NCBI GenBank assembly: GCA_029243585.1
Contig: JAQWRR010000097.1
Location: 1-32,399, forward strand
Source: Gammaproteobacteria bacterium
GTDB lineage: Bacteria; Pseudomonadota; Gammaproteobacteria; Steroidobacterales; Rariloculaceae
DNA: 32,399 bases
Reading direction: 5' to 3'
This document shows, one piece after another, positions 1 to 32,399 of this stretch (within the stretch, counting starts at the first letter, position 1; every line of letters begins with the position of its first letter). The translations under genes and the position numbers were made by a program. The notes beneath the pieces were generated by a model that searched no databases, was not told the origin of the DNA, and saw only the letters and a list, made by a program, of their open reading frames with translations.

Positions 1-123
1 AGTTACTGCAATAAAAAAATAACTAACTACTAAGACTTCCTGCACCCATAAATTTCGGTAGAATAGTCGCGAATCGTCGGGAGGCTACCCCCTACATAAA
101 AAAATAATAAAAAAGGTAAGTTT

Positions 124-306
124 ATGGTGAAATTTGATGCGGACAAGCTCGGCGAGCAATTAGATGCACTTAATCGAGAACAGTTTGACAAGATCGATAA
201 AAGGGTTGATGAAGTATTGGGAAACCTACACAAAAGCAAAGCGATGCCTAAACGGGCTAAAAACTCCAAATACTCACCTAATAGCCTTGCTCGCAAGCGG
301 GCATGA
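124..306 (+). CDS. Small charged hypothetical protein (60 aa)
   Basis: An unrecognised 60-residue, highly charged protein. It has no signal peptide or membrane segment. The first half (about residues 4-38) is Lys/Asp/Glu-rich and could form an amphipathic helix; the C-terminal third is basic (KRAKNSK...SLARKRA). An AAGG Shine-Dalgarno lies 7 nt before the ATG. The stop is 16 nt before the ATG of the next gene, so the two are probably co-transcribed. It could be a small nucleic-acid-binding or regulatory peptide, but no family is recognised. That it is translated is inferred only from the ribosome-binding site and its placement. Confidence 0.5.
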   Translation: MVKFDADKLGEQLDALNREQFDKIDKRVDEVLGNLHKSKAMPKRAKNSKYSPNSLARKRA

Positions 307-322
307 ATTAAAAGGATACACA

Positions 323-985
323 ATGCGTCTTATACAACTGACATTAGCTACTCTATCGCTTAGCTTTGTGGCACCAGCTTTTAGCCAAGGTTATACGTGG
401 ACTGAATATATTAGTAGAGAGGACCACTTTAGCGTCAGCTTTCCTGGCGACCCAACCATTGAAGAAATCAACTATCCCACAGAATATCGCATTACCTTGC
501 CAGGACGTGTATACAGTTATGAAGATGGCGGATCCCTCTACTCTGTAACAGTTGTGGACTATAACGATGCTATTGATATACATAATTCCCGAAATGAAGC
601 TTGTCAGGCATCAGGTGGAGATGGCGATCTCTGTCAGGATGATGGTCCTGAGGATATACGTGGGGCGATCGTCTACGCAACGTGGAATATCATGCAACGA
701 GATGGGGTTGATATTGTTCACTATGCACATTACAACTCTGACCGAGTCGAAGGTCATAACATTCGACTAATTGGTGATGATGGATCTCTTATCACTGTCG
801 TTATTCATATGCATGAAAATAAACTTTATATTCTCGAGGCAATGGTTCCGCGTGGGGCACCAGCACCAGGTCTATTCCAAATCTCATTGGCTTTTCTTGA
901 TGATGAATACAATCGTATTCGCTATGAATGGGTAGGAACAATGCTCTATTCTAATGGATACCCACCGACGCCTCGGGTTAGATAA
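323..985 (+). CDS. Secreted FPGDPTIEE-type protein, copy 1
   Basis: Function unknown. The 220-residue product starts with a Sec signal peptide (about residues 1-22, cleaved after APAFS). The ATG is preceded by AAAGGA at good spacing; an upstream in-frame ATG only gives a nonsense extension through the preceding small ORF and was rejected. The mature part opens with FSVSFPGDPTIEE, followed by a beta-rich region containing YSVTVVDY. It is clearly paralogous to the minus-strand protein at 28606-29280, which shares FPG(D/E)PTIEE, VTVVDY and a closing (L/F)FQ.SL.FLD segment. As in that copy, a DUF6152-type gene follows immediately (22 nt gap), so the two form a conserved pair. A soluble periplasmic role is inferred. 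Confidence 0.8.
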   Translation: MRLIQLTLATLSLSFVAPAFSQGYTWTEYISREDHFSVSFPGDPTIEEINYPTEYRITLPGRVYSYEDGGSLYSVTVVDYNDAIDIHNSRNEACQASGGDGDLCQDDGPEDIRGAIVYATWNIMQRDGVDIVHYAHYNSDRVEGHNIRLIGDDGSLITVVIHMHENKLYILEAMVPRGAPAPGLFQISLAFLDDEYNRIRYEWVGTMLYSNGYPPTPRVR

Positions 986-1007
986 CCCAGCTTTACGGAG
1001 ACATTAA

Positions 1008-1412
1008 ATGATCCAGAATTTTTATGTGAAACCAATGTGCTTTCTAGGGCTTCTAATTACCGCCCTCACATTACCAACTTGGGCTCATCATTCTCATAAT
1101 GCTTATGAAGTTACCGTCTGGGAAGATATAGAAGGTACGGTCAGCGAAGTGCATCTTATCAACCCTCACTCATGGCTTTATCTCAATGTCACAGATGAAA
1201 ATGGCGAAATAGCCACATGGTCCCTAGAAGCAGCCAGTCCAAATTCTATTTTTGAAAATGGAGTAAAACGCGAAGATGTACAGCCTGGCGATCAAATAAA
1301 GGCCAGAATACATCTGCTACGCGATGGTACTAATGGCGGACTCCTTGGTTACATAACTCCCATGCACGGTGATGCATCGCGTGGACATGGTATTGAGCTT
1401 GAGTGGGATTAA
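1008..1412 (+). CDS. DUF6152-type periplasmic protein, copy 1
   Basis: A 134-residue exported protein resembling the DUF6152 family, whose biochemical function is unknown. It has a signal peptide (about residues 1-26, ending PTWA) and then a mature N-terminus HHSHNAYE; the His cluster directly after the cleavage site is typical of the family and could bind metal. The core carries the GTV..VHLINPHSW segment, an acidic-polar beta region and LRDGTNGG. The start is supported by GGAG 7 nt upstream. It lies 22 nt after the secreted protein at 323-985. The same two-gene order recurs on the other strand at 28132-29280, with shared HHSH, VHLINPHSW and LRDG motifs. Family assignment is from remembered motifs. 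Confidence 0.78.
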   Translation: MIQNFYVKPMCFLGLLITALTLPTWAHHSHNAYEVTVWEDIEGTVSEVHLINPHSWLYLNVTDENGEIATWSLEAASPNSIFENGVKREDVQPGDQIKARIHLLRDGTNGGLLGYITPMHGDASRGHGIELEWD

Positions 1413-1471
1413 TCTCTATCCAACGAATATTAATTAATACCTATCAAAGCAAACATAATTCAAATATAAGA

Positions 1472-1500
1472 AGCACATTTTGAAATATCAAAGGTGTGCT
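1472..1500 (+). promoter_or_regulatory. Imperfect inverted repeat upstream of the MFS gene
   Basis: AGCACA (1472-1477) is mirrored by TGTGCT (1495-1500). The inner bases TTTGA and TCAAA can extend the pairing across a small bulge. It lies 43 nt before the transporter start, in the 130-bp gap after the DUF6152 gene. It could be a regulator operator or a weak transcript-end hairpin; no T-run follows, so an operator or leader hairpin is slightly preferred. Confidence 0.25.
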
Positions 1501-1542
1501 GACTTGGTAGAACTATTAATAATCTCTAAATGGTGAGCTTAT

Positions 1543-3225
1543 ATGAGCGGGCTGCTTTCTAAAGAACGCATTATTGCAAAACCCGGATTCAATCGTTGGC
1601 TCGTACCGCCAGCGTCTATTGCAATTCATTTGTGTATTGGTTCTGTATATGCGTGGAGCATTTTTAACCCTGCTCTTATACGCGTATTTGGTGTGGTTAC
1701 ACCTGCCGCAGATGATTGGTCACTTAGCGATGTCGTATGGATTTTTACTGTAGCAATAGTCTGCTTAGGATTAGCTGCTGCTTTTGCCGGAAAATGGCTT
1801 GAGGAAGTCGGTCCTCGAAAAGTTGGAGTGGTAGCCGCATTCTGCTGGGGAGGTGGATTCATCATCGGTGGACTTGGAATTGCACTACATCAACTATGGC
1901 TCATCTATTTAGGTTATGGAGTGATAGGTGGTTGTGGACTTGGTCTTGGCTATGTCTCACCTGTTAGCACTCTCATTCGCTGGTTTCCTGACCGCCGTGG
2001 CATGGCAACTGGAATGGCAATAATGGGTTTTGGAGGAGGAGCTATGATCGGTGCTCCACTAAAAAACTGGCTAATCAATACTTTTTATAGTGCACCTGAG
2101 TACCTCGGACCACTTGCCTCAGTAAATCTAACAACCGAAGCCGGCAGACGATTTGCACAAATAGCTGGAGAACTCCATGAGATTACAGTAATTGGTGCAA
2201 ATGATATTTCCAATATGATTGTACCCGGACCCGAAGGTGTTTACCTAGTGGATACGGGCACTGTGGGCGTAGCACAAACGTTTGTCGCTTTAGGCATGAT
2301 CTACTTCATTGTGATGATGATTGCTGCATTCTCCTACAGAATACCAGCACCTGATTGGAAACCTGAAGGATGGTCGCCCCCTAACGATACTGCTCGTGCC
2401 AAAAAAATGATATCAAGTCATGATGTTGACATTGACAAAGCATTACACACACCACAGTTCTACCAACTTTGGATTGTCCTCTGTTTTAACGTGACTGCTG
2501 GAATCGGGGTCCTAAGTGTTGCCCGAACTATGATGACAGAAATATTTGGCACAACCTTACCCCATATTGTCGACAGTGCCTTTGCCGCAACTTATGTCGT
2601 AATGATCAGCGTATTTAATATGGTTGGTCGTTTTTTCTGGGCAAGCACTTCGGACTATATTGGCAGACGCACCACTTACTGGGTCTTTTTTGCATTAGGT
2701 ATAGCTCTTTATGTTTCGATACCCTACACCGCTTCTCAAGTAAGCATATCGCCCACTGTACTTTGGCTTGTTTACTTTTATGCAGCAACTATGATTATTT
2801 TTACAATGTATGGTGGTGGTTTCGCTACTATTCCAGCATATCTAGCCGACATGTTTGGAACACGATATGTAGGAGGCATTCATGGTCGTTTACTAACTGC
2901 ATGGAGCACAGCCGGAGTACTTGGACCGCTTGCAATAACGTCTCTCAGAGATAGCGCCAGTACAACCGCTATCAACAACCTTTCAGCAACTATAGACCCA
3001 GCCAGATTTAGATCTACATTTGGAGCAGAAATAGACCAGTTAGAACAATTGGTTGATCAAAATACCGTAACAATTGCAAACCTTATGGAAATTGCCCCAC
3101 CTGGCACTATTGACCCAACTAGCGGCCTTTACAATACGACTATGTATCTTATGGCTGCTCTACTTGGAATTGCTCTTCTTGCAAATGCCACAATGAAACC
3201 CGTTAATTCAAAACATCACATGTAG
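1543..3225 (+). CDS. MFS transporter, OFA (oxalate/formate antiporter) type
   Basis: An inner-membrane secondary transporter of the major facilitator superfamily, most like the oxalate/formate antiporter (OFA) group, which moves small organic acids. The opening LVPPASIAIHLCIGSVYAWSIF is the OFA-type first helix, and about twelve hydrophobic segments are visible. At 560 residues it is longer than many MFS proteins: polar insertions sit at about residues 185-235 (between early helices) and 470-530 (before the last helix). The loop after helices 2-3 contains EEVGPRKVG, an MFS signature-like motif. GGTGAG supports the ATG. It is monocistronic, convergent with fabA. The substrate cannot be read from sequence; import of the acid consumed by neighbouring periplasmic enzymes is an inference. 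Confidence 0.85.
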   Translation: MSGLLSKERIIAKPGFNRWLVPPASIAIHLCIGSVYAWSIFNPALIRVFGVVTPAADDWSLSDVVWIFTVAIVCLGLAAAFAGKWLEEVGPRKVGVVAAFCWGGGFIIGGLGIALHQLWLIYLGYGVIGGCGLGLGYVSPVSTLIRWFPDRRGMATGMAIMGFGGGAMIGAPLKNWLINTFYSAPEYLGPLASVNLTTEAGRRFAQIAGELHEITVIGANDISNMIVPGPEGVYLVDTGTVGVAQTFVALGMIYFIVMMIAAFSYRIPAPDWKPEGWSPPNDTARAKKMISSHDVDIDKALHTPQFYQLWIVLCFNVTAGIGVLSVARTMMTEIFGTTLPHIVDSAFAATYVVMISVFNMVGRFFWASTSDYIGRRTTYWVFFALGIALYVSIPYTASQVSISPTVLWLVYFYAATMIIFTMYGGGFATIPAYLADMFGTRYVGGIHGRLLTAWSTAGVLGPLAITSLRDSASTTAINNLSATIDPARFRSTFGAEIDQLEQLVDQNTVTIANLMEIAPPGTIDPTSGLYNTTMYLMAALLGIALLANATMKPVNSKHHM

Positions 3226-3291
3226 GACTAGCATTTTTAGTTATCTACTGAAAACGTCTCGATCATTGAAAACCTGATATTTTCATCAATC

Positions 3292-3843
3292 TTAAAAACC
3301 TTCAGTTGAGGTAAAGAGACCAACACGAAGGTTTGTTGCCTGATAAATAGTTCGACCATCAACTTCCATAGTTGCATCACCAAGACCCATAACAAGCTTT
3401 CGGTTAATAACTCGCTTCATCTCGACGTGATAACGAACTTGTTTGCTCTCTGGAAGAACCTGTCCTTGAAATTTAACGTCTCCCACACCCAAGGCTCTAC
3501 CTCGACCATTTGCTCCTGACCAAGCAAGCCAAAAACCAACTAGCTGCCACATTGCATCAAGACCTAAACAACCCGGCATAACAGGATCACCCCTAAAATG
3601 ACAATCAAAAAACCAAAGGTCCGGAACAATATCAAGCTCAGCGATCATCTCGCCCTTTCCAAAACTTCCTCCCGAATCATTAATTTTCATGATTCGATCA
3701 AACATAAGCATATTTGGAGTAGGTAGTTTTGCATTATCGCTACCGAAGATCCCCTCAGTCCCTGATAGCAATAGCTCCTCACGCATATAGCTGTCTTTTT
3801 GCGGCCAACGATCACGTGTATTTCCCTTAGTCTCAATAGTCAT
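3292..3843 (-). CDS. fabA: 3-hydroxydecanoyl-ACP dehydratase/isomerase FabA
   Basis: FabA dehydrates 3-hydroxydecanoyl-ACP and isomerises trans-2- to cis-3-decenoyl-ACP, the entry to anaerobic-type unsaturated fatty-acid synthesis in the cytoplasm. The 183-residue product matches the family length closely. The catalytic segment [20 protein letters not shown] places the active-site His at residue 82 and Asp at 96; [11 protein letters not shown] and [14 protein letters not shown] are further FabA hallmarks. I chose the internal ATG at 3843 because GAGGTAA precedes it and the E. coli-like N-terminus begins nearby; a start at 3876 would add 11 residues. The usual partner fabB is not adjacent. It is convergent with the MFS gene. 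No key residue is missing. Confidence 0.95.
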
Positions 3844-4014
3844 ATTTACCTCAATACTTAACCAATCAAGGAGCATACGTGGTCTTGTGCTAGATTACAC
3901 CACGCTCTCTATGCTCTTAATCCATTAGCACTATCAGCTTGTATAACATTCAAAAGAATTACCGTCATACTCATATGCACAATTTATTTTGAAATGAGGC
4001 ATGAATAATTAATC

Positions 4015-4530
4015 ATGCAGAAACGAACTGTTACTACCCTGCTTCTTCTACTTGCTTTGTTGAGTGTTATATTGTTATACCAAGGAGTACTTCTTGTGCG
4101 CACCCCAATAAACGATATAACGACAGACACAATCAATCCTCCAGCGTTTAGCGCTGTCATTGCTCATCGGCACAAGAGAAACAACCCTACTGAATATGGT
4201 GGTCCTCTGGTAGCTGCCCGTCAAGCTGAACTTTATCCTGATATTAAGCCGATCTATTTAGATCTCAGCCTGGCAGAAGCCTTTGCAAAGACATTAAAAA
4301 TTGCCGACAACATGGGATGGGAAGTTATCGCAACCGACGAGAATAAACAGATTATAGAGGCAATTGACGTGACACCACTTTTCCGATTTAAAGACGATAT
4401 AGTTATCCGAATCACAAGCAAAGATACAGGCAGTCGAATTGATATTCGCTCACAATCACGGGTCGGGCGCAGTGATCTTGGTAAAAATGCATCACGGATT
4501 CGCAGTTTCATTGCAAACTTCTCCAATTAA
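4015..4530 (+). CDS. DUF1499 family membrane-anchored protein
   Basis: A 171-residue protein with one N-terminal hydrophobic segment (residues about 7-28), either a signal anchor or an uncleaved signal peptide, and a C-terminal domain of DUF1499 type. Family-like features are PIYLDLSLAEAFAKTLKIA, DMGWEVIATDE and the closing IDIRSQSRVGRSDLGKNA.RIRSF. The family's biochemical function is unknown. The ribosome-binding site is weak: GAGG is about 13 nt upstream, which is long. It is followed after 24 nt by the ferredoxin-NADP reductase gene on the same strand, so co-transcription is likely, but a functional link is not established. Confidence 0.82.
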   Translation: MQKRTVTTLLLLLALLSVILLYQGVLLVRTPINDITTDTINPPAFSAVIAHRHKRNNPTEYGGPLVAARQAELYPDIKPIYLDLSLAEAFAKTLKIADNMGWEVIATDENKQIIEAIDVTPLFRFKDDIVIRITSKDTGSRIDIRSQSRVGRSDLGKNASRIRSFIANFSN

Positions 4531-4554
4531 GCTTCGACTGCTAAAATCAGACCT

Positions 4555-5535
4555 ATGGCTACCCCCCCCGAACACAAGACGCTCCAACTTTCAGAAGCTA
4601 AATTAGGTCTGGTCTCCGTATCTGCGCCAATTACTGGTCGTGTGGTTTCAAACGATTCTTGTCTAAAAGGTAAGTCTGCCAGTTTTGTCAAACACACAAC
4701 AATTGATGTCAGTGGTACTGCACTTGAGGGTAATTGCCTAGTCGGACAAGCTTTTGGTGTACTTGCTCCAGGCCTCAATGAAAAAGGCAAACCTCATAAA
4801 GTCAGGCTCTACTCACTTTCATGCTCAAGCGATGGAGAGGATGGGTCTGGAAAAGTAATTTCTACGACTACTAAGCGTGAAATTACAGAGGAACAATCAT
4901 CACAAAAAGATAATGATGATTCAAATGACCATAGATTATTCCTTGGGGTATGTAGCAACTACCTCTGTGATCTTAAGCCAGGAGATGAGGTTAAACTTTC
5001 AGGACCTAATGGCAAACGTTTCCTTCTTCCTTTAGCACCGAAAAATCATGACTATCTCTTCGTTGCAACTGGAACTGGCATAGCCCCTTTCAGAGGAATG
5101 GCGATTGAGTTATTAGAAAAAGTTGGTACTACAGGACAAATTCATCTACTGATGGGAGCTCCCTATCAAACAGATTTAATTTATGACGATCTATTTAGAC
5201 GATTAGAAAAAAAATATAAAAATTTCCACTATCACACAGCAATTAGCCGTGAAAACCAACCTGATGGGACACAGGGTCAATATGTACATCAGTATATTGA
5301 AAAGAAGTTGGATATATTTAAACCCCTTCTAAATAATCCTCGAACATTACTTTACATCTGCGGCCTAGCTGGGATGCAAAGCGGATTATTTAAAGTAATG
5401 GCAGAACAAGAAATTAGCGGCGGTTATTTTTCTATAAGAGAAAAATTAGAAAGTATTAATCCAACAGACTGGGAACTTAGCCAAATTCGTCGAGGTGTAA
5501 AAATTACCGATCGATGCATGGTAGAGGTATATTAG
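4555..5535 (+). CDS. Plant-type ferredoxin-NADP(+) reductase
   Basis: An FAD flavoprotein that would exchange electrons between NADPH and ferredoxin or flavodoxin in the cytoplasm. At 326 residues it is the catalytic core only, without the N-terminal ferredoxin or phycobilisome-linker domains found in BoxA or cyanobacterial PetH. The FAD motif RLYSLSC is at 84-90, the second flavin motif GVCSNYL at 131-137, the nucleotide motif ATGTGIAPFRG at 171-181 and YICGLAGMQSGL at 267-278. The chain ends in VEVY, so it has the terminal tyrosine stacked on the flavin in plastid-type enzymes, unlike bacterial Fpr. No Shine-Dalgarno precedes the ATG, and eight consecutive C (4562-4569) lie in codons 3-6. 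No ferredoxin gene is adjacent. Confidence 0.88.
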   Translation: MATPPEHKTLQLSEAKLGLVSVSAPITGRVVSNDSCLKGKSASFVKHTTIDVSGTALEGNCLVGQAFGVLAPGLNEKGKPHKVRLYSLSCSSDGEDGSGKVISTTTKREITEEQSSQKDNDDSNDHRLFLGVCSNYLCDLKPGDEVKLSGPNGKRFLLPLAPKNHDYLFVATGTGIAPFRGMAIELLEKVGTTGQIHLLMGAPYQTDLIYDDLFRRLEKKYKNFHYHTAISRENQPDGTQGQYVHQYIEKKLDIFKPLLNNPRTLLYICGLAGMQSGLFKVMAEQEISGGYFSIREKLESINPTDWELSQIRRGVKITDRCMVEVY

Positions 5536-5595
5536 TGGTAATAGTATATTAATAGCTGTTGAAAAAAATAAACAAAAAATACGAGAGGCCATCTA

Positions 5596-7176
5596 GTGAG
5601 TGACGATAAACCCCAGATTGATAAAGCAGTTGAAGAAACAGCACCCATCTCTAAAAAAAATGAAGCAGTGAAACTTTCAAGACGCAGGGTTTTACAGGGA
5701 GCAAGCGGTTCAATCGCACTTGCAACATTAGCTGCGTGCGATTCTGGTTCCGTTGCACAAGGACCCGCACCAGCAACGCCAACTACCGCTGGAATTAGTG
5801 CAGAGCCTGCGCCCCGAGATCCAGATCTGACAGGTCGTCTTGCTCGTTATATGGTGGACGTTCGTGATACACCTCTTCCACCTAATGTAGTTTTAGCGGC
5901 AAAACATCGGATATTAGATTCTATTGGAGCAGTTGTCTCGGGAGCTCAACTTCTACCTGGCGAGGTAGCAATTGACTATATTCGTGGACAGGGTGGAACA
6001 GAAGAAGCTTACGTCGCAACGACGGATATTATGACATCAGCTACAAATGCGGCCTTCGCAAATGGAATGTTTGGCCATGCCGATGAAACAGATGATTTCC
6101 ATCCTTTCACAAAAGCTCATCCCGGCTGCGTAGTTATACCAGCAGCTCTTGCAATGGGACAAAAAGAAGGTAGCTCAGGCACTGAATTTCTGCGTGCTGT
6201 TGTCTTGGGCTACGACTTGTGTTGTCGTTTTTTGGTTGCACTTCAACCAGCTCTTGTACGCGCAAGAGGTCGAGCAGCAGAAGGATATAGCTCAACCTTT
6301 GGTGCAACTGCAACTGCAGCCTCTCTTGCTCGGTTCAATGAAACTGAAATGCGTTATGCAATTTCATATGCCGTTCAGCAGGTTTCAGGTGTCTGGAGTT
6401 GGGTAAGAGATGTGGAACATATCGAGAAAGCATTTGACTTTAGTGGTATGGGTGCACGCAATGGTGTTGCTGCGGCGACTATGATTCAGTCAGGGTTTAC
6501 AGGCGTACTGGATGCATTGGAAGGTCAGCGTAATATCATTGATGCCCAATCTGTAGAGCCAAGCCCTGAAGAAATGGTTGCTGACTTAGGTAGTCGATTT
6601 TATATTGAAGAAACAGCTATTAAAACTTTTCCTACTGGATATCCTACCCAGTCACCATTAGCCGCATTTTTTACCTTACGTGAACAGTATGGAGTGACTG
6701 CTGACAACTTAGAGCACTTACTGATTCGATTACCAGAGGATGGAGCTAGAATCGTAGACAATCGCAGCATGCCAGATATAAATGCCCAGCACCTTATGGC
6801 TGTAGCAGTGGTTGATGGCTATATAGATTTTGAGAATAGTCACTCCTTCGAACGTATGTCTGACCCTGAGGTACTTGCTGTCAAAGAACGCATTGAATAT
6901 ATTGCGGACCCAGAGCTCGCAGTGGTCGAGGCCCCTCGTAGTGGATTTGTTCAGATCACCTTAACTGATGGACAACAAGCAGATCTTTTTGTAAGCCACG
7001 CACCTGGAACTCCAGAAAACCCCTTAGATACAGCGGCCGTCAATGAAAAAGTACGGACTTTGGTTGCACCTATTCTTGGAGATGACAGAACTGAAATCTT
7101 GATTGATCGTATCAATAACATTGAAGATATTGATAATATTCAAGAACTTAGAACTCTTATCTCAAATACTGCTTGA
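5596..7176 (+). CDS. Exported MmgE/PrpD-family lipoprotein
   Basis: A 526-residue member of the MmgE/PrpD family (2-methylcitrate dehydratase and cis-aconitate decarboxylase relatives; dehydration or isomerisation of carboxylic acids). The family body begins near residue 75 (LARYMVDVRDTPLPPNVV...HRILDSIGAVVSG) and includes NGMFGHADETDDF and HPGCVVIPAALA. Unusually, the N-terminus has a twin-arginine motif SRRRVLQ (28-34), a hydrophobic stretch and a lipobox LAAC with Cys48, then an Ala/Pro/Thr linker; most relatives are cytoplasmic. The start is GTG, preceded by GAGAGG. The substrate is unknown. The C-terminus contains QELRTLIS and the gene ends at a hairpin shared with the convergent PQQ dehydrogenase gene. 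Confidence 0.85.
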   Translation: MSDDKPQIDKAVEETAPISKKNEAVKLSRRRVLQGASGSIALATLAACDSGSVAQGPAPATPTTAGISAEPAPRDPDLTGRLARYMVDVRDTPLPPNVVLAAKHRILDSIGAVVSGAQLLPGEVAIDYIRGQGGTEEAYVATTDIMTSATNAAFANGMFGHADETDDFHPFTKAHPGCVVIPAALAMGQKEGSSGTEFLRAVVLGYDLCCRFLVALQPALVRARGRAAEGYSSTFGATATAASLARFNETEMRYAISYAVQQVSGVWSWVRDVEHIEKAFDFSGMGARNGVAAATMIQSGFTGVLDALEGQRNIIDAQSVEPSPEEMVADLGSRFYIEETAIKTFPTGYPTQSPLAAFFTLREQYGVTADNLEHLLIRLPEDGARIVDNRSMPDINAQHLMAVAVVDGYIDFENSHSFERMSDPEVLAVKERIEYIADPELAVVEAPRSGFVQITLTDGQQADLFVSHAPGTPENPLDTAAVNEKVRTLVAPILGDDRTEILIDRINNIEDIDNIQELRTLISNTA

Positions 7177-7197
7177 TGCTATTAATCAACTCTACAA

Positions 7198-7221
7198 AGG
7201 GGTGAGCTAACACTCACCCCT
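7198..7221. terminator. Hairpin between convergent genes
   Basis: A perfect 9-bp stem AGGGGTGAG / CTCACCCCT with a 6-nt loop CTAACA. It sits 21 nt after the stop of the MmgE/PrpD gene and overlaps the stop codon of the minus-strand PQQ dehydrogenase gene. Neither side has a clear T-run, so it may be a weak bidirectional terminator or an mRNA 3'-end stabiliser. Confidence 0.5.
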
Positions 7222-8977
7222 CTGGGAGAGCAAAAGCATAGATCTCATTATGTCCGTGGACAGTTCGTACTCGGCCAAGAGCAGTTGGTCTTGCTGTTCC
7301 AGATTGGCCGTTACCAGTCATCACTACAATATACTGTCGGCCATCTACGGCATAGGTAATAGTGCTAGTTTGAATAATTCCGCCAACCACAGCACGCCAC
7401 AGTATTTCACCTGTATCGGAATCAAAAGCATTAAAACGTCGCTCCAAATCACCCCAGAACAGCAAATCCCCAGCTGTCACAAGAGCTGAGCCATTACCTG
7501 GAATGGCCTGTGAATGGATACGCTGCATATGTCCTGTAGAGAGATCTATTTTTGCAATACCAGCATATTCAGACGGTTCAATACCTGGACGAAGAACGGC
7601 ATTACGTGGTCCAAAACCCGCTGGCATTGAAGCGTTTGCCGCCATATCTAAACAAGCATCATGAAAAGGGATATATAAAGAGTTTCTGTTGGGATCATAC
7701 GCTGTAGACCAAAAGCTTCTCGTGTTATGAAAACAAATCAAACTTCTATCCCCATCCTGCTTGAAGACTCTGTCATAGTTAATTGTGGTGCGTCCTGTCT
7801 CAACGTTAATATCAGAAATGTTAAATCCTGGTACATCGTAGGGAAACGGTGTTGCCCAAAGAAATTCACCCGTAATTCTATCCAAAACAAAAATTCCTCC
7901 AGCTTCGCCAACGCTTGCAACTACTTCACGCTGCTCACCACGCTGAATGGCAGGATTTATCCATTTAACAGCCTCTGGGTCTGGTTCAAAAGTGGTAGTA
8001 AGAATTGTTCGTTCATGCGGATGATCTAAATCCCAATCATCACCCGGTAAGTGTTGGTAATACCATGCGAGCTCACCAGTATCGATATCCAGTGCTACTG
8101 TTGAGTTACTATAAAGATCTGCTGGTGCAGTAGCTGAAATTGCATCGGCACTACCGTGTCGAGTAAGCCGCGTATAGGGGTTTGGATTTGCAATACCCCA
8201 GTAAGTAAGCCTTTGCTCAGGGTCATAGGACCCGGGCAACCCCCATGAACTTGCAACCCTTTGCTCGACTGGAAGCTCGCCCCAACTATCTCCATCACGA
8301 GTCCCAGGTTCTGCAGTAGTATAAAATTTCCATACCTCTTCGCCAGTTTGGGCGTCATGCGCTGATATAAAACACCCAATCCGCTGCTTACAACTTCGAT
8401 TTGTTAGGACTTTCCCATCAGCTACCAGAACTCCGCCGGTATGCTGGGTATTTGTCTCGGGGGCGAATACCTCAGTTTCCCAACGAACACGACCATCTCT
8501 AGCATCTAGTGCTACCAGATACCCGTCAGGGGCCGGATAAAACACCATGTCATCATAAATACCAATGTTCTTGGTACGTGCAGTCTCAGCACGTCCAACA
8601 AACTCTGCAACCTCAGATGTAATATTTCGTCTGTAATTCCATATCTCATCACCTGTGGTGGCATCGATTGCCAGAATACTCGCTCCTGGCTGTGCAAGGT
8701 ACATAACACCTTTATATACGATAGGAACGGTTTCCTGAGTGCCTTGGGGCAATCCTCTTGACCAAGCTAAGGAAAGACTTGAAACATTTTTTCTATCTAT
8801 TTGATTTAAAGGACTAAATCTTTGCTGGTCATATGTGCGATTTATCATAACCCAATCAGAAGGATCCGGGTCTCGCATCGTACTTTCGGTAATTGGTTCA
8901 AAGATATCAACCTGAGCAAACGCTGATAATGCTATAAAATTGAATAAAACTAGTGCTCTTCTAAGTATTAGTTTCAT
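7214..8977 (-). CDS. PQQ-dependent dehydrogenase (quinoprotein), periplasmic
   Basis: A 587-residue quinoprotein of the methanol/ethanol-dehydrogenase superfamily; such enzymes oxidise alcohols or aldehydes in the periplasm using PQQ and pass electrons to a c-type cytochrome. A signal peptide (residues 1-21, ending AFA) is visible. The fold shows repeated propeller blades (ATTGDEIWNY at 106, DARDGRVRWETEV at 158, DAQTGEEVWKFYT at 208, DTGELAWYYQHLPGDDWDLDH at 299-319); the last contains the catalytic-region Asp motif. The vicinal Cys-Cys of methanol dehydrogenase is absent; instead Cys196 and Cys202 flank KQRIG. There is no fused cytochrome domain, so an external acceptor is required; the divergently encoded haem protein at 9233 is the obvious candidate. 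GGGGGGAG precedes the ATG. No PQQ-biosynthesis genes are present here. Confidence 0.9.
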   Translation of the reverse strand: MKLILRRALVLFNFIALSAFAQVDIFEPITESTMRDPDPSDWVMINRTYDQQRFSPLNQIDRKNVSSLSLAWSRGLPQGTQETVPIVYKGVMYLAQPGASILAIDATTGDEIWNYRRNITSEVAEFVGRAETARTKNIGIYDDMVFYPAPDGYLVALDARDGRVRWETEVFAPETNTQHTGGVLVADGKVLTNRSCKQRIGCFISAHDAQTGEEVWKFYTTAEPGTRDGDSWGELPVEQRVASSWGLPGSYDPEQRLTYWGIANPNPYTRLTRHGSADAISATAPADLYSNSTVALDIDTGELAWYYQHLPGDDWDLDHPHERTILTTTFEPDPEAVKWINPAIQRGEQREVVASVGEAGGIFVLDRITGEFLWATPFPYDVPGFNISDINVETGRTTINYDRVFKQDGDRSLICFHNTRSFWSTAYDPNRNSLYIPFHDACLDMAANASMPAGFGPRNAVLRPGIEPSEYAGIAKIDLSTGHMQRIHSQAIPGNGSALVTAGDLLFWGDLERRFNAFDSDTGEILWRAVVGGIIQTSTITYAVDGRQYIVVMTGNGQSGTARPTALGRVRTVHGHNEIYAFALPEG

Positions 8978-9099
8978 ACTCCCCCCTTTTTTTGTTTAGA
9001 AAATCAGAATGCTGCTTAAGCCTATAAAACCAGTTGGCTTAACGGTATAAACCACTTAAATCTCTAAAATTCAGTTTTCTTTGATAAAAGCACATATTT

Positions 9100-9121
9100 A
9101 CATTCGTAGCAGTCTGAATGT
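9100..9121. promoter_or_regulatory. Inverted repeat in the divergent PQQ-dehydrogenase/cytochrome promoter region
   Basis: ACATTC (9100-9105) and GAATGT (9116-9121) form a perfect 6-bp inverted repeat with a 10-nt spacer, near the middle of the 255-bp gap between the divergent PQQ dehydrogenase and cytochrome genes. The geometry suits a dimeric regulator controlling both. Apart from this and the leader hairpin at 9203, I see nothing convincing in the gap; no strong -35/-10 pair was found. Confidence 0.28.
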
Positions 9122-9202
9122 GCATTTAGGTTTTAGCACTCTAAACCCTTATTTTTTTAGTATTAGAAGGGTACTATATCCTTTTGAACCTGCAGATGAA
9201 CG

Positions 9203-9220
9203 ACGTGAGTCTTCTCACGT
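9203..9220 (+). promoter_or_regulatory. Leader hairpin just upstream of the ribosome-binding site
   Basis: A perfect 7-bp inverted repeat ACGTGAG / CTCACGT with loop TCTT, ending 3 nt before the AGGAGAGGG ribosome-binding site of the cytochrome/propeller gene. In the transcript it would form a compact stem-loop that could modulate ribosome access or mRNA stability. No U-run follows, so it is not a simple terminator. Confidence 0.4.
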
Positions 9221-9232
9221 TTAGGAGAGGGA

Positions 9233-11359
9233 ATGAATAAGCAAACCGGAAACAATAAACTGGGGCTATTCTCAGCACTTCTAATGGCATTAGCTTGGGC
9301 GACTGGATCACAAGCACAAGTTGCCATTGATGGAGACGATATCGGTGGCATAGTCACTGGTCCTAATGGCCCAGAAGCTGGTGTTTGGGTAATAGCAGAA
9401 ACTGATGAGTTCGATACCTTTTATGCCAAAATTGTCGTAACTGATGATATGGGAAGGTATGTTGTACCTGACCTGCCTGATGCTAATTATGATGTTTGGG
9501 TGCGTGGATACGGACTTGTAGATTCGGATAAGGTTAATGCTAACCCCGGAGATGCTGTTGACCTGGACGCCATCATAGCTCCAAATGCTGCTGCTGCTGC
9601 TGAGATTTACCCAGCTATTGCATGGTATGCCATGTTGCACATGCCTACCGAAGAAGAGGTTTCTCGGTTTGAAGGCGGTATGGACTTTTATCGAAATCGC
9701 ATGAATAACAATGGCTGTATTGGTTGCCATATGTTAGGTAATAAAGCAACACGGGAAATATCACCAGAATTTGGTGAATTCGATAATCACGGAGCTGCCT
9801 GGATTCGAAGAGTTCAATCTGGACAGGCTGGTGCCAGAATGATGTCAGATCTAGCAGGCGATTTGCAGGGAATCCCTTTCAAATACTTCGCTGACTGGAC
9901 CCAACGAATTGCAGATGGCGAACTACCCTCATTTATTCCAGAACGGCCGCAGGGCGAGGAACGTAATATAGTCGCTACAGTTAGGGATTGGTCTGAACCT
10001 ACAGCCTATTTACATGACCTGATCTCAACTGATCGACGTGATCCTACTGTCAATGCAAATGGTTTGATATACGGATCTCCAGAACTTTCAACTGATAGAT
10101 TTCCAATTCTTAATCCAGTTGATAACACGACGGATAGCTTCATGGCTCCAGTACGTGACAACGATACACCGTCCTACGCTACTGTAGCTGCAACTCAGCC
10201 TTCGGTATTTTGGGGTGATCAACGCATCTGGAACAGTAAAGCTAATTCTCATAACCCAATGTTTGATCAAGATGGGCGTGTCTGGTACACCGCACGAATT
10301 AGAGGCCCACAGAATGGTGATTTCTGTCGTGAAGGTTCTAGTCATCCCTCGGCAGAGGCATTTCCAACGGCTCGTGCCAACCGTCAACTGTCTGTATATG
10401 ATCCTGAAACGGAAGAGTACACATTCATAGACACCTGTTATGGCACCCATCATTTACAGTTCGGTTATGACGATAACAATACCCTATGGACTAGTGGTGG
10501 TGGCGAAGTAATTGGTTGGTTAGATAGCAAACAATTCCTTGAGACGGGAGATGCAGAAGCCTCTCAAGGTTGGACACCAGCAATTCTAGATACTAACGGC
10601 AATGGTAAGCGTGATGCTTATGTCGAACCAGGTGATGCAGTTAATCCAGAGATGGATAAGCGTATTTTGCCAAGCTATTACGCAATAATGCCAAATCCTG
10701 CTGATGACTCCATTTGGGGTTCTAGTAGATCTGACTGGAACGGTAGCGTAATCAGACTGGAGCCTGGTGATAACCCTTCTGAGACAGCCCTGGTGGAACA
10801 ATACAATGTTCCTCGAGAAAAAGGTGGCTTTGGTATACGCGGAGCGGACATTGATAGCAAAGGCGTTATCTGGGGCTCTCTTGGTAGTGGACATATGAGT
10901 GAATTCGACCGAAGCAAATGCACAGGTCCACTTAATGGTCCTGAAGCTACCGGTGATCACTGCCCTGAGGGATGGACATTCCATCGCTATCCAGGCCCTG
11001 GACATCCAGGATTTGAGGAATTCAGTGCTGAAGCTAGTTATTACAGTTGGGTAGATCAACATAACACTGCCGGCCTAGGTGAAGACGTTCCTATGTCTAC
11101 GGCTAATCTGTACGATGGTGTTCACGCACTTGTTGATGGAGATGATGGCGAAAAAGAATGGGTAACAATGCGCATTCCTTATCCGCTTGGCTTCTACAGC
11201 AAAGGGTTTGATGGTCGAATTGACGATCCAAATGCTGGCTGGAAAGGACGAGGTCTGTGGGTATCAGAAGGTGATCGGACACCTTTCTGGTTTGAAGAGA
11301 ACAATGGCAAACCAATCGTTGTACACTTCCAGGTACGTCCAGATCCTCTTGCAAAATAA
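9233..11359 (+). CDS. Exported monoheme cytochrome with CarboxypepD-reg and beta-propeller domains, copy 1
   Basis: A 708-residue periplasmic protein that I describe rather than name. Domains in order: signal peptide (1-29, ending SQAQ); a carboxypeptidase-regulatory-like beta-sandwich (about 35-115; GGIVTGPNGPEAGVWV, DVWVRGYGLVDS); a short Ala run; one covalent c-haem site CIGCH at 162-166; then a long C-terminal region with repeats like FDQDGRVWYTAR, TLWTSGGGEVIGWLD, SIWGSS and GVIWGSLGSGHMSEFD, resembling virginiamycin-B-lyase/SMP-30-type propellers. Conserved cysteines (FCREGS, DTCYGTHH, SKCTGPLNGP, HCPEGW) may form disulfides. It is paralogous to 25798-28002. Divergence from the PQQ dehydrogenase suggests it accepts electrons from that enzyme; this is inference. 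GGAGAGGG supports the ATG, and a strong terminator follows. Confidence 0.85.
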   Translation: MNKQTGNNKLGLFSALLMALAWATGSQAQVAIDGDDIGGIVTGPNGPEAGVWVIAETDEFDTFYAKIVVTDDMGRYVVPDLPDANYDVWVRGYGLVDSDKVNANPGDAVDLDAIIAPNAAAAAEIYPAIAWYAMLHMPTEEEVSRFEGGMDFYRNRMNNNGCIGCHMLGNKATREISPEFGEFDNHGAAWIRRVQSGQAGARMMSDLAGDLQGIPFKYFADWTQRIADGELPSFIPERPQGEERNIVATVRDWSEPTAYLHDLISTDRRDPTVNANGLIYGSPELSTDRFPILNPVDNTTDSFMAPVRDNDTPSYATVAATQPSVFWGDQRIWNSKANSHNPMFDQDGRVWYTARIRGPQNGDFCREGSSHPSAEAFPTARANRQLSVYDPETEEYTFIDTCYGTHHLQFGYDDNNTLWTSGGGEVIGWLDSKQFLETGDAEASQGWTPAILDTNGNGKRDAYVEPGDAVNPEMDKRILPSYYAIMPNPADDSIWGSSRSDWNGSVIRLEPGDNPSETALVEQYNVPREKGGFGIRGADIDSKGVIWGSLGSGHMSEFDRSKCTGPLNGPEATGDHCPEGWTFHRYPGPGHPGFEEFSAEASYYSWVDQHNTAGLGEDVPMSTANLYDGVHALVDGDDGEKEWVTMRIPYPLGFYSKGFDGRIDDPNAGWKGRGLWVSEGDRTPFWFEENNGKPIVVHFQVRPDPLAK

Positions 11360-11393
11360 GCCCTTAGATAACCCTTAATAGTCTGTCTACAAC

Positions 11394-11432
11394 GAACCCC
11401 TTCTTGTTTTTCGCAGGAAGGGGTTCTTTTTT
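11394..11432 (+). terminator. Rho-independent terminator after the cytochrome/propeller gene
   Basis: A perfect 10-bp stem GAACCCCTTC / GAAGGGGTTC with a 13-nt loop, followed by six T. It lies 34 nt after the stop of the 9233-11359 gene and ends 17 nt before the threonine aldolase ATG, so it separates the two transcripts. Confidence 0.92.
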
Positions 11433-11449
11433 GATACTAAGCAACGACC

Positions 11450-12460
11450 ATGACAATTGATTTCAGAAGCGATACGGTAACGAAACCATCAGACGAAATG
11501 CGGGCAGCAATGGTAAAGGCTGACGTAGGAGATGATGTCTATGGAGAAGACCCAACAATAAATCAGTTAGAAGAATTTTCAGCAGATCTTCTAGGAATGG
11601 AAGGTGCGCTGTTTTGCCCTAGTGGCACCCAAAGTAATCTTTTAGCACTGCTCTATCACTGTGAGCGTGGTGAAGAATACATTGTTGGCCAAAAGGCACA
11701 CACCTATCAGTATGAAGGTGGTGGTGCAGCAGCACTTGGCTCTATTCATCCTCAACCACTGACTTTTGAATCAGATGGAACCTTAGATCTTAAGAAAGTT
11801 GCTGCTGTAATAAAGCCTGATGATTTTCATTTTCCACCGACTCGGCTTCTATGTTTAGAAAATACTCATCGTGGCCAAGCATTATCTCTAGATTATTTGT
11901 ATTCAGCTCAACAATTTGTTAGCGAAAAAAATCTAAAGCTTCACTTAGATGGAGCTAGAATTTTTAATGCTTCAGTAGAATTAAACATACATGCAAAAAA
12001 AATTTCTCAACATTTTGATTCGGTTTCATTTTGTCTCTCTAAAGGACTAGGGGCCCCAGTAGGGTCAATTTTATGCGGTAGCAAAAATCTTATTACACAT
12101 GCTCGTCGATGGAGAAAAACTCTTGGAGGAGGAATGCGTCAAGCAGGTATTATCGCAGCTGCCGGCCTTTATGCACTTCAAAACAACATTGAACGACTTA
12201 GCGAAGACCACAAGAATGCACAACTACTTGCAGAAGGTCTGAATGAGATAGAACAGTTGAAAATTGATCCTAAAAACGTACAAACAAATATGATATTCGT
12301 AGACACTCAAAAAATAGACTGTCAAGAACTAACCTCCTTTTTAAAATCTAATGGCGTCTTAATTCAAGGTTCAGGATTGCTTAGACTTGTAACTCACCTT
12401 GATATCAAAGAAAAAGACATTGCAACAGCTGTTAAGGCATTTAAGGCTTACTTTAATTAA
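11450..12460 (+). CDS. ltaE: Low-specificity L-threonine aldolase
   Basis: A PLP enzyme that cleaves L-threonine/L-allo-threonine to glycine and acetaldehyde in the cytoplasm. The 336-residue length fits the family. It begins with the hallmark IDFRSDTVTKP; other marks are VGDDVYGEDPT (26-36), the substrate loop FCPSGTQSN, HLDGARIFNA (165-174) and the PLP-lysine segment SFCLSKGLGAPVGS with Lys198. Its stop overlaps the stop of the convergent alanine racemase gene by 4 nt. The ribosome-binding site is weak (AAGCAACG). With alanine racemase it forms a convergent pair of PLP amino-acid enzymes. No damage is seen. Confidence 0.94.
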   Translation: MTIDFRSDTVTKPSDEMRAAMVKADVGDDVYGEDPTINQLEEFSADLLGMEGALFCPSGTQSNLLALLYHCERGEEYIVGQKAHTYQYEGGGAAALGSIHPQPLTFESDGTLDLKKVAAVIKPDDFHFPPTRLLCLENTHRGQALSLDYLYSAQQFVSEKNLKLHLDGARIFNASVELNIHAKKISQHFDSVSFCLSKGLGAPVGSILCGSKNLITHARRWRKTLGGGMRQAGIIAAAGLYALQNNIERLSEDHKNAQLLAEGLNEIEQLKIDPKNVQTNMIFVDTQKIDCQELTSFLKSNGVLIQGSGLLRLVTHLDIKEKDIATAVKAFKAYFN

Positions 12461-13545
12461 ATGCCTATGTAGCGCTTCGACCAGCGTTGACCAAGCCCAG
12501 TGAGTATTTCATATCCAATAGTACCTGCATGATAGGCAATTTCATCTAAGGATATATTGCTCCCCAATAATTCCACAGGCTCCCCTACCCGCACATATTC
12601 GTTAGATATATCACTTATATCTAACGTTATCAGGTCCATAGAAACTCGCCCTACAACCGGCACTTTTTTTCCGGCTATAAAAGCATGGCCACAATTACTA
12701 AGAGCCCGCGGATACCCATCAGCATAGCCTACGCCAACTGTTGCTAAGCGAGCCGGAGAATCAATTTTGCAAGTAGCACCATAACCAATATTCACAGTCT
12801 TTGTTATTTCACGCACCTGAATGACTGCTCCATGAAGGCTAACTACAGTCTCCATGGGATTGGATTCTATAATAAATGGATTACCTCCAAATAAAGCGAT
12901 ACCTGGTCGAATTAAATCACCACAATATTGTTTACCAATAAGAGTCCCAGCTGAGTTACCAATAGATGTTTTTGACTTAGGTAATCTAGCTCGCAACTTA
13001 TCAAAGATCTTTAACTGATCTGTGTTTAGTGGATTTGATGGTTCATCAGCACAAGCTAAATGTGTCATCACATATTCTAAATCTAAACTATCAAGCAAAT
13101 TATGCTTAACAACCTCCTCAATCTCTAACTCACTAAGTCCTAGCCGCGACATTCCCGTATCAATATGAACTGCCACAGTAGAACAGGCAGCTACATCACG
13201 CCAGCGATTAATTTGTTCCACTGAATTAAGCACAGGCGTCAAATTCGCTTTTAATAGAGTCTTCTCTTCTCCAGGCAAGGCGCCCTCGATAATAAAAATC
13301 GACCCCTCAGGAAGGAAGTCTCGTAACTCCAGACCTTCCAGCATATTAGCAACAAAAAAATGTCGGCACCCTTCATCAAATAAACGCATTGCAACAGATT
13401 CAACACCTAAACCATATGCATTGGCCTTAACAACTGCCGCACAATTTCCAGGAGCAGCCGCCTTCAACGCACAAAAATTATTTGCTAATGCGTCTAAATC
13501 AATAGTCAATATTCCGGGGCTAGCAGTAATGGGGTGGCTACTCAT
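12457..13545 (-). CDS. alr: Alanine racemase
   Basis: A PLP-dependent racemase supplying D-alanine for peptidoglycan. The 362-residue product has the N-terminal barrel motif AVVKANAYGLG with PLP Lys40, HIDTGMSRLG (127-136), SAGTL, DLIRPGIALFG (210-220), the catalytic-tyrosine segment GYGATCKI (Tyr255), TVGVGYADGYPRAL and VGRVSMD (298-304). All expected catalytic elements are present, so it should be active. It lies on the minus strand, overlapping the threonine aldolase stop by 4 nt, and it is divergent from the acuI-like gene with a 55-bp gap. Confidence 0.95.
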   Translation of the reverse strand: MSSHPITASPGILTIDLDALANNFCALKAAAPGNCAAVVKANAYGLGVESVAMRLFDEGCRHFFVANMLEGLELRDFLPEGSIFIIEGALPGEEKTLLKANLTPVLNSVEQINRWRDVAACSTVAVHIDTGMSRLGLSELEIEEVVKHNLLDSLDLEYVMTHLACADEPSNPLNTDQLKIFDKLRARLPKSKTSIGNSAGTLIGKQYCGDLIRPGIALFGGNPFIIESNPMETVVSLHGAVIQVREITKTVNIGYGATCKIDSPARLATVGVGYADGYPRALSNCGHAFIAGKKVPVVGRVSMDLITLDISDISNEYVRVGEPVELLGSNISLDEIAYHAGTIGYEILTGLGQRWSKRYIGI

Positions 13546-13600
13546 GATTTTTAAGATACCATAGCCACCAAAATCTAACTTGTATTAAACAGATGACTTT

Positions 13601-14590
13601 ATGAACGAAACCTTTTCAGCATTACGAGTCCACCGAACAGATGGCAAAAATCAAGCTAAACTAGAAAACCTAACTAATGATGATTTACCTCCAGGTAATG
13701 TCTTAGTAGACATTCACTACAGCACAATCAACTACAAGGATGCACTTGCGGTAACTGGGAAGGCTCCTATTATAAGGGAGTACCCTAGAATTGCTGGAAT
13801 TGATCTATCTGGCGAGGTTTTAGAGTCTGACGATAAACGTTTCATGCCAGGTCAAAAGGTAGCTTCTCTTAATGGTGGTCTTGGTGAAACACGCGATGGG
13901 GGCTATGCGGAAAGAACTCGTATTAATGCTGACAAACTTCAGCGCTTACCCAATAACATGAACACCCGAACAGCAATGGAACTAGGGACGGCAGGTGCCA
14001 CAGCAGCTCTTGCCATTTACCGTATGGAACAGAATGGTCAACATCCAGGTCTCGGACCCATCCTAGTAACTGGTGCAACCGGAGGGGTAGGTTCTATTGC
14101 AATTGACCTGCTCAACAACCGAGGTTATGAAACAGTTGCTCTAAGCGGAAAACCTGAACAAAGTCCATTTTTAAAATCCCTTGGTGCAACTTCAGTAATT
14201 GACCGACAGGAGTTGGAATTGGAATCCAAACCCCTTGGTCGAGCAACATGGGGTGGTGCAATCGATAATCTTGGAGGAGATGTTCTCTCCTGGCTTACTC
14301 GCACTACAAGACCTAGAGGAAATATTGCAAGCATTGGACTCGCAGCAAGCACCGATCTTCACACTACTGTATTACCATTTATTCTTAGAGGAGTAACTCT
14401 AATTGGCGCCGCTCTCGAGTGTTACCCAGATCTTCTGGAAGTTTTATGGGAAAAACTAGCTAACGATATGGCTCCAAGTCATTTAGATACCATCATCACT
14501 CAAGAAGTTACACTTCAAAATCTACCAGAATGTTTTGATGCTTATATCGATGGTGCAATCACTGGCCGCACCTTAGTAAAGATTAAATGA
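13601..14590 (+). CDS. acuI: Acrylyl-CoA reductase-type (AcuI/YhdH) MDR oxidoreductase
   Basis: A zinc-free medium-chain NADPH oxidoreductase of the YhdH/YhfP/AcuI family. AcuI reduces acryloyl-CoA to propionyl-CoA, a step in detoxification and DMSP/acrylate use. The 329-residue length fits. Family marks are YSTINYKDALAVTGK (40-54), PRIAGIDLSGEV (62-73), NGGLGETRDGGYAE (91-104), AMELGTAGATAALA and the nucleotide-binding VTGATGGVGS (156-165). No zinc-binding Cys/His set is present, as expected. No DMSP lyase is adjacent, so the physiological substrate is uncertain; the gene name is by family resemblance. Confidence 0.82.
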   Translation: MNETFSALRVHRTDGKNQAKLENLTNDDLPPGNVLVDIHYSTINYKDALAVTGKAPIIREYPRIAGIDLSGEVLESDDKRFMPGQKVASLNGGLGETRDGGYAERTRINADKLQRLPNNMNTRTAMELGTAGATAALAIYRMEQNGQHPGLGPILVTGATGGVGSIAIDLLNNRGYETVALSGKPEQSPFLKSLGATSVIDRQELELESKPLGRATWGGAIDNLGGDVLSWLTRTTRPRGNIASIGLAASTDLHTTVLPFILRGVTLIGAALECYPDLLEVLWEKLANDMAPSHLDTIITQEVTLQNLPECFDAYIDGAITGRTLVKIK

Positions 14591-14646
14591 ATTCATCTCC
14601 TAAGCAACAACAAACTTGCTACACACTATTAGAAAACCTCATAGCA

Positions 14647-15342
14647 TCACCTACGAAAGTGATATTCATAAGGCGTGCCTGCTTGGCGAGCATTGAGCCA
14701 AATCGTCAACATGCCCTCAAGAACATGTGCTGCACGAATTGGTCCAACGTCTAAAGGCTCAAGACCCATCCCAGCGACTAACTCAGCAACCTTAGCTTTT
14801 GCACCCTCATCATTGCCAACCAAAGGAATAGTCACAGGACCACCGGGCTCAATCATAGTAGCAGCAGGCAGGACATTAAAAGCCTTAACAACATGTGTAT
14901 TTGGCACAAGGGCTTGGATCATTTCTCCATTAGAGCTCTCCTCGGCTGTATGGTTAAAGTAACCATCCTCACCAGGGGCTACACGATTGGTAGGATCAAT
15001 CAATATCTTTCCTGACAGGTCTCCAAGCCCACGAACCACGTCCATCGCTATAGCGCCTGGTACCGCTAATACCACAATATCTGCACCCTCTATAGATTGA
15101 GCAGGTAACTTCACACTGGCAGCACCAGCTGTCCTAGCAACTAGCTCCTGAACATCATCCCTACCCGGTTCACGAGAGCCATAAATAATTTCATGTCCTT
15201 GGGCAGCAAATTCAACTCCCAATGCAGCACCTACATTGCCTGTTCCAATAATAGAAATGGTATCGGCAATAGCAACATTAATGCCAATACCAAAAGAAAA
15301 AATTAATGACAATGCAGATAATTTTTTAAAAAAATGTTTCAT
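14647..15342 (-). CDS. Exported NADP-binding F420-reductase-like protein
   Basis: A 231-residue protein of the NADPH-dependent F420 reductase-like (Fno/NADP_oxidored_F420) group. A Rossmann start ISIIGTGNVGAALG (29-42) is followed by IYGSREPG (53-60), an NADPH-selecting SR, and DIVVLAVPG and KILIDPTNR. Unexpectedly it carries a good Sec signal peptide (residues 1-26, MKHFFKKLS...AIA), placing a nucleotide-binding fold outside the cytoplasm. The ATG at 15342 was chosen because GGAGAT precedes it and the n-region is basic; a start at 15396 adds 18 residues of poor quality. It is divergent from the Mo-hydroxylase operon. The substrate is unknown, and F420 use is doubtful in proteobacteria. Confidence 0.78.
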   Translation of the reverse strand: MKHFFKKLSALSLIFSFGIGINVAIADTISIIGTGNVGAALGVEFAAQGHEIIYGSREPGRDDVQELVARTAGAASVKLPAQSIEGADIVVLAVPGAIAMDVVRGLGDLSGKILIDPTNRVAPGEDGYFNHTAEESSNGEMIQALVPNTHVVKAFNVLPAATMIEPGGPVTIPLVGNDEGAKAKVAELVAGMGLEPLDVGPIRAAHVLEGMLTIWLNARQAGTPYEYHFRR

Positions 15343-15489
15343 GGCTATTTTCGATCTCCAAGTGAATTTTAGATAACAGAGAATATTTAACACCATAATA
15401 ACTTAATCGTTATCCAAGCATCGATTCCACTAGAACCAAAATCCTATGTAAGTTATGGTTCTTATATAGAAAAACTGTGTGGGAAAGAT

Positions 15490-15942
15490 ATGGCTAACTT
15501 TACAATCAATAGTGAAAGTATAGAGGTAGATGCCAATCCTAATACCCCGCTTTTGTGGGTACTACGTGAGCACTTAAAACTTACTGGCACAAAATTTGGA
15601 TGCGGTGTAGGGCTATGTGGCGCCTGTACAGTCCATGTTGACGGTAACTCCACCTTTGCCTGCATGATCCCGGTCTCAGCAGTCGAGGGAAAAGAAGTAA
15701 CTACTATAGAGGCACAATCAAACCCAGCTCAAAATGCACTAAAAGAGGCTTGGGTTGCTGAGGCAGTTCCTCAATGTGGCTACTGTCAGTCAGGACAAAT
15801 TATGCGTGCAGCTAATCTCTTAGAAAACAACCCAAAGCCTAGCAGAGAGGATATCGTTAACCACATGCGTACAAATATATGTCGCTGTGGAACCTACAAT
15901 CGAATCATTAAGGCAATCGAACGTGCTGCAGAGGAGGTTTGA
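15490..15942 (+). CDS. [2Fe-2S] subunit of a molybdenum hydroxylase (IorA-like)
   Basis: The small electron-transfer subunit of a xanthine-oxidase-family hydroxylase, similar to isoquinoline 1-oxidoreductase alpha (IorA). The 150-residue protein has a plant-type ferredoxin cluster site, Cys38/43/46 in CGVGLCGAC plus Cys58, and the second cluster site Cys96/99 (CGYCQSG) with Cys131/133 (NICRCGTYNRI). It has no signal peptide of its own. Its stop is 1 nt before the ATG of the large subunit, whose GAGGAGG ribosome-binding site lies within this gene, so translation is coupled. It is presumed to be co-exported with the Tat-signalled partner. Confidence 0.93.
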   Translation: MANFTINSESIEVDANPNTPLLWVLREHLKLTGTKFGCGVGLCGACTVHVDGNSTFACMIPVSAVEGKEVTTIEAQSNPAQNALKEAWVAEAVPQCGYCQSGQIMRAANLLENNPKPSREDIVNHMRTNICRCGTYNRIIKAIERAAEEV

Positions 15943-15943
15943 A

Positions 15944-18211
15944 ATGACTTACAACAAACCACCTATTCAATCTCCCAAAACAACTCGTAGAGAATTTTTA
16001 CAAAGTGTGGGAATAACTTTTGCTGTGGGATCAACAGGCATTGTAGGTGCATGCTCACTAGATTCCAGCAGTGAGCCAAATGAACCACTACCCTCCTCCG
16101 GTAACAATACAATTTCTGCTAATGCCTGGGTGACCATTAGTGCCGATGATTCAATAAAAATTATGTATGCCGGAACAGAGATGGGACAGGGCTCGATGAC
16201 TACCCTACCCCTAGTCCTAGCTGAGGAGTTAGATGCTGACTGGGAAAATGTAAATGTAGATATAGTTTCTGTGCATGATCCAGTTTATGGAAACCCAATT
16301 CGTTACACCTATTATGGTTTTCCAATTCTTTATACTGCTGGTAGCAGAACCTTAGAAGCCTACTACCCAGTAATGCGTCAAGCTGGCGCACAGGCACGAA
16401 AATTCCTACTTGATACTGCTGCAGCTGAATGGAGAGTTCCTGTTGCAGAACTTAAAACAGAACTTAGTCAAGTATCTCATACAGCATCTGGAAGAACTCT
16501 GAGCTATGGACAAATTATTGAGCTAGCTGAGTTGCCAGACAATTTGCCATTAGTGGATGAAAAGGAATACAAGAGGCAAGAAGACTACCGTTACTTAGGC
16601 AAAGACATTACGCGAGTCGACGTACCAGGAAAATCTGATGGATCGGCGGAGTTTGGTATTGATGCACAGGTGCCTGGTATGGTTTATGCGTCCGTTCTTC
16701 GTGCTCCAGTAGAGGGCGAGGAGCCGTTAGAAATCAATGACGATAAAACTCTAGAAATTGACGGTGTAATCGATGTTGTTTCACTCCCCCATGGCGTAGC
16801 AGTTGTGGCAGAGACTGTAGAGGCTGCTTTCTGGGGAAAGAGTGCACTTGAAGTCATCTGGAGTACTAATTCACCTTTTAGAAATGTAACCCAAGGCGAA
16901 ACTCTCGATACCTATGAAACACATGCAAGAGACCTTACATTTAGCACTGATAGTCCTCTATGGCAAAACGTAGGTGATATCGAACCTGCTTTTAATGAGG
17001 CAAATACTGTTGTTGAAGAGATGTATCGTGCTGACCCAGCCTACCATGCACAAATGGAGCCAATGAACGCAACGGCTAATGTCTCAGATGATGGAAAATC
17101 TGCGGAAATCTGGGTAAGCACTCAAACCCAAAGTCTTACCGTTATGGCTGCTGCCGATACCCTAGAAACGTCAATCGATAAAATAACTTTGCACCCAATG
17201 TTAATAGGTGGTGGATATGGGCGTAGGGGAGAATATCAAGCTAAATATGTTGATGAGGCACTTTTAGTTTCTCGTGCTATCGGCAAACCAGTAAAAGTTA
17301 TTTGGAGTAGAGAAGAAGACGTTAAAGATGGCATCTTTAGACCTCTTGCTGCACAACTTATGCGAGCCGCAATTGATAGCGAAGGAAAAATCACAGCACT
17401 ACAACAACGTGTGGCTACGCCATCGGTGCTGAGCTATTTCAATGTGCCTCGCTGGAAACTTGCAGAAAAACGTGATGGTATCTCCATGAACGGTGCTCAA
17501 ACGTCAAGATATGACATACCTAATATTAGATCCGAACATCTAATCATGGATCGAGGCTCTCGTGTAGCTGCTTGGAGAGGTGTAGGCACCAGTTATACAC
17601 GTTTTGCCAATGAATCTTTTATTGATGAACTTGCTCATAGAGAAGGAGCTGACCCTCTACAATTTCGACTTGATTTGGCTCGTAATAATCCTGATGGAAA
17701 AAAAGTCCTTGAAGAGGTTGGACTAATGGCAGATTGGTCTCGAAAACGAGAAGGTAGTGCCTTGGGTGTTGCATTATCTGATTATGGGGGCTTTTCAGTT
17801 GCTGCCGGTATAGCTGAAGTCAGCGTCAACGAACAAAACGGTGAAATCCAAGTGCTTAATTACTGGATGGTAATTGATGCAGGATTCCTTGTTGCTCCAA
17901 GAAATGTGAATGCACAAATGGAAGGTAATGTGATCATGGGTCTTAGCAATGCACTAAAAGAAAGGATCACCATTAGTGACGGCATAGTTGATCAATCTAA
18001 CTTTTATGACTACCAAATTATGCGTATGGATGAAATGCCTGATATTCATGTAAAAGCAATCATTAATAACAAATCCCCGAGTGGGGTTGGTGAGCTAGGA
18101 TTGGCTACAACAGGCGCATCTGTTGCAAATGCAGTGTTTGCTGCTACTGGTGCAAGGGTAAGAGAACTACCATTAACCCCTGATCGAGTATTGGCGGCAC
18201 TTCGAGGGTAA
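15944..18211 (+). CDS. Tat-exported molybdopterin hydroxylase/aldehyde dehydrogenase large subunit (IorB-like)
   Basis: A 755-residue Mo-cofactor catalytic subunit of the xanthine-oxidase family, most like IorB and membrane-type aldehyde dehydrogenase subunits, which hydroxylate N-heterocycles or oxidise aldehydes in the periplasm. A twin-arginine signal TTRREFLQ (13-20) precedes a hydrophobic stretch ending in GAC, which could be a lipobox. Cofactor motifs include GTEMGQGSMT, GGGYGRRGEYQ, AWRGVG and the catalytic-Glu segment GVGELGLATTGAS (Glu717). The upstream alternative ATG at 15887 lies within the previous gene and was rejected. There is no FAD subunit, so electrons probably leave through the [2Fe-2S] subunit to a c-type cytochrome. 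The substrate cannot be specified. Confidence 0.91.
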   Translation: MTYNKPPIQSPKTTRREFLQSVGITFAVGSTGIVGACSLDSSSEPNEPLPSSGNNTISANAWVTISADDSIKIMYAGTEMGQGSMTTLPLVLAEELDADWENVNVDIVSVHDPVYGNPIRYTYYGFPILYTAGSRTLEAYYPVMRQAGAQARKFLLDTAAAEWRVPVAELKTELSQVSHTASGRTLSYGQIIELAELPDNLPLVDEKEYKRQEDYRYLGKDITRVDVPGKSDGSAEFGIDAQVPGMVYASVLRAPVEGEEPLEINDDKTLEIDGVIDVVSLPHGVAVVAETVEAAFWGKSALEVIWSTNSPFRNVTQGETLDTYETHARDLTFSTDSPLWQNVGDIEPAFNEANTVVEEMYRADPAYHAQMEPMNATANVSDDGKSAEIWVSTQTQSLTVMAAADTLETSIDKITLHPMLIGGGYGRRGEYQAKYVDEALLVSRAIGKPVKVIWSREEDVKDGIFRPLAAQLMRAAIDSEGKITALQQRVATPSVLSYFNVPRWKLAEKRDGISMNGAQTSRYDIPNIRSEHLIMDRGSRVAAWRGVGTSYTRFANESFIDELAHREGADPLQFRLDLARNNPDGKKVLEEVGLMADWSRKREGSALGVALSDYGGFSVAAGIAEVSVNEQNGEIQVLNYWMVIDAGFLVAPRNVNAQMEGNVIMGLSNALKERITISDGIVDQSNFYDYQIMRMDEMPDIHVKAIINNKSPSGVGELGLATTGASVANAVFAATGARVRELPLTPDRVLAALRG

Positions 18212-18274
18212 CTCTCAGTTATACCAGAAAATACAAACGCCTAAAAATGTTATGTGAAGACTCTTACAATATAT

Positions 18275-19519
18275 CTAACGAGCTGCAAGTTCTCCGCCCC
18301 AGATCTCTCTATACTGTAAACGAGAAGAATATATAAGCATTGCGTCAAGATTCATACGATCAAAGCCTGTTACCTCGTAAAGCGCTTCAAAAGCCATATC
18401 TTGATCTTCATTACCAAACGCAAGAGCTCTTTCTAATACCTCAATATCCGTTCGAGTTGTAATAGCTTCCGCAGTATGCATTACACCAGAATCACGTGTG
18501 CCTGCAATAACTAAAAAACGATTTCCGTCAGGTCCAGGAAATGTTGAAACCAAGCCATAGTCTTGATAATTACTCTCTTCGGGAATACCTGCACCACTTG
18601 CATAATATTCTCCAGTAACATCATTAATCAACTCATCATAACTCTCGCCAATGCTCAAACCAGAAGATGCAAAGACAAAATCCATGAGTGTTCCAAGAGC
18701 ACTAATATAGCCTACATAAAGAATATCGTGGGACTTAAGATCCGCTACTCTAAGCTCAGACATCGTTGTAACTCTAACTTCCTTGTTAGAGGTGTATACA
18801 ACACGAAGCAAATCCTTAAGGGCAAATGCAGCTCCCTGGGGTAAATAGGTCAGATCAAGATCCATATAATTTTCCTGCAAATCAGGTTGACCAAAGAACA
18901 AATCATCAAGATCATCGCTCGAATTAACATCAAACTCCCTGAGCAAGCGCCTTACACGCCCAAACTCATCAAGTTCCCCAAAAATATAATAATCCCCAAC
19001 AACCACAAGAAGAGGATAATCTTCTCCAAGCATATCTTCCCAAATCGGTGAATCAGCTACCTGCTGATAGGCATCAGGCAAATGCCTATTCCAATCAAAC
19101 AGAAAATATGTGGCGATAGAAAAAACAATTAAACCGGCAATAAAACCAATCCCTATTTTTTGTATCTCCTTAGCATTGCCATAGTTTTTATGTGGCTCAG
19201 GAGAAACTACATCAAGACGATATTGTCCCTTAGCAATCTTTAAGCGCTGGCCATTCTCACCTGGTATTTCAGCATAATAATCATCAAGCTTCCGACGAAG
19301 GTTATGAACATAAACGCGTACAAAAGAATCCTGGTTAGAATCAAAGTCTTTTGTCTTATCGAAGACATCTATTGCTATATCAACTTCTTTAGGTCTCTGA
19401 TTTTTTTCAGCACATTGAGCCAAATAGGAAAGTAATCTTTCATAGACATGGGAGCGGCCGAGTGTCCCACTCTCTATAATTTTCTCTACTTCCTCAGTAA
19501 TTATATTAGACGAGCTCAT
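18275..19519 (-). CDS. Membrane-anchored winged-helix regulator with sensory domain
   Basis: A 414-residue single-pass protein. The N-terminal part (about 20-105) resembles the OmpR-like winged-helix domain found in proteins that begin with RxLLxYL...; a helix containing FVRVYVHNLRRKLDDYY (66-82) would be the recognition helix and LKIAKGQYRLDV (93-104) the wing. A transmembrane helix follows (121-141). The remaining 270 residues should be periplasmic and are acidic with many Asp/Tyr; no family is recognised. The arrangement is CadC/ToxR-like: extracytoplasmic sensing with direct DNA binding and no phosphorelay. It is divergent from the PepSY gene. Inverted ATTAGATAAT elements occur at both ends of the intergenic region, one overlapping its own start codon, suggesting autoregulation. 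Target genes are unknown. Confidence 0.78.
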   Translation of the reverse strand: MSSSNIITEEVEKIIESGTLGRSHVYERLLSYLAQCAEKNQRPKEVDIAIDVFDKTKDFDSNQDSFVRVYVHNLRRKLDDYYAEIPGENGQRLKIAKGQYRLDVVSPEPHKNYGNAKEIQKIGIGFIAGLIVFSIATYFLFDWNRHLPDAYQQVADSPIWEDMLGEDYPLLVVVGDYYIFGELDEFGRVRRLLREFDVNSSDDLDDLFFGQPDLQENYMDLDLTYLPQGAAFALKDLLRVVYTSNKEVRVTTMSELRVADLKSHDILYVGYISALGTLMDFVFASSGLSIGESYDELINDVTGEYYASGAGIPEESNYQDYGLVSTFPGPDGNRFLVIAGTRDSGVMHTAEAITTRTDIEVLERALAFGNEDQDMAFEALYEVTGFDRMNLDAMLIYSSRLQYREIWGGELAAR

Positions 19520-19527
19520 TATCTAAT
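19518..19527 (-). promoter_or_regulatory. GATAA-type element overlapping the regulator start
   Basis: On the minus strand this reads ATTAGATAAT and overlaps the first base pairs of the winged-helix regulator's start codon. The identical 10-mer occurs in opposite orientation at 19661-19670 at the other side of the intergenic region. It is a candidate operator half for autoregulation; short and AT-rich, so chance is possible. Confidence 0.3.
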
Positions 19528-19660
19528 GACATGCACGATTTGAAGTTGGAGCGCCACTCTAGCTTATCCTTAACTGTTAATAAACTTGTTATAACTATCT
19601 ATTTCAAAAGAAAAAGCCAAACTGATATATTCTAAAGAAATTAAGGTTTCAATAACGCTA

Positions 19661-19677
19661 ATTAGATAATCTTATCT
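19661..19677 (+). promoter_or_regulatory. GATAA/TTATC inverted repeat upstream of the PepSY gene
   Basis: ATTAGATAAT (19661-19670) continues into an inverted repeat AGATAA-TC-TTATCT (19664-19677), 41 nt before the PepSY start. It matches the element over the divergent regulator start, and its TCTTATC half recurs in the palindrome at 22427-22440. It is a candidate binding site for the neighbouring winged-helix regulator. Confidence 0.35.
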
Positions 19678-19717
19678 CATCATAAAAGAGACACTACTTG
19701 TTTATTCTTAGTTTCCT

Positions 19718-21193
19718 ATGATCAAATTAGTTTTTTTAATACATCGGTATCTTGGCATTGCTCTAGGCCTAGTAATCACACTCTGGTGTTTATCTGGGTT
19801 TGTCATGATGTACATGCAATATCCTCAGTTTAGTTCAGAGGAACGTCTAGCTGGAATTGAGGTCATAGAGATTGGAGATTGTTGCCAACTTCCAAGTAAT
19901 TTTAGCAACATACTTATTGATCGATTCCAAATAGAAATGTTTGATAGTCGTCTAATACTTAGGCTAATGGATGGGCCCTATCAATACATAATCGATCTTC
20001 TAACAGGAGAATACTTAACTAGTTTTAATGAATTAGAGATAAGTCGTTCAGCTGTTATTACCGCCCAGGAACTAGAACTCACAGGCAATTTAAATCTTCT
20101 AGGCACCATAGATAGGGATCAATGGACAGTCTTTCCAGGTTTTAATTCACATCGGCCGCTTTATCATTTTGAGGTTAATGATTCACTAGGCACACAATTC
20201 TATGTTTCCAGTCTAACGGGTCAGGTAGTTCAATTTACAAATTCAAAAATACGGTTCTGGAATTGGATTGGATCAATTCCTCATTGGCTTTATCCAACAA
20301 TACTTCGTCAGCACACTAACATTTGGTTACAAACTATTATCTGGCTCACAATTGCCAGCATCTTTCTCACTGTAATCGGGATTTATATAGGGCTACGTCA
20401 ATATAAAACACGAAGAAGCGGAAAAAAATCTCCGTACCATGGTTGGGGGCTTTGGCATCATTTTTCTGGACTAATTTTTGGGCTTTTTACTTTGACATGG
20501 CTCATTAGCGGGCTTTTATCAGTAAACCCCTGGGGGACACTAGAAGGAAGAAGTTTTGCAGAAGAAAATCAAAACCTTAAAGGTGAGTCTCTAAGTTTTG
20601 AAGACGTTAGAAACTTCATCTACACCCTGCCTGGCAATCACATACCAGCATCTACTGTTCGTTTAGAAGGATATATGCTTGATAAAGAGCTTAGTCTGAT
20701 GGCATTTGACTCAAATGGCGCACGACTTCGTCTTAACTCACGCACCTTTAATCATGATCCGCTATCCAATGATTTTTTTACTCGAACAATGCATATAATT
20801 CGCCCTAATTCCTCGATTATAAAAAGCGATTGGATTACTACCGGGGATGCTTACTACTACAACCACCATAACGTGCAGAATTTTCCTGTATTTCGCCTAA
20901 GCTATAGCGATGGAGAAAGACTTTATCTTGATAGAACAAGCGGCGAACTTGTCTTTGCCGTAGATAATGAGCGCAAGTGGTTTCGATGGTTTTTTCAGGC
21001 GCTTCATCGGGGAGATTTTTCGCAACTTATTCGCAAAAGACCTCTGTGGGATCTTCTTATGTGGCCATTAATGCTTGGTGTTACAGTTGGTGCGCTTTCT
21101 GGAACATGGTTAGGTATACGCCGGATAGTCCGCTCTGCAAAAAAACCTAAAAGTTTTCCGTTTAACTCTATACCAAACTTAACTAAAAACTAA
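19718..21193 (+). CDS. PepSY-domain inner-membrane protein
   Basis: A 491-residue membrane protein of the PepSY-associated TM-helix family (iron-regulated membrane protein/siderophore-reductase-like). About four hydrophobic segments are visible: residues 12-32 after the conserved LIHRYLGI, about 207-231 (IIWLTIASIFLTVIGIYIGL), about 247-268 (HHFSGLIFGLFTLTWLISGLL) and near the C-terminus (MWPLMLGVTVGALSGTWLGI). Between them are large extracytoplasmic PepSY-like regions. Conserved His residues near helix starts (IHRYLG, WHHFSG, ALHRGDF) could bind haem or metal, as proposed for family members that reduce ferric chelates. There is no clear ribosome-binding site (TTTCCT), so the start is less certain. 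It is divergent from the winged-helix regulator, a likely controller. Confidence 0.82.
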   Translation: MIKLVFLIHRYLGIALGLVITLWCLSGFVMMYMQYPQFSSEERLAGIEVIEIGDCCQLPSNFSNILIDRFQIEMFDSRLILRLMDGPYQYIIDLLTGEYLTSFNELEISRSAVITAQELELTGNLNLLGTIDRDQWTVFPGFNSHRPLYHFEVNDSLGTQFYVSSLTGQVVQFTNSKIRFWNWIGSIPHWLYPTILRQHTNIWLQTIIWLTIASIFLTVIGIYIGLRQYKTRRSGKKSPYHGWGLWHHFSGLIFGLFTLTWLISGLLSVNPWGTLEGRSFAEENQNLKGESLSFEDVRNFIYTLPGNHIPASTVRLEGYMLDKELSLMAFDSNGARLRLNSRTFNHDPLSNDFFTRTMHIIRPNSSIIKSDWITTGDAYYYNHHNVQNFPVFRLSYSDGERLYLDRTSGELVFAVDNERKWFRWFFQALHRGDFSQLIRKRPLWDLLMWPLMLGVTVGALSGTWLGIRRIVRSAKKPKSFPFNSIPNLTKN

Positions 21194-21211
21194 CCTACAA
21201 GAACAAACTTC

Positions 21212-22381
21212 TTATTGATCGCGTTGATTTTTTTCTATAACTGGGAATGAGATAAATCCTGTAAAAGTGAATTTCTGAACACGTCGATTCACAGGCTGCA
21301 CAGGAGTTACTTCTGCCGTATACAGATTACCTTCAGAATCAACTGACAAATGATGAAGAGTTCCAAACTGTCCGGACTCAGACCCCCAGGAACCAAACGA
21401 ATCAAGAAAAGCTAAGGTTTTACGATCAAAAATCATTATCTGTGCCTGACTTCTATTAGCTACATAAAGATAGCGTTGTTCAGGATCATGTGAAAAAGCA
21501 ATTCCTGCCGCTGTTTGCCCATTTCCACAATCTGGTGCATTGCATTCACGCCCAATAAAAACCTGATTTATATACAAGCCTGTGGTTGTAAAAACCTGTA
21601 CTCGTCTGCCACCACGATCTGCAACGTAAACTAAACCATCTTCTGAAACCTTTATTGCATGTACAGGTGGCACAAATTGTTGATGGCCATCTGGACCTAT
21701 AGCATTTGATGATGCTGAAGCATCATCTGATGGTACGTTACCAAACGCTCCCCACATACGCTTAAATACTCCAGTATCCGCATCAAAAACAATGATTCGT
21801 TTGTTGCCATACCCATCTGCTACAAATAATTCATTTGTTTCCTCATATACAAACATATCTGCTGGTCGCCAAAGATTATCGGTATCAGCATTAGTTTTTA
21901 CTTGCCCTCTTCGGCCAATTTGCATAATAAACTCACCATTTTTGGTGAATTTTAAAATTTGATCTTCATTCCCATTACCACCAATCCAAACAAAACCATT
22001 TGGATCTATATGTATTCCATGCTCACTCTCTGGCCAATCATAGCCAGAACTTGGGCCACCCCATGCTTGTAGAAACTCCCCTTGCTGATCAAACTCCAAT
22101 ACTGGAGGTGCAGCTCGAGGGCGCTCTTCATCGCTTAATGTATTGGGGCGTTGAAGCACCCATAGGTGTCCCTCATCATCAACCCAAGTACTAGAAACAA
22201 TAGCCATGACCCATTGATTAGGTAACTTTGCCCAAGACCCTTCTGCATAAAACTGCGGAACTGCCTGAATGCTTGCATTGCTATCAGCAACCTCTTTTAC
22301 TTCAAAAGATACTTGGCCAAATACGGAACTATTTATTCCGAAGAACAAAGTTAAACCAACCCCAACAGCTTTGTTGACCAT
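21212..22381 (-). CDS. Exported NHL-repeat six-bladed propeller protein
   Basis: A 389-residue secreted propeller with a signal peptide (ending SSVFG). Blades carry NHL/peptidyl-amidating-lyase-like repeats: GHLWVLQRP, VLEFDQQGEFLQAWGG, GFVWIGGNGNEDQILKFTKNGEF, ELFVADGYGNKRIIVFD, LVYVADRGGRRVQVFTTTG, YLYVANRSQAQIMIFD and NLYTAEV. A Cys pair (RECNAPDC) may form a disulfide. The family includes lyases and purely structural binding proteins, so catalysis cannot be assigned. I prefer the ATG at 22381, with GAAGG 5 nt upstream; a GTG at 22387 would add two residues. A perfect palindrome lies 46 nt upstream. The stop is 18 nt after the convergent PepSY stop. Confidence 0.83.
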   Translation of the reverse strand: MVNKAVGVGLTLFFGINSSVFGQVSFEVKEVADSNASIQAVPQFYAEGSWAKLPNQWVMAIVSSTWVDDEGHLWVLQRPNTLSDEERPRAAPPVLEFDQQGEFLQAWGGPSSGYDWPESEHGIHIDPNGFVWIGGNGNEDQILKFTKNGEFIMQIGRRGQVKTNADTDNLWRPADMFVYEETNELFVADGYGNKRIIVFDADTGVFKRMWGAFGNVPSDDASASSNAIGPDGHQQFVPPVHAIKVSEDGLVYVADRGGRRVQVFTTTGLYINQVFIGRECNAPDCGNGQTAAGIAFSHDPEQRYLYVANRSQAQIMIFDRKTLAFLDSFGSWGSESGQFGTLHHLSVDSEGNLYTAEVTPVQPVNRRVQKFTFTGFISFPVIEKNQRDQ

Positions 22382-22426
22382 AATCACCTTCTATATTCTA
22401 AAATAATGTGCCCAGATATCTTATCT

Positions 22427-22440
22427 TCTTATCGATAAGA
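22427..22440. promoter_or_regulatory. Perfect 14-bp palindrome upstream of the NHL gene
   Basis: TCTTATCGATAAGA is self-complementary over all 14 bases and lies 46 nt before the NHL gene ATG, where an operator would act. A further TTATC precedes it (22421-22425). The half-site resembles the GATAA elements at 19518-19527 and 19661-19677 around the nearby winged-helix regulator. Confidence 0.45.
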
Positions 22441-22476
22441 CTTTATCCAAGGTTCCTAATCTGGCTTCTGAGTTAA

Positions 22477-22743
22477 CTAAGGATCAATACCTTTTTTACA
22501 ATCCATTATGAAATTTGTTGCTATCTTTCTCGCTTCTGTTGCAGTAAATAGATACGAAGAACCGATCGTCTTTTCTTTTAACTCTCCTGTAGTTATTAAT
22601 CTACTTTTTATCTCGTATGTCATACGACCATTTGTTCTAACTCGTATGTAGAAACCCTCAAGCCTTACATCATTAATATAATATTCTTCACGCTTGGGGC
22701 CATATGCCTTCGCTGTTTTGTTATGTATATTAACTTTAAGCAA
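22477..22743 (-). pseudogene. Truncated tyrosine integrase, arm-type DNA-binding domain only
   Basis: An 88-residue ORF matching the N-terminal arm-type (DUF4102) domain of phage/ICE tyrosine integrases: an opening Lys-rich strand, YYINDVRLEGFYIRVRTNG, MTYEIKSRL, KTIGSSYLFTATEARKIA and a closing KKGIDP, where full integrases continue into the SAM-like and catalytic domains. It stops right after GIDP; the downstream DNA in this frame gives only stops, and no catalytic R-H-R-Y domain is present. The start would be TTG without a good ribosome-binding site. A decayed integration module is most likely; a stand-alone arm-domain protein is the alternative. No tRNA or att repeat was found beside it. 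Confidence 0.6.
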
Positions 22744-22757
22744 GATTTAGAACCTAT

Positions 22758-23120
22758 TTATTCAAGAACTTCACATTGACCTTTAGTTATTAGTTGAACA
22801 GTATTCATAGGACTGATAATAGTTTGAATAAAGCGTTTCTCACCATTTTTTTCAATCTGTGTTATCGAAGTATAAAAGTATGCTCCAACAGCATTACCCG
22901 AAGTTGTGGTATGCAAAACCAATACACTCTCATCTTCATGGATAGTTTCCCAAGCAAACATCAAAAGCCCTCCATCACGCGGCTGATCAAAACCATTAGA
23001 AGTTCTTATGAATGTATCATTAAAATTTTCACCATTATCATCAACCGAAGAACAAATCCAAGTCTCTGCAAATACTGAACTAGTTAGTAGTAACGCCAAG
23101 AGTGTTGTAATGAATCTCAT
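22758..23120 (-). CDS. Small secreted hypothetical protein
   Basis: A 120-residue exported protein with a clear signal peptide (1-18, ending SSVFA). The mature region begins ETWICSSVDDNGENF and ends GQCEVLE; its two cysteines may form a disulfide. It is beta-rich and has no recognised family. A strong AGGAGGGAG ribosome-binding site precedes the ATG. The integrase remnant follows after 14 nt on the same strand, so this gene may belong to the acquired segment. The 245-bp gap upstream of it, before the cupin gene, is AT-rich and I see no further gene or clear regulatory repeat there. Confidence 0.72.
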   Translation of the reverse strand: MRFITTLLALLLTSSVFAETWICSSVDDNGENFNDTFIRTSNGFDQPRDGGLLMFAWETIHEDESVLVLHTTTSGNAVGAYFYTSITQIEKNGEKRFIQTIISPMNTVQLITKGQCEVLE

Positions 23121-23365
23121 CTCTTCTCCCTCCTTACAGATAATACAAGTTTAGGTCATGTCATAGTGAATCACTAAAGGTCTATATATAACGGTCTTTA
23201 ACCATATCTCTCAAGGCCTTTAAGTCTGTTACCCTTCAATTGATGTATAAACAAGGCCCCATTTCTTTATTAACCTTTATGCATATTGCATGTCTTATAC
23301 TATGAATTATTCCTTAATAATAACGTTAAACCCTCTTTAAAATAAAAATTCTAGGAAATTTTTAT

Positions 23366-24001
23366 ATGAAAAATACTATTGTTTACAAATATTTATATTA
23401 TTTTTTTAATGTATCACTGATGGTAGGATTGAGTACAACAACTATTGGATACACCCAAGAATCATCCGTAGATCCATCCCCTGTTGTCCTGCCTGGTCAT
23501 AGATATGACTTACCAGCAACACTTATTACAGCAAGTGAAATTGAAGAACAAAAGCAACAAATGCTTATAAATGAGGATCTTGATGTTCCCATGGCGATGG
23601 TAAAAATGGGAGGAGGCTCAGATATTTATCAAGTCGGAGTGAGTCTGGTTACCAGACAAAAGGGACAGGCAAATACAAACTATGCCGTCCATGATGATGT
23701 TTCTGAAGTCTATTATGTGGTTGAGGGTAAAGGACGTATAAGCGTCGGTGGCACTATAGAAGACTGGGAGCGTAGGCCGATCAGTGTTTGGAATGGTCCT
23801 GGCAGCAGAGGTACTATTTCTAATGGAGCTATAGACATGACAATTGAAAAAGGTGATGTCTTGATAATACCTGCAGGAACACCACACAAATGGATTCTTT
23901 CAGAAGAATTAACATCTTATGTTGTTGTCCGCGGTGATCCAGATGCTGTCACCCCATTGATTGATTTTGACCCAACTCAGTTTGTTGCGCCCGAGTTATA
24001 A
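23366..24001 (+). CDS. Exported cupin protein 1
   Basis: A 211-residue secreted cupin with an N-terminal signal (about 1-29). The cupin barrel has motif 1 as HDDVSEVYYVVEGKGRISVGG, with one His and a Glu five residues later, and motif 2 as GDVLIIPAGTPHKW. This leaves a likely metal site of His, Glu and a second His, one ligand short of the classic HxH..E..H set. Between the motifs is an insertion rich in Trp/Arg/Gly. Small exported cupins may be isomerases, dioxygenases or binding proteins, and none can be chosen here. AGGAAA precedes the ATG. A second cupin follows after 36 nt, forming a tandem pair with the same motif layout. Confidence 0.82.
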   Translation: MKNTIVYKYLYYFFNVSLMVGLSTTTIGYTQESSVDPSPVVLPGHRYDLPATLITASEIEEQKQQMLINEDLDVPMAMVKMGGGSDIYQVGVSLVTRQKGQANTNYAVHDDVSEVYYVVEGKGRISVGGTIEDWERRPISVWNGPGSRGTISNGAIDMTIEKGDVLIIPAGTPHKWILSEELTSYVVVRGDPDAVTPLIDFDPTQFVAPEL

Positions 24002-24037
24002 ACTAAATTTATTTATATAGCGATAAGGAGAAAAAGC

Positions 24038-24502
24038 ATTGAGAAAAAAATAATATGTATCCTATTTATCACTGGAATTTTCTCAACGCTTTCAGCTCAA
24101 CAAAATATACTCTCTCCTGGCATCTACAAACCCTGGGAGCAAATACTTTCAGAATTAGACCAATCAGAATCCCCTCTTGGAATAGTTGCAGGTCAATCTA
24201 CAGAAGTGGTTGCAGCAAGTGGTGGCCGCATACTTATTCGACGCCGACAGGACGGACCAAACAATGCAAGCATTCACTATAATGCTACTGAGATCTATCA
24301 AATAATCTCTGGATCTGGAACATTTATAACTGGAGGAACGATTCCAGATCCTGATAATCGCACAGCAGGTATAAGTGGAGGTGTAGAACAAGAGGTGAGA
24401 AGGGGTGATTTTCTAATTATACCCCCAGGCACACCGCACTGGTTTAGTCGTATTAATGAATCAATTACATATATGGAAACACGCTTCCCTGTTCCACCCT
24501 AA
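24038..24502 (+). CDS. Exported cupin protein 2 with non-standard start
   Basis: A 154-residue cupin (HYNATEIYQIISGSGTF...; GDFLIIPPGTPHWF), paralogous to the preceding gene. The open frame extends well upstream of its first GTG (24206) and encodes a convincing signal peptide, KKIICILFITGIFSTLSAQ. No ATG, GTG or TTG exists in frame for it. AAGGAG (24025-24030) sits 7 nt before an in-frame ATT at 24038, the codon used by infC. Alternatively TTG at 24039 is the start and one A is missing from the A7 run 24044-24050 (error, mutation or slippage). Starting at the GTG would delete the signal and the N-terminal strand. The product is presumed periplasmic. Confidence 0.72.
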   Translation: MEKKIICILFITGIFSTLSAQQNILSPGIYKPWEQILSELDQSESPLGIVAGQSTEVVAASGGRILIRRRQDGPNNASIHYNATEIYQIISGSGTFITGGTIPDPDNRTAGISGGVEQEVRRGDFLIIPPGTPHWFSRINESITYMETRFPVPP

Positions 24503-24516
24503 AAAATAAACAACCA

Positions 24517-25542
24517 TTAATCAGTGGCATCTTCTAAAGCAATAACACGTGCCCGCGCGCACTCAACGATCATAGACCAATAACGCTGCGCCTGATCCTG
24601 ACCATAAAGCAAAGGATTTGGACCATCTGGATTATTTCGAATCACTTCCATATCTTCTAGCGTGTTTTGAAAAATACCAGCATGGGTATTTAACACGCCT
24701 CTAACATTTCTAGGTTTAGCAATATTATTCATGATGTAATCAAGTGCATCATAAGCCTCACGATCTGGGGTTTGCATGGCTCCAGCAAGCAACATCACCA
24801 TTGTTGGCTCACCACGCCAGACCACTGGAATAAATATTGCTAAGGACCCCGGTGAGTGTCCAGGCTCCAAGGCAAAGCTTAAGGTGGTATCCCCTAGTGT
24901 CAGAGTAGATCCAGTAATAATGTCTATATCTCTATTAGCTAGAGGTCGATCTGGGCTTTGAAAGGGCAAAGTTGCATCCCAGTCTGGTTTGCCCATTGCT
25001 ACTTTTGCCCCATAGAGACTTTGTAAATAGTTAGCACCACCTGTGTGATCTGTTTGTCCAGGGTGTCCATGTGAGAGAACAATGTACTTAATCTGAGTTG
25101 GATCAAGCCCAGCCTTCTGCATGCTAGGAATAAGAATATCCCGGGCTTCTTCTGTGCTATTCAGTGTATCAATAAGAATCAAACCATCGTTTGTAGTAAT
25201 AACGAAAGCACCCTGAGAGGTTGGACCGACATACCACATATTGTCAAAAACCTGGGTTGGCTCAACAGTGTAGTTTTCAATAGGTGGTAAACCTGCTCGC
25301 TGCCTTGCCAAGGCAGCGCGTTCTGGACCTGTACTAGAGCACACCATGCTATATTCCCTTTGCAAATCATTACCCACAAAAGCACTAGCATCCTCAATGA
25401 TTCTTTGGGCTTCAGATGATGCAATAAACTGTTCTGGTGTTGGAAAAAGCACCCGCCTCACACGCTGCGCAGAAGCAGATGTTTGCAAAATTAATATTAT
25501 GCTAACGGCTACAACTATTCTGGTTGTAATTTTTTTAAACAT
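24517..25542 (-). CDS. Exported metallo-beta-lactamase-fold hydrolase
   Basis: A 341-residue MBL-fold protein with a signal peptide (about 1-26, ending SASA). The metal motif reads SHGHPGQTDHTGG: His158, His160, Asp165 and His166, so three residues are inserted between the HxH and DH pairs of the usual HxHxDH. Later ligand segments are present: GHSPGSLAIF (His229), LLAGAM and NTHAG. The fold hydrolyses esters, lactones, thioesters or lactams, and the actual substrate is unknown. ATG 25542 was chosen for its basic n-region; ATGs at 25554 and 25566 are alternatives with no better ribosome-binding site. It is convergent with cupin 2 (14 nt gap). The 255-bp gap upstream shows nothing clear except the hairpin at 25779. 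Confidence 0.84.
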   Translation of the reverse strand: MFKKITTRIVVAVSIILILQTSASAQRVRRVLFPTPEQFIASSEAQRIIEDASAFVGNDLQREYSMVCSSTGPERAALARQRAGLPPIENYTVEPTQVFDNMWYVGPTSQGAFVITTNDGLILIDTLNSTEEARDILIPSMQKAGLDPTQIKYIVLSHGHPGQTDHTGGANYLQSLYGAKVAMGKPDWDATLPFQSPDRPLANRDIDIITGSTLTLGDTTLSFALEPGHSPGSLAIFIPVVWRGEPTMVMLLAGAMQTPDREAYDALDYIMNNIAKPRNVRGVLNTHAGIFQNTLEDMEVIRNNPDGPNPLLYGQDQAQRYWSMIVECARARVIALEDATD

Positions 25543-25778
25543 AATCTTTTCCATCCCCCAAAACATTCTATTATTTACAACCTACTTTCCCCGTATTACA
25601 GGCAAGATTGCTTGGAACTAATAATGATATCTAGCGGTTGTAAAGCGAGCAAGAATTAGTGCTTTTTTAATATAGACTTACATGCAGCCCTAGCCGTTTG
25701 CTTCAACCTGCTATAGCATTTGAAGATGGCTTATGTATAGAACAAATATATACTGCTATGCATACTGTAATCATAAAA

Positions 25779-25793
25779 GTTCCGAGGAGGAAC
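25779..25793 (+). promoter_or_regulatory. Short hairpin holding the ribosome-binding site of the second cytochrome gene
   Basis: GTTCC (25779-25783) and GGAAC (25789-25793) are perfect inverted repeats with loop GAGGA, so the GAGGAGG ribosome-binding site straddles the loop and right arm 4 nt before the ATG triplet's AGAA spacer. A 5-bp stem is weak, but it could tune translation. Confidence 0.28.
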
Positions 25794-25797
25794 AGAA

Positions 25798-28002
25798 ATG
25801 AGAATAACGCTGTCTGAATCTATAGTAAGAGTCGTAGTGGCTTGCATAATCACGTTACTAGTTGCTTGTGGACAAGAATCCACTACTACCGCCCCTGCCC
25901 CTGCCCCTGCCCCTGCCCCTGCTACCCCTAATCCCGTCCAAATTGATGCGGACGATATAGGAGGCGTTGTTACAAGCGCAAATGGTCCAGAAGCAGGTGT
26001 CTGGGTGATCGTTGAAACTGCAGACCTTGGCACTGGATTTATTAGAACTGTCGTTACTAATGATTCTGGATACTACCTAGTCCCCGATCTCCCCTCTGCC
26101 AACTATGATGTTTGGGTACGAGGTTATGGGCTGGTTGACTCACCTAAAGTTCAAGCTGCACCGGGTGAAAACTTAGATCTAACTGCTGTTGTAGCTCCAA
26201 GCGCTGCAGCAGCAGCACAATACTATCCAGCTGGATATTGGGCCTCCTTGATTGAAATACCTGGCACAGATGAGTTTCCAGGTGGTGGGCCACAAGGAAA
26301 CGGTATTTCCACTAACATGCACACCCAAGCACAATGGCTGCAATGGCTTAAAACTGGCAGTTGCTACACATGCCATCAACTTGGCAACAAAGCTACAAGA
26401 GAACTATCCGAAGAATTAGGTGAATTTCCGGACTCGGTTACCGCTTGGGCACGTCGTATCCAGTCTGGACAGGCTGGAGCAGATATGGCTCGTCAGAGTG
26501 GAGATTTTGGTCAAGGCGCTTTTCTAGGCATGCTTGCCGACTGGACTGATCGTATTGCTGCGGGTGAATTACCACCAGCTCCACCCCGTCCAGAAGGTCT
26601 TGAAAGGAATGTCGTAGTCACTCAATGGGACTGGCTAGATGAAAAGGCTTACCTTCATGATCAAATATCAAGTGACAGAAGAAACCCACAAGTAAATGCT
26701 GGAGGATTAATCTACGGATCTCCTGAACTGAGCACGGATCTTATGCCTGTACTGGACCCTGTCCAAAACACTGTCACTGAAATACCATTAACCACAAGGG
26801 AAGAGTTGCCACCTGCTGCTATGCAAGCTATGTTGCAACCGTCACCTTATTGGGGTGATGAGGTTATATGGGATAGCACAACAAATGCGCATAATCCTAT
26901 GTTTGATCAAGACGGACGATTATGGATGACGGCTAAAGTACGTCCTTCCGAGAACCCTGATTTTTGTAAGGCTGGCTCGGATCATCCATCTGCAGCATTG
27001 ACTCCACTTGGTTCCGCGGGGCGGCATGCTTCCATGTATGACCCTGAAACTGGTGAAATACATCATATCTCCACCTGCTTTAGCACACATCATCTCAATT
27101 TTGCAGATGATGAAAACAACACTCTTTGGTTTAACGGATATGCCAGTCAAGTTGTTGGTTGGCTTGACACTAAAATGTGGGACGAAACTGGCGATGAAGA
27201 AGCCTCACAAGGCTGGACTGCTCTTATTCTTGATACGAATGCAAACGGAACAAGAGATGAATACGTTGGTCCAGATGAGCCAATTGACCCGACAAAGGAC
27301 AAACTAATTACTGATGCCTTTTATGCTACTGCACCAGCTGTTGATGGTTCTGTATGGGGTTCTATCTTGGGTTTTCCAGGTGCAATTGTGAGACTTGATC
27401 CCGGGTCTAACCCTCCAGCAACTGCACTTGCTGAACGATATGAACTGCCATGGGATGAAGCAACCACCAATATTAATGGATATAGTCCACGCGGTATGGA
27501 TATAGACAGAAATGGAGTCGCATGGATGGGCCTTGCCAGTGGTCACATGGCCAGTTTTGATCGTAGCAAATGTACTAATCCCTTAAATGGTCCAGAAGCT
27601 ACAGGAAGGCATTGTCCCGAAGGTTGGACTTTTTATGAAGAACCTTTACCTCAGTTCAAAAATGTAACTGACTCAGGTAGTGCTGAGGGAAGCTATTACA
27701 CTTGGGTCGATCAGTTCGACTCGCTTGGTCTGGGAGCTAATACGCCTATTAATACAGGCAACCAATCTGAAGGATTGCTTGCTTTAAATGATGAAGAATG
27801 GGTCGTAATGCGCGTTCCCTATCCTATGGGTTTCTATGTAAAGGGCATGGATGGTCGAATTGACGATCCTAATATTGGATGGAAAGGCAAGGGCGTTTGG
27901 ACTGCATACGGCTCTCGCGCACCCTTTCATATGGAAACAGGCAAAGGAACATTACCTAAGGTCGCACATTTTCAAATTCGTCCTGATCCACTAGCAAAAT
28001 AA
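25798..28002 (+). CDS. Monoheme cytochrome/propeller lipoprotein, copy 2
   Basis: A 734-residue paralogue of the 9233-11359 product. It differs at the N-terminus: a lipoprotein signal with lipobox LVAC, Cys24, then a Pro-Ala linker, so it is probably membrane-tethered where copy 1 looks soluble. Then come the carboxypeptidase-regulatory-like domain (about 45-130; DVWVRGYGLVDS), the haem site CYTCH at 189-193 and the propeller-like C-terminus with the same landmark blocks (IYGSPELSTD, FDQDGRLWMTA, STCFSTHH, EASQGWT, SKCTNPLNGPEATG, GRIDDPN). Conserved cysteines match copy 1. It probably shuttles electrons or binds a ligand beside periplasmic oxidases; this is inference. A GAGGAGG ribosome-binding site and a strong terminator bracket it. 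Confidence 0.85.
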   Translation: MRITLSESIVRVVVACIITLLVACGQESTTTAPAPAPAPAPATPNPVQIDADDIGGVVTSANGPEAGVWVIVETADLGTGFIRTVVTNDSGYYLVPDLPSANYDVWVRGYGLVDSPKVQAAPGENLDLTAVVAPSAAAAAQYYPAGYWASLIEIPGTDEFPGGGPQGNGISTNMHTQAQWLQWLKTGSCYTCHQLGNKATRELSEELGEFPDSVTAWARRIQSGQAGADMARQSGDFGQGAFLGMLADWTDRIAAGELPPAPPRPEGLERNVVVTQWDWLDEKAYLHDQISSDRRNPQVNAGGLIYGSPELSTDLMPVLDPVQNTVTEIPLTTREELPPAAMQAMLQPSPYWGDEVIWDSTTNAHNPMFDQDGRLWMTAKVRPSENPDFCKAGSDHPSAALTPLGSAGRHASMYDPETGEIHHISTCFSTHHLNFADDENNTLWFNGYASQVVGWLDTKMWDETGDEEASQGWTALILDTNANGTRDEYVGPDEPIDPTKDKLITDAFYATAPAVDGSVWGSILGFPGAIVRLDPGSNPPATALAERYELPWDEATTNINGYSPRGMDIDRNGVAWMGLASGHMASFDRSKCTNPLNGPEATGRHCPEGWTFYEEPLPQFKNVTDSGSAEGSYYTWVDQFDSLGLGANTPINTGNQSEGLLALNDEEWVVMRVPYPMGFYVKGMDGRIDDPNIGWKGKGVWTAYGSRAPFHMETGKGTLPKVAHFQIRPDPLAK
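25891..25920 (+). repeat. Five tandem GCCCCT hexamers (Ala-Pro linker)
   Basis: Five exact copies of GCCCCT encode (Ala-Pro)5 directly after the lipobox region of the second cytochrome/propeller gene. In-frame hexamer gain or loss would change only the length of the tether between the lipid anchor and the first domain. Confidence 0.9.
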
Positions 28003-28011
28003 CAGAAAATC

Positions 28012-28055
28012 TTATTGGGCACCGAAGATCGGTGCCCAATAAATTTCGTTTTATA
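28012..28055 (+). terminator. Strong terminator after the second cytochrome gene
   Basis: A perfect 14-bp stem TTATTGGGCACCGA / TCGGTGCCCAATAA with loop AGA (28012-28042), followed by the T-rich ATTTCGTTTTATA. It begins 10 nt after the stop. The AT-symmetric ends could also let it act for transcripts arriving from the minus-strand DUF6152 gene. Confidence 0.9.
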
Positions 28056-28131
28056 TTTATTGCTGAAATGAAGAAAATTAAAATAAGAAATATTTTTTTC
28101 TTTATTTGATTGTTAACTAATTAGTCAATAA

Positions 28132-28542
28132 TTACATATCAAAAAAACCGTCATCATCTGGTCTCGCCTGATGACCATCCCAATCCTTGATAGTGCCATC
28201 TCTAGCCTGAAGGAAACCTAGAAGACAACCGGGACCTCCATCCCGGAGCTGATGGCAACGCACTTTAAGCGTATCTCCTTGGCCTATGTAATCATAGGTA
28301 ACACCAAGTCTTGATAGGCTTACGCGATTTGTCGCTTCAAGTGCCCATTCAACCTTCTCACCATTCTCATCTGTAACCTCTAAAAAAATCCACGAGTGCG
28401 GATTAATAAGATGCACTTCATTGACAACACCTTCTAAGTCTATAAATGTCTGTTCATAGTTTCCATGAGAATGATGCGCCCATGCTGGTAATGACAGAAC
28501 TATCACTGCAGCCCCAAATAATCCAAATAACCTAGAAGACAT
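28132..28542 (-). CDS. DUF6152-type periplasmic protein, copy 2
   Basis: A 136-residue paralogue of the 1008-1412 product: a signal peptide ending PAWA, then mature HHSHGNYE, EVHLINPHSW, a polar beta region (VTDENGEKVEWALEA) and LRDGGPG. It ends with an acidic tail (ARPDDDGFFDM) unlike copy 1. The ATG at 28542 has AGGAGG 6 nt upstream; the GTG at 28548 overlaps that region and is less likely. It lies 63 nt downstream of the second secreted FPGEPTIEE gene in the same order as the pair at the window start. The His cluster may bind metal; function unknown. Confidence 0.78.
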   Translation of the reverse strand: MSSRLFGLFGAAVIVLSLPAWAHHSHGNYEQTFIDLEGVVNEVHLINPHSWIFLEVTDENGEKVEWALEATNRVSLSRLGVTYDYIGQGDTLKVRCHQLRDGGPGCLLGFLQARDGTIKDWDGHQARPDDDGFFDM

Positions 28543-28605
28543 ATCCACCCTCCTTAGAAGGCCTTATTATAACAAACGTTTTTTATTGATTTAACAAGTA
28601 ACACC

Positions 28606-29280
28606 TTAACGCCTACGGGGCGGAAGGTCAGTCCACTCTCTCATCGAGTTATGGTAATAATATTCATAACGTAGATTTGCGCCATCCTCATCAAGAAAGC
28701 CTAGAGACTGCTGGAAAAAACCTGGGCCTCTCACGCCATCAGGAGCTGTAGCTTCTATGATATATAGACGATCATAGTGTAGATACAAGGATGCAAATGT
28801 TCGCGATTGATCAGGATTAGTAAGTTGAATTTGTAATCCTTCTACTAGATTTGTGAAGTTCCACATAAAATGAGTAACCTCTGCATCTCGCTGAAAGTAC
28901 TGCCATGCTCCATATACCATAGACCCTTGGGTATCTACTCGCCAGTAACCAACACCTGTGGTAAGACTTCCAAGGCAAGTCTCAGCTCCCTCAGGGCAAT
29001 CAATTTCACCAAGTCTCTCGGCATGTATTCTCTCTGCATCGCTATAATCAACCACCGTCATTGAATAACGCCCTCTTGGGCTTTCTGAGGTATAAACATG
29101 CGCCGGTAACATAGCGCCATATTCAGACTCCCAGGTGATTTCTTCTATTGTTGGTTCACCTGGGAAATTGAGAGAAAAACCATCTTCATAACTGCTGTAT
29201 TCAATCCATCCTTGAGCCAATGAAGCCCCCGACATAAACAGCAGCATTGCAAACGGATACAGATAACAAGATTTTGGCAT
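28606..29280 (-). CDS. Secreted FPGEPTIEE-type protein, copy 2
   Basis: A 224-residue paralogue of the product at 323-985. A signal peptide (about 1-22, ending ASLAQ) precedes FSLNFPGEPTIEEITWESEYG, SMTVVDYSDAERIHAERLG and the closing GPGFFQQSLGFLDEDG. Copy 2 has two cysteines (CPEGAETC) at the place where copy 1 also has a Cys pair. I chose the ATG at 29280 because AGGA lies upstream as in copy 1 and the signal peptide starts there; 29319 would add 13 basic residues. It is followed by the DUF6152 gene. Function unknown, presumed periplasmic. Confidence 0.8.
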   Translation of the reverse strand: MPKSCYLYPFAMLLFMSGASLAQGWIEYSSYEDGFSLNFPGEPTIEEITWESEYGAMLPAHVYTSESPRGRYSMTVVDYSDAERIHAERLGEIDCPEGAETCLGSLTTGVGYWRVDTQGSMVYGAWQYFQRDAEVTHFMWNFTNLVEGLQIQLTNPDQSRTFASLYLHYDRLYIIEATAPDGVRGPGFFQQSLGFLDEDGANLRYEYYYHNSMREWTDLPPRRR

Positions 29281-29396
29281 TTTTTCTATCCTTTTTTTGC
29301 CTATAACCATCGACTTCACAACAATTGGCTAGTATTAATTATGAGCGAAGTTTACCGAGTAAACGAGATCTATGAAACATAAATAACAAGTTAAGC

Positions 29397-29798
29397 TCAA
29401 GGCATCAAAGCAAATTTCCCTGGCCCAACCACACTTAAAATAAGTAGCCCACCAATAACAGCAAGATGCGCTAGAGCAAACCGACTCTGCAAAAGTCGTT
29501 CTGATCCTTCTGGTAAAGCCCAGAAATTGTGTACACGCCAAGTAGCAATCAGAGTAAATAAAACAAGCGCTATAGCAGATTCACTGACAAATACACCAAA
29601 AATAAGGAAAATTGCAGCAACAATATGGAATACAACTGTCACTATGACAGCGGTACTTGGAAATGGTATCCCAGCATTCTTAAATTCTTCGAGAGCTTTC
29701 CGAAAATAAATACCCTTATGGAAGCCACTAACAAGGTAGACCAAACTTAGGCAAAACCTGCCAATCAGCAAAGTAACTGATATCACAGGTTCGTCCAT
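29397..29798 (-). CDS. DoxX-family membrane protein
   Basis: A 133-residue four-helix integral membrane protein of the DoxX/DoxD-like family. Hydrophobic segments lie at about residues 6-25, 48-70, 74-92 and 105-128, with the family-like start LIGRFCLSLVYLVSGFHK and a conserved-looking loop FPSTAVIVTVV. DoxX relatives are associated with quinone-linked or thiol redox at the membrane, but the role of this subgroup is unknown. It lies 40 nt after the E2 gene on the same strand, so it may be the last gene of that operon. The GAGG ribosome-binding site is unusually close to the ATG. Confidence 0.8.
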   Translation of the reverse strand: MDEPVISVTLLIGRFCLSLVYLVSGFHKGIYFRKALEEFKNAGIPFPSTAVIVTVVFHIVAAIFLIFGVFVSESAIALVLFTLIATWRVHNFWALPEGSERLLQSRFALAHLAVIGGLLILSVVGPGKFALMP

Positions 29799-29838
29799 TT
29801 CCTCAGAAAGCCATAAAGCTCATACTAGCGTCTTAAAC

Positions 29839-31092
29839 TCACAGCTCTGCCGACCAGTCTTTCTCTTCAAGGATAGTTCTAATCTTATGCAAGAACGCTG
29901 CCGAATAAGACCCATCGATAGCTCTGTGATCAAAGGACTGGGACAAGATACCGATAGGACGAATCGCAATAGAATCTCCGGTTGAATCTTCTATAACAAC
30001 CGGCCGCTTCTTAATAGCATCAATTGATAAAATACCAACCTGAGGTTGATTAATGATTGCTCCAGTCAGTAACGTCCCAAAAGAACCATTGTTAGAAAGT
30101 GTATAAGTGCCACCTGAAAGTTCATCAGCAGAAAGGCTCCTCTCTCGGGCGCCCATACTTATTTCATGAATACGTCGAGCCAAGCCTAGAACAGTTAACC
30201 CGTCTGCATCAAAAATCACAGGAGCAACCAAACCCTCAAAATTCAGGTCTACTGCAATTGATAGGTGTATTCCTTTATGCAGAATGAGTTCTTCACCATC
30301 AACACTTCCATTCAGTCTCGGAAAATCCCTTAAGGCTAAGCATGTAGCTCTCGCTATAAACGGCAAGTAGGTTAATGAATAACCATTATCCGAACGCCAG
30401 CGCTCCTGATGGGAAGTTCTGGTTGCATCCACACAACTAAAATCAGCTTCTACTGCCTGAAGAACATGCGGGCTTGTCGTCTTGGAACGAACCATATGTT
30501 CAGCCGTTACACGACGGATGCGATCAAACGGAATTCGGGAACTATCACCTATTGGCTGTGGTACCGGTTTGATAGATGGTTTAGTTACGCGATTATCTAG
30601 AAAACCCATAATATCGCTTCTTGTAATGCGACCATCTCTACCAGAACCTATCACCTCCTGAGGATTAATTTCATGCTCAGCAAGCAAGCGACGCACCACT
30701 GGAGAAAGCTTTAATCTTCGTTCTGTCTTAATAGAGTTAGGAGGACTCATAACTTGTTGAATTTTTGGTAACTCCGCTGTGGAATCATTTTTTATCGGCT
30801 CTGGTGCAGAAACTTTCTTTTCAGCATCAGCTGGCTGATCAGGCAACCCACTATTAGCTTCCTTATTATTAATAATAGCCAGTGTAGTTCCGACATCCAC
30901 TGTTTCACCTTCTGAAACCAAAACGGACCCAACCACCCCTTCAACAGGAGAGGGTATTTCTACAGCTGCTTTATCGGTTTCAACATCGGCAAGAATCTCA
31001 TTTTTAGAGACAATATCACCTTCTTTTTTATACCAAACAGCCACCTTTCCTTCGGCGACAGTCTCTCCTAATTGGGGCATTAAAACATTCAT
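29839..31092 (-). CDS. Dihydrolipoyl acyltransferase (E2) of a 2-oxoacid dehydrogenase complex
   Basis: The E2 core of a pyruvate/acetoin/branched-chain-type complex, 417 residues. One lipoyl domain carries DVETDKAAVEIPSPVEG with lipoyl-Lys41. After a Pro/Ala/Lys linker comes the E3/E1-binding domain (about 127-163, KLSPVVRRLLAEHEINP...GRITRSDI), then the acyltransferase domain (about 186-417) ending with SFDHRAIDG (catalytic His389). ATG 31092 lies 4 nt after the E1beta stop; an in-frame TTG at 31104 would overlap E1beta by 8 nt and is possible. Single-lipoyl E2s paired with split E1 are typical of this class. No E3 gene is visible in the window. Confidence 0.92.
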   Translation of the reverse strand: MNVLMPQLGETVAEGKVAVWYKKEGDIVSKNEILADVETDKAAVEIPSPVEGVVGSVLVSEGETVDVGTTLAIINNKEANSGLPDQPADAEKKVSAPEPIKNDSTAELPKIQQVMSPPNSIKTERRLKLSPVVRRLLAEHEINPQEVIGSGRDGRITRSDIMGFLDNRVTKPSIKPVPQPIGDSSRIPFDRIRRVTAEHMVRSKTTSPHVLQAVEADFSCVDATRTSHQERWRSDNGYSLTYLPFIARATCLALRDFPRLNGSVDGEELILHKGIHLSIAVDLNFEGLVAPVIFDADGLTVLGLARRIHEISMGARERSLSADELSGGTYTLSNNGSFGTLLTGAIINQPQVGILSIDAIKKRPVVIEDSTGDSIAIRPIGILSQSFDHRAIDGSYSAAFLHKIRTILEEKDWSAEL

Positions 31093-31096
31093 AGAT

Positions 31097-32074
31097 TCAG
31101 TCAACTAGATTTTTAATGTTCTGCACGATCCGCTCTGAACTAGGCATAACTGCATCCTCAAGTTCATCTGCGGAAGGCAATGGAATATGTGGTGTTGTAA
31201 TACGTACAATTGGACCATCTAGATTCCAGAAAAGCTCCTCTGCCACTATGGACGAAAGTTCTGCGCCCCACCCACACAGCCTAGGGTTTTCTTCTACTGT
31301 GACTAGTCGGCTTGTCCGAGTTACTGAATCTAGAATAGTCTGAGTATCTAATGGAACCAAAGAGCGTACATCCACAACCTCACAGGATATGCCATGTTGA
31401 TCCTGTAACACCTTTGCTGCTTTAAGAGCACGTGGAACCATGGCTGCCAATGCAGCAATCGTCACATCAGTCCCAGCACGAGCGATTCTTGCAACACCTA
31501 AAGATTCAACATGCTCACCATCGGGAACATCACCCTTAAGAGCGTAGAGCGATTTTTGTTCAAAAAACATAACAGGATCAGGGTCTCTGATCGATGCAGC
31601 CAACAATCCCATAACATCTGCTGAATTTGATGGAGCAACAACCTTTAAACCAGGAATAGCCATTGCCCAATTTTCTATACTCTGTGAATGCTGTGCACCA
31701 AAACGACTCCCACCCCCATTTGCACTACGAAGCACTAATGGGAAACTACACTGGCCATCCGTCATATAACGTGTTTTTGCTATCTGATTAGCTACTAAGT
31801 CCCAGCACACGGCAAAAAAATCTGAGAACATGATCTCTGCAATCGGTTTAAGCCCTGTCATTGAGGCTCCCATTGCCGCACCGATAATTGCTTGCTCTGA
31901 GATCGGGGTATCTTTAACTCGCTCGGGTCCAAACTCGTCTAAAAGCCCTGCGGTTGTCTTAAATACGCCCCCAGCTGCGGCAACATCCTCACCAAGGAAC
32001 ACTACATTTGAATCTAGACGCATCTCTTGAGCAATAGCTGCGCCTACCGCTTCACGATAAGTTAATTCCGCCAT
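31097..32074 (-). CDS. 2-oxoacid dehydrogenase E1 component, beta subunit
   Basis: The transketolase-like beta subunit of a thiamine-diphosphate E1 (alpha2beta2), 325 residues. Family marks are ELTYREAVGAAIAQEM, VFLGEDVA, TPISEQAIIGAAMGASMTG, AEIMFSDFF, GAQHSQSIENW and PGLKVVAPS, then C-terminal VVDVRSLVPLDTQTI and VEENPRLCGWGAE. ATG 32074 matches the usual MAELTYREA start; 32095 would add seven unsupported residues. It overlaps the E1alpha coding end by 13 nt, indicating translational coupling. Substrate choice (pyruvate, acetoin or branched-chain) cannot be fixed by eye; the HSQS..PGLKVV context is compatible with each. Confidence 0.93.
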   Translation of the reverse strand: MAELTYREAVGAAIAQEMRLDSNVVFLGEDVAAAGGVFKTTAGLLDEFGPERVKDTPISEQAIIGAAMGASMTGLKPIAEIMFSDFFAVCWDLVANQIAKTRYMTDGQCSFPLVLRSANGGGSRFGAQHSQSIENWAMAIPGLKVVAPSNSADVMGLLAASIRDPDPVMFFEQKSLYALKGDVPDGEHVESLGVARIARAGTDVTIAALAAMVPRALKAAKVLQDQHGISCEVVDVRSLVPLDTQTILDSVTRTSRLVTVEENPRLCGWGAELSSIVAEELFWNLDGPIVRITTPHIPLPSADELEDAVMPSSERIVQNIKNLVD

Positions 32075-32399
32075 GACGCACCCCCATCTGCCCAAACATC
32101 AATAAAAGCAATATCGGTCGATGGAGAGGGACTATTACGAGCTTCTTCTGTTGCTAACTCAACCATCTCATCCGTCTCTGACTCTATTTCTTTTAATTGA
32201 GTCTCTTCTATTCCCAATCCTATTAGTCTCTCGCGATACATAGGTATGGGATCTTTATCAAGCCAGCTCTGCAACTCATCATCTGGTCGATACTTACCAG
32301 GATCGGCACGAGAATGTCCACCATGACGATAGGTTTTAGCCTCAATAAGACTTGGACCACCACCTTCCCTAGCCTTGGAAAAAGCAGTACTAGCTGCCT
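32062..32399 (-). CDS. 2-oxoacid dehydrogenase E1 alpha subunit, C-terminal part (runs off the window)
   Basis: The last roughly 111 residues of E1alpha; the 5' end lies beyond the window. The frame stays open to the window edge and reads EGGGPSLIEAKTYRHGGHSRADPGKY, the conserved E1alpha segment with the HGGHSRADP phosphorylation-loop-like region and thiamine-diphosphate-binding His. The end is LLDK-like: WLDKDPIPMYRERLIGLGI, followed by a Glu-rich helix and a GGASWRN tail. An internal ATG at 32274 is not the true start. It is first of the E1alpha-E1beta-E2 set. Confidence 0.92.
   Translation of the reverse strand, partial: AASTAFSKAREGGGPSLIEAKTYRHGGHSRADPGKYRPDDELQSWLDKDPIPMYRERLIGLGIEETQLKEIESETDEMVELATEEARNSPSPSTDIAFIDVWADGGASWRN

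Follow-up and report, generated by a model that had tools for sequence, protein, structure and literature searches.

An undescribed bacterial protein family joining a CxxCH haem c motif to a Vgb-like beta-propeller, possibly a periplasmic oxidoreductase

The complete gene at 9233..11359 (+) of the window, i.e., the whole 32,399-nucleotide stretch of gammaproteobacterial DNA analyzed here, encodes a 708-aa protein composed of an N-terminal beta-sandwich, a helical segment carrying a single CxxCH motif, and a seven-bladed beta-propeller resembling virginiamycin B lyase (Vgb). This three-part description holds for an undescribed family, which is related, as a variant, to known propeller-haem proteins of the periplasm. 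The function that we favor, at slightly less than an even chance, is that of an exported three-domain periplasmic oxidoreductase, in which a His-rich, probably metal-binding pocket of the propeller would be wired to haem c. The initial annotation had proposed the same three parts (CarboxypepD-reg, single CxxCH, and Vgb-like propeller), and these were borne out by the sandwich model PF13620, by the CxxCH of the family members, and by the predicted structure, as described below. Its description as an "unusual domain chain" was right in that the chain is real and uncharacterized, and needed correction in that the arrangement is conserved throughout a family and is no one-off fusion.

The open reading frame was confirmed as a complete gene by an AGGAG sequence at 9223-9227, upstream of its ATG, and by the 135-member family alignment. 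A perfect short inverted repeat, GTGAG-TCTT-CTCAC (9205-9218), lies directly upstream of this ribosome-binding site. Residues 1-28 (9233..9316, +), with a Lys-rich start, a hydrophobic core, and the sequence SQA|Q, were read by eye as a likely Sec signal peptide; this segment is the least conserved of the family and is unstructured, with low confidence, in the model. Residues 37-113 (9341..9571, +) form beta strands in the model and correspond to the carboxypeptidase-regulatory-like sandwich. PF13620 (CarboxypepD_reg) matched the 708-aa protein below its curated cut-off (E = 2.9e-4, 21.6 bits versus 32.3), scored 30.7 for the paralogue at 25798, and, with E allowed up to 0.5, was detected in 48/48 aligned relatives, the best of them reaching 7.1e-9. 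The helical haem c domain (residues ~119-235; 9587..9937, +) and the propeller (residues 245-702; 9965..11338, +) follow. An AlphaFold model of the 708-aa protein, calculated with an alignment of 48 sequences as input, had a mean pLDDT of 90 and a pTM of 0.90, so that the relative placement of the domains is predicted confidently and the propeller that had been suspected from the sequence was indeed modeled.

The putative haem attachment site is firm. The motif C162-I-G-C165-H166 (CIGCH; 9716..9730, +) is conserved in an alignment of 135 members reaching down to 39% identity, with Cys162, Cys165, and His166 each present in 135/135, so that no lack of conservation across homologues was seen. 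Among 20,000 shuffled sequences with the composition of the protein, only 22 contained a CxxCH, and a chance origin is ruled out by the complete conservation. Met203 (9839..9841, +), present in 134/135 members and located after a stretch with weak alignment to cytochrome c551, is a candidate distal ligand and probably the sixth ligand of the haem. In the model, the domain has the order helix-CxxCH-helix-Met-helix, as in class I cytochromes c (c551/c552; PF13442), with which it shares an alpha helix followed by a single CxxCH, an invariant Met 37 residues past the haem His, and a closing helix. It differs from them in its internal position between sandwich and propeller and in a sequence similarity that stays below threshold: Cytochrome_CBB3 (PF13442) matched weakly in 19/48 sequences (best E 0.0062), and the only solved sequences touched by the haem domain were cytochromes c551/c552 (E 0.17-0.65). 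Modeled alone, the domain reached a pLDDT of 87, and a Foldseek search of this isolated model against the PDB returned no cytochrome c fold. An hhalign comparison with neighboring di-haem cytochromes was also weak (5%), so the assignment to class I cytochromes c rests on motifs and layout. In relative L144, Met203 is replaced by Asn.

Among solved structures, the modeled propeller was closest to Vgb. Residues 245-702 aligned with the Vgb structure 2z2n over 288 residues at 2.7 Å with a VIA-align Z of 22.7, the best of 976 aligned chains, exceeding the general WD40 background by about 3 Z units, and a profile-profile comparison (hhalign) with Vgb-family proteins gave a probability of 94% and an E of 1.4e-7. 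The initial suggestion of a Vgb-like propeller is well supported by these results. The structural alignment runs end to end, with residue 245 opposite Vgb residue 2 (Vgb numbering taken from the 2z2n sequence); assuming no gap, this start places His261 opposite Vgb Tyr18. Tyr18, His228, and His270 of Vgb have a catalytic role, and each lies where an inner strand begins, within a P-[Y/H]-G-I pattern. In the alignment with the Vgb family, the same inner-strand position is occupied by His340 (S-H-N-P) in blade 2, His406 (T-H-H-L) in blade 3, Tyr483 (Y-Y-A-I) in blade 4, and Arg536 (I-R-G-A-D-I) in blade 5. A second Vgb-family comparison concurred for blade 2 and was about one residue off for blade 3. 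The register is further supported by two relatives that carry "SPHGID", the literal Vgb motif, at the position of Arg536. It is therefore likely, judging from the aligned sequences, that His261, His340, and His406 occupy the inner-strand positions of Vgb Tyr18, His228, and His270.

The likeness to Vgb (2z2n/2z2p/2qc5; PF24684) thus comprises the seven-bladed fold, the end-to-end alignment, and polar residues at matching inner-strand positions, whereas Vgb has no haem and consists of one domain of about 295 residues, and the propeller of this family lies below Pfam detection. The Vgb_lyase model PF24684 did not match the 708-aa protein with E allowed up to 1, and none of the 48 relatives matched it with E allowed up to 0.5. 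In Vgb, Glu268, His270, and Glu284 of blade 7 are the catalytic/Mg and base residues. They fall on Tyr650, Leu652 (L/M/I in the family), and Gly680 in the end-to-end register, in which blade 7 was placed by hand. The binding sites of substrate and Mg2+ are described as close to conserved polar side chains of blades 6 and 7 (PMC8916777). The Glu268/His270/Glu284 set is seemingly absent in this hand-placed mapping, which makes Vgb chemistry unlikely, and the earlier suggestion that the propeller could be a lyase domain is not supported as regards a Vgb-type lyase. A Vgb-type lyase opening cyclic or ester-linked substrates, with a purely structural haem, would accord with Vgb being the best structural match; we regard it as very improbable, given the apparent loss of these residues, the lack of a PF24684 match, and the fact that a haem motif without a role would be unlikely to persist in 135/135 members.

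Several strongly conserved residues of the propeller are predicted to line the mouth of its central channel. His261 (10013..10015, +), the likely blade 1 equivalent of Vgb Tyr18, His340 (10250..10252, +), and Tyr483 (10679..10681, +), the last aligned with "PYGI", were found in 135/135 members, and Arg536 (10838..10840, +) in 133/135, the remaining two having the His of "SPHGID". The conserved TC.xTHH motif reported initially was identified as TCYGTHH (residues 401-407), of which C402-YGT-H406-H407 (10436..10453, +) lies in blade 3 at the "PH" position of the Vgb family; Cys402 and His407 are conserved in 135/135, His406 in 134/135, and Thr405 in 126/135. Since this inner-strand position is that of the Vgb active-site residues, the motif should face, and most likely sits at, the mouth of the propeller. 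His554 (10892..10894, +; 132/135) belongs to the blade 5 hairpin and, from the blade pattern, is likely on the top face. Five of the 12 His residues of the propeller (261, 340, 406, 407, and 554) are kept at >= 95%. Cys365 (10325..10327, +; 135/135) probably forms a disulfide with Cys402, and Cys563 and Cys577 in the blade 5-6 insertion (10919..10963, +; 134/135 each, the exception being a gap) probably form another. These two invariant Cys pairs fit an oxidizing compartment. Exchanges of key residues were seen in a few relatives, namely His406 to Gln in L068 (from 9808) and His554 to Ser in L084 and L085. Together with L144, these relatives are possible natural variants for tests.

Taken together, these features would be accommodated by the following mechanism. 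The protein would be exported to the periplasm, where the N-terminal sandwich may serve as a structural or docking module and the helical segment would carry one covalent haem c, ligated axially by His166 and probably by Met203. Where the central channel opens, the invariant His261, His340, His406/407, Tyr483, Arg536, and Tyr603 would line a pocket that most likely holds a metal ion and a substrate. A small organic substrate may be oxidized (or reduced) there, and electrons would pass via the fused haem to soluble c-type cytochromes; the direction of flow and the contact between haem and pocket are presumed, and a coupling of the two is plausible on the basis of the conserved residues. The reading as an oxidoreductase draws on the conservation of the CxxCH and of Met203, the conserved propeller His residues at Vgb positions, the confident model, the invariant Cys pairs, the periplasmic redox neighbors of some loci, and the presence of three paralogues in the source genome. 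Against it count the haem domain without a Foldseek cytochrome match and with the 5% hhalign result, the lack of a constant neighbor, and the lack of CxxCH enrichment nearby. A bolder form, which we consider possible and clearly less probable, is that of a new class of periplasmic metallo-haem enzymes with a multi-His metal centre (His261, His340, His406/407, and perhaps His554) in the Vgb-type propeller, electronically coupled to the fused haem c, duplicated and substrate-specialized in environmental Pseudomonadota and Acidobacteriota. If the pocket binds a metal, the family would join the small set of redox proteins that act at a propeller mouth, which includes cytochrome cd1 nitrite reductase, nitrous oxide reductase, and thiocyanate dehydrogenase.

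Cytochrome cd1 nitrite reductase and quinohaemoprotein alcohol dehydrogenase are periplasmic proteins with a small c haem domain and a catalytic propeller holding a cofactor; their propellers are eight-bladed and contain haem d1 or PQQ. They share with the present family the pairing of such a haem domain with a propeller, and no sequence relation to them was found. This shared logic raises the alternative of a quinoprotein or other organic-cofactor dehydrogenase, whose propeller would hold PQQ or a similar cofactor and be fused to a cytochrome c, as in the quinohaemoprotein alcohol dehydrogenases. PQQ-type and GSDH-type dehydrogenases are sometimes adjacent to the family gene: the divergent neighbor at 7214-8977 (-) encodes a 587-aa PQQ-type propeller protein (PF01011, E 8e-58; 267 bits with TIGR04528, "acido-empty-quinoprotein", below the cut-off of that model), and four copies, among them that of an annotated Microvirga plasmid, where the GSDH gene is short, have a soluble GSDH-type dehydrogenase nearby. 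However, no PQQ (PF01011/PF13360) or GSDH model matched the propeller of the 708-aa protein at E up to 1 in the same run that detected the 7214-8977 neighbor, and the fold is nearest to the seven-bladed Vgb, in contrast to the eight blades of PQQ alcohol dehydrogenases. We therefore consider an organic-cofactor dehydrogenase improbable. Two further genes of the window encode a 391-aa NHL-repeat propeller protein (21212-22387, -) and a molybdenum subunit of the xanthine-dehydrogenase type (15887-18211, +), whose best Pfam stretch starts at residue 361 and leaves a long N-terminal part unmatched.

The co-directional neighbors of the family genes, upstream and downstream, were scanned with Pfam and gave a mixed list with no common partner. 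A di-haem cytochrome c family was present in 8 family loci, and solute-binding proteins adjoin the family gene in a few loci. Proteins with CxxCH were not enriched beside the family gene (10/268 near versus 34/722 farther; P = 0.6). The neighborhood hints at periplasmic redox chemistry and is proof of nothing. In another genome (L103:203-3384), two Vgb-like propeller genes adjoin a CxxCH-motif gene, an arrangement which suggests that propeller and cytochrome may also exist as separate neighbors. Pairs of a no-Pfam protein of 237-273 aa and a DUF6152 protein are encoded at both ends of the window, at 164-1412 (+) and 28132-29319 (-), and proteins related to them were met again close to the family gene in 14 loci.

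The lack of a conserved enzyme partner, together with the solute-binding proteins of those few loci, would suit a redox sensor or ligand-binding protein, in which a small molecule or partner protein is bound by the propeller, the sandwich provides docking to a surface, and the haem reports or relays the redox state without catalysis. Sandwich and propeller domains are, moreover, often binding modules. This explanation appears rather unlikely to us, though the least so of the alternatives, because the invariant His/Tyr/Arg polar ring at the mouth exceeds what binding usually needs, and the protein has neither a fused signaling domain nor a constant signaling partner. The missing partner gene also argues against a role within a larger redox complex of the periplasm, in which the protein would share a catalytic centre with another one, comparable to hydrazine synthase with its propeller and haem subunits. 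Hydrazine synthase does couple a seven-bladed propeller with c haems, and fused relatives of it are frequent among environmental bacteria (PMC12758564); its beta subunit (5c2v_B) was weakly matched by the Vgb-family profile. By its description, however, it is set apart, with domains separate or reordered, two haems on the gamma part, and no CarboxypepD_reg-like domain described (PMC12758564), whereas the present family has one haem and another domain order. A complex subunit is, in our estimate, as improbable as an organic-cofactor dehydrogenase, and the periplasmic oxidoreductase is retained as the preferred reading.

The family is stable, multi-copy, and spread across Pseudomonadota, Acidobacteriota, and several candidate phyla. 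Searches of the GTDB contig set yielded 182 tblastn-confirmed relative stretches, 80 of which were kept; nearly all of these are collinear from the sandwich through the C-terminus. An accidental fusion or a misassembly was considered and rejected, the chain being collinear in >100 relatives. Record titles of the relatives named Pseudomonadota, Acidobacteriota, Rokubacteria, Binatia, and delta-proteobacteria, single titles of metagenome bins being unreliable. The family was found in 21/39 genomes sampled as relatives (own genus, family, and order), in 2/274 sampled from the class (one a short fragment, the other the source genome), and in 3/299 sampled from the phylum. Of 297 genomes from the phylum to which an acidobacterial relative belongs, roughly a third of a hundred were positive, often with several copies, as counted by hand from the table with short sandwich-only matches excluded. 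The source genome has three copies, namely the gene described here, a second one in the window at 25798..28002 (+) that encodes 734 aa with 56% identity and the same invariant set, and a third on contig 51 (52%). In the tree of 135 members, these paralogues fall into separate clades, deep in the case of the second copy, each shared with other genomes, indicating that the copies are old. That a single genome keeps three such old copies suggests that they serve several substrates.

The initial annotation had recognized no characterized protein with this combination, and our searches agreed. Pfam and NCBIfam contain no model of the whole protein or of the propeller, and neither the protein nor its 48-row profile had a sequence match among solved structures at E up to 10. 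PHROGs gave no match, and a viral structure library returned unspecific propellers only. The literature search found no paper on the family and none linking Vgb-type lyases with cytochrome c, an absence that does not prove the family undescribed. The sole annotation met for the family, in Microvirga, was "carboxypeptidase-like regulatory domain-containing protein", which names the sandwich only; a widespread, multi-copy, and strongly constrained family is yet annotated by its weakest part. Cultured strains of Microvirga carry a family copy, which makes the function accessible to laboratory test.
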